NCBI RefSeq assembly: GCF_900107665.1
Contig: NZ_FNQT01000005.1
Span: 1-64,000, forward strand
Direction of reading: 5' to 3'
Length of the DNA: 64,000 nucleotides
DNA from: Haloplanus vescus
GTDB lineage: Archaea > Halobacteriota > Halobacteria > Halobacteriales > Haloferacaceae
Positions 1 to 64,000 of this stretch are shown here, in pieces. The translations under genes were made by a program, and so were the position numbers. The notes beneath the pieces were generated by a model. That model was not told where the DNA came from, searched no databases, and worked only from the letters and a program-made list of their open reading frames with translations. Position 1 is the first letter of the stretch. Each line of letters starts with the position of its first letter.

Positions 1-56
1 AGCTCCCAGCCTTGCCCTTCAGCTTCGAGCCGCTGGAAATACTCAATGCATTGCAT
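1..56 (-). repeat. Inverted copy of methyltransferase codons 436-454
   Basis: Positions 1-56 are the exact reverse complement of positions 1524-1579, inside the methyltransferase gene at 219-3842. All 56 bases match and the identity stops at 56/57. The window edge truncates the repeat on the left, so its full length is unknown. Read on the minus strand it encodes the same residues (MQCIEYFQRLEAEGQ...), so it looks like the start of a partial, oppositely oriented methyltransferase copy lying left of the window. The inner end holds a 10-bp perfect palindrome, CAATGCATTG (44-53). I infer that this is one arm of an invertible segment. Confidence 0.85.
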
Positions 57-218
57 CAACTGAGCGTCTCGCTATTGGCTGTTTTCGACTTGATCTACGA
101 ATAATAGTGAAATACGAGCTGCTCCTCACACTCTATTCAACAAGTGCATTGACCAGTTCAGTCGAAAGTCACCCTCATATCCATCATTTTCATATGAGTA
201 AGGCAACTTTCAGGTGGT

Positions 219-3200
219 ATGACTCTCCAGCAGATCACCGCATCCGATATTGCGGGCTGGGACTCTTTACAGGATATAGCGAACTCCTTTGAAAAACGCG
301 GGCTCAAACCACGCCCGAAACTTGGGGGCGATAACGAACTCGTAGTCCAGCTTGATGATGACGAATTCATCGTCATTGTCAATGCTGGCCCCGGTGAGAC
401 TGCCACGGACTTCAAACCGAAAAATCGCTCACGGCATACCAACCTTGTTGCCACCAACGATTTCGAGACCTTCACCTTCATTACGCGAGTCCGAAGCTGG
501 GAGGGGCAGCAGCACGGTCGAATTAAGCATCAAAAGATTTCGTTCTCGAAGGAGCAGTTCACGCGGGACAGCGGAGAGAAGAACACAATTCTCCAGAAGC
601 TGAACTCGATCGAGTACGGTTCCTCTGCTGCGATATACGATACGCTCTACGACACGCAACAGGTCGTCAAGGAGTTCTATGAACAGTTTGAGGAACTCCG
701 GACTGATCTCATTCAAGAAGTTACAGGCATCCCTGATGATCGTGGTGATGCGAAGCAACGATATGTGCAGGTCATTCTTGACCGGATGATCTTCCTATAC
801 TTCATCCAGGAAAAACGCCTTCTTGATCGGAACCCGAATTACCTTCACGAACAGCCGAATGAAGTCGTCGACGAGGGGGGAGACCACTACGAAGAGTTCT
901 ACGAACCGCTCTTTTTCGAATACCTAGCAGAAGACAAGCAGAACCCTGACTTCGGTAGTCTTCCGTACCTGAACGGTGGCTTGTTTGCAAGGAATCCTGT
1001 CGAAGAGGAGTTCCAAGACGCGAAGTTAGGTGGTCCTGCCGAGAAAACGAACGAGCTCTTCGACGATATCCTCGACTTCCTCTCCGACTGGAACTGGAAC
1101 GTAGACGAACGACTCGACATCGTCGATCCCAAGAACCTCTCCCCGGCGATCTTGGGCCACATCTTCGAGCAAACGGTCAATCAGAAGGAGATGGGGGCGT
1201 ACTACACACCAGAAGAGATCACGGGGTTCATGGCCCGACGGACGATCCATCCGTATCTGCTCGATCAACTCAACGAGGCTGTGGACGCGGACTACGACGA
1301 GATCGACAATGTGTTCGGATTCCCCGTGCCTGAGGCAGATACTAGCACAGAAGCTGTTGCCGATGGCGGAACCATAACCCAGCAAGTTCCAACGGAAAAC
1401 GTCCAGACCTGCCATGTGGAGACTCTCTACCACGACATTCTGAAGGAAGCGCATATTCTCGATCCCGCCGTAGGAAGTGGTGCCTTCCTGCTCGCCGCAC
1501 AGGAGGTGCTAATGGACCTATACATGCAATGCATTGAGTATTTCCAGCGGCTCGAAGCTGAAGGGCAAGGCTGGGAGCTGGAGACTCGTAGTCGTGAGGA
1601 ATTAGAACGTATCGAGGGTGGGCATGGTGGGGAGTCGCTATACGCCAAACGCTCGATTATTCTGGATAACCTCTACGGGGTGGATATCGACGAAGGCGCT
1701 GTGGAGATCTGTAAACTTCGGTTGTGGCTCTCGATGGTTGCGGATATCGAAGACGAGCCAGGGGAGGTCGAACCGCTCCCGAATATTGATTTCAACATCC
1801 GGCAGGGGAACAGTCTAATTGGATTTACAGACCTCATCGAAACCGTCAACGAAGAGGGTGATACCTCACTCACAAATTATGGCATCGGTGAAGAACCACC
1901 GGTCAGCGAGTATTACGAGGACGTGATCCACGCTCAGCGGAAACACAAACGGGCAAGTTCCTCGAAAGAAGCAACCAACGCCCGTCGTCAGGCAGAGTCA
2001 CTCATCACCAGCTACAGTCAGAATCTGGACAACAAGGTGCTAGATGAGTTCCATAATGCCGGTGCTGAAATCACTCTGGATCAAGTTCAAGAATTCCACC
2101 CCTTTCATTGGATTCTTGAATTCGCGCTAGTCTACGACCAGGGAGGTTTTGATCTCATTATCGGGAATCCCCCTTGGGATCAGCTCCGAGCAAGCCGCGA
2201 CGATTACTTCGTCAAGTTTGATGAGCAGTTCCGGTCCCGGATGCCTTCGAATAAGGACGAGATGCAGAAACAGCTGCTGGAAGACGAGGACATTGCCGAG
2301 GGATGGGAGGAGTATCAAGAGCAGATAGAGAAGCAAATGCGGTACTTCACTGATGGTTCTGAATACATCCTCCAGAAACCTGTTATTGATGGACGGAAGG
2401 ATCCAAATGAAAACAATCTTGCGGCACTCTTCTTTGAGAGATTGTTCGAACTCGTGAGCGACGAGGGGTATGTAGCGCAAGTTCTACCTGGAGTGATGTT
2501 CAGTGGCTCTTTCTCGAAAGATCTCCGGATGAAACTTTTGAATGATGCGGAAATACAGTCGTTGGTTGGCTTCGAGAATCATGGAATATTCGGTGATCTT
2601 CATCGACAGTATCAGTTCGCTGTTCTCACGTTCAAGAACCAGGGGGAGTCGGAGCAAATCAAGGGAATATTCGATCAACATGATGTTTCTGTCCTCCGTC
2701 ATTTCGACGAGAACGCGGTTGAGATCCCACGAGAAGTACTAACCCAATATTCGTTGAAAGCGCGGATATTCCCCAATATTACCCATCCTGAGGAAGTGGG
2801 TATCTTGGAGAGTATTGTCTCACACCCTCCGTTGGGAGAAAAAATCGACAATAAATGGAACGTCACTCCGCACCGTGAACTGGATCGATCACGGGCGTCT
2901 GACCGCTTCGTCGAAGAGGAAAATGAAGGTGACTACCCTGTGTACGGTGGAGCAAACATTCACCAGTTCCAGCACGACAATACGTTCGATTCGAGTCTTG
3001 ATTCCCCTTCACTATGGAGTGTCGATGAAGATCAGCCTGATCTGAGCGCTAAATACCGTGTTCGGGAACGGGCGTACAACGGTGGAACGCCGAAAAAGAA
3101 CATATACGAAGCGTTTGGTGGACCGAAGACCAGCAAATCACAGAAGGGATTCGTCAACGATCTTCTTCAGGAACACCGTGGACAGGACCTCTGTATGGAT

Positions 3201-3842
3201 GACCTCCTTCCAGACTTCACGGAATACCGGATTATCTACCGAGATATCGCCCGACCTACCGACGAACGGACAATGATTTCGACTGTGTTACCCAAAGGGC
3301 TCGTTTGTGTTCACACACTCCAGACATTTTCGCCATATGAAGTCAATCCGGAGCAGGACGATCTCTCAGAGTATCCCCTACGTTCAATCTATGAACGTGC
3401 CTACGATGACGAGGAACTGTTTGTCATCACTGGTCTACTGAACAGCATTCCGTTCGATTACCTAATGCGGACGAAGGTCGATTCACACATTGTCCGGTTC
3501 AAACTAGAAGAATCACAGGTCCCGCGTCTCACAGAGGGGGACAACTGGTTCCACTATATTTCTGACCGGGCGGCCCGACTCAACTGCTACGGTAAGGAGT
3601 TCGAGGAGATGCGGGAACGGCTCGGCGGAATTGATCCCGCTAAAGAGGAATCAGAGCGTCGGCGACTTCAGGCCGAAGTTGATGCAGCTTCTTTCCACGC
3701 CTACGGACTCGATAGGGCGGAAATGCAGTTCGTTCTTGATGACTTTCATCGGGTGTCGAATCCTCGAATTATGACGGAAGCCTACATCGATAGGGTCGCT
3801 GAGAAATACACTCATCTTGGAGACGTAGGGCCAATGGAGTAA
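219..3842 (+). CDS. Eco57I/PglX-like adenine DNA methyltransferase, possibly type IIG
   Basis: The 1207-residue protein has the organisation of large restriction-modification or BREX-type N6-adenine methyltransferases. SAM-binding motif I is DPAVGSGAFL (Asp415), followed by YGVDIDEGAVEICKLRLWLS, and the catalytic motif IV is IIGNPPW (Asn650-Trp653). The N-terminal 300 residues form a helical or nuclease-like module typical of single-chain type IIG enzymes, and the C-terminal part after about 850 should hold target recognition. A TATA-like stretch about 25 bp upstream supports the ATG and a leaderless transcript. Codons 436-454 are duplicated in inverted orientation at 1-56, and a tyrosine recombinase gene follows, so the C-terminal half may be exchangeable. 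No pglZ, brxC or separate restriction gene is visible here. Methyltransferase assignment is secure; the restriction or BREX role is not. Confidence 0.88.
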   Translation: MTLQQITASDIAGWDSLQDIANSFEKRGLKPRPKLGGDNELVVQLDDDEFIVIVNAGPGETATDFKPKNRSRHTNLVATNDFETFTFITRVRSWEGQQHGRIKHQKISFSKEQFTRDSGEKNTILQKLNSIEYGSSAAIYDTLYDTQQVVKEFYEQFEELRTDLIQEVTGIPDDRGDAKQRYVQVILDRMIFLYFIQEKRLLDRNPNYLHEQPNEVVDEGGDHYEEFYEPLFFEYLAEDKQNPDFGSLPYLNGGLFARNPVEEEFQDAKLGGPAEKTNELFDDILDFLSDWNWNVDERLDIVDPKNLSPAILGHIFEQTVNQKEMGAYYTPEEITGFMARRTIHPYLLDQLNEAVDADYDEIDNVFGFPVPEADTSTEAVADGGTITQQVPTENVQTCHVETLYHDILKEAHILDPAVGSGAFLLAAQEVLMDLYMQCIEYFQRLEAEGQGWELETRSREELERIEGGHGGESLYAKRSIILDNLYGVDIDEGAVEICKLRLWLSMVADIEDEPGEVEPLPNIDFNIRQGNSLIGFTDLIETVNEEGDTSLTNYGIGEEPPVSEYYEDVIHAQRKHKRASSSKEATNARRQAESLITSYSQNLDNKVLDEFHNAGAEITLDQVQEFHPFHWILEFALVYDQGGFDLIIGNPPWDQLRASRDDYFVKFDEQFRSRMPSNKDEMQKQLLEDEDIAEGWEEYQEQIEKQMRYFTDGSEYILQKPVIDGRKDPNENNLAALFFERLFELVSDEGYVAQVLPGVMFSGSFSKDLRMKLLNDAEIQSLVGFENHGIFGDLHRQYQFAVLTFKNQGESEQIKGIFDQHDVSVLRHFDENAVEIPREVLTQYSLKARIFPNITHPEEVGILESIVSHPPLGEKIDNKWNVTPHRELDRSRASDRFVEEENEGDYPVYGGANIHQFQHDNTFDSSLDSPSLWSVDEDQPDLSAKYRVRERAYNGGTPKKNIYEAFGGPKTSKSQKGFVNDLLQEHRGQDLCMDDLLPDFTEYRIIYRDIARPTDERTMISTVLPKGLVCVHTLQTFSPYEVNPEQDDLSEYPLRSIYERAYDDEELFVITGLLNSIPFDYLMRTKVDSHIVRFKLEESQVPRLTEGDNWFHYISDRAARLNCYGKEFEEMRERLGGIDPAKEESERRRLQAEVDAASFHAYGLDRAEMQFVLDDFHRVSNPRIMTEAYIDRVAEKYTHLGDVGPME
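1524..1579 (+). repeat. Internal arm of the 56-bp inverted repeat
   Basis: This is the coding-strand partner of the copy at 1-56, identical over 56 bp. It lies between SAM-binding motif I (Asp415) and the catalytic NPPW (Asn650) of the methyltransferase, and carries the palindrome CAATGCATTG at 1527-1536 next to the repeat edge. Recombination between the two arms would flip the 1.47 kb between them (promoter, start codon and first 435 codons) and join it to a different 3' half. The match is directly visible. The switching is inferred. Confidence 0.85.
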
Positions 3843-3889
3843 CTTTTGAGCTAGCACTAGCCGGTTCTTGAATGTTAGTCCATTCAGGC

Positions 3890-4585
3890 TTACTGATGAA
3901 TGCTGTCCAGCGCTCGTCGGGTCATCGCTCCATCGACATTCAGATATTGACGTGCAGTGGTGATGTCCTCCCATCCGAACATTGCTCGGAGTGCGGGAAG
4001 ATCTAAGCCTCTTCCGGCGTGATAAGACGCTGCTGTGGCTCGTAATCCATGTAACGAGGTTGCGTCGTTAGACAATTCTGGAGACCGTTCCAAGGCAGTT
4101 TCCAGTCGCCGCTGTAAGGTCGAGAACGAATATGGCCAGCCACCATGTTCGTCAAGTAGCAATTCAACCGCGACTCGAACTCGATATGAAAAGTGGTACG
4201 GAACTGTTCGAGATGCGGCTTCTGTTTTCGGGAGCCAATAACGCTCAGCAAAGCTCTGAAAATCCGTATTGGGATTGTGATCCAGCCGCTGTTTCACCGC
4301 CTGTCGACAGTATCCACAGATACCGCCATCTCTTCCTTTCGTACAGTTTTGCTGTGTTGGAATCTGGATCATCTGCCGCTCTAGATCAACCCACGATTTC
4401 GACAAGTGCGTTGTTTCTCCTGGTCTAAGTCCAAGACGGCCTCCAAGGAGAATGGCCGCTCGTGTTTCGAGTCTCTGTTGTGTATCATCTATTCGCCCAG
4501 CACCTTCTAACAGTAGTTCGAACTCGCGTTCGCTAAGGGCCCTCTCTCGTGTTGCTACCATATCCATCGCTGTCTGTCGATACAA
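3890..4585 (-). CDS. Tyrosine recombinase / integrase-family protein
   Basis: A 231-residue catalytic-domain-type tyrosine recombinase. An Arg-I region is seen in LGGRLGLRPGE, the H-x-x-R box in LHGLRATAAS, and the nucleophile Tyr near the C terminus in ARQYLNVDG. A CxxC-like pair (CTKGRDGGICGYC) lies mid-protein, as in some haloarchaeal recombinases. It lacks a long N-terminal core-binding domain, so it is short for a phage integrase and closer in size to invertase-like archaeal recombinases. It is convergent with the methyltransferase, 47 bp away. That position, together with the inverted repeat inside the methyltransferase gene, makes it the obvious candidate for the inversion. An unrelated element integrase is the alternative. 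Confidence 0.8.
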   Translation of the reverse strand: MYRQTAMDMVATRERALSEREFELLLEGAGRIDDTQQRLETRAAILLGGRLGLRPGETTHLSKSWVDLERQMIQIPTQQNCTKGRDGGICGYCRQAVKQRLDHNPNTDFQSFAERYWLPKTEAASRTVPYHFSYRVRVAVELLLDEHGGWPYSFSTLQRRLETALERSPELSNDATSLHGLRATAASYHAGRGLDLPALRAMFGWEDITTARQYLNVDGAMTRRALDSIHQ

Positions 4586-4692
4586 AGATAATCCGCTTCT
4601 TCTTCGAGTGGCAAGGTGAATCGGTTCACAGCCGCCAGAATTGCCGTCTGATATGACAGGAAGTACTTATGGGTGCCCCCCGGACGAAGCGT

Positions 4693-5259
4693 ATGGGACT
4701 CTTTGAGACCTTATTTAGCTCATCCACTGGGGACACTGACCCTCAGGCACAGCAACCGAGTCAGCACGAAATCTTCCCCGAGGACAAGTACAATGTCGCA
4801 TACGCTGTAGCCGCTCGGCGTGAAGAAATTCGGGCGTTAGAACACCTTCTAGAAGCGGATCAGACCTCACCTACCGCCCTGGAGGCTGAGCCTTTCCTTC
4901 AGGATGTAATCGAAGAGATGGAGCGGGATCGGGAATACTCCCTCCGCCTTCGAACCTCTGGGGAGGAACTCGTCGACGATATCCGTGAACTCATAGAGCA
5001 TTGGGACAATCAGGTAGATGAGCAGATAGGAACGATTTGGTGGCCTATCGGAGCAGATACGAGGTTCAGGTTGTACCTCCATTATCTGGAACTCCGTGCT
5101 GACGCGGAGGATGACCAATTTTCGTTCCCGGAGTCTGTTGGACAGGTTCACACTCTCGTCCAGCGTGGTCTCAGTGCAATAGAAGATGATGACGACTCGA
5201 AGCTCGCTGTAGTCCATAAGCGAGACATTCCTTGGGAAGAACCAGCTGGGGACAGCTGA
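4693..5259 (+). CDS. Conserved-looking hypothetical protein
   Basis: An acidic, mainly helical protein of 188 residues from the ATG at 4693 (MGLFETLF). An in-frame ATG eight codons earlier (4669) is possible, but the stretch around 4660-4670 looks like a TATA element, which favours the later start. The body is charged and amphipathic (AYAVAARREEIRALEHLLE), followed by a segment with Trp and Tyr (NQVDEQIGTIWWPIG). No catalytic motif or membrane segment is visible and I do not recognise the family. It stands alone between the recombinase and the TRAM protein. Confidence 0.6.
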   Translation: MGLFETLFSSSTGDTDPQAQQPSQHEIFPEDKYNVAYAVAARREEIRALEHLLEADQTSPTALEAEPFLQDVIEEMERDREYSLRLRTSGEELVDDIRELIEHWDNQVDEQIGTIWWPIGADTRFRLYLHYLELRADAEDDQFSFPESVGQVHTLVQRGLSAIEDDDDSKLAVVHKRDIPWEEPAGDS

Positions 5260-5316
5260 TCCAGTTCGCTCCTTCTCAAAGAGACCGATTAATTGTATCC
5301 AGTATCAAACCCAGTT

Positions 5317-5751
5317 ATGGTAGAAATATCAGACCCCCTGTGTTCGCTTTTCACTGCGAAAATTAAGGAGGAGGATGGCACATCCGTGATCGAGATTCCT
5401 CCGAGTGAGATCAAGCATGGGGCGCTGACTGTTGATGAAACGTACCGCATCGCTCTTCTTGATTCATCCTCCGAAGCTGAATCAACATCTCCACAGAGCC
5501 CACGGCATCCCGCCTCTCAGGAAAGCACGAGCCATGATTCATCTGGTCCTCCTGTTGATGAGGGAGAAGTGCGCGACGTGACAATCGAAACCGTCGGCGA
5601 TCAGGGCGATGGTATCGCAAAAGTCGAACGTGGCTACGTCGTGATCGTTCCCGGCGCTCAGCCCGGCGACGAGCCAACAGTCGAAATCGAACAAGTTCAG
5701 GAGAACGTCGCGTTTGCGAGCATCGTCGATAGCGATCCGCGAGCACTCTAA
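5317..5751 (+). CDS. TRAM-domain protein, putative RNA-binding
   Basis: The last 60 residues (VTIETVGDQGDGIAKVERGY... VPGAQPGDEPTVEIEQV... AFASIV) form a TRAM domain, a small beta-barrel that binds RNA. Stand-alone TRAM proteins act as RNA chaperones in archaea. The first half is a short domain of about 45 residues and a low-complexity Ser/Pro linker. Translation could begin at a TTG at 5293, but the ATG at 5317 (MVEISDPL) is preceded at about 25 bp by an AT-rich box (GATTAATTGTA) and is preferred. No operon partner is evident. Confidence 0.8.
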   Translation: MVEISDPLCSLFTAKIKEEDGTSVIEIPPSEIKHGALTVDETYRIALLDSSSEAESTSPQSPRHPASQESTSHDSSGPPVDEGEVRDVTIETVGDQGDGIAKVERGYVVIVPGAQPGDEPTVEIEQVQENVAFASIVDSDPRAL

Positions 5752-5875
5752 CCCATTGTCCCTTCTGTGGATCGGTCTTCTTCTCGGTAAACCATCGGTG
5801 TGAGAAGGCTCCGTTCGAGTTTGTCTAATGGAGGTGGTTCTGAAAGTCACGTCACGTTTTCTTCACGCGTTCGCG

Positions 5876-6181
5876 ATGGCACAACCTTCCAAGGCCGATA
5901 TTCAATCTATGACAAAGGAACCGATTGAGGTACTCGACGACCTGGCCGACCAGGTCGCCGATGAGTTCGAGGCGTATAGACAGCCGGACGAATTCAAGGA
6001 TGTCTCGCTCGTGATTGAGAACAGCGACGAGGAACATCCGACGCTGATCGTCCACGTTGATAGAGCGGACGCGGAGTCCCTTGCCGACCGTATTGATGAG
6101 TTCCTCCGCGAGCACGGTGCTCGTACTGAACGGGAACGACACTCAGCTACGGATGTCCGTGTGTTAGCGACGGTCGACTGA
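5876..6181 (+). CDS. Small acidic hypothetical protein
   Basis: A 101-residue protein from the ATG at 5876 (MAQPSKAD). An in-frame ATG at 5828 would add a 16-residue hydrophobic-basic stretch that looks untranslated. The chain is acidic, alternates helix and strand (VSLVIENSDEEHPTLIVHVDRADAESLADRIDEFL), and has no cysteines or recognisable active site. The layout is consistent with a small alpha/beta fold, but the family is unknown to me. A run of six T lies 16 bp past the stop, suitable for archaeal termination. Confidence 0.6.
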   Translation: MAQPSKADIQSMTKEPIEVLDDLADQVADEFEAYRQPDEFKDVSLVIENSDEEHPTLIVHVDRADAESLADRIDEFLREHGARTERERHSATDVRVLATVD

Positions 6182-6196
6182 CAACCGCCCCTCCAA

Positions 6197-6202
6197 TTTT
6201 TT
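6197..6202 (+). terminator. Oligo-T terminator
   Basis: Six consecutive T residues lie 16-21 bp downstream of the stop at 6181 in a GC-rich neighbourhood, just before a convergent gene. U-tracts of this kind end archaeal transcription. No hairpin is needed or seen. Confidence 0.4.
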
Positions 6203-6266
6203 GACTGACTCCAAGCACCGCTGAAGGGCCTTATCTTCCCTTCCGGTCAGGGGAGTCCCGACCGAT

Positions 6267-6962
6267 TCAGCTCAGGTGATCAATCTGTGCAGACAGATAC
6301 TCTTGGAGAGCGGTGACCGTTTCTTCTGAGACAGCTGAGGCCCCGAAGTCACTCCGAAATCCGTGTTTGAGTTCGTCACTCTCCAAGATCTCCAGACCAC
6401 GCTCAAGTTGCTCCCGGAGCTCATCGTCGTCCCCTCGCCGCAGGTGGGGTGTGACAGCGTCGAGGTCGATCTCTTCAGCCACTGCCAAGACGTCCCGAAG
6501 GTCCGTTTCTCGGCCGCTGTGGAGCTTTGCAGCCACGAGGACTGCCCCATCGATGACTCTAGCCGTCGTCGTCACTGTGCCCCCGCTCACCTCCTGTTGG
6601 TGGCTGTGGTCGTACAGGTAGTTGAACGACCACTGTGCCTCGGTCTGACGACACCCGAGTCCGTTCACCAAGAGGTCGAAGCCGATCGGCTGTTGCGGCG
6701 TGAGCCGCTTTTCGTACTCGATCACCTCTGTATCGTAGAACCACTCCTTGGCATGGCTGTCCGTTTTCTCGAATCCCCGCTGTTCGAGGAACTCGACGAA
6801 GTCAGCTTTGGAGTCCGGTGCGACGACGATATCGAGGTCCGTGGAGAAGCGAGCATTGAACGCTGAGACAGCGTACCCGCCGACGAGAACGTACTCGTGG
6901 CCCTCTTGGGTGAGCTCCTCGAGCAGTTCGATGAGCGCGTCACTTCGGTTGTTGAAGCTCAT
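6267..6962 (-). CDS. AbiEii-like nucleotidyltransferase, putative toxin
   Basis: A 231-residue nucleotidyltransferase-fold protein. The signature reads VLVGGYAVSAFNARFSTDLD: the GG turn plus the D-x-D metal pair (STDLDIVV) of the DNA polymerase beta superfamily, as in AbiEii/MenT toxins, which add nucleotides to tRNA or related acceptors. The later segment AAKLHSGRETDLRDVLAVAE matches the helical part in which Lys and Arg/Asp contact nucleotide. Its ATG overlaps the stop of the upstream winged-helix gene by four bases, so the two are co-transcribed and probably form a toxin-antitoxin unit. A decayed relative lies at 17743-17990. The fold is secure; the toxin role is inferred from pairing. Confidence 0.82.
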   Translation of the reverse strand: MSFNNRSDALIELLEELTQEGHEYVLVGGYAVSAFNARFSTDLDIVVAPDSKADFVEFLEQRGFEKTDSHAKEWFYDTEVIEYEKRLTPQQPIGFDLLVNGLGCRQTEAQWSFNYLYDHSHQQEVSGGTVTTTARVIDGAVLVAAKLHSGRETDLRDVLAVAEEIDLDAVTPHLRRGDDDELREQLERGLEILESDELKHGFRSDFGASAVSEETVTALQEYLSAQIDHLS

Positions 6963-7633
6963 GGTTGTGCCCGTTCGATCTCTCGATACGTGACGCCGAG
7001 GTCGAGGTCCTCGTACATCCGGTCGAGCATCGCGAGCGCCGACTGGAACTGGGCGTAGTTCTCACGCATATACTCGATCGTCTCTGCTCTCGAGATCACC
7101 GGGTACCCCTCGACATGCTCGATGTCGAGTGAGGGGCGTGGCTCGAGGACGATCTGTAGCGGTCCGTCCAACTCGTCTCGGGGCTGCCGTTCGAATGTGG
7201 TGGGGAGGCTGAACGACTCGAAAAACGCTTCCCAGGCGTCGACGTCCCGCTCACGGACGGCCAGGAACAGCGGATAGTCATCCGGATTCCGCCCAACTTG
7301 GTAGCCACCTTGGGTCCACACGTAGACGCCATCGATCCGCGTGAACGCGAACGGCCAGTCGCCGAATTGTGGGATGACGTAGGACTCCTCGATGGTGGGT
7401 GGACTGACGCCGGCGCTGGCAGCGACGAGCTCGCGAGCTGCGTCGCGCACGCGCTCGTCGACGACAGTGAGGCCGTCGTCATATGAAACGTAGCCTGCGT
7501 CTTCCAGCCGATTGACGGCCTGTCTCACTGTCTCGTAGGGCGTGTGGAGGTGTTGGGCGACACGGCGGATGGAGTCACCACTCTCGATGGTGAGGATGAC
7601 CTGCGCCGCGGTGTCGTCGAGCACCTCATACAT
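6959..7633 (-). CDS. Winged-helix regulator paired with nucleotidyltransferase
   Basis: The N-terminal 70 residues are a winged-helix domain (ILTIESGDSIRRVAQHLHTPYETVRQAVNRLEDAGYV). The remaining 150 residues are an alpha/beta region without recognisable catalytic motifs, comparable in layout to AbiEi-type antitoxins. I place the start at the ATG at 7633 rather than 7693, because a TATA-like box and an inverted repeat sit immediately upstream and would otherwise be coding. The gene overlaps the nucleotidyltransferase by ATGA. The operator between TATA and start suggests negative autoregulation, as in toxin-antitoxin operons. The protein could also be a plain regulator; the pairing is the main argument for antitoxin. 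Confidence 0.75.
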   Translation of the reverse strand: MYEVLDDTAAQVILTIESGDSIRRVAQHLHTPYETVRQAVNRLEDAGYVSYDDGLTVVDERVRDAARELVAASAGVSPPTIEESYVIPQFGDWPFAFTRIDGVYVWTQGGYQVGRNPDDYPLFLAVRERDVDAWEAFFESFSLPTTFERQPRDELDGPLQIVLEPRPSLDIEHVEGYPVISRAETIEYMRENYAQFQSALAMLDRMYEDLDLGVTYREIERAQP

Positions 7634-7639
7634 CTGGTG

Positions 7640-7669
7640 GTTACCAATAATCCGGTAACAGTTAAAAGC
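7640..7669 (-). promoter_or_regulatory. TATA box and operator of the winged-helix/NTase operon
   Basis: On the minus strand a TATA-like element (GCTTTTAAC, 7661-7669) lies about 28-36 bp before the ATG at 7633. Between the two is a perfect inverted repeat, GTTACC-N8-GGTAAC (7640-7659). A repressor bound there would block transcription-complex assembly. The encoded winged-helix protein is the natural ligand, though binding is inferred. Confidence 0.6.
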
Positions 7670-7689
7670 CTTACTGGACCCACTATCTT

Positions 7690-9048
7690 TCAAGCCTGCT
7701 CTTCACTCTGGGGCATCTCTGTCGCGTATTGTTCAGCTAAATCGACTACGTCGTAGACGTGAATTCCAGTTTTGAACCACAGCACTCGATCGGCGGCGCT
7801 CCCGAACTCCTCGCTCGCACAATCCAGTTGCTCCGAGACAGCCAGTACGAAATTGTCGGCCTCTACCTTTCGAATCTTCTCCAGCTTTGCGTCCAGATAC
7901 TCGGGTGTCCAGAAGCCGACGATCTCGAGGATCGCTCGCCTGCCATCGGGATGTTCGATTGCGAAGTCGGGGATCATCACCTCGGCACCCAGATCGAAGA
8001 CATCGTCTTCCCGCACCAGCTCCCAATCCGTATTCGCTCGCTCCCACTTCCGGGTGAGTGTCCGCTCGACATCGCTATCGAACTGGTCGCCGGCACTGTA
8101 GTGTGAATCGAGGTCCTCCGTGTGGTCGAGCGCGAACTGTCGCGTCGCGCCGGTCGTCTCGTCGACGAGGATCTCGGCAACCATCTCCCAGCGGTCACAG
8201 AGGGGCAACGCCGGCAGGAAGTTCGCCATGCGAATCCCGTACTTTTGTGATTTCGAGAACAGCGACGCCGGGCCGTCCAGTACTGCCTCATAGCCGGCGG
8301 CCTGATCCGTACTCGGGACACGCTCGCCATCGGCGTCGATCGGATAGATGCGATGCATTAACCCGAACAGCTTCACGTAGCTGAACACCGTCCCAAAGTG
8401 GTCCCAGACCCGAATCCGCATTTCCGTCGCATCGTAGAGCACCGCCTGGGCGAGCGCGAGGTTGTAGCGGGTCAACAACCAGTCCACGGTGAGATCCGTG
8501 TGTTCGTACTCCGCATCGCTGCTGCCGGTCAGATTGGTCGTCGACGTCTCGTCATCACTGGCGTACTGGTCGGCCGTCCGCGTGCCGATTCGGACGAGCC
8601 GTTTGTTGTCTTCGAGATCGGCATACATCCCGCGATAGCACTCCTCGAGCGACACCCCGAGGTCGTCGGCGACCGCGCTGTACACCTCCAGTTTCTGTGT
8701 GTCCTCGCCGAGCGTCGGCTGGCGGACGATTGGATAGCGCTCGTTGGCTTTCTCGAAGAGTCGCCGGCGGATCTCGCGCGGTTCGACGGAGGCCACGACC
8801 TCGAACTCACACTTGTCTTTCAGGAGTTTCGCCAGCCCTTGGACGATCTTGTAGTCGGTATCTGCGACGGTCAGCTCGTCAATCGCGTCCTCGAGGTCGC
8901 CTTTCGGCTCGCCAAGGTGGTTCTCGAACAGCTGGATGAGTTCTCGAGCGGTCTGTCGGTAGCGCTCCTCGTCGGGATCGATGAACAGCGGGGTGACCGT
9001 CTCGTCGGTCGTGCGCGAGCGTGCGAGGTCAGCCGTCAGCACTGGCAC
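7690..9048 (-). CDS. Bax1-like nuclease (DUF790), partner of XPB
   Basis: The 452-residue protein matches archaeal Bax1 (DUF790): an N-terminal helical region with a conserved MYADLEDNKRL-type segment, a central part (LLTRYNLALAQAVLYDATEM), and a C-terminal PD-(D/E)xK-like core with PDFAIEH (about 360) and LEIVGFWTPEYL (about 374-385). In characterised archaea Bax1 forms a complex with the XPB helicase and cuts DNA at bubble or fork junctions, a step resembling nucleotide excision repair. It overlaps the upstream XPB gene by 20 bp, so the pair is translated together. The catalytic acidic residues appear intact. Confidence 0.88.
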   Translation of the reverse strand: MPVLTADLARSRTTDETVTPLFIDPDEERYRQTARELIQLFENHLGEPKGDLEDAIDELTVADTDYKIVQGLAKLLKDKCEFEVVASVEPREIRRRLFEKANERYPIVRQPTLGEDTQKLEVYSAVADDLGVSLEECYRGMYADLEDNKRLVRIGTRTADQYASDDETSTTNLTGSSDAEYEHTDLTVDWLLTRYNLALAQAVLYDATEMRIRVWDHFGTVFSYVKLFGLMHRIYPIDADGERVPSTDQAAGYEAVLDGPASLFSKSQKYGIRMANFLPALPLCDRWEMVAEILVDETTGATRQFALDHTEDLDSHYSAGDQFDSDVERTLTRKWERANTDWELVREDDVFDLGAEVMIPDFAIEHPDGRRAILEIVGFWTPEYLDAKLEKIRKVEADNFVLAVSEQLDCASEEFGSAADRVLWFKTGIHVYDVVDLAEQYATEMPQSEEQA

Positions 9049-10441
9049 TCACCCCCTCCCGGCGGCGTTGCGAAACGTAGGTCTCCATCGTGTCCTCGGT
9101 GATAATTTCGTAAAGCCGCGCTGGCTGGCGGTCATCCGTCGGTCGAAGAATGCGCCCGAGTCGTTGAGCGTACTGGCGTTTTGAGGCGCTCCCCGAGAGG
9201 ATGATCCCGACGTTTGCCGCCGGGACATCGATCCCCTCGTCGAGAACCTGCGAGGTCACGAGCATCGAGTATTCGCCGGTCCGGAATCGCTCGAGGATTT
9301 CGGTGCGTTCGTCGGTCTTGGTCTGGTGGGTGATGCAGGGGACGATGAACTCCCGAGAAATGTCGTAGGCGAAGTCGTTGTTGGCGGTAAAGATGATCGC
9401 GCGGTCGTCGTGATGGCGCTTGATGAGATTGTCGAGCGTGTCGAGCTTCTTCTCTGCTGTTCGGGCGATCCGCTCGGCGCGATGCTTGGCGATGAGCGCC
9501 CGCCGCCCCTGTGGATCGTAGGAGGTGCGCTTGAGGAACTCCTGGTAGCCCTCCTCTTTCCAGAGATCGAACTCGTAGCTGTCGACGTAGTCCCGATAGA
9601 TCTGATACTCTTCGTCGTACTGCTCGCGCTCATCGGCCGTGAGATCGACCGACATGTGGATTGTTTCGTACTCGCTGAGGTATTCACCGGCGAGTTCGTC
9701 GACGTCCTCCCGGTAGACGACCGGGCCGAGGAGGTCCTCGAGGAGTTCGTGCTTGCCGTCGGGCCGCTCGTACGTGGCGGTCAGCCCGAGGCGATACGGC
9801 GCGATCATCATCTCGGGGATCTGCCGGTAGGTCGGAGCTGGCAGGTGGTGTTCCTCGTCGACGACAAGTAGGCCGAACTGATCGCCGTACTCGTTGACGT
9901 AGCGGTAGGCGCTGTCGTAGGTGGTGACGGTGATCGCAGTGATGTCGTGGCTGCCGCCGCCGAGGACGCCGATCGGCTCCGAGAGTTGGTCTCCGAAGGC
10001 GTTGGTGAGCGTGGCGTGCCACTGATTCATGAGGTCGATCGTCGGCGTCACGACGAGCGTGCTGACGCCAGCGTCGGCGATGGCCTGCAGCCCGAGGAAC
10101 GTCTTCCCGCTGCCCGTGGGGAGCACGACACTCCCTCGCCGATCGTAGTCGATCCAGGCGTCGAGCGCGGCCTGCTGGTAGTCACGCGGTTCGATGTGGA
10201 GCGCTGGCGTGAGTTCGAGATCGGGGTAGGCCCGCGCGGCGTCTTCGAGAGTGTGAGCGAAGCCCTCTTGCAACGTTGCCTGCTCGTTTCCGTCCGTCCA
10301 CTCGCCGGCCCACTCGAGCAGGGCTCGATATCGATATGCTCGGGTTCGGTACTCGTCGACGCGGTCGTCCCACTCCCCATAGGGAACATCGTCGGGAGCA
10401 TTACGGAGCAGGAGCGTTCCGTCGTCGAATTCGATTCGCAT
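9029..10441 (-). CDS. XPB/Rad25-family DNA helicase
   Basis: A superfamily 2 helicase of 470 residues. An N-terminal damage-recognition-type region precedes Walker A LPTGSGKT (about 107-114), then motif II DEEHH (195-199), motif III GLTAT (219-223), a thumb-like insertion (240-330), motif V VTSQVLDEGIDVP and motif VI QRLGRILRP. This order matches archaeal XPB, which unwinds damaged DNA with Bax1. The Bax1 gene follows with a 20-bp overlap. Haloarchaea commonly carry XPB on chromosomes and on megaplasmids, so its presence among mobile and defence genes may reflect either repair or defence use. Gene assignment is firm. Confidence 0.9.
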   Translation of the reverse strand: MRIEFDDGTLLLRNAPDDVPYGEWDDRVDEYRTRAYRYRALLEWAGEWTDGNEQATLQEGFAHTLEDAARAYPDLELTPALHIEPRDYQQAALDAWIDYDRRGSVVLPTGSGKTFLGLQAIADAGVSTLVVTPTIDLMNQWHATLTNAFGDQLSEPIGVLGGGSHDITAITVTTYDSAYRYVNEYGDQFGLLVVDEEHHLPAPTYRQIPEMMIAPYRLGLTATYERPDGKHELLEDLLGPVVYREDVDELAGEYLSEYETIHMSVDLTADEREQYDEEYQIYRDYVDSYEFDLWKEEGYQEFLKRTSYDPQGRRALIAKHRAERIARTAEKKLDTLDNLIKRHHDDRAIIFTANNDFAYDISREFIVPCITHQTKTDERTEILERFRTGEYSMLVTSQVLDEGIDVPAANVGIILSGSASKRQYAQRLGRILRPTDDRQPARLYEIITEDTMETYVSQRRREGVSASADG

Positions 10442-10516
10442 TCAGTATCACCTCGGACGTTCCCGACCGGATTCAATATGTGGGTTGTCCGGGATCTGGT
10501 GAAGCACGTCTCTGTC

Positions 10517-10545
10517 CTTCGATAGTTGAGGATTTTCTATCGAGG
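10517..10545 (-). terminator. Hairpin after the CcbP-like gene
   Basis: An inverted repeat (TCGATAG at 10519-10525 and CTATCGA at 10537-10543, 11-nt loop) lies a few bases past the stop of the minus-strand gene that ends at 10556. The loop contains an A/T-rich run. It is placed as a terminator or 3'-end structure; a function in the XPB leader is less likely. Confidence 0.35.
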
Positions 10546-10555
10546 GGCTTGGTTG

Positions 10556-10912
10556 TCAGCGATCGAGCCAGTACTGCCAGTCCGCGATCGCTTGGTCCGT
10601 GTTACTACTGGCCTCGATCGGCTCCAGTTGCTCCAGTGGCACGCCAAGTTCTCTGCCCATCCACTCGATCGTCACGAACATCTGGTTGAGAGTCGGATCT
10701 GTTGGGGACATTCCAACCACGCGTACCGTTTCGCCTTCCTCTAGGGGTGACTCCTCTCGCTCGGTGACACAGCACGCTTCGAACGGAAAGTCTATCGTGT
10801 CGTCCAGATACGCGTACCATCCCCACGCCTGCTCTTCTGGGCTGTAGGTATCAACGATGATGCGCATCTTGATGCGCTCTTCCCGCTCCTCGTCCTTCTC
10901 GGCCCGCGTCAT
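10556..10912 (-). CDS. CcbP-like calcium-binding protein
   Basis: A small acidic protein of 118 residues with the block WGWYAYLDDTIDFPFEACC, which I recognise from the CcbP calcium-binding family (Anabaena CcbP). The second block EGETVRVVGMSPTD looks like a small SH3-like barrel strand pair. The ATG at 10912 is chosen over an in-frame GTG at 10921; an AT-rich box (GAATATCTTG on the minus strand) sits 26-38 bp before it. In cyanobacteria CcbP buffers Ca2+. In haloarchaea the role is unknown. It is separate from XPB by about 115 bp. Confidence 0.65.
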   Translation of the reverse strand: MTRAEKDEEREERIKMRIIVDTYSPEEQAWGWYAYLDDTIDFPFEACCVTEREESPLEEGETVRVVGMSPTDPTLNQMFVTIEWMGRELGVPLEQLEPIEASSNTDQAIADWQYWLDR

Positions 10913-10921
10913 GCTGACCAC

Positions 10922-11352
10922 TACTCATTCCGATTTCAAGATATTCGGGGTGGCCGAAACCACTCCTCCACCGATGCAGGACGCGCTCAATCATGGTCGT
11001 GGAACCGCTCCGAGTCGCTGGACAAAGTTAACCAACGAATGCTCGACAGATCTGTATACTGTTGGTTAATCTGGAGGATGGGATTGTCTGATACAGATTA
11101 GGGTCGCTCTTTACCGGTGGTTCGACCGAACTGCGCGGCGAACCACCGGTACTCGAAGGCACTAATCCGTATGAGTTGTGCGAGCAGATGGACGCGGACG
11201 GCAGGGGAGCGTGTCGCAAAATCAAAGAACTCTACAACGGATTATCCAGAAACGCGACTTCCACGGCATAACTTCATTTATCTGAGCTTGAGTCCCGATC
11301 CAAGTCTGTGGCAGTACCTTCACGTATCGGCCGGCCATCATCTGGAGATACT
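10922..11352. other. Intergenic region with two inverted repeats
   Basis: This stretch of about 430 bp has no convincing gene. It contains two dyads: TTAACCAAC (11028-11036) with GTTGGTTAA (11061-11069), and the 13-bp arm TACCGGTGGTTCG (11112-11124) with its exact complement at 11139-11151 around a 14-nt loop. A short ATG reading frame crosses it but shows no haloarchaeal composition. The region may hold a structured RNA or the remains of a mobile element. Confidence 0.5.
11112..11151. repeat. 13-bp perfect inverted repeat
   Basis: The arms TACCGGTGGTTCG (11112-11124) and CGAACCACCGGTA (11139-11151) are fully complementary and separated by 14 bases. Transcribed from either strand, this would make a very stable stem. 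It lies between divergent genes starting at 10912 (minus) and 11353 (plus), so terminator, attenuator, small RNA and transposon end are all possible. Confidence 0.6.
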
Positions 11353-11955
11353 ATGGTAACAATCGAGGATATATCCGTGACAACGGCTATCTCTGATAGC
11401 GAACAGGCACTCACCATCCGTGCGGATGTCGACGACGGCCCCACTGAGAACCTCCATTATCTCCGTCCGCTTGGCACGAACACATGGTTCACGCTCGTCG
11501 GTACGGGACGAGCTGACGGACCGGTAAATAGGGACGCCGATGGTGTCCCCCAGTTTATTCATGAGGTTGAGGAAGAACTGGTCGATCGCGGATATCCGCT
11601 CAGGCCGCTCCAGCAGGGATCGAACTACCCCGACCCGGGAAGCGTGGAGGTTCGAACTGGCCCGACATCCGAGCGTTACCCTCTCTTCTCTCACCCGAGC
11701 ACCGTTGTCGTCTCCAAGGCCGGAACCACGGACGACGACATCTCGGAAGACGCCCGAGTGCAGGTGACGTACTCCGATCAGACGGATGATGAGTTCGAAT
11801 ACGACATCCATGTGATCGACGGGGATTTGCCATCCGACTGGGTGCTAGAGGATCTGGTGATTTGGGCAGAGGGGCTGGTCTGGGGCCGAACGAATCGCGC
11901 CCATGACCGCCGTGACAGGCCTGAAGATATCGATATTCTCTACCGGAACGCCTGA
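11353..11955 (+). CDS. Hypothetical acidic protein
   Basis: A 200-residue protein from the ATG at 11353 (MVTIEDISV). An upstream in-frame ATG at 11308 would add 15 residues of atypical composition. The chain looks beta-rich and acidic (VQVTYSDQTDDEFEYDIHVIDGDLPSDWVLEDLVIW), without membrane segments or cysteines. I do not recognise a family. It is convergent with the TIR operon, whose last stop lies 24 bp downstream, so it may belong to the same island without being part of that transcript. Confidence 0.6.
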   Translation: MVTIEDISVTTAISDSEQALTIRADVDDGPTENLHYLRPLGTNTWFTLVGTGRADGPVNRDADGVPQFIHEVEEELVDRGYPLRPLQQGSNYPDPGSVEVRTGPTSERYPLFSHPSTVVVSKAGTTDDDISEDARVQVTYSDQTDDEFEYDIHVIDGDLPSDWVLEDLVIWAEGLVWGRTNRAHDRRDRPEDIDILYRNA

Positions 11956-11978
11956 GTGAAGACGGCAGAGAACGAGTG

Positions 11979-12449
11979 TCAGGAACGGCCACAGCCGGTT
12001 CCTGCCCGGCCGCGGACCGTAGACTCGCCGACTTTGCTCCGCTGGCTCGCCGCCCGTTCAATCGCGTCGTCGAACTCGTCTGGATCCCAGTCGACGATCT
12101 CAGCGCCGTTTTCTTTCAACTTATCAGGGATGTCCTCGTCGGAGATATCGTCATCGACCTTGATTGCGACTAGGCCGTTGCCTTCCTTGAGCGAGCGCTC
12201 AACCTCGTAATCGACCCAGTCGCTGTCCTTCGTGTTCTCGCCGACCATGACGACGGTGACCGAGGTACCTTTCATTTCGTCCCGGATGCAGCTACGGATG
12301 TAGTCGTCGTTTGTGCTGTCTACGGGGTCAAGGAGGTGTCGGTCGTGGAAGGAGACATCGACGTTGTTGTTCCAGCGGAGCAGCCGGAAGCCTTTCGCTT
12401 TCATGCGGTCGCTTCCTTCGTAACTGATGAAGACGCGGCGGGTCGGCAT
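11979..12449 (-). CDS. TIR-like domain protein (ThsB/MTH538-type)
   Basis: The first 120 residues read as a TIR-like Rossmannoid domain of the MTH538/DUF1863 class: RRVFISYEGSD at the first strand, a WNNNVDVSFHDRHLL block, IRDEMKGTSVTVVMVGENT, and the DSDWVDYEVERSL helix with the acidic residue expected near the NAD-handling pocket. Proteins of this class include ThsB of Thoeris, which senses phage and makes a nucleotide signal. The C-terminal 35 residues are low-complexity. It is the last gene of a four-gene operon, 44 bp after the 2-TM SLATT gene. A TATA-like stretch (12475-12489, minus strand) may give it its own promoter. NADase or cyclase activity is inferred, not shown. Confidence 0.78.
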   Translation of the reverse strand: MPTRRVFISYEGSDRMKAKGFRLLRWNNNVDVSFHDRHLLDPVDSTNDDYIRSCIRDEMKGTSVTVVMVGENTKDSDWVDYEVERSLKEGNGLVAIKVDDDISDEDIPDKLKENGAEIVDWDPDEFDDAIERAASQRSKVGESTVRGRAGTGCGRS

Positions 12450-12474
12450 TGGTGATGGCGGCCTGGAAAGCCGT

Positions 12475-12489
12475 GCTTATTGATAAAAC
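12475..12489 (-). promoter_or_regulatory. Possible internal promoter of the TIR gene
   Basis: The minus strand reads GTTTTATCAATAAG in the gap between the SLATT stop (12494) and the TIR ATG (12449). Its distance of roughly 28-38 bp suits a TATA box of a leaderless transcript. This would allow the TIR gene to be expressed separately from the rest of the operon. Confidence 0.4.
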
Positions 12490-12493
12490 GTGA

Positions 12494-12931
12494 CTAGGCC
12501 TCTTGTGCCTTTCGCGTAGTAATCTCCCAATACCGGTTTTCCTGGCTGGTGAGCGCCAGCACCCGCTTGACGAACACCCGCTCAGGGTCGTCTACACCCT
12601 CGTACTCATCCGTCCGCGTCTTGAACATCTGCTCTTCCCGCCGCAGGCCTTCGGCGGTGGTTCGGTAGTTCATCCACTTCTTCTGATAGTTGAGATAGGA
12701 TTCGAGTGCCTCCAAGATGATAAGCAGGACCGCAGCGATGATGATTGTGTTCTTCCAGACCGTGCTGCTCGTCACAGGGAACAGTGACACGGCGACAGGT
12801 AGGATGGCGGCCAGCACGATCTGTGCGCCCTTCATTAACCGATGCATCCATTTGTTACGAACCGCCTTGTCGTCATACCACTCGAACTGTCCTTCGTAGA
12901 ACTCGTAGAATTCGTCGAAATTATCTACCAT
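12494..12931 (-). CDS. DUF4231/SLATT-type 2-TM membrane protein
   Basis: A 145-residue protein from the ATG at 12931 (MVDNFDEFYEF). It has an N-terminal charged helix (EGQFEWYDDKAVRNKWMHRL), two transmembrane helices (IVLAAILPVAVSLF and TIIIAAVLLIILEALESYL), then a long charged helix (WMNYRTTAEGLRREEQMF). This is the plan of SLATT/DUF4231 proteins, predicted pore-forming effectors that accompany nucleotide-signal sensors in bacterial and archaeal defence. An upstream in-frame ATG (12970) would overlap the MazG-like gene and is not preferred. Placed 17 bp after the MazG-like gene and 44 bp before the TIR gene, it is the likely effector of the cassette. Confidence 0.75.
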   Translation of the reverse strand: MVDNFDEFYEFYEGQFEWYDDKAVRNKWMHRLMKGAQIVLAAILPVAVSLFPVTSSTVWKNTIIIAAVLLIILEALESYLNYQKKWMNYRTTAEGLRREEQMFKTRTDEYEGVDDPERVFVKRVLALTSQENRYWEITTRKAQEA

Positions 12932-12947
12932 CGGTAAGGCTCCACGG

Positions 12948-13523
12948 TCACAGAATCGACTCTTCCTCAATCTTCGTCCACCGGTCGTCCAGCAGTGCTT
13001 CGAGGTCGACGTCCAGATTCTCCGCGGCGATGAGCAGATCCGAGACGATCTCGACGGTCTCCTCCTCGAGCAGTTCCCGGGTGTTCATCGGCTCCATGTG
13101 GTCGAGGGATTCCATCGCATTCGACATGCTGCCGGCAGGCGCGGCCATCCGCTGGAACAGCCAGTCCTGGACCTCCTCCGAATCCATCGGGTCGTCAGCT
13201 GGATCCAGCTGTTCCGCCCATTCTGCGACGCCCTCGGCTTCGATCCCGAACATCTCCTCCAGCTGCGCCTGAAGGTCCAGGTTGAGCGTGTTCGCCGCCG
13301 CGAGGGCGACGATGAAGCTGTCCGCCAGCGTCTTTTCGAGTTGTTCCATCCGCGTCTCCTCGTCGGCGTAGTCTCGGGAGAGGCGGCCTACGTATTTTGA
13401 GAAGTGCAGTACGTAATGGTTCATCCTGTCGGGATAGGGGAGCGTGTAGACATCCCGGTGATGTCCTTCGTCGTGCTCCTGCTGCCGTTTCTGCAGGTCA
13501 AGGAGGTCTGGGGAGTCGGTCAT
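12948..13523 (-). CDS. Degenerate, duplicated MazG-like protein
   Basis: The 191-residue helical protein resembles all-alpha NTP pyrophosphatases of the MazG type. Repeat one carries DRMNHYVLHFSKYVGRL followed by EKTLADSFIVALAAANTLNLDL; repeat two carries EEETVEIVSDLLIAAENLDVDLEALL. The usual metal-binding E-E-x-G-E helix is replaced by SKYVGRL in repeat one, so catalysis is doubtful there, while the E-x2-D pair of the second helix survives. It overlaps the upstream zinc-ribbon gene by ATGA, and the SLATT gene follows 17 bp later. It may bind or degrade a nucleotide signal, or act only as a scaffold. The assignment rests on motif pattern. Confidence 0.6.
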   Translation of the reverse strand: MTDSPDLLDLQKRQQEHDEGHHRDVYTLPYPDRMNHYVLHFSKYVGRLSRDYADEETRMEQLEKTLADSFIVALAAANTLNLDLQAQLEEMFGIEAEGVAEWAEQLDPADDPMDSEEVQDWLFQRMAAPAGSMSNAMESLDHMEPMNTRELLEEETVEIVSDLLIAAENLDVDLEALLDDRWTKIEEESIL

Positions 13524-14407
13524 GCGTTGATCGCTCGGTCGGGAATAACCCCGCCTCCATTATCACAGTTAGGGCACAGTTTCAGCGGGGCCTCGTTCTC
13601 GAACTCATGCTCGCAGAGCAGGCAGAACCAGTCGGACACGCCTCTAGAGGTGATACGATCGAGATCGACGTCGAACTCGTCGACCTTCTGCTCTAGGATT
13701 TCCTTATTGCCGTCATCCTCATCCGTGGTCGCCATCTCGACGTAGTTCTCCACGGACTCCCAGTCGAAACTGTCCTCCCGCTCCCAGGTCGGGTACCGGT
13801 ACTCGTGGTACCGCTTGTTGATCCGTTCCAGCCGGCGGATCTCCTCGATGTACCGCTCAGAATAATCCTCGCGGTCGTGGAGGAGGGCGAGGAGGTCGGC
13901 GGTCCGGTCGGGACCGACCAGCTTCTTCCGGAACCCGCTCTGGATCCCGTCGAATCCTGTCTCCTCGGCGACGGTCTCGAAACTGATCGGTGGATAGACC
14001 CAGTGCATCTCGTCGGCCACCAGTCGATAATCATCCTGAATGCTACCGTCCCGGTAGTTGGTGAGCAGTGGCCAGCCCAAGGAGTGCCAGCCGATGTGGT
14101 AGTATCCGGCGAGGTGGCGGTCGCCGTGGTAGTTGGTGCAAAAGAAGAGATAGGGGCGGTCGTTCTTGACCAGGCCGGAGCGGATGTCCCGGGTGCAGGT
14201 AGAGCAGAGGCCGTAACTCATCGTTTCGAGGTTCGGATCGCTCTTGTTGTCGTTGACCTTGGTGACCTCTCGGACCGGATACTTGCTGATGTCGTCCTCG
14301 CAGTAGTAGAGCGTCAGATAGCTCTTGGCGTCCTCCGATGCGTCATGCTCCTCCCACGGGTCGTTGGGGGGCATGAAGTCGCGTGCAGCATCGGAATCAT
14401 ATCTCAT
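13520..14407 (-). CDS. Zinc-ribbon protein heading the TIR/SLATT operon
   Basis: A 295-residue protein with two cysteine sites: C68-x2-C71 near the middle of an alpha/beta N-terminal domain, and a C-terminal zinc ribbon CX2C-X12-CX2C (C261, C264, C277, C280). The N-terminal stretch RPYLFFCTNYHG... LAGYYHIGWHSLG recalls small PUA/EVE/Nmad-like barrels that read modified bases, but I cannot confirm this. It is the first gene of the operon and overlaps the MazG-like gene by four bases. Its promoter faces that of the divergent hypermodification-like gene across 120 bp. As the only cassette member with a plausible nucleic-acid-binding surface, it is the best candidate sensor. Confidence 0.65.
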   Translation of the reverse strand: MRYDSDAARDFMPPNDPWEEHDASEDAKSYLTLYYCEDDISKYPVREVTKVNDNKSDPNLETMSYGLCSTCTRDIRSGLVKNDRPYLFFCTNYHGDRHLAGYYHIGWHSLGWPLLTNYRDGSIQDDYRLVADEMHWVYPPISFETVAEETGFDGIQSGFRKKLVGPDRTADLLALLHDREDYSERYIEEIRRLERINKRYHEYRYPTWEREDSFDWESVENYVEMATTDEDDGNKEILEQKVDEFDVDLDRITSRGVSDWFCLLCEHEFENEAPLKLCPNCDNGGGVIPDRAINA

Positions 14408-14527
14408 ACTACGTAGAGATGCGATCCTCCGGCCGCCTAAAGGTTTCTCCGCATGAATGTTCGCTCGGTAAAACGGGTTCCCGTAAGATTCAATGAGTCA
14501 ACGGCTGGTTTTCACAGCATACGAGTA

Positions 14528-15544
14528 ATGTCTCAATCCTTAACGAAGCCCGACGAGATCAGGGATAGTCTCGACGAAGATACGCTTGACCTGTTCTGGC
14601 GGTTCATCACCGAACGTCAGCAGGTGTGGTATCGTCGGGTGGTCGAGGGGCAGCAGTCGCCGTGGACGGACGACGATATTCTCCAAGAATACCGCTTCAC
14701 GAACGTTTATCGCGAGCTCGATCCCGGGACGCAGTACGTCATCCAGCACATCCTCGAGGTCGATGCGTCCCGGCAGGACAAGATCTTTAATGTGATGCTG
14801 TACCGGTTGATCGGCCGGCTGGAGACGCACGACTATCTCGGGTTCCAGTCGCTCGACGACTTCGACGCGGCCGAGTTTGAGGCCCAGTTGAAACATCGGC
14901 GCGACGAGCTGGACGAGACAGTGTTCACCGGGGCGTACATGGTCAGCGGCTACAACCACATGGGGTCATCCGACAAAGTCGAGAACGTGGCTGCGCTCTT
15001 CGACGAGCTCACCGCGGACTCCAACTTCTTCGACCAGGCGCTCGCAGCCGACTCGCTGGAGGATGCCTACGACCTGATCCGGGCGCAACCTGGGTTCGGG
15101 AACTTTCTCTCCTACCAGACCCTTGTGGACCTCCTGTATCCCGTCGATTTCTACGACGGTGATAGCGTACTCTCGTTCTCACCTGACGACTGGTCGTCAC
15201 CGGGACCGGGCGCGCAGAAGGGATTGAAGCAACTTGTCACCGAGTTCAACGGATTCGACCGGCTTGCCGTAATGCGGTGGCTACGCCAGCACCAGCAAGA
15301 GGAGTTCGACCGGCTTGATTTGGATTTTCCCTTCCTGGAAACGGAGGCGGGCGACCCGCTGGAACTGTCGCTGGCGAACATCCAGAACTGTCTCTGCGAG
15401 TTCTACAAGTACCACAAGATCCTGCACTCGAACGGCCGTGCCCGCCGATGCTTCCGGGACTCCGAGGCCCGGTCCGGAAACGAGCTGCGGAGCATCTACG
15501 AAACGGCACCACACATCCGGGTTCCGGAACGGAGCAAGATATAA
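14528..15544 (+). CDS. 5-hmdU kinase helical / thymine pyrophosphorylase-like protein
   Basis: From the ATG at 14528 (MSQSLTKPDE) the protein has 338 residues. The segment LFWRFITERQQVWYRRV, then SPWTDDDILQEYRFTNVYRELD, is the signature I associate with the HMUDK helical / alpha-glutamyl-putrescinyl-thymine pyrophosphorylase family, which installs or handles hypermodified thymines in phage DNA. Cellular members occur near defence genes. A second conserved patch is TGAYMVSGYNHMGSSDKVENV. No kinase P-loop is seen, so only the helical or pyrophosphorylase part is present. It is divergent from the TIR/SLATT operon and followed 45 bp later by an unknown gene. Family confidence is moderate; biological role is inferred. 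Confidence 0.7.
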   Translation: MSQSLTKPDEIRDSLDEDTLDLFWRFITERQQVWYRRVVEGQQSPWTDDDILQEYRFTNVYRELDPGTQYVIQHILEVDASRQDKIFNVMLYRLIGRLETHDYLGFQSLDDFDAAEFEAQLKHRRDELDETVFTGAYMVSGYNHMGSSDKVENVAALFDELTADSNFFDQALAADSLEDAYDLIRAQPGFGNFLSYQTLVDLLYPVDFYDGDSVLSFSPDDWSSPGPGAQKGLKQLVTEFNGFDRLAVMRWLRQHQQEEFDRLDLDFPFLETEAGDPLELSLANIQNCLCEFYKYHKILHSNGRARRCFRDSEARSGNELRSIYETAPHIRVPERSKI

Positions 15545-15589
15545 ATCCGGCAGTCCGTAAGCGGAGGTAAGTGGTGTCTATCATGGCAC

Positions 15590-16273
15590 GTGACGAAGTT
15601 CAGCTTGGAGATCGTCGCTAAAAACGACAAAGTAAAGATCAATCTCCCGGGTGATCGGACGTTCGGTATCACTTCCACTTCTAGTGGGGCTGCGTTCATC
15701 CCGGACTGGAACGATCGTCATTTGACTTGGGCGGCCGACGAGGATACGGGTGCGCCGTTCCAGCACGTCACCGACGAGACGCGAGAGGAGCCAGTCGCGA
15801 AGGTCGAGTACGGGTCCGAGGACGAGTACCTGTACGAGATGTACAGCGCCTACGGCGCGTTCGGTCAGTTGAAGCCAGCGAACTGGGTGAACGCCGATTA
15901 TCTCTGGGAACTCGACGTGGATGCCTACGGTGAGGTCCTCGAGGAGGCCGGTGTCATGGAGCGTAGCGACACCCGGCTGTGGTTCAGCTTTACCCGCCTG
16001 AAAGAGTTCATCGAGGACCTGGCCGACGACAAGGAGGCGTTCGTCGAGTTCTTCGATCGTGTCTACGATAAGGTCGAGCAGCGCGAAGCGTGGGAGAGCG
16101 ATTCACGCCTCTTCTTCACGCCCGGCCTGGAGAATCTGGTCCTGCAGCGACCGGACGGGTACGTGATGGAGCTGCCGATGGCGGACCCAGTCAACGTGTT
16201 CGACCGAATGCGGAGCGCCCGTTCTGTCGACGTGATGTGCCAGATGTTCAAGGATCCGCCTCTTTCGGCCTGA
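15590..16273 (+). CDS. Unknown partner of the hypermodification-like gene
   Basis: A 227-residue protein starting at a GTG (15590). A nearby ATG at 15583 is in another frame and gives only a short peptide. The N-terminal third looks beta-stranded (FSLEIVAKNDKVKINLPGDRTFGI), the middle is aromatic (YEMYSAYGAFGQLKPANWVNADYLWEL), and the rest is helical and acidic. No cysteine ligand, membrane segment or known motif is visible. The 45-bp spacing behind the previous gene suggests one transcript. I do not recognise the family. Confidence 0.65.
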   Translation: MTKFSLEIVAKNDKVKINLPGDRTFGITSTSSGAAFIPDWNDRHLTWAADEDTGAPFQHVTDETREEPVAKVEYGSEDEYLYEMYSAYGAFGQLKPANWVNADYLWELDVDAYGEVLEEAGVMERSDTRLWFSFTRLKEFIEDLADDKEAFVEFFDRVYDKVEQREAWESDSRLFFTPGLENLVLQRPDGYVMELPMADPVNVFDRMRSARSVDVMCQMFKDPPLSA

Positions 16274-16469
16274 TACGCGAGTCAACAAAGGACGGTCCGA
16301 CAGTTACAGGTCGCGCGGCTGGACGCCTACCTGATGGACCTATAAGAGGTGGACGAGACGCCGGAGAAGATGACGACGGGAGGAACACGCCGATAACAGC
16401 GTCCACGCTAAAATTAGTGTTGAGTGTCAACGAGGCCCTGGCCTCACCAGTCCACAGTTGACAGCCCAC

Positions 16470-17138
16470 TCAGTCCAGACGGTCGAGCGAGCCATAGAGT
16501 TCCTCGTTCTGAATGTGGGTACAGAACTGTGCGCAGAGCCGACAGCAGTCCGCGGCGTCGGTGAACGTCCGAACACTGGCGTCCCAGCGCGCGTGGACGG
16601 CGCCAAGCATCGCACTTCGAACCGATGGTTCGGTTGCGACCATAATCCGTCGCGCACGCGCAGGTGGTGTTGCATCGGCTGCCGGCCCCTGCATTCCAGC
16701 TGTTGATAGAATATCCTCAAGGACGCTCCCGATCTCGATCCCGACACCGAGGTTGTCGCCGACCTGTGGAGCGATGAAGATCGTTGCATTACTCGCTTGC
16801 GCAAAGGCGATACTCTGTGTGGCGGCATCCATCTCGTCGAGCGGAATCCCGACGTCGATTGCGAGAAAGGCATTAAACCCGCGGTCGCGGAGGCAGTCCC
16901 GCGTCTCCTGTAGGAGCCGCAAGACCTCGTCTTCGGCGTACTCGCCGTTGCTCTCGTCCCACGTCGCAAACGATGGGGCATCGGTTTCGACATCGGCGTC
17001 CGTCGGCAGCAGCGCGTCGACGTCGAATGTCCGATATGGGCCCATCAGATAGACGAGCAACTGTTCCCGCCGGACTGGAGCGAGTGCATCTGAATCACCG
17101 GCGGCACGGGGGAGATTATCGATAATCCGTTGCCGCAT
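16470..17138 (-). CDS. Haloarchaeal DUF7509-like Rossmannoid protein
   Basis: A 222-residue protein whose first 150 residues resemble nucleoside deoxyribosyltransferase or SLOG folds: VYLMGPYR at strand one, then LRDRGFNAFLAIDVGIPLD, then ASNATIFIAPQVGDNLGVGIEIG, where the Glu sits in the usual nucleotide pocket. The tail carries a cysteine cluster (CCRLCAQFC) that could bind metal. It is divergent from an ArsR-type regulator gene, and a TATA box (17162-17171) lies about 25 bp before its ATG. The name DUF7509 is from memory of haloarchaeal annotations. Enzymatic activity on NAD or nucleosides is a guess from fold. Confidence 0.6.
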   Translation of the reverse strand: MRQRIIDNLPRAAGDSDALAPVRREQLLVYLMGPYRTFDVDALLPTDADVETDAPSFATWDESNGEYAEDEVLRLLQETRDCLRDRGFNAFLAIDVGIPLDEMDAATQSIAFAQASNATIFIAPQVGDNLGVGIEIGSVLEDILSTAGMQGPAADATPPARARRIMVATEPSVRSAMLGAVHARWDASVRTFTDAADCCRLCAQFCTHIQNEELYGSLDRLD

Positions 17139-17161
17139 TCGACTCGTCGATTCGGAACGGC

Positions 17162-17171
17162 AGTATATAAA
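17162..17171 (-). promoter_or_regulatory. TATA box of the DUF7509-like gene
   Basis: The minus strand reads TTTATATACT about 25-33 bp before the ATG at 17138, a classical haloarchaeal TATA position for a leaderless message. Confidence 0.55.
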
Positions 17172-17194
17172 TATCGGTGTTTTCAGAAATATTC

Positions 17195-17210
17195 TAGTCG
17201 AGAACGACTA
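17195..17210. promoter_or_regulatory. Palindromic operator TAGTCG-AGAA-CGACTA
   Basis: A perfect 6+4+6 palindrome lies in the 112-bp divergent intergenic region between the Rossmannoid gene and the ArsR-like regulator, 41 bp before the regulator ATG and close to the TATA of the opposite gene. It is a natural binding site for a winged-helix dimer; binding is inferred. Confidence 0.5.
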
Positions 17211-17250
17211 AGTACGTGGCGTCCCAACGTAGGATCTGAGGCACCCCCAA

Positions 17251-17643
17251 ATGTCCGAAACCGATCGCCAGCCAACAGAGGAGGTTCGTCAGCCGGACCC
17301 GCCGCTTCCCGAGGATAGCGGGCTGACGCTCGAGGAGTATCTCGCTATGCAACAGGCGGTCGGCCACCCGACGCGGTTCCGGATCCTCCGCACGCTCGTT
17401 GCCAACGACGAACTGAGTGCTGCCGATCTCAAGGCCGCGGTCGATGTCGAATCCCACAATTTCCACTACCATCTCGACGAACTGGTCGATGTCGGGCTCG
17501 TCGACAAGCGCCAACGACGGACCGCTGACAGCCAGGGTTTTTACACGTACTATCGGCCGACTGCAATGGGGCGGGGGATTCTCGAGCACGGTGTCGAGGA
17601 GCTGATGCGCCGTGAACGGGAATTCAACGACGCCTATTCGTAA
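17251..17643 (+). CDS. ArsR-type winged-helix regulator
   Basis: A 130-residue protein with an ArsR-like winged helix from about residue 30: AVGHPTRFRILRTLVANDELSAADL, then FHYHLDELVDVGLVDKRQ with a wing at FYTYYRPTAMG. No CxC or other metal site is present, so it is not a metal sensor of the classical kind. It is divergent from the Rossmannoid gene with a palindrome between them, a layout typical of a regulator controlling its neighbour and itself. Confidence 0.8.
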   Translation: MSETDRQPTEEVRQPDPPLPEDSGLTLEEYLAMQQAVGHPTRFRILRTLVANDELSAADLKAAVDVESHNFHYHLDELVDVGLVDKRQRRTADSQGFYTYYRPTAMGRGILEHGVEELMRREREFNDAYS

Positions 17644-17742
17644 GCTGTCGTAGGATTCTCTGTCTGTTTTGTTCCCAATGCCTATCGGAACTTTTGCCGG
17701 GTTTCAGCACTTCCTATCGCCAACCAACAAACACGGTTTGCT

Positions 17743-17990
17743 AAATCGGATTGATCTCTTCCGCAACCATTAGAACGTCTCTGCAATCCGTCTCGTGGCT
17801 GCTGTGGAGCTTCACTACTACGAGTATTGATCCATCGATTACTCAGGTGGTCGTCGTCACTGTGCCACTGGTCACCTCCTGTTCCTGTCTGGCGTCGTGT
17901 AGATAGTCGAACGACCATCGTGCCTCGGTCTGGCGGGAATCCGAGGCAGTTCACCACCCCGATTTCTCATATCGGAATGGCTGGACAATG
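17743..17990 (-). pseudogene. Decayed nucleotidyltransferase fragment
   Basis: The DNA here is recognisably related to 6460-6690 in the intact nucleotidyltransferase gene: matching blocks include GATCTCTTC, GCTGTGGAGCTT, CCATCGAT, GTCGTCGTCACTGTGCC, TCACCTCCTGTT and GACCA followed by GTGCCTCGGTCTG, in the same order and spacing apart from small indels. The copy is broken by frameshifts and lacks the GG...D-x-D core and the 3' end. It shows that a second toxin-like locus once lay here. No associated winged-helix gene remains. Confidence 0.75.
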
Positions 17991-18179
17991 TCGATATCGC
18001 ACACCATTAGGGTAATGTGAATAATGTAGATTCTGTATATTGCATTCCTTGGCGCTCGAAGGTTGTAGTGATCATTGTGATGAATGTGTGCGGAATGTAG
18101 AGCCAAAAATAGCTAGGAATGTGTTTCACTTCCACCCCGCTTACTCAGCCTTTATGTTACTTCATTGCTAGAATTAGAT

Positions 18180-18542
18180 ATGGTCAGTTCACCATCTGAG
18201 GACAGCGGTTACGCCTATTCTTGGGCAAAGGCAAAACGGTTAGCACGCGAGCAAGGGTACGGAGTAAAAATCACCGTTCCGAAGACTGCCGAACTTACGC
18301 TCCCTCCGGGATTCGAGCGTTCGTATTGGTCGATCGAAGCTGGTGCAGAGGCGGTGTACCGGGATCAGCGAGAGACGGATAGCTTCCAGATCCGGAAGTA
18401 CGAGGATGAATGGACAATCGAATTAGACCGCCACAACCCAGAGACCGGCAATGCGATCGCCCACGGGATCTATGATGCACCGAAGTATACCCTGGCCGCT
18501 GTCGGAATTGCAGGTGCAGCCGTTAGCAGCTTTAGTTCTTAA
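18180..18542 (+). CDS. Small haloarchaeal protein paired with SinR-like gene
   Basis: A 120-residue protein from the ATG at 18180 (MVSSPSED), preceded at about 25 bp by a TTTATG box; a TTG at 18165 is less likely. The N-terminal segment (YAYSWAKAKRLAREQGYGVKITVPK) is basic and helical, the middle is strand-rich, and the last 20 residues are hydrophobic (YTLAAVGIAGAAVSSF). Three bases separate it from the SinR-like gene, so they form one unit. The function is unknown; a toxin-antitoxin role is possible but unsupported beyond gene size and pairing. Confidence 0.6.
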   Translation: MVSSPSEDSGYAYSWAKAKRLAREQGYGVKITVPKTAELTLPPGFERSYWSIEAGAEAVYRDQRETDSFQIRKYEDEWTIELDRHNPETGNAIAHGIYDAPKYTLAAVGIAGAAVSSFSS

Positions 18543-18545
18543 GAC

Positions 18546-18830
18546 ATGACGGTTTACGAGATCAGTTACGATCTACACGAACCGGGACAGGACTACGAAG
18601 AGATCCACGAGGCGATCGAGTCCCTAGGTCCGACATTTGATGCTCTTGAGTCCACCTGGTTGGTTGACGTTTCAAACAAAGGCGCGGGTGATATCGCCGA
18701 TGAGCTGACTGGTGTCACCGACACGAATGACTCAATCGTCGTAACCCAAATCCCAAAGAGTGGTGGAGGAAGGTGGGCGTATCGTAATGTCTCAGGTGGT
18801 CTTGGAGATTGGTTTGATGAGCACCTGTAG
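18546..18830 (+). CDS. SinR/Cas2-like ferredoxin-fold protein
   Basis: A 94-residue protein beginning MTVYEISYDLHEPGQDYEEI, with a later LESTWLVDV strand and DSIVVTQIP strand. This is the pattern of SinR-like stand-alone relatives of Cas2 and VapD, small alpha/beta dimers. Cas2 relatives can be structural or nucleases; the catalytic Asp at the end of strand one (YD) is present here. No cas genes or CRISPR arrays are in the window, so it is not an adaptation protein. It follows the 120-residue protein with a 3-bp gap. Confidence 0.6.
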   Translation: MTVYEISYDLHEPGQDYEEIHEAIESLGPTFDALESTWLVDVSNKGAGDIADELTGVTDTNDSIVVTQIPKSGGGRWAYRNVSGGLGDWFDEHL

Positions 18831-18908
18831 CAGTTAGACCGATCTCTCTTACAAAAAGTAGAGGTGTGCTCTTACCGATGAGAGTTTGCCAATCTGACTC
18901 TACCTAGA

Positions 18909-19153
18909 TAATGTAGATTGTGTAGATTATGTTTAAATAGTAGAGATCGAGAAAAATGAGGATTGTGCTTAAAATTTGAATAATGTACAAAATGTAGATT
19001 GTGTAGATAGTGCGCCCAATTTGTCTGACGCAGAATTAACATGGGTGAACTTCATTAACCGCGTATGAGCAAGGCAAAACTCACATTATCAACGAAACGT
19101 GCACAATTTCCAAAACCTACACAATGTGTATTGCCTACAAAATGTACAAAATC
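18909..19153. repeat. AT-rich iteron-like repeats upstream of parA
   Basis: Repeated units related to AATGTAGATTGTGTAGAT occur at 18909-18931 and 18991-19008, with shorter or inverted forms at 18981-18988 and 19117-19153 (CCTACACAATGTG, CCTACAAAATGTAC). Similar units lie further out at 18022-18039 (TAATGTAGATTCTGTATA) and 20572-20597, past the parA partner gene. The 347-bp stretch 18831-19177 has no gene and is far more AT-rich than its surroundings. Such repeats beside parA usually serve as a partition site or replication iterons. No replication initiator gene is visible here. Confidence 0.6.
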
Positions 19154-19177
19154 CACCTATTGCGGGGGTGCTGACTC

Positions 19178-20050
19178 ATGAGTGCTGACGAGTTTGAAGG
19201 ACTTCCTGGAGCAGCTGTCTCGTTGCTCAAGGGGGGTGTAGGAAAATCCACGATCGCGCTCAACATCGCTGATCGACTCGCTGCTCGTGGCCATGAGACG
19301 GTACTATTGGATCTTGATAAGGACGGGCACATGACGACCCAGCTTGGGTACGACGATGCGTACGACCGCGATGCGAACCTCGGTGACGCCCTTATCGATG
19401 GTGAAGACCCCGAAGACCTGCTTATCGAGACGGACTTCGGCGTTCACCTCCTCCCGTCGAGTAACGAACTCGAGAACGTCGAGACGAGGCTGAAGGACGA
19501 ACGGTTCGCAGACGTGAAGCTTCGGCGGAATGTCGTCGATCCACTCATCCAAAACGGATACGACTTCGTGATAATTGATGCCGCCGGCGGCCGTGGGAAA
19601 CTCTCCGATAACGCCCTCATCGCCGTCCAGCGCGTTATAATCCCGCTGATCCCGCGTGCTGGCTCGATCAACGGCCTCAATAAGATGATTGAACGCCAGA
19701 TCTCCCCAATCCGGGAGAATATCGGGTTAGATATCCTCGCAGTCACTCCGAATATGATTCGCGAAACGATGGGGCAACACAACGAGCATCGGACTCTCGT
19801 TGAAAATCTCAACCGAGAGTTCGGTTCGTTCGTCCCTGAGTACGCCCGTGTGGATCCGGAGATCTTCAATGCTCTCGATGAATCGGGACGCACTATCGAT
19901 AGTATCCCGAAGCCAGGGATTCGCGAACGGACTGCGATTTCTCGTGCTTTCAAACAAGGAATGCCCGTCTCGGAGTTCGACGAAGATTGTGACCAGATCC
20001 CTAATTTCGACCACTTAGCGGACCTCGTGGAGGAACACAGCCATGCCTAA
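19178..20050 (+). CDS. parA: ParA-type partition ATPase
   Basis: A 290-residue ParA/Soj ATPase. The deviant Walker A is KGGVGKST (Lys18 signature, Lys23), the switch I-type DLDKDGHMTTQLG follows, and Walker B is FVIIDAAGGRG. ParA moves plasmids or chromosomes through ATP-dependent DNA binding and a ParB-like partner bound at a centromere. The next gene overlaps by eight bases and is the natural partner. AT-rich repeats directly upstream are the likely centromere and may serve autoregulation. It marks this block as part of a replicon or an integrated plasmid. Confidence 0.88.
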   Translation: MSADEFEGLPGAAVSLLKGGVGKSTIALNIADRLAARGHETVLLDLDKDGHMTTQLGYDDAYDRDANLGDALIDGEDPEDLLIETDFGVHLLPSSNELENVETRLKDERFADVKLRRNVVDPLIQNGYDFVIIDAAGGRGKLSDNALIAVQRVIIPLIPRAGSINGLNKMIERQISPIRENIGLDILAVTPNMIRETMGQHNEHRTLVENLNREFGSFVPEYARVDPEIFNALDESGRTIDSIPKPGIRERTAISRAFKQGMPVSEFDEDCDQIPNFDHLADLVEEHSHA

Positions 20051-20528
20051 TGAGGACGACCGTTTCGGGGATGTCGCTGAACAGCTCAAACAAACGGAGG
20101 ACGGAGCTGAATCGGACGACGACGAACGTACTGACACCCAGGATGAACCGCAACCGGATGAAGAGATAACTACTGAGAACACAGAGTCGGTGACTGAGTC
20201 CATTCCTGAGCAGGATGAGGAGGATGTGGACGAATCCACCGGTGGACCGGCCTTCTCCTTTGATGAGACCGATATGCACGGCTTCTATGTCCGGGAGGAC
20301 ACGTGGGATGGCGTCACCCGGATGCGATCATCGGTAACTGCTGCGTGCTCTATGTTTGATGTTCCCGAATTTGAGGGAAGAGAGTTTCAAGATGCGTGTC
20401 TCCGGGTAATTGCGGACCACGGTGATGAGGTCGCCCTCCAGATCCTCCGGGAGCGTGGTATCGAAGCCGATGAGGAACGTGTTCAGGAAGTTGTGGAGAT
20501 GCTGAGCGAGCAAGCTACGAACGACTAA
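20043..20528 (+). CDS. ParA-partner protein, acidic N terminus
   Basis: The first 75 residues are a disordered acidic tract rich in Asp, Glu and Thr. The last 90 (FYVREDTWDGVTRMRSSVTAACSMFDVPEFEGREFQDACLRVIADHGDEVA) are helical and probably bind DNA or ParA. It lacks a classical ParB motif. The eight-base overlap with parA and the flanking repeats suggest it is the centromere-binding partner of this locus. Recognition rests on context only. Confidence 0.6.
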   Translation: MPNEDDRFGDVAEQLKQTEDGAESDDDERTDTQDEPQPDEEITTENTESVTESIPEQDEEDVDESTGGPAFSFDETDMHGFYVREDTWDGVTRMRSSVTAACSMFDVPEFEGREFQDACLRVIADHGDEVALQILRERGIEADEERVQEVVEMLSEQATND

Positions 20529-20908
20529 CATTGGATTTGGGTGATTTCCCTCATCATTTAGATTTCGTGCGCATTGTACATTATGCAGATTGTGAGCAAG
20601 CCATCTGCTTGCAGTCTCGCGATTATTCTCGGAACCGGGTCCGAACGGCGGTCACGGCTTTGGTATAGCGGCATATGATTTATACCGTTGGCCAAATCCG
20701 AATTTCGGGGGATAGAACCCTTCTATCATAGGAAAAATTGTTATGAGACTTCTGTCACCGGTGGTCCTGATTACGCCGGTAATCACGACCACTTTGAAGT
20801 ACCCCGCCGCCGTCGGTGAAGCACGAATGCTGCAACCGCCTCACGACGGCGCTTCCCCCAGGGTAGAGGCACCGAGACCGGGCCCGCAGGACGGTGGAGG
20901 GCCGGTGA
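20529..20908. other. Intergenic region before the integrase
   Basis: This 380-bp stretch between the parA partner and the integrase has no supported gene. It contains a repeat unit resembling those before parA (20572-20597) and a 32-bp dyad (20761-20792). AT-rich DNA on the left changes to GC-rich DNA at about 20800, which may mark a junction between two pieces of DNA of different origin. Confidence 0.5.
20761..20792. repeat. 32-bp interrupted palindrome
   Basis: The order is GTGGTC, two bases, GATTAC, GCCG, GTAATC, two bases, GACCAC. Both arm pairs are perfect. It lies 117 bp before the integrase ATG and is a candidate recombinase or regulator binding site, or an attachment-site core. Confidence 0.6.
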
Positions 20909-22135
20909 ATGCCTGACCGAGCGCTTTCGACACCGCTCGACGACAGCTTCGAGCGCTACCTCCAGGACAAGGGGAAGGGCCGCGGTGGCGACGGCGGGAA
21001 CTATCGACGAAACGCTGGACGCGAACTCGAGCGATTCGCCGAGTGGGCCGCCGGCGACCGCGGTGCCGACGACTGGACCGGGATCGTCCCCGACGACGTC
21101 GACCGGGGGCCGACCTTCGACGATCTCGACGAACGCGTGTTCCGGGAGTACGCCCGGCATCTCGGTGGAGATCGGGGACTCAAGCAGAACACGGTACAAA
21201 CCTATTACCGCTATATCTCTGCGTGGTGTGGCTGGTGCGTCAACGAAGGATATCTCGAAGCACATTACGCGCAGCGGGCCAGTGCGATGGCGCCGTTGCC
21301 GGAGGACGACGGCCGCAAGCCCGGCGACCAGCAGGCCTGGACGTCCGAACAGCGCCACGCCCTCACCCGCCACGTCGACGAACGGGCCCGCGACGCCGTC
21401 GAGGCGTACACGACACTCCCAGAGGATACTGACCCCCTCGACAAGCAGCGAGCGCGCTACGCAGCGCTGAAGGCGGCTCGTGACCGGGCGCTGGTGTTCG
21501 TTCTCGCGTACACAGCTGTCCGCGTCGGGGAACTGCTCCGGGATCCGAACGACCCGCGCCGGCGCGGCGTCCGCTGGGAGGACCTCTCCCTCGACGATGG
21601 GAGTATGGACGTCTACCGGAAGAAACAGCAGTGGGACGCCGCCAGTCTCCCCAATCCGGTGATTTCGCCGCTGCGGAGCTACCGCCAGCTGATGAACCCA
21701 CCGACGGAGCGGTGGCCGGTGTTTCCGACGTTCGATCAACGGACGCTCGCGGAGCTCGTCCGGGAAGAACTCGCCGACCGAGGGGAACCCCCAGAAGCAA
21801 TTGCTGAGCGGCGTGCGGAGTACGCTCGCGACCTGCTGCTGGCGCTCGATGAGGACATTCGGCCGCCGTCGATCACGACGGACGGCGCACGGTCGATTCT
21901 CCAACGACTCTCGGAGGCCGCAGAGATCGACATCGACCATCCAAAACACGATTACCTCGCTCCGCACGGCGGTCGCCGAGGGATGGGTGAGGTGCTTGTC
22001 CGGGCGTTCGGGTACACGGTGGCGGCCCGGTATCTCGATAACTCAGAGGAGATGGTTCGGGAGCGATATTCGCACATCGAGGCCGGAGAACTCGGTGACG
22101 TTGCAACAGAGGCGCTCTCAGAATTTGATGGGTAA
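20909..22135 (+). CDS. XerC/D-like tyrosine integrase
   Basis: A full-length 408-residue tyrosine recombinase. The N-terminal SAM-like core-binding domain spans roughly 10-130 (FREYARHLGGDRGLKQNTVQTYYRYISAWC), and the catalytic domain carries Arg-I in LAYTAVRVGELL, a Lys in the beta-hairpin, H-x-x-R as PHGGRRGMGEV and the nucleophile Tyr in VRERYSHIE. Haloarchaeal relatives act in element integration or dimer resolution. It follows parA and a 32-bp dyad, and a hairpin terminator lies just after it. Codon use is GC-rich compared with the parA block, suggesting a separate origin. Confidence 0.88.
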   Translation: MPDRALSTPLDDSFERYLQDKGKGRGGDGGNYRRNAGRELERFAEWAAGDRGADDWTGIVPDDVDRGPTFDDLDERVFREYARHLGGDRGLKQNTVQTYYRYISAWCGWCVNEGYLEAHYAQRASAMAPLPEDDGRKPGDQQAWTSEQRHALTRHVDERARDAVEAYTTLPEDTDPLDKQRARYAALKAARDRALVFVLAYTAVRVGELLRDPNDPRRRGVRWEDLSLDDGSMDVYRKKQQWDAASLPNPVISPLRSYRQLMNPPTERWPVFPTFDQRTLAELVREELADRGEPPEAIAERRAEYARDLLLALDEDIRPPSITTDGARSILQRLSEAAEIDIDHPKHDYLAPHGGRRGMGEVLVRAFGYTVAARYLDNSEEMVRERYSHIEAGELGDVATEALSEFDG

Positions 22136-22151
22136 TTAACGGTACTCCCAG

Positions 22152-22169
22152 GTGCCGAGTTTTCGGCAC
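22152..22169 (+). terminator. Hairpin after the integrase
   Basis: GTGCCGA-GTTT-TCGGCAC forms a perfect 7-bp stem with a 4-nt loop, starting 17 bp after the integrase stop and 35 bp before the UspA ATG. It is well placed to end the integrase message. Confidence 0.5.
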
Positions 22170-22203
22170 TACACTCTTCTCAGCACCTCTCGAACTCTAT
22201 CGT

Positions 22204-22632
22204 ATGCCTGACAACGTTCTCGTCGCCTTGGACGGCTCCCCGCTTGCCGAGCGTGCACTCATATACGCACTCGAGACCTTTCCGAACGCCACGATTACCA
22301 CCATTTACGTCATCAACCCGATCGATTCGGTAATCGATGTAGAGGCCGGTGGCTTGCCAGTCGCAGAGGACTGGTACGATACCGCCCAAGAGCGGGCGAC
22401 CGAGATTCACACAACTGCGACGGATCTCGCAGCGGAACACGATATTGTACTCGATACTGTCACTGAAGTCGGGAAACCAGCGCGTGAGATTCTCGACTAC
22501 GCTGCCGACAACGGCATCGACCAGATCGTTATGGGTAGCCACGGTCGGTCAGGCTTAGACCGGACGTTCCTCGGAAGTGTAGCCGAAACAGTCACTCGAC
22601 GAGCACAGATCCCGGTAACCATCATTGGATGA
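22204..22632 (+). CDS. Universal stress protein, UspA family
   Basis: A 142-residue UspA-fold protein starting NVLVALDGSPLAERALIYAL. It contains the ATP-binding signature G-x2-G-x9-G-S/T as GSHGRSGLDRTFLGSVAE followed by VTRRAQIPVTII. Such proteins bind ATP or AMP and respond to stress. The metal-ATPase gene begins 33 bp downstream, so the two may be co-transcribed; stress-metal coupling is a plausible reading. Confidence 0.88.
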   Translation: MPDNVLVALDGSPLAERALIYALETFPNATITTIYVINPIDSVIDVEAGGLPVAEDWYDTAQERATEIHTTATDLAAEHDIVLDTVTEVGKPAREILDYAADNGIDQIVMGSHGRSGLDRTFLGSVAETVTRRAQIPVTIIG

Positions 22633-22665
22633 AAGCCTCGACTCGTATGCCGAGATTAGGAGCGG

Positions 22666-24906
22666 ATGAATGCTCGTGGGCCCACCTCAAACGTGAAACC
22701 AAACCAACTCATAGGTACCGAGAACGTGGCTGTTACTGAATCTCCACCTCTCTCGACGTGTACGATCCACATTGAACGACGAGGTGGTCGTGGCGACGCG
22801 GGAGCACGGGCACTTGAACGACATCTCGGGCGTCTCTCCGGCGTCCACGATGTCGACGTCTCGTTTCGAACAGGGGACGCCCGGATCACCTACGACGGGA
22901 GCGTCATCTCAGAAGAAACGATTCGAGACGCTGTCCGCGACCGTAATGTCTCGATTCAGGACGAATCTGAGACAGCAACGGATGACGTGAGTTCCCGCTC
23001 GGAACTCAGGCAGGAGGCCGTGTTCGTCGGCTTGACCCTACTCGGGATGGCGGTCGGCCTAGTGACGGGATGGGTCGAAGGACCACAGCTTCTCATGTGG
23101 GCCGGGTACGGCGTCGCATACGTCTTCGGTGGCTGGTACGGGCTCAAAGGCGCGGTCGAGACGCTCCGCCACCGCGCTGTGGACATCGACCTCCTGATGA
23201 TCGTCGCCGCTCTTGGAGCACTGTCGATTGGAGCTCCGTTCGAGGGTGCGATGCTCCTCTTCCTGTTTTCGCTATCGAACACGCTCCAGCACTACGCCAT
23301 CGGGCGTTCACGCCGGGCGATCAAGTCACTCGTCGAGATGCGGCCGGACGAGGCACAGGTCCTCCGCGACGGTGAGGAGGTTACTGTCCCAATCGACGAG
23401 GTCGTCGTCGGCGACGTGTTCGTCGTCCGTCCAGGCGACAAAATCCCGCTTGACGGCGTCGTTGCCTCGGGCGAGGGAACGGTCGACCAGGCGTCGCTCA
23501 CCGGCGAATCAGTTCCCGTGCCGAAGGAACCTGGCGACGAGGTATTCGGCGGGACGATCAACGAGAGTGGCAGCCTCGAAATCGAGGTCACGCGGCAGGC
23601 CCACGAGTCGGCGATCAGCCGCCTCATCACCATGGTCGAAGAGGCCCAGAGCGAGAAGGCGCCGACACAACGACTCATCGACCGCCTCGAACAGCCGTAT
23701 GTCCTCGGCGTGTTCGGGCTCACGATTGCAGCGATTGCAATCCCGCTCGGGCTCGGGAGCGAGTTCACCAGTACGTTCTACCGCGCGATGACCCTGATGG
23801 TCGCTGCCTCACCGTGCGCGGTCATCATCTCCACGCCGGCGGCGGTGCTGTCGGCCATCGCCTCCGGCGGCAGGCAGGGTGTCCTGTTCAAGGGCGGCGA
23901 ACACGTCGAGACGGCCGCGAATATCGACGCGGTCGCGTTCGACAAAACGGGCACACTCACGCGGGGCGAGACGCAGCTGACGGACGTCTTCGTCCGGGAC
24001 AGCCTCGTGGACGAGTCGCTGACTGCGGACGAGCTGCTCTCGCTCGCGGCTGCCGTCCAGTCCCGCTCGGAGCACCATCTCGCTCGTGCGACCGTTTCGG
24101 AAGCCGAAGACCGCGCACTGGATGTTCCCGACGCACAGCGGTTTCAGTCGGCGGCCGGGAAAGGCGTCCGTGCCGACCTCGACGACGGGACCATCCACAT
24201 CGGGAATCGGAGTTATGTCAAGACGGTTCTCGAAGACGCTGCGATCGAGGGGCTCGAACCTGGTCTCGATCGGCTCCAGTCCCTGGAGGCGGAGGGGAAG
24301 ACGAGCGTCCTCGTCGTCCGCGAGCACGCCGGCACCGTCACGGTACTGGGCTGGCTTACGTTCACCGACACGGTTCGCCCTGGGGCTGCAGAGATGATCG
24401 AGGAACTCCGCTCGCTCGGCGTGGAGCACATCGTCATGCTGACCGGCGACAACGAACGCGTCGCCCAGCAGATCGCTGACGAAGTCGGTATCGACGAGGT
24501 GCAGGCGGAGCTGCTGCCGGAAGAGAAGGTGGCTACCATCGAGGATCTGGTTGAGCGACACGAGAACGTGGCGATGGTGGGTGACGGCGTGAACGACGCA
24601 CCAGCACTGGCGACGGCGACGCTCGGGATCGCGATGGGTGGCGCCGGGACCGACGTTGCCCTCGAAACAGCGGACGTCGTCCTGATGGGCGACGACATCG
24701 GGAAGATTCCCTACGTACTCGGACTCGGTCGTCGGACACGCCGAACGCTGACGGTCAATCTCGCAATCGCCTTCGGTGCGATCGCCCTGATGGTTGGGAC
24801 GATTCTGCTTCGAGGCATCCCCCTGCCGCTGGCCGTGGTCGGCCACGAGGGGTCCACCGTCCTCGTTTCACTGAATGGGCTTCGGTTACTCGGATTCCGT
24901 GAATAA
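22666..24906 (+). CDS. P1B-4-type metal ATPase (SPC motif)
   Basis: A 746-residue P-type ATPase. TM-helix motif SPC (S382-P383-C384 in VAASPCAVIIST) and the late HEGST motif (GHEGSTVLVSLNGL) are the hallmarks of the P1B-4 group, which exports Co2+, Ni2+, Zn2+ or Fe2+. The phosphorylation site is DKTGTLT (Asp426), and TGDN and GDGVNDAP are intact. The N-terminal domain folds like an HMA domain, but the CxxC metal site is replaced by a GGRGDA loop, so it cannot bind metal conventionally. An AGGAG sequence 5 bp before the ATG supports the start. It is next to UspA. Confidence 0.9.
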   Translation: MNARGPTSNVKPNQLIGTENVAVTESPPLSTCTIHIERRGGRGDAGARALERHLGRLSGVHDVDVSFRTGDARITYDGSVISEETIRDAVRDRNVSIQDESETATDDVSSRSELRQEAVFVGLTLLGMAVGLVTGWVEGPQLLMWAGYGVAYVFGGWYGLKGAVETLRHRAVDIDLLMIVAALGALSIGAPFEGAMLLFLFSLSNTLQHYAIGRSRRAIKSLVEMRPDEAQVLRDGEEVTVPIDEVVVGDVFVVRPGDKIPLDGVVASGEGTVDQASLTGESVPVPKEPGDEVFGGTINESGSLEIEVTRQAHESAISRLITMVEEAQSEKAPTQRLIDRLEQPYVLGVFGLTIAAIAIPLGLGSEFTSTFYRAMTLMVAASPCAVIISTPAAVLSAIASGGRQGVLFKGGEHVETAANIDAVAFDKTGTLTRGETQLTDVFVRDSLVDESLTADELLSLAAAVQSRSEHHLARATVSEAEDRALDVPDAQRFQSAAGKGVRADLDDGTIHIGNRSYVKTVLEDAAIEGLEPGLDRLQSLEAEGKTSVLVVREHAGTVTVLGWLTFTDTVRPGAAEMIEELRSLGVEHIVMLTGDNERVAQQIADEVGIDEVQAELLPEEKVATIEDLVERHENVAMVGDGVNDAPALATATLGIAMGGAGTDVALETADVVLMGDDIGKIPYVLGLGRRTRRTLTVNLAIAFGAIALMVGTILLRGIPLPLAVVGHEGSTVLVSLNGLRLLGFRE

Positions 24907-24934
24907 CGGTCGCTGAAGGTTTCGAACGGACCGA

Positions 24935-25156
24935 TCAGCAACAACTGGTGTCGTCGGGAGTCCACTTACACGCATCGCCGGTAGTAAGGTTTTTTTCGTC
25001 GATATATGCAGAGAGACAGGCGTAGTTACAGAAGTACGTGGGCGAGCCACAGTCATCATCGCAGTCGCGGACGCAGATGGGGTCGTGGTCGAAGATTCGG
25101 GATTCACAGTACGTACACGTCTCGTCTGTTTCGGGTGTTGAGACGGTCGTCGACAT
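24935..25156 (-). CDS. Small Cys-rich metal-binding protein
   Basis: A 73-residue protein with eleven cysteines: CTYC, CVRDC, C, FCNYAC, then CKW and a terminal CC. The pattern (CX2C ... CX4C-like ... CX3C) fits a treble-clef or MYM/TRASH-type zinc site, here with an N-terminal disordered tail. It is convergent with the SPC-type ATPase and probably belongs to its metal response as a buffer or sensor. It may correspond to the haloarchaeal DUF7576 group, from memory. Confidence 0.65.
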   Translation of the reverse strand: MSTTVSTPETDETCTYCESRIFDHDPICVRDCDDDCGSPTYFCNYACLSAYIDEKNLTTGDACKWTPDDTSCC

Positions 25157-25282
25157 ACTCGTGCTGAGGAGGCTCTCACGGATAACGTTTCCTCGGCCTG
25201 TACTGAGTGATGCCGATTACCAGTCCGCATTATCACCCACAGATGTCCCCCGTAGAGCTGTAAAGCCGCCCGTCACAGTTCC

Positions 25283-25924
25283 TCAGCTCCTGGTTCGCGT
25301 CACCCGTCGATATCCTTCGTACAGGGCTGGTAATCCGAGCGGAAGTGCGAGGAACCCGAACCCGAGAAGGGCATATCGGTCTCTATCCTGGTGTCGCACG
25401 ACGAGGAGCGTCGTGACGATGCCGAATAGCGCAATTGTGTATGCCGTGTTGCTCCAGAGCACGTCGTAGGTCGAACAGTACAGCCAGCAAACGAACGTGT
25501 AGGCTGGGGCGTTCCAGGTCGGAGGATGGAGTTTCGGCCAGAAGAACCGGCAGTACGTGGTCCAGCCCAGCATCGCCAGGGTCGGCAACCCGACGAGCCA
25601 TACCGCTGCCCCACGATTCCCGTCGCCGTATCGCCGGTATCCGGCGAGGAAGAGCGCGGGGAAGCAGAAAACCCACAGCCAGATGCCGATAGTGTAGGTC
25701 ACTGGCCAGTGCTCGATCCGGGGCTGGGCAATCGGTAGTCGTAGAGACTCGGGCAGCGTCGCCCACGGGAACGAGGGGTCGGGAACGGGATTCGTGAGGA
25801 ACGCTACCAGACAGAGGACAGTCCCGACGAGTAGTCCGTACAGACCCAGCGTCGTGTATCGGTCAAGCCATGCTGGAAGCTGCGGACGCGTCGACTGTTG
25901 ACGGCGGTCGGAGAATCCGATCAT
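25283..25924 (-). CDS. Polytopic membrane protein, unknown
   Basis: A 213-residue protein with about five transmembrane helices (LYGLLVGTVLCLVAFL, TIGIWLWVFCFPALFLAGY, AAVWLVGLPTLAMLGW, YTIALFGIVTTLLVV, YALLGFGFLALPLGLPALY). Trp/Tyr-rich loops hold Cys and His (WTTYCRFFWPKLHPPTWN). Family not recognised. It lies 23 bp after a SHOCT protein gene on the same strand, so the two are probably co-transcribed within the metal block. Confidence 0.6.
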   Translation of the reverse strand: MIGFSDRRQQSTRPQLPAWLDRYTTLGLYGLLVGTVLCLVAFLTNPVPDPSFPWATLPESLRLPIAQPRIEHWPVTYTIGIWLWVFCFPALFLAGYRRYGDGNRGAAVWLVGLPTLAMLGWTTYCRFFWPKLHPPTWNAPAYTFVCWLYCSTYDVLWSNTAYTIALFGIVTTLLVVRHQDRDRYALLGFGFLALPLGLPALYEGYRRVTRTRS

Positions 25925-25947
25925 CGGTCAAGTTTGCCGGACGGGAA

Positions 25948-26319
25948 TCAGGTATCTCGTTCGAGTGCTTCGCGTCGCTGTTCGTATTCCTCGTCGGTCA
26001 GATCACCGCGGGCGTAGGCGAGCCGGAGCTCCTCGAGGGCTTGGTCTGAGCTACTCTCACTTCCCGTAATCGCACGGTAGATGAGGTAGCCACCGCCGAC
26101 GAGGGCGGCGAGGAACAGTAACTGCATCACGATGCCGACGATGAACATCCAGCCAGGCATCGTCCCGTCACCCCACATGTGACCGCCCCACATCCCGCCC
26201 ATCATTGGGCCGAACCCCATCATCCCGAAGCCCATGAAGAACAGTGGGACGATGAATACGGCGCCGATGATAACGAGAAGGAGCATGACAAGTCGTGTGT
26301 CGTCTGAATTTGTCGGCAT
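25948..26319 (-). CDS. Met/Gly-rich membrane protein with SHOCT tail
   Basis: A 123-residue protein. A first TM helix is followed by a Met/Gly/Trp/His-rich stretch (GFGMMGFGPMMGGMWGGHMW), a second TM helix (FIVGIVMQLLFLAALVGGGYLIY), and a C-terminal SHOCT motif (LEELRLAYARGDLTDEEYEQRREAL). SHOCT is a short oligomerisation or interaction domain. The Met-rich loop could hold Cu(I) on the outside. Two paralogs with the same plan are at 30747 and 31622. Confidence 0.75.
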   Translation of the reverse strand: MPTNSDDTRLVMLLLVIIGAVFIVPLFFMGFGMMGFGPMMGGMWGGHMWGDGTMPGWMFIVGIVMQLLFLAALVGGGYLIYRAITGSESSSDQALEELRLAYARGDLTDEEYEQRREALERDT

Positions 26320-26500
26320 ATTGTGATCCCTCCGTGAGTTTGGGTCTCAATTAATACTACGTCCTAACTATTCAATGCGCTTGTGCCTTCGACCTGCGTA
26401 TTTCACCCACCGCTAATCTTTTGAATTCATACTTACCGCGGTTCTAACCTGAACTATCTGAAGGAAAACTGCAAAAGATGATCCGCACGATGATACATCT

Positions 26501-27895
26501 ATGCAGGTGACGATGGTCGAGGGCATCTTCGAAGCCCTCCGAATCGGTGTCGGCTTCCTCTGGACGGCGGCGTGGGCGATCATTATGGGACTCACGATCA
26601 CGAGTCTGGTCCAAGTCTATGTCTCCAAGGAGCGGATGGCACAGGTGCTGGGCGACGGTGATCTGAGCGGGCTCACCAAGGCGACCGCGTTCGGCGCGGC
26701 CAGTAGTGGCTGTAGTTTCGGCGCTGTCGCCATCGGGAAGGGACTGTTCAAGAAGGGAGCGCACGCGGTGAACTTTCTCGCGTTCATGTTCGCGTCGACG
26801 AATCTGATCGTCGAACTCGGGCTGATGATTCTGATTCTGCTCGGCTGGGAGTTCCTCCTGGCGGAACTGCTTGGCGGCCTCATCCTCATCGCCGTGATGG
26901 CGGTGATTGTCCACCTCACGCTCCCCGAGAATCTCTTTGCCGAAGTTCGAGAAACGCTCAACGAGCGCGACCGTGAGGCGGGCGTCACCGAAGACCCGAC
27001 CTGCGGGATGGAAGGAAAAGACGAGTACACGATCACGACCGACGGCGGTGAGACGCTCAAATTCTGCTCGGAGGGCTGTATGGAGACCTACCGCCAGGAG
27101 ACGTCGAGTCGTGGCGGGTGGCGTGACGAGTTGCTGTCGTGGGGTGGCTGGTACAAAGTCGGGAATCAGTACCGCAAGGAGTGGTCGATGATCTGGAAGG
27201 ACATCGTCGCTGGCTTCCTTATTTCTGGGTTCGTCATCGTCTTCGTCCCCCAGTGGGTCTGGAACACCCTGTTCATCCAGGGCGACGGGCTTCTCGTGAC
27301 CGCCGAGAACGCGATTATGGGTGTCACCATCGCCGTCCTCAGTTTCGTTGGCAGTATGGGTAACGTCCCGTTCGCTGTCGCGCTGTGGGGCGGTGGCGTC
27401 AGCTTCGCCGGGATCATCGCGTTCGTCTACGCCGACCTCATCACGATTCCCGTGCTGAACGTCTACCGGAAGTACTACGGCTGGAAGATTATGTTGTACA
27501 TCCTCGGCGTCTTTTTCGTGACGATGGCGTTCACCGGCTTCCTCATGGAGCTACTGTTCGACGCGCTGGGAATCGTTCCAGATCTGGCGGGCGGCGAGAC
27601 GGCGACCGAGCAGACGTACTTCAAACTCAACTACACGTTCTATCTCAACCTCATCGCGTTCGCGCTCTCCGGGTTCCTGCTGTACGTCTATCGTCGCGGT
27701 CTCGGTGCGCCCGGCCAGTACCGCGACCCCGTCTGTGGGATGCGGACTGACGATAGCGAGCCATCGGCGACGCACGACGGCGAGACGTACTACTTCTGCT
27801 CGCAGACCTGCAAGGAGACGTTCGAAAAGGACCCAGATGAATTCGCCCATCAACACCCAGAGGCGGGAGCGTCTCAGGATCATGACCACCATTGA
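26501..27895 (+). CDS. DUF318-type permease with two YHS domains
   Basis: A 464-residue permease with about eight TM helices in two halves. The repeat signature SSGCSFGAVAIGKGLFKKG and the mirrored GSMGNVPFAVALWGGG match DUF318/ArsP-1-like permeases. Two YHS metal-binding domains are inserted: one between the halves (DPTCGMEGKDEY... LKFCSEGCMETY, about 165-205) and one at the C terminus (DPVCGMRTDD... YYFCSQTCKETF, about 405-445), before a His-rich tail. Likely a metal or metalloid export protein with built-in metal sensors. An ATG at 26513 is an alternative start. The membrane-anchored regulator follows. Confidence 0.82.
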   Translation: MQVTMVEGIFEALRIGVGFLWTAAWAIIMGLTITSLVQVYVSKERMAQVLGDGDLSGLTKATAFGAASSGCSFGAVAIGKGLFKKGAHAVNFLAFMFASTNLIVELGLMILILLGWEFLLAELLGGLILIAVMAVIVHLTLPENLFAEVRETLNERDREAGVTEDPTCGMEGKDEYTITTDGGETLKFCSEGCMETYRQETSSRGGWRDELLSWGGWYKVGNQYRKEWSMIWKDIVAGFLISGFVIVFVPQWVWNTLFIQGDGLLVTAENAIMGVTIAVLSFVGSMGNVPFAVALWGGGVSFAGIIAFVYADLITIPVLNVYRKYYGWKIMLYILGVFFVTMAFTGFLMELLFDALGIVPDLAGGETATEQTYFKLNYTFYLNLIAFALSGFLLYVYRRGLGAPGQYRDPVCGMRTDDSEPSATHDGETYYFCSQTCKETFEKDPDEFAHQHPEAGASQDHDHH

Positions 27896-28026
27896 ACATC
27901 GATTGGGGATATCGAATTTGTGGGGCCGCCAGCCCCGTGATTGCGTTGGCCAATCAAAACTGGTACAGCAATGTCTCACGAACTCTCACGTATGAGCAAG
28001 TGTCTCGGAGGATCGAGGTGGAGAAG

Positions 28027-28620
28027 ATGAATCGACGGCGAGCCGATACCGTAGCCGGTGCGTTGGTCGCTGCCGTCCTCATAGTCGGTGGTGTGCTCAC
28101 CTGGCAAGCGTACCAGCAACAGCAGGCCTTCGAGCAGATGGGCTCGATGATGGGTACGTCGATGGGCGCGGTTCACGGAACGAACCCACTCTTGTACGTT
28201 CTCGGAACGCTTCTTGTCTCGGCTGTCGTTGGTGGGGGCTATCTCGTGGTTCGGGACGAGTTCACTACCACAGAGGGAACCGATCGATCACAGACTGGCA
28301 TGGCGAATCAAACCGATTCTGAGAGTATCGAATCGCAGGATGGGCCCGTTCAATCAGAGGGAAAGATCAATCCGGAATCCCAGCCACAGGCTCGCGTATT
28401 GGACCTCTTGCCGGATGATGAACGCCGAATTCTTGAACCGATCCTCTCGTCGCCCGGTATCACACAGATCGAACTCCGGGATCGCTCGAACTTTTCGAAA
28501 AGCAAGGTCAGTCAGACAGTGAGTGCCCTCGAGAAGCGCGGCTTACTGTACCGCGAGCGCCAAGGGCGAACGTATCGCATCTATCCGAGTGACGACTTAG
28601 AACAGAAACAGGCGAACTAG
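28027..28620 (+). CDS. Membrane-anchored winged-helix regulator
   Basis: From the ATG at 28027 (MNRRRADTV) the protein has 197 residues. A GAGGTGG stretch sits a few bases upstream; an upstream in-frame ATG (27892) would overlap the permease stop and is not preferred. It has two TM helices around a Met-rich loop (GSMMGTSMGAVHG), a Gln/Glu linker, and a C-terminal MarR-like winged helix (ILEPILSSPGITQIELRDRSNFSKSKVSQTVSALEKRGLL). The layout puts a possible metal sensor outside and DNA binding inside. It may regulate the neighbouring copper genes. Confidence 0.75.
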   Translation: MNRRRADTVAGALVAAVLIVGGVLTWQAYQQQQAFEQMGSMMGTSMGAVHGTNPLLYVLGTLLVSAVVGGGYLVVRDEFTTTEGTDRSQTGMANQTDSESIESQDGPVQSEGKINPESQPQARVLDLLPDDERRILEPILSSPGITQIELRDRSNFSKSKVSQTVSALEKRGLLYRERQGRTYRIYPSDDLEQKQAN

Positions 28621-28743
28621 CGGGGTGTTCTCGCGTATCCGTGACCGTTCACCGTATCGCCGCGACTAAACTCGGAACGAGGATGTTCGTATGAATGTCT
28701 CTCATCGCGAGGCCTTTACTCGCTGACCGCGAAAACAAAGGCA

Positions 28744-30159
28744 ATGACCTCCTCGGGACTTTCTCGCCGTAAAATCCTCCAGTTATCGGGGATCTCGACT
28801 CTCGGAGCGCTTGCGGGGTGTGCCAGTCCGCTACCGGGCACCGACGATGGTGGCGGTCGTGCGGTGACTCCCCGTCCGACTGTCACGGCTGACCCAGATA
28901 CATCGGTCAGCCTCACTGCGACATCTGGGACCATTCGACCAGCTTCGGATGCGTCGACGACTACGTGGCTATACGATGGACAGTATCCAGGCCCAGAGTT
29001 GCGCGTGCAGGAAGGTGACGTGCTCAGCGTGGAACTAGCTAACGACCTGCAGGAGGAGACAACAATTCACTGGCACGGGATTCCCGTTGCGAATCCAGTC
29101 GACGGCGTCCCGAACGTGACGCAAGAGCCGGTTGCCTCCGGTGATACATTCACATACAAGTTCCGTGCCGAACCCGCTGGGACGTATTTTTACCACAGCC
29201 ACGTCGGACTCCAACTCGATCGTGGATTACTCGGTCCCCTGATCGTTGAAGAACGAGACCCACACGTTGCGTACGACCACGAGTATGTCGTCGTGCTTGA
29301 CGATTACCTCTCTAGAGAACCACGTCTTCCGTCGGACGGTGGGATGGGTGGCGGTGGAATGGGTGGAATGATGGGAGACGTTCGACCGCCATATGAGGGG
29401 CTTTTGATCAACGGTCAACTGCCCGAGAATCCCCCGACGTTCGACGTAACGGAGGGCGATCGGGTTCGCTTTCGGTTCGTGAATGCCTCCAGCGCGACAG
29501 TCTTTGGTGTGCGAACCGCTGGACACGAGATGTCGGTGACCCACGCCGATGGCCAGCCCGTCGAACCAGTCGAGGCCGACTCGTTCGTCTTTGGTGCTGG
29601 TGAACGGTACGATGTCGTCGTGGAAGCGACGAACCCGGGGAGATGGTTCGTTCAGGCGAACGCGCTCGACGGGAACGAACCACCGGCCAGAGCCGTCGTC
29701 GAGTACGAATCAACAGACGGTTCGATCACTCCACAGCCTCCATCATCTTCGAGTAACAGATTGCAATACGGTGACCTGCGAGCACTCTCTTCACTCGACG
29801 GTGTGAGTGGAGATCCAGACCGGACGTTCGACCTGACGCTCTCACGTGGTAGAAACCAGTCCTACACGTGGACGATAGACGGACAGGCCTATCCGGATGC
29901 CGACCCGCTTCAGATTCGGCCTGGGGAACACGTCCGAATTCGGATGACCAATCAGAGCCCGGTCGTCCATCCGATGCACCTTCACGGCCACTTCTTCCAG
30001 GTCGGCAACGCGATCAAAGATACGGTTATCGTCCCGGGACATCGAGGACAGGTGACGCTGGACTTCCATGCGGATAACCCCGGTCGGTGGTTGTTCCACT
30101 GTCACAATCTGTACCACCTCGATGCGGGGATGGCGCGTGTTGTGGAATACGTGGAATGA
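28744..30159 (+). CDS. Multicopper oxidase, Tat lipoprotein
   Basis: A 471-residue three-cupredoxin oxidase. The N terminus has SRRKILQ and a lipobox LAGC, so it is Tat-exported and lipid-anchored. Copper-binding boxes are IHWHGIPV (HxH), YFYHSHVG (HxH), HPMHLHGHFF and WLFHCHNLYHLDAGM (the His-Cys-His motif, with the axial Met). Between domains lies a Gly/Met-rich loop (GGMGGGGMGGMMG), as in CueO-like cuprous oxidases. A TATA-like CTTTAC lies about 33 bp upstream. It probably oxidises Cu(I) outside the cell. Confidence 0.9.
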   Translation: MTSSGLSRRKILQLSGISTLGALAGCASPLPGTDDGGGRAVTPRPTVTADPDTSVSLTATSGTIRPASDASTTTWLYDGQYPGPELRVQEGDVLSVELANDLQEETTIHWHGIPVANPVDGVPNVTQEPVASGDTFTYKFRAEPAGTYFYHSHVGLQLDRGLLGPLIVEERDPHVAYDHEYVVVLDDYLSREPRLPSDGGMGGGGMGGMMGDVRPPYEGLLINGQLPENPPTFDVTEGDRVRFRFVNASSATVFGVRTAGHEMSVTHADGQPVEPVEADSFVFGAGERYDVVVEATNPGRWFVQANALDGNEPPARAVVEYESTDGSITPQPPSSSSNRLQYGDLRALSSLDGVSGDPDRTFDLTLSRGRNQSYTWTIDGQAYPDADPLQIRPGEHVRIRMTNQSPVVHPMHLHGHFFQVGNAIKDTVIVPGHRGQVTLDFHADNPGRWLFHCHNLYHLDAGMARVVEYVE

Positions 30160-30388
30160 GTGGGTTGAGACTCGATTTCTGGTTAATCAATCTGTGGCCC
30201 CTGTGGTCTTAGTCCCGTTCCAGACGAGGCGTTGAGTGCCATCCCGGCGAATTCGAGCCGGATGAACGCTCTTGTTTCTCAAACACGATTAAAACGCTGT
30301 ATACACGTTCTCGAACGTTCTCCTGCGTGAGTTCACGCCCATCGTCATAACCCCTGAGCAGTCCTACGAGTAACCGAGGAGAAAGACA

Positions 30389-30685
30389 ATGACCAACTTC
30401 AAACTCGGTCGGTGGCTGATTGTGGCGCTCGCGCTCGTCGGACTCGTGTTCGCCGCCCCCGTGGTCAGCGCACACGGTACCGACACGACAGCTGACGACG
30501 CGCCCACAGACAACGCTACCGCTGATGACTGGGCGGCCTGGATGGAGGCGCAAATGACCGAGCACATGGGCCCTGGTAGCGTCGAGTGGATGGAATCGCA
30601 CATGGGTGTGACCGTCGACGAGATGGCCCAGGACATGGCTAACGACGACTACAACGGCGGGATGTACGGGCAGGGCCACTGCTGA
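30389..30685 (+). CDS. Small secreted Met/His-rich protein
   Basis: A 98-residue precursor with an N-terminal signal peptide (LIVALALVGLVFAAPVVSAHG). The mature part is acidic and contains spaced Met and His residues (WMEAQMTEHMGPGSVEWMESHMGV ... in pieces) and ends in a GQGHC tail. Such composition suits extracytoplasmic Cu(I)/Cu(II) binding. It lies between the oxidase and a SHOCT protein, all in one orientation. The copper role is inferred from composition and context. Confidence 0.65.
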   Translation: MTNFKLGRWLIVALALVGLVFAAPVVSAHGTDTTADDAPTDNATADDWAAWMEAQMTEHMGPGSVEWMESHMGVTVDEMAQDMANDDYNGGMYGQGHC

Positions 30686-30746
30686 TAGGCCCTGACCGTT
30701 TCGATCGCTTCGACCGAATACCGAAACTCATCACCAATTCACAATC

Positions 30747-31103
30747 ATGACGAAACCCACCACTCATCTCGGACGCACTGCTCGTCGCCTCGCGATCCTC
30801 GCTATCCCGCTGTTGGTCGCGGCGACTGGAACGGCTGCCGCCCACAGCGGCGGGGGCTACGGCGGCGGGATGATGGGCGGAAGCGGCTGGGGCCTCTTCG
30901 GCGGAGCGATGGGGCTCTGGGGGCTCCTCTGGATGGGGCTCCTCATCGCTGTTCCGCTCTACCTCGTCTTTGCGATCCTCAACCGAGGATCCGGCGGGGA
31001 CGATGAGCAGTCGTTGTCGGTTCTCCGGGAGCGATATGCTCGCGGTGAGCTCTCGGACGATGAATTCGAACGGCGGCGCAAACAGCTCGAACGTACCGGA
31101 TGA
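30747..31103 (+). CDS. Met/Gly-rich membrane protein with SHOCT tail
   Basis: A 118-residue paralog of the proteins at 25948 and 31622. A signal-like N terminus (ILAIPLLVAATGTAAAHS) is followed by a Gly/Met stretch (GGGYGGGMMGGSGW), a TM helix (WMGLLIAVPLYLVFAILN) and a SHOCT tail (LSVLRERYARGELSDDEFERRRKQL). The Met cluster may sit outside as a metal site. It follows the Met/His-rich secreted protein by 61 bp, consistent with one transcript. Confidence 0.7.
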   Translation: MTKPTTHLGRTARRLAILAIPLLVAATGTAAAHSGGGYGGGMMGGSGWGLFGGAMGLWGLLWMGLLIAVPLYLVFAILNRGSGGDDEQSLSVLRERYARGELSDDEFERRRKQLERTG

Positions 31104-31198
31104 TCGCAACGGCTGCTGTTCCAGCCGAGACACTGCAATCCCCAACGACTGCTGTTGGGCACCCAACCGTTAACCCCGCTGACGGGGTATGATATTCC

Positions 31199-31615
31199 AT
31201 GGAATACACAATACAGACCACAGTTACTGGCGAATTTGACGACGTCGTTGAGGCAACGAACGCTGCACTCACGGACGAGGGATTCGGTGTCCTCTGTGAT
31301 ATCGACATTCAGGCGACACTCAAGGAGAAGCTTGGCGAAGAGTTCCGTCAGTATCGCATCCTCGGTGCGTGTAATCCTCCGCTAGCATACGAAGGGTTAA
31401 CCGAGGAAATCGAGCTTGGTGCGCTCTTGCCCTGTAACGTCATCGTCTATGAGACTGATGACGGCGACATCGTGGTAAGTGCGGTCGATCCGGAACAGTT
31501 GGTCGGGATTGCTGATAACGACGCGCTTGATTCCATCGCAACCGAGGTCACCGAGCGATTTGATCGTGTACTGGCAGCTGTTAGAGACGAGTTCGACCCC
31601 GCGTCGGAGGCCTGA
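31199..31615 (+). CDS. DUF302 protein
   Basis: A 138-residue DUF302 protein: strand-helix start MEYTIQTTVTGEFDDVVEATNAALTD (in the first 26 residues), core block FGVLCDIDIQATLKEKLGEEFRQYRILGACNPPLAYE, and C-terminal helix. The conserved Cys pair C39 and C59 could bind metal or haem. Function unknown, but members are often near metal-resistance genes. The stop lies six bases before the next SHOCT gene, so they are co-transcribed. Confidence 0.8.
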   Translation: MEYTIQTTVTGEFDDVVEATNAALTDEGFGVLCDIDIQATLKEKLGEEFRQYRILGACNPPLAYEGLTEEIELGALLPCNVIVYETDDGDIVVSAVDPEQLVGIADNDALDSIATEVTERFDRVLAAVRDEFDPASEA

Positions 31616-31621
31616 TCGTCG

Positions 31622-31975
31622 ATGGCTTCATCGAATCAACTGGACACAACGACGATACTGCTACTGATCCTCGGAGCGTTCATCCTCCTTCCGTTGCTCA
31701 TGATGGGGATGGGCTTCGGCGGGATGATGGGATACGGGGGAATGATGGGCCAGTACGGTAGTACCGGCGGCTGGTGGCCCGTTATCGGAATGCTTGTTCC
31801 ACTCGTCTTCCTCGTTGCGCTTCTCGGCGGGGGCTATCTCCTCTTCAGACGGGTAAGCGAAACACAAACGTCTGACAATCCCGCGATGGAAGAATTACGT
31901 CTGGCGTACGCCCGTGGCAATCTCACGGACGAAGAGTTCGAATCCCGCCGAAAGAAGCTCGAACAATCAGAGTGA
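31622..31975 (+). CDS. Met/Gly-rich membrane protein with SHOCT tail
   Basis: The third paralog, 117 residues. A TM helix (ILLLILGAFILLPLLMMG) leads into a Met/Gly loop (GFGGMMGYGGMMGQYG), then a second TM helix (IGMLVPLVFLVALLGGGYLLF) and the SHOCT motif (MEELRLAYARGNLTDEEFESRRKKL). It is closest to the 25948 protein, with near-identical SHOCT segments. It follows DUF302 by six bases, suggesting a joint role in handling a metal at the membrane. Confidence 0.72.
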   Translation: MASSNQLDTTTILLLILGAFILLPLLMMGMGFGGMMGYGGMMGQYGSTGGWWPVIGMLVPLVFLVALLGGGYLLFRRVSETQTSDNPAMEELRLAYARGNLTDEEFESRRKKLEQSE

Positions 31976-32115
31976 CCATCCGCTAAGGTACACACACAGC
32001 TACTCCTTTCTGCATGTCGTGCCCGGCTCGAAGCTGCTACTGTTCGGACTTCCCTCGTTCTCGATAGTGTAGGATCACAGCGAGAATTATATCGGTATCG
32101 AACGTACCATACAGT

Positions 32116-32511
32116 ATGATTCGATCACTCGTTGGTGTCCTCGGCGCTCTCTCAGCGCTGTTCCCGGACGAAATCGTCGAACTCTTCGAGAAACTCGCGA
32201 TTGCGAATCCGAGCGAGGGAACTGTGAGCGGGTGGGTCCGTCCAGCAATCCGGTCGGAGGGCGTTCTGATCGCTGTGATCTCCTTCTTCGACGGTCGGGC
32301 GTATGCGTGGCTGATGAATCTTACCGGCGTGTTCGGCGGGATAGTCCTCTTGTTTCCCGACCTGTATCGAAAATTTGCTACCGCGTTCCTGTACGAGCGT
32401 CCGGAGTCGATAGAATGGAACGAAGGATTCAGTTCTGGCGTTCGGGCTATCGGCGCATTATACGTCTTTTTAGCAGCGAAGACGTACCGGGAGCGCCACA
32501 ACGATACCTGA
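32116..32511 (+). CDS. Small membrane protein, unknown
   Basis: A 131-residue protein with a weakly hydrophobic N terminus (LVGVLGALSALFP), a central hydrophobic segment (AWLMNLTGVFGGIVLLFPDLY) and a C-terminal Gly/Ala helix. No known motif; family not recognised. The minus-strand reading frame across it shows poor haloarchaeal composition, so the plus-strand gene is preferred. It stands alone ahead of the CopZ-like gene. Confidence 0.5.
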   Translation: MIRSLVGVLGALSALFPDEIVELFEKLAIANPSEGTVSGWVRPAIRSEGVLIAVISFFDGRAYAWLMNLTGVFGGIVLLFPDLYRKFATAFLYERPESIEWNEGFSSGVRAIGALYVFLAAKTYRERHNDT

Positions 32512-32657
32512 GTCTTCCCGCCATCGACAGCCGGTGAATCTGAAATATGGTTCGTTTCGGCTGCAGGTATCACTTTGAATCTAAAGTTTGACCCCCAAGA
32601 GATCAGTATGATCGAAGGGGAAATCCGCTAAAGAGAGGGGACCGTATGTATCCCTGT

Positions 32658-32855
32658 ATGACGACGACCATCACCGTGGAAGGAATGTCGTGCGGTCACT
32701 GTGAGGAGACGGTCGAAGAGGCCCTTGAAGAGGTCTCTGGCGTGACTTCCGTGACCGTCGACAGGGAGAGCGAACAGGCAAGTGTCGAGGGTGAGGCAGA
32801 GGTCACGGCCCTTGTGGAGGCCGTCGAAGGCGCAGGGTACACCGCTCACGCCTGA
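32658..32855 (+). CDS. CopZ-like copper chaperone (HMA domain)
   Basis: A 65-residue single HMA domain: ITVEGMSCGHCEETVEEAL with the CxxC metal site, the usual beta-alpha-beta-beta-alpha-beta length, and a C-terminal GAGYTAHA. It would carry Cu(I) to the ATPase whose gene starts 148 bp downstream on the same strand. The ATG at 32658 is chosen over 32646, which would add MYPC; the extra Cys would be unusual for the family. Confidence 0.88.
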   Translation: MTTTITVEGMSCGHCEETVEEALEEVSGVTSVTVDRESEQASVEGEAEVTALVEAVEGAGYTAHA

Positions 32856-33003
32856 GTATAGTGATTAGCGGATAGCACGGACCGCTTCGAGACGACGGCC
32901 TACAGTTGTCTTTTGGAGTTTGCCTACGATGGTCCTGCTGTACGGTTTCAGGGGGCGAAGATTCAGGAAGCCAGCGAATTCACCTCTAAAGAGCATATGA
33001 CCT

Positions 33004-35166
33004 ATGGACGACCACAAAGATACAACTGAGAATTCCCCGGGAGGAGAAGACCAGCAGGACACCAGCAGTCACCAGCACGAACACGCCGGCCACGAAGGCG
33101 AAGGACACGGCCACAGTTCCCACGAGGGACACGGTGAGGGACATGGCGGGATGCACGAAGGCCACGAGCAAATGTTCCGGCGGCGCTTCTTCGTTTCGAC
33201 ACTCCTGTCGATTCCCGTCCTCCTGTACAGCGAAATGCTCCAAGAGTGGCTCGGGTTCTCCGTCCCCACGTTCCCGGGGAGCGAGTGGATCAACCCCATC
33301 TTCGCGGTCATTGTCTTCGCCTACGGTGGGATTCCGTTCCTCCAGATGGCGGTCCCGGAACTGAAAGACCGGGCACCGGGGATGATGACGCTCATCTCGA
33401 TGGCCATCTCGGTCGCGTTCATCTACAGTCTCGCGAGCGTGGTCTTCCCCACGCAGTCGGCGTTCTTCTGGGAGCTCGTCACGCTCATCGACATCATGCT
33501 GCTGGGGCACTGGATCGAGATGCGGTCGGTGCGGCGGGCCTCGAGCGCGGTCGACGAGTTGGCGAAACTGATGCCGGACACGGCGGAACGACTCACCGAG
33601 GACGGCGAGACCGAAGAGGTCCCTGTCAGTGAACTCTCCGAGGGCGACCTCGTGCTCGTCCGGCCGGGCGCGAGCGTGCCCGCCGACGGCGTCGTCGAGG
33701 AGGGAGATTCGGACGTCAACGAGTCGATGATCACGGGCGAGTCGAAACCGGTCTCGAAGGAGCCCGGTGACGAGGTCATCGGCGGCACCATCAACGGCGA
33801 CGGCAGTCTCCGCGTCCGCGTCGGTGCGACGGGCGAGGAGACGACGCTCGCGGGCATCATGCGGCTGGTAGAGGAAGCCCAGCAGAGCAAGTCCAAGACG
33901 CAGGTGCTGGCCGACCGCGCGGCCGGCTGGCTGTTCTACGTCGCGCTCGGGGCGGCAGTCGTGACCGCAATCGCGTGGACGGTCGCGGTCTCGTTCGACG
34001 CGACCGTCATCGAACGCGTCGTCACGGTACTCGTCATCGCCTGCCCACACGCCCTCGGGCTTGCCATCCCCCTCGTCGTCGCGATCAACACCTCCCTGGC
34101 GGCGCGTAATGGGATGCTCGTCCGCGACCGCATCGCGATGGAGGACGCACGGAAGCTGGATGCCATCATCTTCGACAAGACGGGGACGCTCACCGAAGGC
34201 GAGCACGGCGTCGTGGATATGGCGACCGTCGAGGGCGTCGACGAGGACGACGCGCTCGCGCTGGCGGCGGCCGTCGAGAGCGACTCCGAACACATGATCG
34301 CGCGAGCCATCCGCGAAGCAGCTGACGAGCGCGATCTCAGCGCCCCTGATGCGACCGACTTCGAGGCGATCAAAGGACGAGGGGTTCGCGCAAACGTCGA
34401 CGGAAGCGAGGTGTACGTCGGCGGTCCGAATCTGCTCTCACAGCTCGATAGCGAGGTTCCGGGCCACCTCCAGCGGTTCGCTGACGATGCGGGAGAGAAC
34501 GCACAGACGGTGGTGTATCTCGTCCGTGATGGGGAGTTGATCGCCGCGTTCGCGATGGCCGACGTGATCCGCGAGGAGAGTTTCCGCGTCGTCGACGCCC
34601 TCCACGATCTGGGGATCGAGGTGGCGATGCTGACCGGCGATTCGAAGGACGTCGCCAACGCTGTCGCCGACGAACTGGGCATCGACACGGTGTTCGCGGA
34701 AGTCCTCCCTGAAGACAAGGACATGAAAGTCCAGGAGCTCCAGGACCAGGGCAAGCTCGTGGGGATGGTCGGCGACGGCGTCAACGACGCGCCGGCGCTG
34801 ACACGAGCCGACGTCGGCATCGCGATCGGGAGCGGCACCGACGTCGCCGTCCAGTCGGCGGACGTCATCCTCGTCCAGAACAACCCTATGGACGTCGTTC
34901 GGCTGGTGAAGCTCAGTAAGGCGAGCTATCGGAAGATGCAGGAGAACATCGTCTGGGCCGCCGGCTACAACGTGTTCGCGATTCCGCTCGCAGCAGGCGT
35001 CTTAGCACCAATCGGGATTCTGCTCTCCCCCGCTGTGGGTGCGCTCCTGATGTCGCTGAGTACGGTGATCGTCGCAATCAACGCCCAGCTGCTCCGCCGC
35101 GTGGACCTGTCCATCCCCGAGCTTCCAGGCGGGACACCAGCGACTGACGCACAACCTGCAGACTGA
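33004..35166 (+). CDS. CopB-like P1B-3 copper ATPase (CPH motif)
   Basis: A 720-residue P-type ATPase. The N-terminal 55 residues are His-rich ([17 protein letters not shown]...), replacing an HMA domain. TM motif CPH (C347-P348-H349 in [13 protein letters not shown]) and phosphorylation site DKTGTLT (Asp391) are typical of the P1B-3 group, which moves Cu(II) or Cu(I)/Ag. GESKP, SEHM (the nucleotide-domain His) and GDGVNDAP are intact. It follows the CopZ-like gene. A second overlapping ATG at 32997 is in another frame. Confidence 0.92.
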
Positions 35167-35382
35167 AACGCGCCCGATCGCTTCGGAGCTTCTTTCAATT
35201 GCGTTCGGTTGGTGGTCAGCAACTGGCGGCACTGCGTAATTTCGGTGAGTATCGCTATGCGGTCACCGATTCCACAGTTTTCCCGAGGGGTGCGAAGTTC
35301 GGTATACACAGACGCTTCCTCTGATGGGCCACATAGCTACGCCAGCACTAGGTTTATACCGCTTGACGGACTTCTTTCCGAT

Positions 35383-35487
35383 ATGAGCCTCGAAGAGACG
35401 GTTGACTACCTCGCCGAGGAACTCGACATCGAGCGAAGTGAACACGTTCGCGAGGTCGGACAGTCGGTCGCTGAGCTTCGCGACTGA
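35383..35487 (+). CDS. 34-residue acidic small protein
   Basis: A small reading frame from the ATG at 35383 encodes MSLEETVDYLAEELD and a second acidic helix. A good TATA-like box (GGTTTATACC, 35351-35360) lies about 25 bp upstream, the distance for a leaderless message. The stop abuts the stop of the convergent Fic/DOC-like gene. It is too small for database recognition by eye; an antitoxin role is speculative because the pair is convergent. Confidence 0.45.
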   Translation: MSLEETVDYLAEELDIERSEHVREVGQSVAELRD

Positions 35488-36375
35488 TCAGAACATTTCT
35501 CTGAAGTCCCGTTCGACGAGCCCGTTCTCCAGATACGTGATGAACTCTTGTTTCGTTGGTCCTTGACGGTCGAGTAGATCGTCCCGTTCTGCTCGTTCGA
35601 GAACTGCCTGTCCGAAGTCCGTACAGTGGGATTCATGCTGCCCAGCGTACTTCGAAAGGGCTTCTCGCCAGTGCATATCCAGCTCGAATTCGGCTAATCG
35701 AATTTGGATCCCATCTTTCCGTTCGACGAGGTCGACATCCAGGTCTTCGAGTTGCTTGAAACGGAGGTTGTTCCGGCGGACCGTGATGAGCCGCTTGGAG
35801 TCGACGATGTAGGGGTCGACCCACTCTCGCCAGGTATCGTCGTCGACGTGTGTTCGTGGCATCGCAAAATCCGAGTCCACACTCTCAATACAGAACTGCA
35901 GCATAGCGATGCCAGTTCGATGATTCGCATTCGGGAGGGAATGTCGGAGAATCAAATTCGACATCACCTCTCCAGCGACGGTCGGAAGTGGGGCTCCCCA
36001 GGACACGTGATCGAGTGCCTGCTGGATCTTTTGTGGTTCGAACTCCTTGTAGAGCCGAAACTCATCCTCATCTCGAACATCGACAGCAGCTTCGAGCAAT
36101 TCCACTAACCGGAAGGCGACAACTTGCCCAGGACGAGGGAGGTCACGAATACGGTCGCTCAGCCATTCCTGATCGAAGTCGATATCTTGGGCTGATTCGA
36201 TCTCTGAATCGCCTTCGTAGAGCACATAGACCGGTGTTTCGAAGGGGTACCCGATGAGTTTTGTCGACTCGTCGGATTGCTCTCGCTGAGACCGGATCTC
36301 TGCTACCGATGCCGAGCTATATTTGAGTGAGAAATTCTCGGCCTGTGGATGATGATAGAAGACGAGCCGAGCCAT
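35488..36375 (-). CDS. Fic/DOC-like protein
   Basis: A 295-residue helical protein. Residues near 154-165 read RHSLPNANHRTGIAML, close to the Fic/Doc active-site loop H-x-F-x-x-[AG]-N-x-R-T. Fic/Doc enzymes transfer AMP or phosphate onto target proteins. The flanking part (LVELLEAAVDVRDEDEFRLYKEF ... in pieces) and the C-terminal 100 residues are helical and charged. The second residue of the loop is Ser-Leu rather than Pro-Phe, so activity is uncertain. It is flanked by a PadR-type gene upstream and convergent to a 34-residue gene. Confidence 0.6.
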   Translation of the reverse strand: MARLVFYHHPQAENFSLKYSSASVAEIRSQREQSDESTKLIGYPFETPVYVLYEGDSEIESAQDIDFDQEWLSDRIRDLPRPGQVVAFRLVELLEAAVDVRDEDEFRLYKEFEPQKIQQALDHVSWGAPLPTVAGEVMSNLILRHSLPNANHRTGIAMLQFCIESVDSDFAMPRTHVDDDTWREWVDPYIVDSKRLITVRRNNLRFKQLEDLDVDLVERKDGIQIRLAEFELDMHWREALSKYAGQHESHCTDFGQAVLERAERDDLLDRQGPTKQEFITYLENGLVERDFREMF

Positions 36376-36428
36376 CTCAATGCGTATTCGTGGGAAGTGG
36401 GTAAAGCAGTCCCGCTTTTATAATGATT

Positions 36429-36725
36429 CTACGACGTAGCGGGTGCGTTCACGTCTTCTAAATACTGACTTTCCCACTCACGTCGCGCCTCGATCTCCCG
36501 CAATCCGCGTTGCGTGACCGTGTACACGTTAGTCCGCTTGTCGAGTTCACCTTTCTCGAGCAGTCCTTTGTTGACGAGGTCGTCGAGGTTTGGATAGAGC
36601 CGCCCGTGGTTGATCTCTTGTTCGTAGTATTCGTCGAGTTCGGCCTTTACTGCGAGCCCGTGTGGTTCCTCGAGCCCGGCGATCACATACAAGATGTCCC
36701 GCTTGAACCCAGTTAGATCGTACAT
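36429..36725 (-). CDS. PadR-type winged-helix regulator
   Basis: A 98-residue PadR-family regulator from the ATG at 36725 (MYDLTGFKRDILYVIAGLEE). It contains the winged-helix core (GLAVKAELDEYYEQEINHGRLYPNLDDLVNKGLLEKGE) and wing (RTNVYTVTQRGLREI). A TATA-like box (CCTTTTAAAATAG) lies about 15-25 bp upstream, inside an in-frame extension that would otherwise start at 36776. It lies between the Fic-like gene and the CPW ATPase and may control either. Confidence 0.82.
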   Translation of the reverse strand: MYDLTGFKRDILYVIAGLEEPHGLAVKAELDEYYEQEINHGRLYPNLDDLVNKGLLEKGELDKRTNVYTVTQRGLREIEARREWESQYLEDVNAPATS

Positions 36726-36934
36726 CCGTCTATTCCCTATTTTAAAAGGGTGGCATATGTTCTCTCTGGTACTCAAAGACGGAGATTCGGACCAAGGGTA
36801 TCTACTGGTATACTCGTAACCGAACAGCGTTTAATATCGAGGCATTTGTATCACCGATAATGGCCCTTCGGACGAGGTCGCCCATGAGGTTCCGTAACTG
36901 TACTTGGCCCGCTGTCAGATGGTGGTAATCAATT

Positions 36935-39463
36935 GTGTCTTCATCTCAATCGCTATCTTCCACATGCGCGCTTTGTGGAGGGGCCGTCCCCGATGATCGA
37001 GACGTAGCTGAAGACGACATCGTCTTCTGCTGTGATGGATGTCGAAACGTCCATCGAGTGCTCGGTAGCGATGGAGATCACAGTCGGATGGCTCCGACAG
37101 GCGACCCCATACGCAGCCCTGGGTCTGTAGGGGGCGACCGCGAGGAAAACACACATCTATCGGGGTCTGAGGAACGTGTCTTCCTCCAAGTCGACGGGAT
37201 GCACTGTGCGACATGTGAAGCATTTCTCGAATCGGTCGCCAAGGAGTGTGAAGGCGTCGTCGATGCGGCAGCAAGCTACGTCACCGAGACGATCCGTATC
37301 ACATACGACCCTGACCGCGTCTCGAAGGAGACTCTCTGTGATACCCTGAGTACACTCGGCTATTCGGCAACCCTCCGTGCTGGAGGGAGCGATGACGCAC
37401 CGACTATAATTGGGCAGTCGCGCCGGTCGGACGAGCCGAATGAACGAGGCATTGACGAGGTGCTGGGATTCCGTTACGCTGCTGGCGTCATTTTCGGGAC
37501 GTTCATGCTTCTCCCGTATGCGGTCCTCCTCTATCCGGCGCAGCTCTCGTCGTTCTTTGGTGAGGGGACGCTCGATATGTACGCGAGTGCGTCCGGGATC
37601 GGCGGTGGAGATACCCTGTTGATCCTGCCGCTCTTTCTCGTTCTGACGGGTGTCGTCCTCGTGTTCACCGGCCTGCCGCTGTTACAGGGTGCGTATGTCA
37701 GTCTGAAGATGCGGCAGCCGAACACAGACCTGCTTGTCGCACTCCCCATCGTGAGTGCCTACGTGTACAGTACGATCGCCTTTCTTCTCGGTCGGATCGA
37801 CGTTTTCTACGATCTCACGATCGTGGTTGCCGCGAGTGTGGTGGCTGCCATCTTCTACGAATCACTGAGCAAGCAGCGAGCGATGGATCGCCTGACTGAT
37901 CTCACTATCTCTCACGTCACCGAAGCCAGGCGGTATGGCGCCGATGGGACGACGACGATGGTCGACGTACACGATCTGGAACCCGAGGAGCGGGTTCTCG
38001 TCCGTGAGGGCGAACGCATCCCGGTCGATGGTATTCTCGCTGAGGGTGAGTGCACGGTCGATGAAGCGATCGTGACGGGCGAGTCGCTCCCGGTATCGAA
38101 GCGAGCGGGCGACGACGTCGTCGGTGGGGCGGTCGTCACAAATGGTGCTGCTGTCCTCACGGTGAGCGATGAGACAACCAGTAGTATCGATCGCCTCATC
38201 ACTTCTGTCTGGAATCTCCAGAGTGGGGATCACGGCGTTCAGCGGCAGGCCGATCGGCTCGCGTCGGTCATCATCCCGGTCGTCGTCGGTGGGGCGGTAC
38301 TCGCCGGAGTGGGGTCGCTTCTGGTGGGGACTGGCATTCCCGTCGCCGTTCTGACGGCGCTGATGGTTCTCTTAGTTGGATGTCCGTGGGCACTTGGCCT
38401 GGCAACCCCGCTCTCGGTGGCAACCAGTATCGAACAAGCGGTAGAGCGGGGCATCGTCATCTTCGACGAGACCGTCTTCGAGCGCCTTCGGGACGTCGAC
38501 GTCGTCGTCTTCGACAAAACGGGGACTCTCACGACCGGCCAGATGGATGTCCTCGAGGCGGATGCACCGTCGGATCTGCTTGCAATCGTCGCGGCCCTCG
38601 AACAGCGAGCATCCCACCCAGCGGCCGACGCAATCGTGAATACGTTTGCACAAAGGAATCAGGAAGGCGATCGCTCGAAAGCCGATGGGGGGGTCGCCGA
38701 TGGCAGTGACCACGAGTACGCAGCGGACATCACTGAATTCACGAGCCACGCGACCGGCGTCGAAGGAGTCGTCGAGGACACGCGCGTTCTCGTCGGGAAT
38801 CTCGATCTCTTCGCGGAACTGGGGTGGTCGGTTAGCGAGCGGATCGAGACGCGTGCCGCAGAGGCACGAACGGCCGGTCACCTTCCGGTCGTCGTCGGTC
38901 GAGACGGTCGTGCAGAGGGCATCATCGACGTGGGCGACGAACCACGGGCAGGTTGGGATGACACACTCACGCAGCTGAATGACCGTGATATCGAGATCGT
39001 CGTTCTGACCGGTGATGACGAGGCTGCCACTGACTTTCTCGACAGCCATCCTGCCGTCGATCACGTGTTTGCGGGGGTCCCGCCGGCAGGCAAGACCGCG
39101 ACGATCCGGCGGTTACAGTCCCGGGGACAGGTTACGATGGTTGGTGATGGAACGAACGATGCACCGGCTCTTGCGACCGCAGACCTGGGAATCTCGCTCG
39201 GTGGTGGAACGGCACTCGCGTCCGATGCCGCGGATATTTCTATCGTCGATGACGACCTCGCAGCGGTGGGGACGACGTTCGACCTCGCAGATGCAGCTCG
39301 TCGGCGTGTCAAACAGAACAACGGGCTAGCGCTGCTCTACAATGGGGTCACGATTCCCCTTGCAGCGACGGGGTTGCTGAATCCGGTGTTTACGATGGGA
39401 GCGGTCGTGGCGACCGGCGGTCTCCTCGCGGCGAATTCGTTTCGAGACCTGCTTCACGAGTAG
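36935..39463 (+). CDS. Heavy-metal P-type ATPase with CPW motif
   Basis: An 842-residue ATPase starting at a GTG. The N terminus has a FixI/CcoI-type metal domain (CALC at 11-14, FCCDGC at 31-36), then an HMA domain ([10 protein letters not shown]91/C94). The canonical CPC in the membrane motif is CPW (C483-P484-W485 in [17 protein letters not shown]). The phosphorylation Asp527 is in [18 protein letters not shown] and the HP motif (ASHPAADA) are intact. The FixI/CopA2 plan suggests copper delivery to an oxidase rather than bulk export. The CPC to CPW change is unusual and removes one thiolate ligand. Located next to a PadR regulator. Confidence 0.88.
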
Positions 39464-39526
39464 CGGCCCCAATCCCGCGAAGTGGCAGATACCTGCTGCA
39501 CCCGAATGAAGACAGCATCCATGGCT

Positions 39527-39709
39527 TCATTCGAGAAATTCGGAGGCACCGAGGCCCACGTACCCGACCGCAAAGCCCGCAACGATGATGCCTCCGGAGA
39601 GGGCTTGGTAGAACGGCGTCGACGGGAGAAAGCCGGTCGCGAGGGTGCCGACAACGATTAATACTGCTGCCAGTCCCAAAAACACGTACTGTCGACGTTT
39701 CCTCTTCAT
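39527..39709 (-). CDS. Small 60-residue membrane protein
   Basis: A short basic N terminus (MKRKRRQYVF) is followed by two TM helices (LAAVLIVVGTLATGFLP and GGIIVAGFAVGYVGLG). The family is not recognised. It lies between the CPW ATPase and the polytopic protein at 39765 with 55-63 bp on each side, so its transcription unit is unclear. Confidence 0.55.
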   Translation of the reverse strand: MKRKRRQYVFLGLAAVLIVVGTLATGFLPSTPFYQALSGGIIVAGFAVGYVGLGASEFLE

Positions 39710-39764
39710 ATCTTGAGATATTCGTCCACCCCGGGTGCTGTGTTCTCACGGTAGATACCTCACC

Positions 39765-40976
39765 TCAGTCGGCGGGGATGATGGCGGCCGATTGATCGGG
39801 CTGTCGGGCTGCTTGGACCGAGTAGATCAGGCTCCCGGTGAAGAGGACGAAGCTTCCTACGATGAATACTGCACTGAGCGGCGAGGCCGAATCGACGAAC
39901 ACCCAGTAGAGGGGGGCGGCAATCGATGGTCCGGCAGCAAGTACCGCGATCTTCGCGACGAGTGGCCCACAGCACCCACAGGTACACGTCCCGACGATTG
40001 CAGCACTCCCGGCGGTTCCTTCGGTCATGCCGGCTCGTTCCTCGACACGCCAGTGACGGGCAATGAGAGCGGCGTTCAACCCGATGAGTGCGCTTAGCAT
40101 TCCGACAACGATGACCTGACCGGGTGACACGGCCAGGAAGAACGGGATATGTATGAACGGGAGATGCGGAATCGCGATTTCGAGCGTCGGCCACGATACT
40201 AGCTGATAGATTGCGGGCAGAACGACGACTGTCACTTCCTCAGGGAAGCCCTCCTCGGGGAACAACGAGAGGTACCCCGTTATCGAGACGAAAAAGAGAG
40301 CTAATACGACACCGACACCGATTCCGAAGCGACGCGCAACCGGATCACGCATGACTGCGCGAATGACACTCCCTGCGTCCTTCCAGACGACATAACCGAC
40401 CAGGATTGGCGTGCCGAGGACGATGGCGTACCCGAGTGGATGCGTATCGCTTGCCAGTCCTGGAAGGAGGTAGGGGTACGAAATCCACAATCCCATGAGG
40501 ATGCCGAGGAACGTGTACCGTGGTCGCGATGGCCAGCGGAGCCACCCAACGACGAAGCTCGCGACCATGATTCCCAAGCCACTCAGCAGGGCCAGTGGCT
40601 GATACCACGCCCGGGGGAACGGCATCGAGCTCGCGGTATATGTCGGATCTGGGGAGAGCCCTTCGAAGAGTACGGCTCCGAGTGCAGTGATAGCGATACC
40701 GGCGAACACGCCGTACAGAGCGGTTGTTGCCGTGATCCGATCTGTCCGTTTGAGAAGGATGAATCCACCGAGAATAACGGCACCAACGAAAGCAATAATT
40801 ACACCGTGTCCTTGCGAGAGTCCACCACTTCCGGTTGTACCGTGGGCAGACGCGACGGGAACCTGAGTGAGCGTAACAATCGCTGCGAGAAGTACAGAGA
40901 GTGGCCGAATAGATCCGATTCGAGAGGTCTGTCCATGGGAGGGGTCCCCACGTGGTTGACGCTCTTCTGGTGACAT
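39765..40976 (-). CDS. Polytopic membrane protein with CxCxCC motif
   Basis: A 403-residue protein with an N-terminal signal-like helix (VLLAAIVTLTQVPVASAHG) and about nine TM helices. Near residue 320 a loop reads VGTCTCGCCGPLVAKI, a cluster of four cysteines near a membrane helix, suited to binding metal. Histidines occur in SSMPFPRAWYQPL and IPHLPFIHIP regions. The family is not recognised; similar proteins occur in haloarchaeal copper regions, from memory. Neighbours are copper proteins on both sides. Confidence 0.65.
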   Translation of the reverse strand: MSPEERQPRGDPSHGQTSRIGSIRPLSVLLAAIVTLTQVPVASAHGTTGSGGLSQGHGVIIAFVGAVILGGFILLKRTDRITATTALYGVFAGIAITALGAVLFEGLSPDPTYTASSMPFPRAWYQPLALLSGLGIMVASFVVGWLRWPSRPRYTFLGILMGLWISYPYLLPGLASDTHPLGYAIVLGTPILVGYVVWKDAGSVIRAVMRDPVARRFGIGVGVVLALFFVSITGYLSLFPEEGFPEEVTVVVLPAIYQLVSWPTLEIAIPHLPFIHIPFFLAVSPGQVIVVGMLSALIGLNAALIARHWRVEERAGMTEGTAGSAAIVGTCTCGCCGPLVAKIAVLAAGPSIAAPLYWVFVDSASPLSAVFIVGSFVLFTGSLIYSVQAARQPDQSAAIIPAD

Positions 40977-41104
40977 TATTCTGTCTTGGACAGGGAGCCA
41001 CTTCTACCTGACTGATTCACCTCTCATATTCTGGATTTGACTGTCGTTGGCTTATGCTGGGTGTGGAATTTTCCTCCTCCGAAAGTATGACCGGCGCGGT
41101 GAAT

Positions 41105-41524
41105 TCACTCGCCGTCCAGAAACACGAGGAACTGTATGTGCTTGAGGAACCAGACCGGAAGAACGGCCCCAACTCCTGCAGCGAGTAGGAGACTATTCGC
41201 TGCTGTCCACACGATTTGCCCGAGGACGGTGCTAATAATCAAGATGCCGTTGTATGCGATCGCATTCACCGCTAAATCGCCTCTCGACTCAGGCCGGGGC
41301 CACTTGATGAGACTGGGCTTGATTGCTGACGTCCGACCGGAAGCTACGGCGACAAGAAGTCCGAGTAAGCCGGATACAAACCATCCGAGAACAGCCGGTG
41401 GCCAGCTGTATACAACCGTTGCGGTGGCAAGAACAATCAGACACGGACTGGTGATTGTACCGATCTCTACGGAGGTATAGCGGGTTAAAATGTGTTCCTC
41501 GGTTCCTTGTTGTGCGGTAGCCAT
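41105..41524 (-). CDS. Membrane protein, unknown
   Basis: A 139-residue protein with four TM helices (CLIVLATATVVYSW, VLGWFVSGLLGLLVAVA, AYNGILIISTVLGQIVW, SLLLAAGVGAVLPVWFL) and a charged loop (SLIKWPRPESRGD). The family is not recognised. It is 40 bp from the tRNA-Glu gene on the same strand. Confidence 0.6.
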   Translation of the reverse strand: MATAQQGTEEHILTRYTSVEIGTITSPCLIVLATATVVYSWPPAVLGWFVSGLLGLLVAVASGRTSAIKPSLIKWPRPESRGDLAVNAIAYNGILIISTVLGQIVWTAANSLLLAAGVGAVLPVWFLKHIQFLVFLDGE

Positions 41525-41564
41525 CTGTGAGGATTATGAGTAGAGCAGTGGAACGAATGGGGAA

Positions 41565-41639
41565 TGCTCCGTCGAGGATTTGAACCTCGGTCCTCGGCGT
41601 GAGATGCCGAGATGATTGGCCGAGCTACACCAACGGAGC
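41565..41639 (-). tRNA. tRNA-Glu(CTC)
   Basis: The 75-nt minus-strand sequence folds as a cloverleaf. Acceptor arms are GCTCCGT and ACGGAGC with discriminator A. The anticodon stem is TCGGC/GCCGA with loop ATCTCAC, giving anticodon CTC after the conserved T33. The T-arm reads CCGAGGTTCAAATCCTCG, with the canonical GGTTCAAATCC loop. No intron is present and CCA is not encoded. tRNA 3' ends are common element insertion sites, but no repeat of this 3' end was seen elsewhere in the window. Confidence 0.95.
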
Positions 41640-41737
41640 ATCTCTAACTCGGGGCCTCAGTACTTCAAATACGGCCGGTGTCCTACTCAGTGGGAATCCG
41701 CCGTTTCCCCTTATCTTGGGGTCTTTGATACTGTGGT

Positions 41738-42301
41738 ATGGAGCGTCGACAGATTCTCAAGACGGCTGGAATTCTCGCTACAGGTGGCGTAACTGGTCTC
41801 GCCGGATGCAGTAGTTCGGGGAACGGAGACGGTGGCGGTGAGCCGACCACGACTGAAACGCAGGAGACAGCTGGTGGGTCAGGAGACTCGAATACCGTCA
41901 TGATGGTCACCGAAGGGAGCGAGTATTATTTCGATCCCATCGGCCTGTTCATCGAATCTGGGGAAACTGTGACATTCGAAATCCAGAGCGGGAGCCACTC
42001 GGCAACCGCCTACAAAGAGGGAACGAGTTCAGCCTCGGTAAATCGGATTCCCGAAAGCGCAGAAACGTTCAATAGCGAAACGCTGAGTGAACAGGGCGCA
42101 ACGTACGAGCACACGTTCGAGACCACAGGGACGTACGATTACTTCTGTATCCCGCACAAGACCCTAGGGATGGTCGGCCGGATCGTCGTCGGCGAACCCG
42201 GCGGTCCCGCGGAGGGGAGTATGCCGCCGGACGGAGACGTTCCCGAAAGCCAGACCATCGTTGATCAAGGCAGCGTCTCGTACAGCTCGTTCTCCGGATA
42301 G
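41738..42301 (+). CDS. Halocyanin-type blue copper lipoprotein
   Basis: A 187-residue Tat lipoprotein: ERRQILKT and lipobox LAGC at the N terminus, a Thr/Glu/Gly linker, then a cupredoxin domain. Type 1 copper ligands are His in SGSHSATAY and the cluster YFCIPHKTLGMVG (Cys, His, Met). It carries electrons to or from membrane oxidases. A second halocyanin with the same motif is at 62967-63389. It lies divergent from the tRNA. Confidence 0.9.
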   Translation: MERRQILKTAGILATGGVTGLAGCSSSGNGDGGGEPTTTETQETAGGSGDSNTVMMVTEGSEYYFDPIGLFIESGETVTFEIQSGSHSATAYKEGTSSASVNRIPESAETFNSETLSEQGATYEHTFETTGTYDYFCIPHKTLGMVGRIVVGEPGGPAEGSMPPDGDVPESQTIVDQGSVSYSSFSG

Positions 42302-42468
42302 GCGGCCGCGTATACTGCGAGCTGTGCGCTCTGGAAACGCTTGAACACCATATGGCCGACATTGACTCTGCTTCGGACCTACAGGAATCTATGTGGCACC
42401 CGATTACTGCCGGTTTCCAGTAAATCTACTTTGTTAACGGTTTTGTCTATCCGGTCACAACAGTACAT

Positions 42469-42654
42469 ATGGAATTCGACTTCGTGCGCTCGGTGGCTCC
42501 TCTCGTCGTAATTGTCGCCGTCGCAGCGATTGCGCTCACGACCGTGATGACCTCCTCGACAGTCTTTATGATGGTTCTGCCCTCGATGATCGTCTTCTCG
42601 GTCATCGCGTTCTTCTTCGGGATGAAACACGGCGAGTTCCGCGCTAGTCCGTAA
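42469..42654 (+). CDS. DUF7333-like small membrane protein
   Basis: A 61-residue protein with two TM helices and a conserved tail FGMKHGEFRAS. The protein at 55177-55365 is a paralog with the tail LGIKHGEYRAN. Such small proteins occur near respiratory oxidase genes in haloarchaea (family name from memory). Its function is unknown. Confidence 0.65.
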   Translation: MEFDFVRSVAPLVVIVAVAAIALTTVMTSSTVFMMVLPSMIVFSVIAFFFGMKHGEFRASP

Positions 42655-42859
42655 CAGGCCGATCCAGTAGCCGAAATCCGCCGGGTTGCGGTCTATGCTA
42701 GCTCCCAGATATGTCGATTCCGATTGATTTCGATGACCGATTCGGAGTCCTAGCGACGGCTGTTTCAGCCGGGCAGTGTCGAACCAACAGGAGTCCACCA
42801 GAGCCGGATAAGTCCTATCGTTCAGTTAGATCCAGTCCTGGTCGTCGTGTAGAGCGCCT

Positions 42860-44014
42860 CTACGTGGAGTAGCCGGCGTACTCCATGAACTGGTTGAAGA
42901 TGTCCGTATCCATGACGGACCGATAGACCACGCCGGTGAGCATCCCGCCGGGATAGAACGTGCCGTTCATCACGTGGTTGACCTTATGGCAGTGCATCAG
43001 GTAGATGCCGGGGTCCGCATCGGCAGTAAATTCGATTGTGTGTCGTTCAGCAGGGGCAACGTTCGTGACGTCCATGTCGTGTCGGGCAGCCTCCGGAATC
43101 GTCCCGCCGTCCTTTTCGACGCGCTGGAAGCGGTGGTTATGGATGTGCATCGGGTGCGACATGTACCCACCGTTGACGAGGTGGATACGAACTGAGTCGC
43201 CTTCGTCGACGATGATCGGCGACCCTTCTTCGGGGTGCAGCGTCCGGGGAGCGCTCTTCCCATTGACGGTAAACACGTCCGGGTTTCGACTTGCCGAATT
43301 GTAGGTGAAGTCCGCCTCACCGGCCCACTTCCGCGGAACCCGCGAATCCCAGTCTTTGACCGTCATGAAGTATTCGCGGTCCGCCGATTCGTAGCCTTCA
43401 GGATCTACTCGGTAGATCCCGTACATGCCCATGTCGATATGCCGGTGGGTCTGGAAGTGACAGTGGTAGAAATGCGTCCCCGGGACATTCGCTGGAATCT
43501 CGTAGGTGTGCTTCTCGCCCGGTGGAACCGTGATACCGGTCGTCGTCGGGACGCCGTCGTTCTTCCACGTCTTGCGCACGCCGTGGAAATGAATCGTATG
43601 GGCGCGTCTCCCGCCCGTGTTATCCAGTGTCACCTCCATTGCGTTGCCCTCCGTCGTTCGGAGTATCGGGCCCGGAACGCTCGGGGCATTGTCGTCGGCT
43701 TGGAACGCCCAGACGCGGGGAAATTCCACCGGCCCGCCCATCGTATCGAGGGGATGGACCGCGTGTCGGGCCTGCTGGGTTCGCATCGTAACCTTGCCTC
43801 CCTGGTCGTCAACGTCGACGACCGTTGGCGAACCGGTGTAGGGGAGGTCAGCCCCGCCAGACTGCGTCTGCGTGGGCGTATTCGTCCTCGCAGCCGCCGT
43901 ATTCGTTTTCCCTCCGGAACAGCCCGCCAGTGACGAAACACCGGTTACGCCGGTTGCTGCGAGGAATTCTCGTCGTGACAGCCCCGTCCCAGGGGCGCCG
44001 AAACGTGTAGTCAT
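42860..44014 (-). CDS. Two-domain multicopper oxidase, Tat lipoprotein
   Basis: A 384-residue two-cupredoxin-domain oxidase. The N terminus has LSRREFLAA and lipobox LAGC. Copper boxes are IHFHGV, FYHCHFQTHRHIDMGM, HPMHIHNH and YLMHCHKVNH with the axial Met in NGTFYPGGM. Both domains carry a His-Cys-His, so it fits a two-domain laccase-like or related type better than NirK, whose exact ligand spacing is not seen. Probably oxidises Cu(I) or organic substrates outside the cell. The DUF7333-like gene is convergent with it. Confidence 0.85.
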   Translation of the reverse strand: MTTRFGAPGTGLSRREFLAATGVTGVSSLAGCSGGKTNTAAARTNTPTQTQSGGADLPYTGSPTVVDVDDQGGKVTMRTQQARHAVHPLDTMGGPVEFPRVWAFQADDNAPSVPGPILRTTEGNAMEVTLDNTGGRRAHTIHFHGVRKTWKNDGVPTTTGITVPPGEKHTYEIPANVPGTHFYHCHFQTHRHIDMGMYGIYRVDPEGYESADREYFMTVKDWDSRVPRKWAGEADFTYNSASRNPDVFTVNGKSAPRTLHPEEGSPIIVDEGDSVRIHLVNGGYMSHPMHIHNHRFQRVEKDGGTIPEAARHDMDVTNVAPAERHTIEFTADADPGIYLMHCHKVNHVMNGTFYPGGMLTGVVYRSVMDTDIFNQFMEYAGYST

Positions 44015-44342
44015 GATACAGCCGATGTTTTGGCTGCCCTAAACATAGGCTGGCGGCGAAGTCCCAATTCACGGGACAGCGCGTGTATATGTTCGGCAAA
44101 AGTCGGATGGTCATAACAGCCGAACCTCTCTGCTTATACTGGCGGCGATCGTTAAATCGGTACTACGGAGCGGTTGAATGTCTACAGAGGAAACAAGCTG
44201 AGTACCTCGGGGGTCGTACGGAAATCTTCGATTTTCGTGATGTCGTCAGAATGCACCGCGTTCTGACTGCTAACCAGAAATCATAGGTTTCTGGTGATGA
44301 CGTGAATCTCTGATCCCCGAACCACTTGACCCCCGAGACGGT
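44015..44342. other. Intergenic region
   Basis: This 328-bp gap between the oxidase start and the CPBP stop has no supported gene. It contains the oxidase promoter and, near the CPBP end, a small hairpin ACCAGAAA-N7-TTTCTGGT (44273-44295), a possible terminator. A 67-codon reading frame at 44083 lacks haloarchaeal character and was not accepted. Confidence 0.5.
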
Positions 44343-45071
44343 TCACAGGCCGCCCGTCGCCGTCAGGTAGGCGCTTGCGAACTGGACCGCGTTGTACGCC
44401 CCGTGAATTATGGCAGGGACGGTGAGGTTACCGGTGTACTCGTAGGTTGCGCCCAGTACAAGGGCCAGAACGAATGCAATCCCGATGTACACAATCTTTC
44501 CGTCCCCTGTTAGTGAGAAGAGATGGATCGACGCAAAGAGCGCGCTCGCGAGGACGATCGCACGGGCCGGATGAAGCGTTTCTCGGAGCGTACCCTGTAC
44601 CAAGCCGCGGAACAACAGTTCTTCACCCGGGCCGACTAACAGAAATGATAGCGGAACGAGAAGTAAAAATGCCACAGGGTTCTGCTGCCCGACCGTCACG
44701 ACCTGATTCTGTGCGGACTCAAGTCCGAGCGATGAAATAATAGTCGACGCAACCACGAGCAGGCCCACGAGGGAGAGTATTCCGACGATGATCACGGCGA
44801 CATCACGCTTGTCGGGAATCGTGAATGGGACGAAGCCGAAGCCGAGATCGCGGAATTTGACGTAGAGAACGGCGAGCCCTCCGAATGTTACACCTTGCAA
44901 CAGGACCGTACTCAGCAGGAGTCGCCATGCTGGGCGGGACGCAACATCCATTCCAAGCGCTGTCAGGAGTGTGGTCACGGCGAGAACGACGACGGTTCCA
45001 ATGACGATGGAGCCGTAGGTGAGCCCGACCGCGGTTACGACTGAACGAATCCGGGGTGTTGACTGTCTCAT
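44343..45071 (-). CDS. CPBP-family intramembrane protease
   Basis: A 242-residue protein from the ATG at 45071 (MRQSTPRIR), with about eight TM helices. The CPBP/Abi signature is intact: PGEELLFRGLVQ (Glu-Glu-x3-Arg), FASIHLF (His) and the third site IHGAYNAVQF. These are metallo-glutamyl proteases of the CAAX-prenyl type. An upstream in-frame ATG (45119) adds a basic tail of doubtful use. It lies about 100 bp downstream of the DsbB-like gene on the same strand. Confidence 0.88.
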   Translation of the reverse strand: MRQSTPRIRSVVTAVGLTYGSIVIGTVVVLAVTTLLTALGMDVASRPAWRLLLSTVLLQGVTFGGLAVLYVKFRDLGFGFVPFTIPDKRDVAVIIVGILSLVGLLVVASTIISSLGLESAQNQVVTVGQQNPVAFLLLVPLSFLLVGPGEELLFRGLVQGTLRETLHPARAIVLASALFASIHLFSLTGDGKIVYIGIAFVLALVLGATYEYTGNLTVPAIIHGAYNAVQFASAYLTATGGL

Positions 45072-45171
45072 CTGTTGTCGGTAACGCTTACAAAACGGTG
45101 ATCTGTGCTGGCCGTACAATCGAGTTCCGGTATCGCGACCGAGTCGGCGAGTGATCTGCAGTAGCTTTCTG

Positions 45172-45621
45172 TCATTCTACGTGGGTTGTTGTACTGTCTG
45201 TCGATCCGCTGTCTCCCTCTACTCGTTTCGTACAGGCGAGGAGCGCCCCCGTGATGAGACCGAACGCAAGCAATGAGAGATTCGGAATCGTGAATCCGAG
45301 TACCGGTGCTTGCCACTGGACGGCGGTACACGGGCCGTTGAGTGAACAGGTAGTCGACGTTGCCTGTAATACCGAATGATAGGCTGCGATTACTCCGCCG
45401 AAAACCGAAAACGGGATCGCAGTCCGCCAGACCGCCGGTCGGGATTCAATCGCAGCGACACCAAGCACGATGACGAGCGGATACATCAGGACTCGCTGAT
45501 ACCAACAGAGGTCACATGGTACTAATTCGAGACCGAGGCTGAACCAGAGACTGCCAACTGTCGCGATTCCGGCGATGAGAGTTACACTACCCAACAGCAG
45601 TTGGCTCCGGTTACGACCCAT
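45172..45621 (-). CDS. DsbB-like thiol oxidase
   Basis: A 149-residue four-TM protein. The first periplasmic Cys pair is PCDLCWYQRVLMYP (CxxC); the second pair lies in TSTTCSLNGPCTAVQW. This is the DsbB layout: electrons from a DsbA-type partner pass through the two cysteine pairs to a quinone. It overlaps the DsbA-like gene by 11 bp, so they are one unit. Confidence 0.88.
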   Translation of the reverse strand: MGRNRSQLLLGSVTLIAGIATVGSLWFSLGLELVPCDLCWYQRVLMYPLVIVLGVAAIESRPAVWRTAIPFSVFGGVIAAYHSVLQATSTTCSLNGPCTAVQWQAPVLGFTIPNLSLLAFGLITGALLACTKRVEGDSGSTDSTTTHVE

Positions 45622-46351
45622 CTGTGAGTTGTTCGATGAGAGTGCGAGTCTGTTGTTCGTCGCTCAGCGGATTGACTGTCTGCCCATCGATCACGAGGGC
45701 TGGTGTTGCAGAGACCCCGGCGTCAACCGCTGCCCGACTCGTCTCCTGAATCGCTGATACGTACGCTTGCTCTCGGATCTTCGTCCGCATCTGTTCAGTT
45801 TTCGTTACTCCGGCCTCCTCGGCGAATGCGACGAGTTTGTCAGTGGTCGCCCACGTCTCACTCTCAGGTGGTTGGTTGGTGAAGACGTATTCATGGTATC
45901 GCCAGTAGGTTTCGGGGTCCACATTCCAGACTGCGAGCCCGGCTCGCGCCGCACGGGGGGAATCGGGACCCAGAAACGGCTCGCCGTCAATGGACGATAA
46001 CGACCGAAAGCGCAGGCTGATGTCACCGGGCACAACGTAGTCCCTGATGATGTCGTTGAGGAACCCCGTGCTGAACTCCGCACAGTACGGACATTTCCAG
46101 TTTCCATAATAGGTCACCGTCGGTCGATCAGCTGTCCCTGTTCTCGCATAGGTGAACGAAGCTGGCGCACTCGGGATCGGGGCGTTCGCCACCGCGCCAT
46201 CTACACTGTTTGATGACTCGTTGCGTTCACTCCCGAGACAGCCACTAAGTGCGACGATGCCACTCGTCGCGAGCAATCGGCGCCGTGTCACCGTCCTAAG
46301 TCCATTATCGGGCGATGAACGCCGGGTTGAGACGCGTTCGCTATCGGCCAT
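45611..46351 (-). CDS. DsbA-like thioredoxin lipoprotein
   Basis: From the ATG at 46351 (MADSERV) it has 246 residues. After a Tat-like stretch (TRRRLLATSG) and lipobox LSGC, a DsbA-like thioredoxin fold begins with the active site NWKCPYCAEF (CPYC). The fold closes with VSATPALVIDGQ, where the cis-Pro follows Thr. It introduces disulfides in secreted proteins and is re-oxidised by the overlapping DsbB. Both may assist the oxidases and halocyanins nearby. Confidence 0.85.
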   Translation of the reverse strand: MADSERVSTRRSSPDNGLRTVTRRRLLATSGIVALSGCLGSERNESSNSVDGAVANAPIPSAPASFTYARTGTADRPTVTYYGNWKCPYCAEFSTGFLNDIIRDYVVPGDISLRFRSLSSIDGEPFLGPDSPRAARAGLAVWNVDPETYWRYHEYVFTNQPPESETWATTDKLVAFAEEAGVTKTEQMRTKIREQAYVSAIQETSRAAVDAGVSATPALVIDGQTVNPLSDEQQTRTLIEQLTDGS

Positions 46352-46557
46352 ACTCCGTGATCCCACTGTGAGGTAATTGATTCATTGATCGGATAGGGAT
46401 GATCTCCAGTCGTCTCCCCCGTTGAAGCCCTGCTGACAAGGGTACGGGTCGGATTCCCATCGTGTGGGATTCCGCCATCTATTCATTTTGAAGCCATCCC
46501 ACGGTATTGGCACAAAGACCCACTGTTTGTTGGAAACCGGTCCACTTCAGGGAACCT

Positions 46558-47520
46558 ATGACACACCAAGAACATACCCACGAACGGTCGCCGGATGAAC
46601 GTACTGCCGACCGGGAATCCGTTGCGGAAGACCAGTGTCCCGAGTGTCAAGGCTCTATCACCCAGACTGGCGATCGGGGTGAACGGACCTGTGAGAGCTG
46701 TGGGTTGGTTTTCGAGGAAAACTGGGTCGACCACGGCCCCGAATGGCGCGCGTTCACGTCGGAGGAACGCGATGAAAAGAGCCGTGTCGGTGCTCCGACG
46801 ACGCCGCTACTGCACGACAAGGGGCTGAGTTCGACTATTGGCTGGCAGGACAGGGATGCCTCCGGACAAGCCGTCTCCGATCGCAAACGCGCTCAGTTAC
46901 ACCGTCTTCGGACGTGGGATGAACGGTTCCGGACGAAAGATGCCCACGAACGGAATCTGAAGCATGCGCTCGGTGAGATCAGCCGTATGGCGTCTGCTCT
47001 CGGACTTCCAGAGTCGGTCCGGGAAACCGCCGGTGCGTTATATCGGCGTGCTGTGGAAGACGATCTGCTTCCCGGTCGCTCGATCGAGGGAATGTCGACA
47101 GCGTCGTTGTATGCGGCTGCTCGACAGCACGGCGTGCCACGTCCGCTAACTGAGTTCGCGGACGTGAGCCGCGTCGAAAAAATTCGGATCCAGCGAGCAT
47201 ATCGGTTTCTGTCCCGTGAGCTCGGATTAGAAATCGAGCCGGAAGATCCGGCACGATATCTTCCCCAATTTGCGTCATCACTCGAAGTAACCGACGAAAC
47301 GGAACGACGCTCTCGAGAGATCCTTGACGTGGCGACCAGTAACGCAGTTCATAGTGGAAAGAATCCGGCAGGGTTGGCGGCTGCTGCGCTGTATGCTGCG
47401 ACCCATCTTACAAACGAGAAGCTCACTCAAGACGTAGTGAGTGATGTCGCTAACGTGAGCCAAGTGACTATTCGAAACCGATACCAAGAGCTACTCGAGG
47501 TGTATGGGAACCGTGAGTGA
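46558..47520 (+). CDS. tfb: Transcription initiation factor TFB
   Basis: From the ATG at 46558 (MTHQEHTHE) the protein has 320 residues; a TTG start at 46507 is unlikely. It contains a zinc ribbon (CPECQGS ... CESCGLVF), a B-finger/linker region (DHGPEWRAFTSEERDEKSRVGAPTTPLLHDKGLSS in pieces) and two cyclin-like repeats (YRRAVEDDLLPGRSIEGMSTASLYAAAR; LYAATHLTNEKLTQDVVSDVA). TFB recruits RNA polymerase to TBP-bound TATA boxes. Haloarchaea carry many TFBs, some specialised in stress. Confidence 0.92.
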   Translation: MTHQEHTHERSPDERTADRESVAEDQCPECQGSITQTGDRGERTCESCGLVFEENWVDHGPEWRAFTSEERDEKSRVGAPTTPLLHDKGLSSTIGWQDRDASGQAVSDRKRAQLHRLRTWDERFRTKDAHERNLKHALGEISRMASALGLPESVRETAGALYRRAVEDDLLPGRSIEGMSTASLYAAARQHGVPRPLTEFADVSRVEKIRIQRAYRFLSRELGLEIEPEDPARYLPQFASSLEVTDETERRSREILDVATSNAVHSGKNPAGLAAAALYAATHLTNEKLTQDVVSDVANVSQVTIRNRYQELLEVYGNRE

Positions 47521-47793
47521 TCGGTCAGTATGCCCGGTCAGAGTGCGGCGAATCCGTTTATTCGGCCCCGTGTGTTGCGACATTCGCCGTAGAGATGAGA
47601 CGACAAGACGAAACTCGACATCAGGTACACCGACCTGCTAACAGTGCCATTATGCTCGTCGTTGCCTCACGCATTTTCCGACACCTCATTTGGTATGAAC
47701 CGAGGATCGCAACAGGCCTTAGCTCCGTGCTGTCACGAGCCTATTCGAACGGAAACCAGACACCCTATCCCGACGTGCATATATGAACAACTA

Positions 47794-48171
47794 ATGGGGG
47801 ACGATTCAGCGATATCGGGGGACACGCAATCGGTTCAGGATGTCCTTGATGCGTTGGATGATCCCGACTGCCGGGCCATTCTCAGCAACACGGCCGAACC
47901 AATGACTGCAAATGAACTCATCGATGGCTGTGACATCTCGAAATCAACGTTGTATCGGAAGTTGAATCTTCTTAGCTCGGCGTCGCTCGTTCGTGAACAC
48001 GATACGATCGGTTCCGGGGGAGGGCGTATCACGAAGTACGTGCGTGACTTCGAAGATGTACTGATCTCGGTGGAGGAAGACGATACGTTTTCGGTCACCG
48101 TCGAACGACCCGACCGGACCGCAGACCAACGGCTCACGGACATCTGGTCCAAGATGGGTGACGAACTATGA
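47794..48171 (+). CDS. Winged-helix regulator
   Basis: From the ATG at 47794 (MGDDSAISG) it has 125 residues. The ArsR-like core reads DDPDCRAILSNTAEPMTANELIDGCDISKSTLYRKLNLLSSASLVREHD (in segments), with a wing SGGGRITKYVR. It lacks a metal-binding Cys pair. The upstream in-frame start at 47644 gives an atypical extension. It overlaps the next membrane gene by ATGA, a common haloarchaeal regulator/membrane-protein pair. Confidence 0.8.
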   Translation: MGDDSAISGDTQSVQDVLDALDDPDCRAILSNTAEPMTANELIDGCDISKSTLYRKLNLLSSASLVREHDTIGSGGGRITKYVRDFEDVLISVEEDDTFSVTVERPDRTADQRLTDIWSKMGDEL

Positions 48172-48446
48172 ACGGGATCATCACGGCTATCGCCGCAACC
48201 AAGGCGATCATTCTCTTCTTGGGTGGTGGGATAACGTACATCGCCTTCAAGGCGTATCGGCGATCAGATGAGCCCTCTATTGGGGTTCTCGGAATCGGAT
48301 TCGGCGTGATTACAGTCGGTGCGCTTCTCACAGGTGTCGCTAATCAATTCTTCTCCGTTTCGCTCGAAATCGGCGTGCTCGTCAATAGCGTCTTCGTCGC
48401 TGTCGGCTTGGCAGTCATTATGTATTCGCTCTATATGCAACGATGA
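48168..48446 (+). CDS. DUF7521-like membrane protein
   Basis: A 92-residue protein with three TM helices (IIAIAATKAIILFLGGG-like start, GVITVGALLTGVANQFF, VNSVFVAVGLAVIMYSLYM). It overlaps the regulator by four bases. Such pairs (regulator plus three-TM protein) recur in haloarchaea; the membrane protein may sense a signal for the regulator. Function unknown. Confidence 0.7.
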   Translation: MNGIITAIAATKAIILFLGGGITYIAFKAYRRSDEPSIGVLGIGFGVITVGALLTGVANQFFSVSLEIGVLVNSVFVAVGLAVIMYSLYMQR

Positions 48447-48506
48447 GCGTACCTCGAATATAACCTCAGAGATGGTTCGTATTCCTCACGAAAGAGACCG
48501 CAACTA

Positions 48507-49106
48507 ATGCACTCGATTACCATTCCGGAGGAGACCGATATTTCACGCGGGCAGTGGCAACAGGCATGGCATCCGACGGACATTCTGGTTCGATATTTTG
48601 TTGCTGGTTGTATCTTAGCCGGCGTACTCCTCCTTCCGCTCGCGTGGTCGATCGGTTGGTACTCACTGATCGTGGTCTCTTTTCCAGTTCTTGGCTTACT
48701 GCTCGGTTTGGTCATCTGGCGGCGCTCATACACCGCAGTTAATGACGCTTATCGAGATATTCTCGATGGAATCTGCGACTGGGATCGTCGAGGCGAAACA
48801 GGGGCAGAGGTATTTGTCTCTGCCCCCACTGGTACCGGCCAGCAGTATCGAATTGAACCCGCCGAAGAGTACGTACTCTTTTACGTCGAAGTGACGGATA
48901 GATACACCCTACTCGAAGAGATAACTGTTGATTTTGTCAATTTAGAACTGTCGACGAAGTCCGAGTCGGTCCCATATCAGCAGATCGCATCCCAGTCGTT
49001 CGAATCTGGCGTCTTTTCACTCGACTCGTCGAAGGGCAGTTGGCGCATAACTGGTCTTGAGAACGTATCCAGTGACGAGGTCGATCATACGTATGTCCAG
49101 AGATAA
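48507..49106 (+). CDS. Two-TM membrane protein, unknown
   Basis: A 199-residue protein with two TM helices (YFVAGCILAGVLLLPLAW, LIVVSFPVLGLLLGLVIW) followed by a cytoplasmic-type beta-rich domain (GAEVFVSAPTGTGQQYRIEPAEEYVLFYVEV). The family is not recognised. It lies 60 bp after the DUF7521-like gene on the same strand. Confidence 0.6.
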   Translation: MHSITIPEETDISRGQWQQAWHPTDILVRYFVAGCILAGVLLLPLAWSIGWYSLIVVSFPVLGLLLGLVIWRRSYTAVNDAYRDILDGICDWDRRGETGAEVFVSAPTGTGQQYRIEPAEEYVLFYVEVTDRYTLLEEITVDFVNLELSTKSESVPYQQIASQSFESGVFSLDSSKGSWRITGLENVSSDEVDHTYVQR

Positions 49107-49175
49107 TCCCTCCGTCTACGCTCAAGCCTCCGAAAATGGAAACGCATATCCAGACTTAACTGGCAAACTGCACTA

Positions 49176-50513
49176 ATGGTTGCGTCCCCCGATATCTCTG
49201 ACATTCGAACGAAGTTGGCCGCTACCTCTCTGAGCACACTCTTGGTTATCGGCGGAATTATCCTCTTCGTGGGAACGCTCACAGTGAGTGCCACCGTCGC
49301 CCCGTCGATCGGACAGACGACCACGGCCGACGAGCAGCCACGCACTCTCGTCGGCTCCCAGGGGGGTGGTCCGGGGTGGCACGAGTATGGAAGCGTCTAT
49401 CTCCTCAACGGCACGAACACCACGTGGCGCGAGGGCAGTGCCGATAGCTACTTCGATGTGACGAAAACGGAGAATGGGACTGTTCTGGCGGGGTTCATGC
49501 ACAGTGGATATTCGTCGTGCGGACCGTACAAATCACCCTGTACCCGAACGGGATTTCGGGTCATCGATCCGCAACCGGAGCCGACGGTCGTTTCGGAGTA
49601 CAGCTTTCCGGTGAGAACGAGCAAGAACAGCGAAGTCCACGATGTCGAACCGCTCCAGTCGGGGGAGTATCTCCTGACGGATATGGAGAACGAGCGAATT
49701 TTCACCGTCCGTGACGGCGAGGTTACGTGGCAGTGGAACGCGAGTTCGTTCTACGGAGCACCTGCCGATCCGACGACGACCGATTGGCTCCATATCAACG
49801 ACGTCGACGTCATCGACGAAAACCGGTATCTCGTTTCGGTACGTAATGCCAACCAACTTCTAGTCATCGAACGCGGTGAAGGCGTCGTCAGGGTTATCAA
49901 CGAGGACACGACCGACTCGAACGACGCCAACTGCCAGAAATCCGGACAGTTAGCTGACTACGATAACGATGGAGAGGTTCGATGCGGTGATCCCGACGTA
50001 CTCAATCACCAGCACAACCCACAGTGGCTCGGGAACGGCGCCGTCCTCGTCGCCGACAGCGACAACGACCGAGTCGTCGAACTGCACCGAACCGACGATG
50101 GAAACTGGGAGCCGGCGTGGACGCTGGAACGAGCGGAGGGTGTCGCGTTCAGCTGGCCTCGTGACGCCGACCGCCTGCCGAACGGGAACACGTTGATTAC
50201 GGATACACTGAACCAGCGTCTCGTCGAAGTGAACGAATCGGGCACGGTCGTCTGGAGTGTCCAGACAAAGCGGATCCCCTACGAAGCGGATCGACTTCCG
50301 GCCGGCGAATCAGTCGGTGCGCCCCGATACACGGCAGACGCATCGGCGGGTTCCGGTCCCGCTGGCGACGTGCCGGTTCTCTCGCTCATGCTAGTCGGGC
50401 TTCGAGCGCTCGTCCCGTCTACCCCTTTCTGGTTCCGTGAACCACAACTCGGGCTGACGGTTCTTTCAGTCGCGCTGCTGTTCGGTGGGGCCGTACTGCG
50501 GATTCGCGAATAG
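49176..50513 (+). CDS. Arylsulfotransferase-like beta-propeller protein
   Basis: A 445-residue membrane-anchored protein. An N-terminal TM helix (LLVIGGIILFVGTLTVSAT) is followed by a propeller with repeated blades containing NG/DN turns: WLHINDVDVIDENRYLVSV, HQHNPQWLGNGAVLVADSDN, DRLPNGNTLITDTLN. These are typical of ASST/PF14269 arylsulfotransferase-like families; the sequence HQHNP may hold a catalytic His. A C-terminal TM helix (LTVLSVALLFGGAVL) follows. Transfer of sulfate is inferred from family only. Confidence 0.82.
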   Translation: MVASPDISDIRTKLAATSLSTLLVIGGIILFVGTLTVSATVAPSIGQTTTADEQPRTLVGSQGGGPGWHEYGSVYLLNGTNTTWREGSADSYFDVTKTENGTVLAGFMHSGYSSCGPYKSPCTRTGFRVIDPQPEPTVVSEYSFPVRTSKNSEVHDVEPLQSGEYLLTDMENERIFTVRDGEVTWQWNASSFYGAPADPTTTDWLHINDVDVIDENRYLVSVRNANQLLVIERGEGVVRVINEDTTDSNDANCQKSGQLADYDNDGEVRCGDPDVLNHQHNPQWLGNGAVLVADSDNDRVVELHRTDDGNWEPAWTLERAEGVAFSWPRDADRLPNGNTLITDTLNQRLVEVNESGTVVWSVQTKRIPYEADRLPAGESVGAPRYTADASAGSGPAGDVPVLSLMLVGLRALVPSTPFWFREPQLGLTVLSVALLFGGAVLRIRE

Positions 50514-50612
50514 GCTGTTATGATTGCACTCACAGCAGAATCGTCGTAACTGTCTGGGGATGCTCGCCGGACCGTCCCGGCGAGAATCGCAGATGATGTC
50601 CGATAATCCCAA

Positions 50613-50816
50613 TCAGTAGGTGCTGGAACCGTCATCCTTCAGCACCATTCCGGCGAGGATGACGGCAAGGAGAGTCATGAGTCCGATAGAGCCGTTAATG
50701 AGTATGCTAACCATCGGGGATTCTGCCGGCTCCGGGTTCAGGACGTACGACACTGTCACGACGAGTAGGAGGATCAACACTACTGCGGCCATGCTGTTAC
50801 CAAGTGCTTTATTCAT
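50613..50816 (-). CDS. Small membrane protein
   Basis: A 67-residue protein with two TM helices (AAVVLILLLVVTVSYVL and ILINGSIGLMTLLAVILAGMVL) and a short charged C terminus. The family is not recognised. It is 92 bp after the CDF gene on the same strand. Confidence 0.6.
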   Translation of the reverse strand: MNKALGNSMAAVVLILLLVVTVSYVLNPEPAESPMVSILINGSIGLMTLLAVILAGMVLKDDGSSTY

Positions 50817-50908
50817 ATTCTCCGAATCCGCTTCAAGCAGTATAATTCAACCGAAATATGGTGCCATACCGGAGTCTGACATGACTTCTGTAGCGGGTAG
50901 ATATCGGG

Positions 50909-51826
50909 CTAATGGCCATGACTCACGCGATCCCTCAGGTCGGGAGCGTTCTCCGCCTCGTCGAGGAGTTCCACGGTGGCGTGATCGACGCCCTCGGTTG
51001 CGAGTGTATCGTGTACTTGGGATCGAGTCGACCGTAGCTGATCCGGTGTGGTCGCGTTGGTCCGAAGCCGCACGGTTGCGACAGTCAACTGGCTACACAC
51101 CTGCCAGACGTGGAGGTCATCGATATGTTCGACGCCGTCGATCGTTGCTAACTCCGATCTGATCCGTTCGGGTGATATCGGGCTTCGCTGTAGGAGGATC
51201 GCAGTACTGCCCTTGAGCACTTGTCCTGCTGAAACAAGAATAGAGACGCCGATCAGTACCGCAGCAACCGGATCTGCGATCGGGAGATCGAACACAGCGA
51301 TAGCCACTGTCGAGAGAATCACGGCCACTGAGCCACCGGCGTCACCGAGGAGATGATAGAACGCCCCCCGCTCGTTGAGGCTCATCTCGCCGCCCTGGAC
51401 GATGTAGACGGACCCGAGATTGACGAGTAGCCCCCCGACAGCAATTAGGAGTGTCATCTCCGGGTCGATTGCAACCGGGTCCACGAACCGCTGATAGGAC
51501 TCCCACAGAATATACCCAACCATCGGTACGAGTAGCACCCCGTTGAGAAACGCAGCCACTGGCTCCAATCTGTGGAGGCCGTACGACCACTCATCGCCGC
51601 CTTCGAACCGCTCTGCGGTGTAGCTCGCCCCGAATGCCATGGCGTACGCGAGCATATCGAATAGCATGTGAAGCGCGTCACTGATGAGTGCGACCGAGCC
51701 GAACAACAGCCCGCCAGCCAACTCGACGAGAAATCCACAGAGATTGACGATGGCGACGAACGCGAGACGACGGGTACTACTGCCGGTTTCTGCCTCGTTC
51801 TCCGAAGTGTGGTCGTGGTGGGCCAT
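50909..51826 (-). CDS. Cation diffusion facilitator (CDF) metal exporter
   Basis: From the ATG at 51826 (MAHHDHTSE) it has 305 residues. Six TM helices hold the CDF sites SDALHMLFDMLA (TM2, Asp/His pair) and HLLGDAGGS (TM5, HxxxD). A His-rich N terminus and a C-terminal ferredoxin-like domain (VEHIDDLHVWQVCSQLTVATV) complete the layout. It likely exports Zn2+ or Cd2+ by proton exchange. The start at 51853 adds an unlikely extension. Its neighbour is the Zn/Cd ATPase operon. Confidence 0.9.
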   Translation of the reverse strand: MAHHDHTSENEAETGSSTRRLAFVAIVNLCGFLVELAGGLLFGSVALISDALHMLFDMLAYAMAFGASYTAERFEGGDEWSYGLHRLEPVAAFLNGVLLVPMVGYILWESYQRFVDPVAIDPEMTLLIAVGGLLVNLGSVYIVQGGEMSLNERGAFYHLLGDAGGSVAVILSTVAIAVFDLPIADPVAAVLIGVSILVSAGQVLKGSTAILLQRSPISPERIRSELATIDGVEHIDDLHVWQVCSQLTVATVRLRTNATTPDQLRSTRSQVHDTLATEGVDHATVELLDEAENAPDLRDRVSHGH

Positions 51827-51980
51827 CAGGAGGACTGTAGTCGATGGTTGCAATTATTTCGACTCATAGGGAGTATCGGACGTCATCGGCGACTCTCGTC
51901 GGGACGGTTCGGCGAGAATCTCGGGACAGTGACGATACCCCCATTAGTTGCGGTCGCATCTCCTCGGTCTGAATCTGACG

Positions 51981-52370
51981 CTACTGATCCTCCGGATTTT
52001 CCGACGTACTGCCGCTGTTCGTCGATTCAGTGCTGCCCGATTGATCACCAGTGCGGTTGTCATCCTCGTTCGGAGACGACTCCGTGTCGTCGGCTGTAAA
52101 TACGTCCTGGTCTCTGGACCCGACAAGATCGAGCGGACGAAGCCAGATGAACCAGACGACGAGAACCGCCGTTCCATAGCCAACGATCCAGACGAGGTCA
52201 GCGACGAGGGGGAGGTTCGCTTGTTCGAAGATATAGACTCCGAGTCCGGGGCCGATGATCCCCACGAGGGCGACCAGTACGAACAGTTGCTGGGACGAGA
52301 GTCCAAATGGGTACCGCTTGGAGTCGGTTTCGGTGCTCCGGTCGTCCCCCATCTCCGTTTGTTCACTCAT
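51981..52370 (-). CDS. Small membrane protein after the Zn/Cd ATPase
   Basis: A 129-residue protein with two TM helices (LFVLVALVGIIGPGLGVYIF and IVGYGTAVLVVWFIWL) and a Ser/Thr/Asp-rich tail. Its ATG overlaps the ATPase stop (8 bases), so the genes are co-translated. The function is unknown; it could be an accessory subunit. Confidence 0.65.
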   Translation of the reverse strand: MSEQTEMGDDRSTETDSKRYPFGLSSQQLFVLVALVGIIGPGLGVYIFEQANLPLVADLVWIVGYGTAVLVVWFIWLRPLDLVGSRDQDVFTADDTESSPNEDDNRTGDQSGSTESTNSGSTSENPEDQ

Positions 52371-55050
52371 ACTTTTCCACCATCTCCTCTTGGTCCCCGT
52401 TCCGTTCGGGAGTGATCCGAGAGAGTCGCATTGCGTTCCCGGTCACGGCCGTCGTCATCCCGGCGTCGCCGGCGAGGACGGCGAGCCAGATGGGGACGTA
52501 TCCGAACGGGACTGCGACTGCCAGCCCGGCTTTGACGGCGAGACTCGACCAGATGTTCTGTCGGATCACACCGTTCGCGTCGTTCGCGAGTTCGTAGAGG
52601 TAGGGCAACTTCGAAAGATCGTCACCCATCAACGCGATGTCGGCGGTTTCCAAGGCGGTATCAGTTCCCGCCGCACCCATCGCCACGCCGACTGTGGCGG
52701 TGGCGAGCGCCGGTGCATCGTTGATGCCGTCACCGACCATCGCGACGCCCTCGTGTTCGCCGACGAGACTCTCGATTGCGTCAACCTTCTCTTCGGGGAG
52801 CAACTCGGCTTGGTACTCGTCGACGCCGACCTGCTCGGCGATTGCGCGGGCCGTCCGCTCGTTGTCACCCGTCAGCATCACCGTTCGGGAGATGCCGAGT
52901 TGCTTGAGTCGTGCTACTGTTCGCTCCGCTTCCGGACGGATCTCGTCGGCGACCGCGATGATACCTTCGAGTTCGTCTTCGGTTCCAACGAGGACGACGG
53001 TCTTCCCTTCTGCCTGGAGTTCGGGGACGGTCTCTTCGAGAAGGTCCAGACAGTTGTTCCGGTCACACATCTGCCGGGCTGTCTGTGTCACGACGCCGCC
53101 GTCAGTCGTCGCGTGAACGTGCGATAGATCGAAATCCAACTCCTCGAACAGTCCCGGTTTGCCAGCGAAGTGGGGCGTCCCGTCGAGGTCAGCACGCACG
53201 CCCTTTCCGGTGATGCTCTCGAAATCGTCGATCTCGCGCTCGGCGACGCCAGCCCTGCCCGCTTCGGCGACGATTGCCTCACCGATGGGGTGTTCACTCC
53301 GCTGTTCGAGCCCGCGGGCACACCGGAGGACGTCCTCCTCGGAGTTCCCGTTCAGCGGAACGACGTCGGTGACGGTGAGTTCACCTTTCGTGAGTGTCCC
53401 CGTCTTGTCGAAGGCGACGACGTCGACGGCCCCCATCGCTTCGAGATGATTGCCGCCCTTGATCAGAACCCCGTTCTTCGCGGCGCTGGTGATCCCCGAC
53501 ACCACGGAGACGGGCGTCGAAATGACGAACGCACACGGGCAGGCGAGCACCAGCAACGTCAGTCCGTAGACGACGGCCGTGGGCCAGGTCGTCCCGAGAA
53601 CGTACGGGCTTGTCACCGTCGTCAGGATGGCGAAGGCGACGACGACCGGCGTGTAGTACGCCGAGAAGCGCTCGACGAACTGCTCGCGTTCGGTCTTGTT
53701 CGATTGGGCGTCCTCGACCATCTCCACGATGCGGGAGAGCGTGTTATCACCGGCCTCGGAGGTAACCTCCACTTCGAGATACCCCTCTTCGTTGATCGTG
53801 CCCGCGTACACCTCGTCGCCGGTCGTCTTGTCGACGGGCACGCTCTCGCCCGTGATAGGTGCCTGATTGACGGCACTTTCGCCGTCGACGACGGTCCCGT
53901 CCATCGGAATCTTCTCCCCCGGCTTGACGACGACCACGTCGCCGACCGCAACCTCGTCGACGGGCACCATCTCCGTCTGCCCGTCTCGCTTGACGACTGC
54001 CTCGTCCGGCGAGAGATCCATCAGTTCCCGGAGCGAGTTGCGGGCGCGATCCATCGAGTACCGCTCCAACAGTTCGGCGATGCTGAACAGGAACGCGAGG
54101 GTGGCGGCCTCGAAGTAGAGCGCCTCTCCGAAGGCGAGGCTCGCGACGAGCGCCCCGAGGATAGCCACCGACATCAGGAAGTCGATATCGAGGTTCAAAT
54201 TCCGGGCCGAGTAGTAGCCGTTGCGTAGGATCTCCTGACCACCGGAGGCGACGGCGACGAGGAACAGTACGTCGGCAACGAGTAGCTCCGTACCGAGAAT
54301 GCGTGCAACCCCTATATTCTGCCCGGTCAGGAAGAACTCGAAGAGCAATCCTATGGCGACGAACCCACCGCTGATCCACGTCTTGAGTGCTCGCGGGCTC
54401 GTCCAGATACTCTCACGTTCCTCGGTCGTTCCCTGTGGTACCGAGTCGTCGCCCGTCGTGTCTGTAACCTCGTACCCGGCACGTTCGATGGCGCTGACGA
54501 TGTCGGTCTCTCCTGCCCTCGAAGAATCGTACGTGACGACGACCGTTCCAGTCGTCGGCTGAGTTTCGTATGTCGTAATTCCCTCGACCCTGTCGAGTGC
54601 ATTTTCGATTTTGCCCGCACACGAGGGGCAATCCATTTCTGGAACCGTGAATTTCGAGGTCACCTCACCGGTATCCTCCACGGTGTACCCGGCCTTTTCA
54701 ACCCGCTCAGCTATCGCGGTAGCACTCGTTTGCTCGCCATCGTACGAGACGGTCAACGTCCCTGTCGTCACTCGTGGGTCGACACGACGGATTCCGTCCA
54801 GCTTTTCGACGCTGTTCTCGACCTTCCCTGCACAGGATGGGCAATCCATCTCCGGGACCGAAAACTGTGCCACGTCCTCCCGATCTAGGGGTGGAGACCC
54901 GTCGTCGACGCCCCGGTCTGCGTGTTGGGCGTGCCCGTGACCGTCGTGGTCATGTGTGTGATCGTGCTCGTGAGATCCCTCTTCGTGCTCGTGGGTGTGA
55001 TACGTTGGTTCACCACTTCCGTCGTGGGAATCGTCGTCGGATGAGGTCAT
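52363..55050 (-). CDS. P1B-2 Zn/Cd/Pb ATPase (CPC motif), ZntA-like
   Basis: An 895-residue ATPase with a His-rich start (EGSHEHDHTHDHDGHGH), two HMA domains each containing MDCPSC (C70/C73 and C141/C144), the TM motif CPC (C504-P505-C506 in LACPCAFVIST) and Asp548 in DKTGTLTKG. GDGINDAP and an HP motif (SEHPIGEA) are intact. The MDCPSCAGK metal sites are typical of Zn/Cd/Pb exporters. An insert in the nucleotide domain (RQMCDRNNCLDLL) adds a Cys pair. A small membrane gene overlaps downstream. Confidence 0.92.
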   Translation of the reverse strand: MTSSDDDSHDGSGEPTYHTHEHEEGSHEHDHTHDHDGHGHAQHADRGVDDGSPPLDREDVAQFSVPEMDCPSCAGKVENSVEKLDGIRRVDPRVTTGTLTVSYDGEQTSATAIAERVEKAGYTVEDTGEVTSKFTVPEMDCPSCAGKIENALDRVEGITTYETQPTTGTVVVTYDSSRAGETDIVSAIERAGYEVTDTTGDDSVPQGTTEERESIWTSPRALKTWISGGFVAIGLLFEFFLTGQNIGVARILGTELLVADVLFLVAVASGGQEILRNGYYSARNLNLDIDFLMSVAILGALVASLAFGEALYFEAATLAFLFSIAELLERYSMDRARNSLRELMDLSPDEAVVKRDGQTEMVPVDEVAVGDVVVVKPGEKIPMDGTVVDGESAVNQAPITGESVPVDKTTGDEVYAGTINEEGYLEVEVTSEAGDNTLSRIVEMVEDAQSNKTEREQFVERFSAYYTPVVVAFAILTTVTSPYVLGTTWPTAVVYGLTLLVLACPCAFVISTPVSVVSGITSAAKNGVLIKGGNHLEAMGAVDVVAFDKTGTLTKGELTVTDVVPLNGNSEEDVLRCARGLEQRSEHPIGEAIVAEAGRAGVAEREIDDFESITGKGVRADLDGTPHFAGKPGLFEELDFDLSHVHATTDGGVVTQTARQMCDRNNCLDLLEETVPELQAEGKTVVLVGTEDELEGIIAVADEIRPEAERTVARLKQLGISRTVMLTGDNERTARAIAEQVGVDEYQAELLPEEKVDAIESLVGEHEGVAMVGDGINDAPALATATVGVAMGAAGTDTALETADIALMGDDLSKLPYLYELANDANGVIRQNIWSSLAVKAGLAVAVPFGYVPIWLAVLAGDAGMTTAVTGNAMRLSRITPERNGDQEEMVEKYE

Positions 55051-55176
55051 TACTCGCCACTATCACCTACAAGTTTATTAAATCAGCTGTTACAAACTGG
55101 CCGATATACACCAATGTATAATAACTATCTCTGCTCGAATTATTAACTCGGCGTTTGTCTCATCTCAAACGCGGAC

Positions 55177-55365
55177 CTAAGAACGATTTGCTCGATACTC
55201 ACCGTGTTTGATCCCGAGAAAGAGCGTAAACACTCCAAACACGACGAGGCCGACGCTCACCATCATCACCGTACTGGTACTCATTGGGCTCATAGCCGTC
55301 CCCCCAATGAGGAGGACGAGTAGCAACACGAACGCTATTCCGGTCGTAGTCGTGTCGAATTTCAT
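55177..55365 (-). CDS. DUF7333-like small membrane protein
   Basis: A 62-residue paralog of the protein at 42469: two TM helices and the tail LGIKHGEYRAN. It follows the 133-residue membrane protein by 12 bp. In other haloarchaea such genes lie near cytochrome oxidase genes (from memory); none is present here. Confidence 0.65.
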   Translation of the reverse strand: MKFDTTTTGIAFVLLLVLLIGGTAMSPMSTSTVMMVSVGLVVFGVFTLFLGIKHGEYRANRS

Positions 55366-55377
55366 AATACGGTGTAT

Positions 55378-55776
55378 TCAATCGGAGGTCGTTTCGGATG
55401 GTTCAGTTATTGATTCGGTTCGACGGCGCCAGCGGGCGATTCCGGCCCACAGGAGAGTCCCGACGAGACTGAGGGCTCCGGCGAGAACGACCGATTCTCC
55501 TCGAACCGTCGTTCCGGTCTGTTCTTCTACGATCAACGCGGCTCCAAGGACTATGAGGACGAGTCCTTGTATCCCGACCGAGACCGATGTTCGCGTCACG
55601 TATCCGGAGTCGGCGAGAACGCCGGCGACGGCTCCGACGAAAAGCAACAATCCTGCCACAGATACGGGTCGAAGCCCGAGGAAAATCCCTACTTCAGAGA
55701 GGGCGAACCCGACGGCGACCAGCATTGGCCATGGACTCGTTTTAGTAGCCGAAGTGGCGTTGGACTCATCTACCAT
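55378..55776 (-). CDS. DUF7541-like membrane protein
   Basis: A 132-residue protein from the ATG at 55776 (MVDESNAT) with four TM helices (MLVAVGFALSEVGIFLGL, VAGLLLFVGAVAGVLA, GIQGLVLIVLGAALIV, LAGALSLVGTLLWAGIARW). The C terminus is acidic. Family name from memory of haloarchaeal respiratory-gene neighbourhoods. Divergent from the gene at 55918. Confidence 0.62.
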   Translation of the reverse strand: MVDESNATSATKTSPWPMLVAVGFALSEVGIFLGLRPVSVAGLLLFVGAVAGVLADSGYVTRTSVSVGIQGLVLIVLGAALIVEEQTGTTVRGESVVLAGALSLVGTLLWAGIARWRRRTESITEPSETTSD

Positions 55777-55917
55777 CATCGGCAGTCCAACTCATTCAAT
55801 AATAAAATATGCGCTAATTATTCGGTGCATTTTAGCAACAGTTGTTATTATATCCTCTTTCGATTATTAATCATATTTCATCCGTGCGCTTATACGCTCT
55901 CCAGACTACACCGGCAC

Positions 55918-56178
55918 ATGGACGATACGGTTCGTACCCGGAGTGGAAAACGGATATTCGGAGGCGTTCTATTCATTGGCATCCTCGTCGGAGGCGGTCT
56001 CGGCCTCATTATCGGGGGGAGTCCGGAGATGCAACACGTCACGCTTTTGAATATCGTCCGTCTCCATCCGACTTCGTCGAGTATGGCACTCTACGGAATG
56101 ACCGTTGCTACTGTCGCTCTGTCCGTATTTTTCGGTCTCGTAGTGCTTCTCTCCCGCATGGATCAATCGAAAGTGTAG
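55918..56178 (+). CDS. DUF7520-like small membrane protein
   Basis: An 86-residue protein from the ATG at 55918 (MDDTVRTRSGK) with two TM helices (IFGGVLFIGILVGGGLGLIIG, MALYGMTVATVALSVFFGLVVL). An upstream in-frame extension is not convincing; a CTTATAC box about 25 bp before the ATG supports this start. It is a typical neighbour of oxidase genes elsewhere, from memory. Confidence 0.6.
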   Translation: MDDTVRTRSGKRIFGGVLFIGILVGGGLGLIIGGSPEMQHVTLLNIVRLHPTSSSMALYGMTVATVALSVFFGLVVLLSRMDQSKV

Positions 56179-56325
56179 GCGTCGTACGAGGGGTACCAAC
56201 ATTCGAACGATCATCATCGACGCATCCGAATACGTATCGGCCGACTTCAGACGGGAGCGGTTCGAACGCCGAACCAGAACGGTTTCAATACTGAACATCG
56301 TACCCCACGACAACGTACTGATCTA

Positions 56326-56592
56326 ATGTCACACACAGCAACGACCATTCCACGGAACGACTCACCCGCAGGCAAGTGTGACTACTGCGACCATCCATTT
56401 CCGACGACAGACCGTCTCGTTCTCCACAAAGGTCTGGAACATCCTCAGCAACTGGACGACAGCGAAGTGGAGGCCTTCCACGAGGCCCGCTCGAACGAAA
56501 CGGACGAGTTACGCACACTGCGTCTGAAAGCGCTCGGAGCCCTAGTACTCCTGTACTTCGGCCTTCTATTCATGTATGCCATCTTCGCCTGA
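56326..56592 (+). CDS. C2H2-like zinc-finger membrane protein
   Basis: An 88-residue protein: a classical zinc finger (CDYCDHPFPTTDRLVLHKGLEH, CxxC-x12-HxxxxH in pieces), an acidic linker, and a C-terminal TM helix (ALGALVLLYFGLLFMYAIF). It may be a membrane-tethered DNA-binding or protein-interaction module. The gene overlaps or abuts the next membrane gene. Confidence 0.75.
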   Translation: MSHTATTIPRNDSPAGKCDYCDHPFPTTDRLVLHKGLEHPQQLDDSEVEAFHEARSNETDELRTLRLKALGALVLLYFGLLFMYAIFA

Positions 56593-56599
56593 CTCAGAG

Positions 56600-58087
56600 A
56601 TGAACACCGGAGCAAGCGAAGGGAGACACACAGACCTATGTCTGCGGTCGAGGCTCCGTAATCGGGTCGTATCGAATACGAAGCTCAGACTCCTCGTTCA
56701 GTTTGTAACCTGGGTGGCGATACTGACGCTGTTTACCGAAACAGTCGTTGCCGGGAACGGAATGACCCTCTCGAAACAGCCCCGGGATACCCTGGCGATT
56801 CCCCGGTGGCTGTATCTTGCCACCGGTGGTGCCACGATAGGAGCCTCCGCCCTGCTTGCGAGTTTCGTCACTGATCGGGCGTTTATCCGTTATCTCCACA
56901 ACTGGTCGCTCTCCGGGCCGACAGTCGATAACTGGCGAACGCCGTTCGTATGGGTTGGACGCGGTCTCGGAGTCGTCGTCCTCGGACTGGCAGTGTACCT
57001 CGGGCAGACCGGGCCGCAGCTCCCCACTGCAAGCTTCACCATCCTCGTCACGTTCGTCGTCGTTCGGGCAGGATTGCCGATGCTCACGTATCTCGGAGGC
57101 AATCTCTGGCCGGTGTTGAACCCCTGGCGTGGGATCGTTTCGCTACTCCCAACTGGATTCCGGACGTATCCAGAAGAATTAGCCCGATGGCCAGCGGTTG
57201 GTGGCCTGTTGCTTCTCGTGTGGGTTGAGGTAATTTTCCCAGTCAGCACGATCCCGTCAGTTCTTTCGATTGTGATCCTCGGCTACAGTGTCGTCACAAT
57301 CGCAGGCGCGGTACTCGTCGGTCCCAACGCGTGGTTCGAGAACGGGGATCCGTTATCAGTTTTGTTCCGATTCTTCGGGGCTGTCGCCCCTGTAAAACGT
57401 CGGGATGGGAAGCTCACTGTGAAACTGCCCGGGAGCGACCTGACTGACGCAGACGTAATCACGGACACGTCCGATGTCGCGTTCGTCATTGCGCTGATCT
57501 GGGAGCTCACGTACAGCGGTTTCATCACGACGCAGACGGGCGTAGCAACTATCGAGACGCTCGTCAGTCTCTCCAATATCGGAGTGGGAGCCGTACAAAT
57601 TCGTGCGATCCTCATCTACACGCTCCTTTTACTCAGTGGCTACGTCGTGTTCTTCGGCGCGTACTGGTATGCGGGCGTGCTCTCTCGGCGACGGACTGGG
57701 ACATACATCTCAGCGAAACGCATCGCCTTTCGGTTTGCACCCTCGCTATTGGCTATCGCAGCGGGATATCACCTCGCTCACTACACCGGACTGGCCGTAT
57801 CCCTCAGTCCGGCACTAGGGATGGCGATTGTTTCCCCACTGTCGCCTCCAGCGAATCCCCTGACATTGTCTCCACCTGGATGGTTCGAGGGCTTGAGTAT
57901 CGCCTACGTGCTCGTTGGGCATCTCCTCGCTATCTGGGCAGCGCACGCGACCGCCTACGAACTCTTCTCGAGTCGTCTCGTCGCGATCCGGAGCCAGTAC
58001 CCGTTCATTGTTGTGATGATCGGTTACACCGTCATTAGCCTCTGGATTCTCTCACTCCCAGGAGCGACGCCTCCTTATCTACCCTGA
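56600..58087 (+). CDS. Large polytopic membrane protein, unknown
   Basis: A protein of about 495 residues from the ATG at 56600 (MNTGASEG); an in-frame ATG at 56576 overlaps the previous gene. It has about eleven TM helices and short loops, including YLGGNLWPVLNPWRGIVSLL and PANPLTLSPPGWFEGLSI. No cofactor ligand pattern is obvious. The family is not recognised. It is probably co-transcribed with the zinc-finger gene. Confidence 0.65.
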   Translation: MNTGASEGRHTDLCLRSRLRNRVVSNTKLRLLVQFVTWVAILTLFTETVVAGNGMTLSKQPRDTLAIPRWLYLATGGATIGASALLASFVTDRAFIRYLHNWSLSGPTVDNWRTPFVWVGRGLGVVVLGLAVYLGQTGPQLPTASFTILVTFVVVRAGLPMLTYLGGNLWPVLNPWRGIVSLLPTGFRTYPEELARWPAVGGLLLLVWVEVIFPVSTIPSVLSIVILGYSVVTIAGAVLVGPNAWFENGDPLSVLFRFFGAVAPVKRRDGKLTVKLPGSDLTDADVITDTSDVAFVIALIWELTYSGFITTQTGVATIETLVSLSNIGVGAVQIRAILIYTLLLLSGYVVFFGAYWYAGVLSRRRTGTYISAKRIAFRFAPSLLAIAAGYHLAHYTGLAVSLSPALGMAIVSPLSPPANPLTLSPPGWFEGLSIAYVLVGHLLAIWAAHATAYELFSSRLVAIRSQYPFIVVMIGYTVISLWILSLPGATPPYLP

Positions 58088-58150
58088 TTCTGGTGGGTTC
58101 GAGGGTACAGCTGGTCGCACACTGGCTGACAGAAACCATCCTTCGGAACT

Positions 58151-59221
58151 TCACTCGACAGTGAACTCTATCGGGTCCATATCGAGGAACGCGGTTTCGT
58201 AGCCATCGTGCCGCGCCAGTTGGGGTGGTGTCTCGACGGTGAGTCTGACCGTATCGCCCGTCTCGAGTTCATCGAGACCCATCCCATAGAAACTCCCGAG
58301 GTCGGGATCGAGGGACGCTTGGAGTGTCCCTTGTGCGATTGCGTCCCCCCCTCGATTGAGTGTTGCTGAAAGAGCCATCCTCGGGAGCATCACGCGATTG
58401 TACGGTGTTCGAGGAGAGACGATCAGGAAGGGACCGTCACTATCACTAAACCGATGGTCACCGTCAACGAGAGCAACGAGTATCGTCGCATCACCGGATT
58501 GCCCTTCGTGGAGAAGTCGACCAGGAAGCTCGGATTTTGTCGGTACGACCGGTTCAGGGATCATTTCCATATCCATCAGATCGACTGTCCCACGAGTGCC
58601 CGCTTTTTCGCCTAACCGGCGAATCTCCAAATTGTACGTCTCATCCGTATCGAACGTGAACTGCATCGTGGCAGACTGCCCCTCTGTAAATCGCCCGTCG
58701 AATGGACTCGTACGAGCGGTCTGCAACGGGCCGACCTGGAGCGTCACATCGTACTGTCCTTCCCCCGGAAGCGCGATATTGTCGCCGTAGTGGAATCCCA
58801 TATTCGGCGAGATCATCGGCCAGAGGTTGGTCGAGGACACTCGACCGTCGCTGTTACTGATTTCGACAGAGACGTCGATCGGGAGGATCGTCTCCGTCTC
58901 GGTGTCCCAAACACTCGCCATCAGATGCACCGAATCATCCGACTGAACGACGACTTTCGTCTTTCGTGAGCCAGTGAGGTTCCAGAAACGATGCGGGAAG
59001 GAGTGCATCAGCGCAAATCCGATGTCGCCGGCGGTGGTCGTCCCGTACATTCCCATCCCTTCGATGATGGCCGGATAGTAGACGGCGTCAGGTCGATCCT
59101 CCACGAGCGGTGGATCACGCCATGCAGACTGCGTCTCGAATCCGAGCCGACCCAAGCAACCAGAAAGCAGCAGTCCACCCGAGAGTGCGGCTCCCTGTCT
59201 GAGAAACGTTCGTCGATTCAT
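58151..59221 (-). CDS. P19/Tpd-like iron-transport lipoprotein
   Basis: From the ATG at 59221 (MNRRTFLRQG) it has 356 residues, with a Tat signal and lipobox LSGC. An upstream in-frame start (59443) would span another small gene and is rejected. Features of the P19/Tpd family, which bind Fe or Cu outside the cell, include ALMHSFPHRFWN, DDSVHLMASVWD, MGFHYGDNI and DLMDMEMIPEP. It is a tandem paralog of the gene at 59452. Together with the DyP-like gene it forms an iron-uptake-like operon. Confidence 0.75.
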   Translation of the reverse strand: MNRRTFLRQGAALSGGLLLSGCLGRLGFETQSAWRDPPLVEDRPDAVYYPAIIEGMGMYGTTTAGDIGFALMHSFPHRFWNLTGSRKTKVVVQSDDSVHLMASVWDTETETILPIDVSVEISNSDGRVSSTNLWPMISPNMGFHYGDNIALPGEGQYDVTLQVGPLQTARTSPFDGRFTEGQSATMQFTFDTDETYNLEIRRLGEKAGTRGTVDLMDMEMIPEPVVPTKSELPGRLLHEGQSGDATILVALVDGDHRFSDSDGPFLIVSPRTPYNRVMLPRMALSATLNRGGDAIAQGTLQASLDPDLGSFYGMGLDELETGDTVRLTVETPPQLARHDGYETAFLDMDPIEFTVE

Positions 59222-59324
59222 CGTCCCATCTGTGGTGGTATGTTTGGTTGGTTCATATTGTGTCGACTTCGCGGTCATCACCGGAGGTATCTGTAACTGC
59301 CAGCCTCGGCCACTCTGTGACTGT

Positions 59325-59411
59325 CTACGCCAACCGAACGACGAAGCCAGTGAGTACCAGTAGGGAGACAATGCCGAGTAACGCCGCCAGTAAGAGGTGT
59401 TTCTCTTCCAT
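59325..59411 (-). CDS. 28-residue membrane microprotein
   Basis: A short frame from the ATG at 59411 encodes MEEKHLLLAALLGIVSLLVL followed by an eight-residue hydrophobic-basic end, essentially one transmembrane helix. It sits in the 230-bp gap between the two P19-like genes, on their strand. No strong RBS is seen. The composition (charged start, long hydrophobic core, Arg near the end) is unlike a random shadow frame. Confidence 0.5.
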   Translation of the reverse strand: MEEKHLLLAALLGIVSLLVLTGFVVRLA

Positions 59412-59451
59412 AGGTCTAGCTTCGAATGAGATTCTAAAGACACCTTTGAAA

Positions 59452-60513
59452 TTACAACGTCACCTGCACGTCTGGCATATCAACGAAGGCTGTCTCGTAT
59501 CCCTCATGACGGGCCGTCTGCGGCGGTGAATCGACCGTAATCGTCAATTCATCGCCCGTCTGCACGTCTGCGACCGTCGTTCCGTAGTGATAGCGGAGCT
59601 CCGGATCGATGGTCGCCTGCAGAATTCCGTCGAATTCCGACGTACCGTCGCGTTGTAGTGTTGCCGATAGTGACATCATCGGCAGCATCGTCCGATTGTA
59701 AGGCGTGCGCGGAGACACAGCGAGATACTTCTGCTCCTCGTCACCACCGAAACGAGACGCGTCTTCGAGGACCGTAACCACGAACTTCGCGTCTCCGCTC
59801 TTCTCCGACCCACGCACGTTGCCGGGGAGTGCGTCCGGTGTCGGCACCTGCGAGTCCGGTAACATCTCCATATCCATCAGGTCGACAGCACCCTTCGTGC
59901 CTTCCTTGTCGTCGGGGATGTCCGTGTACGAGATCTCATTGAGCGTCGATTCGCTGAACTCGAACTCGAACTCGAACGAGGCGTTCCCCTGGTTCTCGGC
60001 CAGCGATCCGGTCCGTCGCGTCGACGGCCCGCCGATGCTGACCTCGACAGTGTATGTGCCGTCGCCCTGGAGTTGGGCGTTATCGCCGAAGTGAAAGCCC
60101 ATCGGCTGAGAGAGCATCGGCCACGGCGCGAACTGATCAATCGACTCCCCGTTCTGTGTAACGGTGAGCTGTGGATTGATATCGGGTGGGATGATCCCCG
60201 TCTGTGTCTCCCAAACGACCGGCATGAGATGAATCGAATCCTCGGGTTGAATCTCGACCTTCGTGATTCCATTCGGCTTCATCAGCCAGAACCTGTGCGC
60301 ATACGAGTACGTGAGTGCACACCTGTACCCGCCCTGTTCCTTCACCCCCGGCATTTTCATGCCCTCATAGTGGGTCGGATAGTAGACTGCGTTCGGCCGG
60401 TTCTCGGGGAGCGGTGGTGCCTGCGCTGATCGCGTCTCGAACAGGCCGGTACACCCCGCGAGTCCAACGAGTGAACTGCCCCCGACAATCCGAAGCACGT
60501 CACGACGATTCAT
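59452..60513 (-). CDS. P19/Tpd-like iron-transport lipoprotein (first copy)
   Basis: A 353-residue Tat lipoprotein (NRRDVLRIVGG, lipobox LAGC). Family blocks mirror the neighbouring paralog: CALTYSYAHRFWLM, EDSIHLMPVVWET, MGFHFGDN, DLMDMEMLPD and YGTTVADVQTGDEL. Its ATG overlaps the DyP-like gene by 14 bp, so it is co-transcribed. Metal binding through Met/His is expected from the family. Confidence 0.75.
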   Translation of the reverse strand: MNRRDVLRIVGGSSLVGLAGCTGLFETRSAQAPPLPENRPNAVYYPTHYEGMKMPGVKEQGGYRCALTYSYAHRFWLMKPNGITKVEIQPEDSIHLMPVVWETQTGIIPPDINPQLTVTQNGESIDQFAPWPMLSQPMGFHFGDNAQLQGDGTYTVEVSIGGPSTRRTGSLAENQGNASFEFEFEFSESTLNEISYTDIPDDKEGTKGAVDLMDMEMLPDSQVPTPDALPGNVRGSEKSGDAKFVVTVLEDASRFGGDEEQKYLAVSPRTPYNRTMLPMMSLSATLQRDGTSEFDGILQATIDPELRYHYGTTVADVQTGDELTITVDSPPQTARHEGYETAFVDMPDVQVTL

Positions 60514-61807
60514 GCGTCACCTCCTGTGCGTCTCCAGCCGGCTGTACATGCGGCAGCGCGCGCAACGACCGCGGAGGGATAAGGAAGTTACCGCGACGCT
60601 CCGTCCGGATATACTGCAGGATACCGTTGTTGTTCCGCTGACCGACGGCTGACTGCTCGGTAACATCAGTGCCGTTCATCGCTTCTCTCGTGTCGACGAA
60701 ATCGGTGATCCCTCGCTGAAGCGCGAGGAAATGGAGACTAGCGGTTCCATCATCGGTAGAATCGAAGTCGCGCCGAAGGATGAGGGGCGAGTCATTGTCG
60801 TCGCGAGCGCGGGCAGATTTCTGGGAGTGACCGACGACGCCCATCTCGCGGGCCGTCTCATCCGTTGGCTTACAGTCGTCGATTTTGCTGCTGGTTCCGA
60901 GATTGTCTCCAGCGCCCTCGATTACGTCGTTCTGGGCGTGGTACGGACAGAACATCTTCGCCTCACGCTGCCAGCGATCGTCCTGATTGTACCACTGGTT
61001 GAGGTTGAGTTGGAGTTTGGAGATGTGCTGAGTCGTGCCACCGGCGAACGGTCCCGACTGGATCGTCACGCGATCTTCACTGGCCTGGTTCTTTTTGAAT
61101 CCCGATTTGAATCCCATAAACAGAGGTGCGTCCTCGGGAACCTTATCGGCCGGAACACCCTCCGCATCGTCTGCATTCTCCGCCGGGAGTCCATCCCCGA
61201 TAAATCCCGTTCGCCGGTCGGTGAGTGAGAAGACGTCGGTCAGTGCAGCGTCAGGCTGATCGACATCGTTGAGAGTCGATTTGTTCCCTTTGAGGGCTTC
61301 TTCGGCACCGAGCACCACCTGTGCCGTGTTACTTGCAAGATGGACGACTGCATCGGGCGTATCGAACTCGGGTTCCTCGAACGGAGCAAGTGCTTCCGGA
61401 TCGGGGAGATCAACGTCTTCGGGAAGCGATTCGTTGAATCGGTCGAAGTATGCCGGAGAATAACTCACCGTGAGCAATAGCCCATCCCCGCTTCGCTCGT
61501 AGGCGTGTTCGATGCCACGGAGGGCTGTCTCAACCTGTCCACGGTCGTCTTCGCTCGGTTGCCCGTCTTGTCGGTAATTCAGATAGAGAAGCACGCGGTG
61601 GCTCGGAGCAACGACGTTCCCATGGTCGTCCCGTGGGAGAGCGTCGTTCCAAGCGTGTTGACGTTGTGGATACGACGAGAGATCGTCCGGGCCCGTCGGG
61701 ACATCGACCTCTTCGCGCCCCAAACACGCGCTAAACGCCGATACTCCACCGATTGCGACAGCCGATTTGAGGAAGTCTCTGCGAGGAATACCCCTCTCGT
61801 CAGTCAT
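60500..61807 (-). CDS. DyP/EfeB-like peroxidase, Tat lipoprotein (DUF7405)
   Basis: A 435-residue protein with a Tat signal (PRRDFLKSAVAI) and lipobox-like SACLG. The C-terminal half resembles DyP-type peroxidases: GHSQKSARARDDNDSPLILRRDFD, with the likely haem His in MGVVGHS, then LHFLALQRGITDFV. The classical GxxDG motif is not obvious, so activity is uncertain. EfeB-type proteins act on haem or iron at the cell surface. It heads the operon with two P19-like genes. Confidence 0.7.
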   Translation of the reverse strand: MTDERGIPRRDFLKSAVAIGGVSAFSACLGREEVDVPTGPDDLSSYPQRQHAWNDALPRDDHGNVVAPSHRVLLYLNYRQDGQPSEDDRGQVETALRGIEHAYERSGDGLLLTVSYSPAYFDRFNESLPEDVDLPDPEALAPFEEPEFDTPDAVVHLASNTAQVVLGAEEALKGNKSTLNDVDQPDAALTDVFSLTDRRTGFIGDGLPAENADDAEGVPADKVPEDAPLFMGFKSGFKKNQASEDRVTIQSGPFAGGTTQHISKLQLNLNQWYNQDDRWQREAKMFCPYHAQNDVIEGAGDNLGTSSKIDDCKPTDETAREMGVVGHSQKSARARDDNDSPLILRRDFDSTDDGTASLHFLALQRGITDFVDTREAMNGTDVTEQSAVGQRNNNGILQYIRTERRGNFLIPPRSLRALPHVQPAGDAQEVTHESS

Positions 61808-61912
61808 AAATGAGATTGGGAACTCAAAGGAAAAGTCGTTGTGGTAGAGTTGTTGAAGCTGTTCGAATCGTGTCTTATTTTTTGAATCACCACTGTGAGA
61901 AGGGCGGTGTGG

Positions 61913-62860
61913 TTACGCGAGCAGTATCAAATACGTCACGGCGTACGCGGCGGCCGCGAGCGTAACGGCAGCCAGCGCAGTCGTAATAGCATCGATGAGC
62001 TGAGTCGATCTATCTTCTCGCCAACTCGAACGACCCGGAGTGCCAATAAAACCAACCGTGAGGACACTGAATACGAACGGTGATGCGGTCTCAACAGTCG
62101 GTGCAGGAATCGCGAAGATCGCGCTAGCGTACGCAATCCCCAGCGCTGCACGCCGATTGATATGCCGCTTGATGCGCCATCCTCGCAACCGTGCGACGAC
62201 GAGGAACCCCGCCCAAATAATCGTGAGCTCAATGAAGAAGGCGCCGAGGAGATGCAGCGTCGGATCGGAGTTGAGGAGAATCCTGCCGTTCAATAAACCG
62301 GCTTCGATCGGAAGGGGATAGAATAGCGCCGGCGACGGACCAGCGAACACGTCGCCGAACGGATGTGATAAGAGCCCGAGTGCTCCAGCGCCAAGAACGG
62401 CCCTCGAACCGAGATCGACGCGCTCGGCAAATGTAACCAGCACGACTCCGACAAGGACGAATGCGGCGACTACAGCTCCCGGGGCGATCCCACTGACGAC
62501 CGTGACGATAAGGGTCAGGCCGCCGAGGATGAGCCCACCGAGTGTGCCGGCTTGTGAGCCGTAGCGATCACGAGCACGCCACGCGGCAAACCCGATAGCT
62601 GCGAAGACACCGACAACCAGCGAGTGGGTGGCCCCGCGGTGGATTTCGTTTGCGACATTCCAGAACGCGTCGGAAGTTACGAATGCGCCCTCCAGACTGC
62701 CGACAAGCCCAACTACGGCGTACAGCATATCGACATCTGGGAGCGTCGCAAACGAGCCAGCCACTACCCCGATCGCAAGCGCGCGCTCCTCTGGCCACCC
62801 CCGCCAGGCGGCGACGCTTGCCGCTAGGACGAACGCAGCCAGAAAATGTCCGACAAACAT
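61913..62860 (-). CDS. YdjM/DUF457-type membrane metal-dependent hydrolase
   Basis: A 315-residue protein with about eight TM helices. Metal-site motifs of the DUF457/LexA-regulated YdjM-like family are present: LPDVDML, IHRGATHSLVVG and LLSHPFGDVF. These suggest an intramembrane hydrolase. It is on the strand of its neighbours but separated from them by about 105 bp on either side. Confidence 0.8.
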   Translation of the reverse strand: MFVGHFLAAFVLAASVAAWRGWPEERALAIGVVAGSFATLPDVDMLYAVVGLVGSLEGAFVTSDAFWNVANEIHRGATHSLVVGVFAAIGFAAWRARDRYGSQAGTLGGLILGGLTLIVTVVSGIAPGAVVAAFVLVGVVLVTFAERVDLGSRAVLGAGALGLLSHPFGDVFAGPSPALFYPLPIEAGLLNGRILLNSDPTLHLLGAFFIELTIIWAGFLVVARLRGWRIKRHINRRAALGIAYASAIFAIPAPTVETASPFVFSVLTVGFIGTPGRSSWREDRSTQLIDAITTALAAVTLAAAAYAVTYLILLA

Positions 62861-62966
62861 ACCCTTCGTATGTCGTCACGGAGCATAAGTATAGTATGAG
62901 TGATAGCCCCAACCATGTGTGTGATAGGGGTGACGGCGGTTTGAAGATAGAACGTTGATTGTCCAC

Positions 62967-63389
62967 TTACCTTACTCGCACTGTCCCGACCATCCCGGAC
63001 CCCTCATGTGGAATACAGAAGTATCCGTACGTTCCCGGCTGATCGAACGTATGCTCGTAGTTCTCGCCCGGAGCGATGAGTCCCTCGGTGACCCGGTTCC
63101 TCGCAGTACGTTCTGACCTGAAGCCACCACTTGCGAAGTACGCGGCCTCGTCTGGAATCTCGTCTTCATACGCCGTGACCGTGTGATCGATGTCACTTTC
63201 GTTCGTCCACGTAACCGTCTCACCAGGTTCGATCGTCGCGGTCTTCGGCTCAAATCTGAGATCGCCCGGCATCGTGACGGTCTGGGCCGACGAGGACTGT
63301 CCGCCCAGACACCCAGCCGTGCTAAGCATCGCCAGGGTGGCAGTGCTGAATTGCAACACCCTCCGTCGATCGTAGAATTCGGGTGACAT
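62967..63389 (-). CDS. Halocyanin-type blue copper lipoprotein
   Basis: A 140-residue protein with a Tat-like signal (DRRRVLQFS) and lipobox TAGC. The cupredoxin ligands are His in DIDHTVTAYED and the cluster YGYFCIPHEGSGMVG (Cys, His, Met). It lacks the long linker of the larger halocyanin at 41738. It would carry electrons between periplasmic and membrane partners. It lies 24 bp after the ZIP gene, so it may be co-transcribed. Confidence 0.9.
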   Translation of the reverse strand: MSPEFYDRRRVLQFSTATLAMLSTAGCLGGQSSSAQTVTMPGDLRFEPKTATIEPGETVTWTNESDIDHTVTAYEDEIPDEAAYFASGGFRSERTARNRVTEGLIAPGENYEHTFDQPGTYGYFCIPHEGSGMVGTVRVR

Positions 63390-63413
63390 TGATACAGAGA
63401 TGGGTGGTGCCGA

Positions 63414-64000
63414 TTAGAGTACCACGAAGAGGTCAGTCACGTACATGATGGCGAGGCCGAGTAGGAATGCGAGTAGGTTCGTCGCACTCGCCACGCGACC
63501 GCCGGCATCGCGAACCATTCGCGCGATTTCCCAGTCGACCTGTAGGATTGCGCCAACGCCGATCGCGAGGAAGAAGGCACCAATCGTCGGTGAGTAGGCG
63601 AGACTGCCGATCCAGCCACCGAGGATGACGGGTGCGCCGGCGATGACGCCGAGCGCTGCGAAGTGCTTGAACGCCGGACGTTCTCCGCGAGCGACCGGCG
63701 CGACGACAGCCGGGCCTTCCGTCACGTTGTGGAGCATGAATCCGATCACGAGGAATGCGCCAAGCGACACACGCCCAAGGGCGAACGAACTCCCGATCGC
63801 CAGCCCCTCCGCAAGGTTGTGCAGGCCGATCCCGACCGCGACCAAATAGGCGATCCAGAGACCGCTACTCGCCCGACTATCACCAGCGACGACACGGCCC
63901 TCACGCCAGGCGCTGATCGCCTGGACCAGAAGGAGTGTGCCAACGATTCCGAAGACGACCAAGAGGTTGCCCTCGTACGCGCCGGGAATTCGCTCGGCGA
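63414..64000 (-). CDS. ZIP-family metal transporter, 5' end outside window
   Basis: The frame remains open from the last base of the window, so the gene is truncated at its start; a TTG at 63962 is not a credible start. TM helices carry GIGLHNLAEGLAIG and GFMLHNVTEGPAVV, the paired HNxxEG motifs of the ZIP binuclear site. ZIP proteins import Zn2+, Fe2+ or Mn2+. Its position near the P19/DyP operon and a halocyanin fits metal uptake. Confidence 0.88.
   Translation of the reverse strand, partial: AERIPGAYEGNLLVVFGIVGTLLLVQAISAWREGRVVAGDSRASSGLWIAYLVAVGIGLHNLAEGLAIGSSFALGRVSLGAFLVIGFMLHNVTEGPAVVAPVARGERPAFKHFAALGVIAGAPVILGGWIGSLAYSPTIGAFFLAIGVGAILQVDWEIARMVRDAGGRVASATNLLAFLLGLAIMYVTDLFVVL

Follow-up and report, generated by a model that had tools for sequence, protein, structure and literature searches.

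A 5-hydroxymethyl-dU DNA kinase homologue linked to a divergent TIR–SLATT operon in a mobile haloarchaeal gene cassette

The stretch of DNA that was analysed (64,000 nucleotides of Haloplanus vescus contig NZ_FNQT01000005.1, here called the window) carries a host-encoded homologue of the phage 5-hydroxymethyl-dU (5hmdU) DNA kinases, transcribed divergently from a four-gene operon whose last two genes encode a SLATT and a TIR protein. The five genes form one unit that has moved between haloarchaeal families, and on balance we favour the view that they are a mobile antiviral cassette, in which the kinase homologue (HMUDK) and a dUTPase-fold protein would form a module working on uracil-derived pyrimidines that gates killing by TIR and SLATT. 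The cassette and the gene that follows it comprise the following features (window coordinates):

14528..15544, + strand: HMUDK_hel protein, 338 aa, homologue of the phage 5-hydroxymethyl-dU DNA kinases (PF18723 profile)
14408..14527, no strand: divergent promoter region between the kinase gene and the TIR operon, 120 bp (spacing kept across loci)
13520..14407, − strand: operon gene 1, 295 aa, C-terminal zinc ribbon (weak Zn_ribbon_11 match, invariant Cys)
12948..13523, − strand: operon gene 2, 191 aa, predicted dimeric-dUTPase/MazG-type all-alpha fold (AF2 model and structure matches)
12494..12940, − strand: operon gene 3, SLATT/DUF4231 two-transmembrane protein, predicted membrane effector (PF14015, E = 8.9e-28)
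11979..12449, − strand: operon gene 4, ThsB-like TIR protein, 156 aa, C-terminal GCGR(S) tail (PF08937, E = 4.9e-20)
15590-16273: gene after the kinase gene, GTG start, no family match

The product of 14528-15544 matches the Pfam family HMUDK_hel (PF18723) with E = 6.5e-68 and 229.6 bits (cut-off 25), in an alignment that spans positions 3-278 of the 281 in the profile, and it is also matched by PHROG 2396 (E = 1.4e-55). This whole-domain match in a profile search, far over the cut-off, confirms the first-pass annotation, which had placed the gene in the HMUDK-helical family, and judging from its sequence the protein is a full-length member of the 5-hmdU DNA kinase family, the only PF18723 protein in the genome. 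The start at ATG 14528 is backed by close homologues, though the reading frame could open at ATG 14453. In an alignment of host and phage proteins, the window kinase has the family residue in all 28 columns that are conserved in at least 17 of the 20 rows, and the residues kept include R30, R62, D65, D201, G226, G228, C290, E291, and K294. Homologues are present in 440 phage records, PhiW-14 among them, and the identity between the window kinase and its phage homologues, including those of PhiW-14, SBSphiC, Epa5, and PhaxI, is 24-31%.

The homology to the phage 5hmdU DNA kinases (PF18723; M6, ViI, PhiW-14, and SP10 type) thus covers the whole length, with the family-conserved residues common to both, but unlike these the window form is encoded by the host beside TIR and SLATT genes, and lacks accompanying genes for 5hmdU synthesis or downstream hypermodification. 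In vitro, a related kinase from a phage transfers phosphate to the hydroxymethyl group of 5hmdU within DNA (PMC7653180, PMC6449724). The analysis identified no 5hmdU-containing halovirus, the closest viral kinase homologues being about 31% identical, and a sequence-based search for solved HMUDK_hel structures gave no convincing match. The kinase tree groups the cassette kinases with the Haloarcula marina kinase in a single clade (support 100/100), which sides with most bacterial host forms and with SP10-like phages, the deep order being unsure.

Among the 392 genomes of the order, PF18723 was found in nine and operon gene 1 in seven, with gene 2 in the same seven. Genes 1 and 2 thus occur in precisely those seven genomes that also have a full-length close kinase; these span four families, and all of them show the same divergent five-gene order. 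The kinase relatives of Haloferax gibbonsii, H. elongans, Haloarchaeobius, and Halomarina are 59-82% identical to the window protein, and each lies beside the same set of four divergent genes, whereas the Natrinema kinase and that of one further genome (G378), both with about 30% identity, are without this operon. This G378 homologue, 30% identical and stand-alone, accounts for one of the remaining two PF18723 genomes, and a broken remnant with no operon (G381) for the other. TIR proteins scoring at least 310 bits against the cassette profile occur only in cassette genomes (293 genomes of the order), and the next best scores 63 bits. The two halves were therefore not found apart but in strict co-occurrence, in seven of 392 genomes, and the link between kinase and TIR operon suggested by the first-pass annotation is upheld. 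The remnant in G381 (L022:9078-9755) corresponds to residues 121-333 of the HMUDK protein, has an in-frame TGA, and without the TIR operon reads as cassette decay.

The boundaries of the unit are sharp. Blastn similarity between the window and four other cassette loci (L016-L019) starts at 11,981-12,022 and stops at 15,474-15,526, where the TIR gene and the kinase gene have their outer ends, and since it does not extend past them the cassette is the unit that was transferred. It reaches position 11979, beyond the region 14408-16273 to which the gene pair had first been assigned. In addition, an 11.3-kb block containing the cassette is 96.5% identical to a plasmid of Natronomonas gomsonensis. 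As this plasmid belongs to another genus, and the genome of the window to the same family as Haloferax, the match points to a recent transfer between lineages.

The gene that follows the kinase gene (15590-16273) had been described as unknown, and it is indeed present without any Pfam, PHROG or PADLOC match and without a meaningful NCBIfam match. It is absent (tblastn) from every other haloarchaeal copy examined, and a protein gene at this site was found elsewhere only on the near-identical N. gomsonensis plasmid. Because it is missing from the other copies, it is not part of the system, and it was rejected as a cassette gene.

Several cassette copies lie among other defence genes. The locus L019 has CBASS-type E1-E2/JAB and SAVED-TIR genes as neighbours, and L018 has Nmad3 and a second TIR. 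In Haloferax elongans, a 1253-aa nSTAND NTPase with no PADLOC match adjoins the cassette (L017:12865-16626). The window itself encodes a 1207-aa type IIG-like/Eco57I-type restriction-modification protein (219-3842) on the same plasmid-like segment, and a Bax1-like nuclease (DUF790) with an XPB-like helicase (7690-10441) adjoins the cassette, a pair that is common to the N. gomsonensis plasmid and not to the other cassette loci.

The intergenic region between the kinase gene and the operon (14408-14527) is exactly 120 bp, as the first reading of this DNA had it. Five other loci have a spacing of 115-119 bp, and the most distant locus has one of 91 bp. Its sequence can be aligned between genera for the 115-120-bp loci, with a mean column identity of 76%, the Halomarina copy having diverged. 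The first operon protein had been proposed as a reader of modified bases, a role that found no support here: there is no Pfam Nmad match, and hhalign, from few sequences, gave only 1.5% for Nmad2 and 0.6% for Nmad3. The sole recognisable part of gene 1 is a zinc ribbon formed by the invariant cysteines Cys262, Cys265, Cys278, and Cys281, with a weak match to Zn_ribbon_11 that is under the cut-off (E = 7.9e-4), and its AF2 model (pLDDT 47.8) is unusable.

Gene 2 gave a better model (pLDDT 87.9), by which the protein is assigned to the dimeric dUTPase/MazG superfamily fold. On structural re-alignment its top 14 matches are all dimeric dUTPases (Z 9.2-11.6), followed by MazG (about 6.5), and the dUTPases score higher than the unrelated structures, Foldseek alone being weak and values of Z under 13 calling for care with helical folds. 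The canonical ExxE...ExxD metal-binding motif is absent, for which reason we do not call the protein an active dUTPase; by sequence, the matching helices bear H36, H40, K43, and D68, which are invariant, bacterial homologues included, and the protein may bind nucleotides instead of hydrolysing them. Its bacterial homologues adjoin dCTP deaminase. No viral homologues of genes 1 and 2 were found, the weak phage matches of gene 2 being to Acinetobacter T4-like phages and one Pseudomonas phage (E 1e-4 to 4e-3). The Haloferax gibbonsii gene 2 (L015:6964-7629) has an in-frame tandem duplication of 30 residues, which spans an ambiguous base and is perhaps an assembly artefact. Gene 3 also matches NCBIfam SLATT_1 (99.1 bits, cut-off 41), and gene 4 the PADLOC ThsB model (E = 4e-20). 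When the TIR protein is aligned with ThsB structures, its invariant Glu82 (WVDYE motif) lies opposite the Glu of the WVRYEI motif.

Related arrangements are found in other archaea and in bacteria. Haloarcula marina retains the kinase (67%) and gene 2 (58%) in divergent orientation, with a dTMP kinase gene downstream of the kinase gene, and phosphopantetheinyl transferase, HTH, ImmA, and C1 peptidase genes replace those of the zinc-ribbon, SLATT, and TIR proteins, so that the effector half is swappable. Among 19 PF18723 plasmid neighbourhoods, 12 contain MazG or a member of the gene-2 family and 4 a TIR, nine combine an HTH/ImmA module and an acyl-carrier-like protein, frequently accompanied by a phosphopantetheinyl transferase, and several contain thymidylate-synthase-like proteins, dCTP deaminase or dTMP kinase. 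In bacterial TIR cassettes, the TIR gene is directly with Nmad2, plus the kinase in L042, L045, L046, and L149. In L146-L148, MazG and a uracil-DNA glycosylase (UDG) take the place of HMUDK (TIR-Nmad2-MazG-UDG at L146:1823-4256, L147:3025-4856, and L148:6634-8426), and these cassettes possibly represent a theme of defence directed at uracil in DNA. What the cassettes have in common is uracil or its 5-hydroxymethyl form.

These bacterial TIR-Nmad2-HMUDK and TIR-Nmad2-MazG-UDG cassettes (L042, L045, L046, L146-L149) resemble the window in placing a TIR by a uracil- or thymine-base enzyme, often with a MazG-type protein and a terminal Cys on the TIR. They differ in having Nmad2 for the zinc-ribbon protein and MazG-MazG_C for the dUTPase-fold protein, and in their separate TIR clade, and in the one candidate tested SLATT was not recognised with Pfam or NCBIfam. 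The TIR of the window is ThsB-like (PF08937, PADLOC ThsB models), as in Thoeris, but Pfam, NCBIfam, and PADLOC revealed no ThsA-type domain (SIR2-SLOG or TM-macro) among the cassette genes, and kinase-family, dUTPase-fold, and zinc-ribbon genes are added. As a ThsA partner (SIR2-SLOG or macro-domain) is lacking, the identification as Thoeris was rejected and the cassette is not filed there. TIR-SLATT pairs occur in firmicute phages, SLATT being a predicted membrane effector and both proteins defence effectors (PMC9503650). The adjacency of the two genes is shared with these pairs, whereas here they are locked to a base- or nucleotide-modification module across a divergent promoter region.

TIR and SLATT effectors were thus already known, and so, to go by the accessible portion of PMC13092281, was a 5-hydroxymethyluracil kinase domain in a defence system: that portion describes an E. 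coli DefensePredictor system with this domain and validated phage block, and according to a figure legend the systems shown there include TS, dNMP kinase, and NMAD domains as well. The likeness to the window rests on the shared domain as described there, not on gene order or sequence, and a DNA search found no E. coli relative of the kinase system. The same portion places aGPT-Pplase among predicted defence systems, does not go into the mechanism of the kinase system, does not describe the archaeal TIR-SLATT form, and cites Burroughs 2015; such cassettes may have been predicted earlier, especially in the latter work. A literature search, with papers on base hypermodification and nucleotide conflict largely outside its scope, gave no match for the archaeal five-gene form, the exact unit or the terminal-Cys signature.

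For the enzymatic activities, the substrate, trigger, and signal, the sequence of events, and the way in which the cell is killed we infer the following scheme. HMUDK and the dUTPase/MazG-fold protein would act on uracil-derived pyrimidines, the target most likely being 5-hydroxymethyl-dU, either within invading DNA or in the matching pool of nucleotides. On meeting such a base, HMUDK would phosphorylate it, and the base thus activated, or a product made from it, would be sensed by the zinc-ribbon protein, the dUTPase-fold protein or the TIR tail. Sensing would switch on the TIR as NADase or cyclase, and the TIR product, or the loss of NAD+, would open the SLATT membrane protein, so that the infected cell is stopped. 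The window cassette holds no 5hmdU-synthesis gene of the ThyA-family dUMP hydroxymethylase type, and the genome of the window has no PF00303 match for a ThyA-family thymidylate synthase, so the base would most probably come from the invader; a search of the genome for Tet/JBP hydroxylases gave no match, yet the control likewise gave none. The first-pass annotation had hypothesised a host system that responds to, or makes, modified thymine. The bacterial relatives, with thymidylate-synthase-like genes, dCTP deaminase, MazG, and Nmad2, agree with this, but for the window copy the lack of 5hmdU-synthesis and ThyA genes speaks against making, and responding to or processing the base fits better.

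The divergent gene arrangement would also suit a self-marking or toxin-antitoxin type of system, in which low-level thymine hypermodification by the host enzyme, or a modified nucleotide, restrains TIR-SLATT and an infection that removes or dilutes the mark frees the effector. The bacterial cassettes indeed encode what could plausibly be a pathway for modified nucleotides (dCTP deaminase, thymidylate-synthase-like protein, dTMP kinase, and kinase homologue), but with neither a hydroxymethylating enzyme in the window cassette nor a PF00303 thymidylate synthase in the genome there is no evident host substrate, and we regard host marking as rather unlikely. A soluble signal, with the kinase homologue phosphorylating a free modified nucleotide that would then serve as second messenger and activate SLATT or TIR directly, seems to us unlikely: the tested phage homologue works on 5hmdU in DNA (PMC7653180), and no ligand-binding domains besides SLATT and TIR were recognised in the cassette, although the partner proteins (dUTPase-fold, MazG, dTMP kinase) handle free nucleotides and nucleotide-derived signals are believed to gate SLATT proteins (PMC9503650).

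Given the many phage records with kinase homologues and a mobile cassette that adjoins other defence genes, the kinase could also be a captured viral gene, for example one for anti-restriction, that hitch-hikes in an island hotspot by an independent TIR-SLATT system. We consider this quite improbable, as the co-occurrence is complete (7/7), with identical order and similar spacing over four families, and bacterial TIR-Nmad2-kinase cassettes exist with a different gene order. Thymine hypermodification is a phage trick against restriction. If the five genes are a kinase-gated antiviral cassette, as we favour, the presence of a thymine-activating enzyme in mobile TIR/SLATT cassettes of archaea and bacteria would point to a widespread immune theme centred on uracil and hydroxymethyl-uracil.

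The TIR proteins of these cassettes have a further feature in common. All haloarchaeal copies end in GCGR or GCGRS, and the bacterial Nmad2-adjacent TIRs in SLTC, SGCAA, IKCN, RHPC, RNKC, TSRC, SNCAA or RHPCGARG. Of the 19 TIRs that lie near a marker gene, 18 have a Cys within the last five residues, the lone exception not adjoining its marker, as against none of 25 other ThsB-like TIRs, some of which are from the same loci as cassette TIRs (Fisher p = 1.8e-11, with sequences counted as independent and kinship ignored). A lone C-terminal Cys is seen in the TIRs of the window (11979-12449), L042, L045, L046, L141, L144, and L146-L149. The TIR tree places the cassette TIRs of haloarchaea and those of bacteria in different clades, and Cys-less TIRs group with the haloarchaeal clade (support 81/77); with this modest support, the shared cysteine is not simply the mark of one clade.

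All nine of the TIR-less cassettes examined, and also a tenth locus (L051) that has gene 2 and no kinase, encode a small acyl-carrier-like protein bearing a D/N-S motif; three of these ten proteins pass the PF00550 cut-off and one is a weak match, the rest being assigned by the D/N-S motif and a similar helix context. This suggests that the TIR tail Cys and the phosphopantetheine arm of the acyl-carrier protein both supply a flexible protein thiol. Phosphorylated 5-hydroxymethyl-uracil is an electrophile, from which phages displace the phosphate group with amines, and capture by a thiol is therefore a natural hypothesis. In this speculative scheme, to which we assign a low probability, 5hmdU activated by HMUDK would be captured by the C-terminal Cys of the TIR or by the acyl-carrier thiol, and the resulting DNA or nucleotide conjugate would be the activating event. 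The pattern of terminal Cys and carrier protein has the merit of offering a concrete chemical hypothesis that is testable by one mutant.

Finally, in Sphingosinicella and Erythrobacter (L104 and L105, about 5291-11221) an HMUDK homologue lies by plasmid-borne genes for DnaQ (exonuclease-domain), DnaE, and a methyltransferase, and this plasmid may replicate with modified bases.
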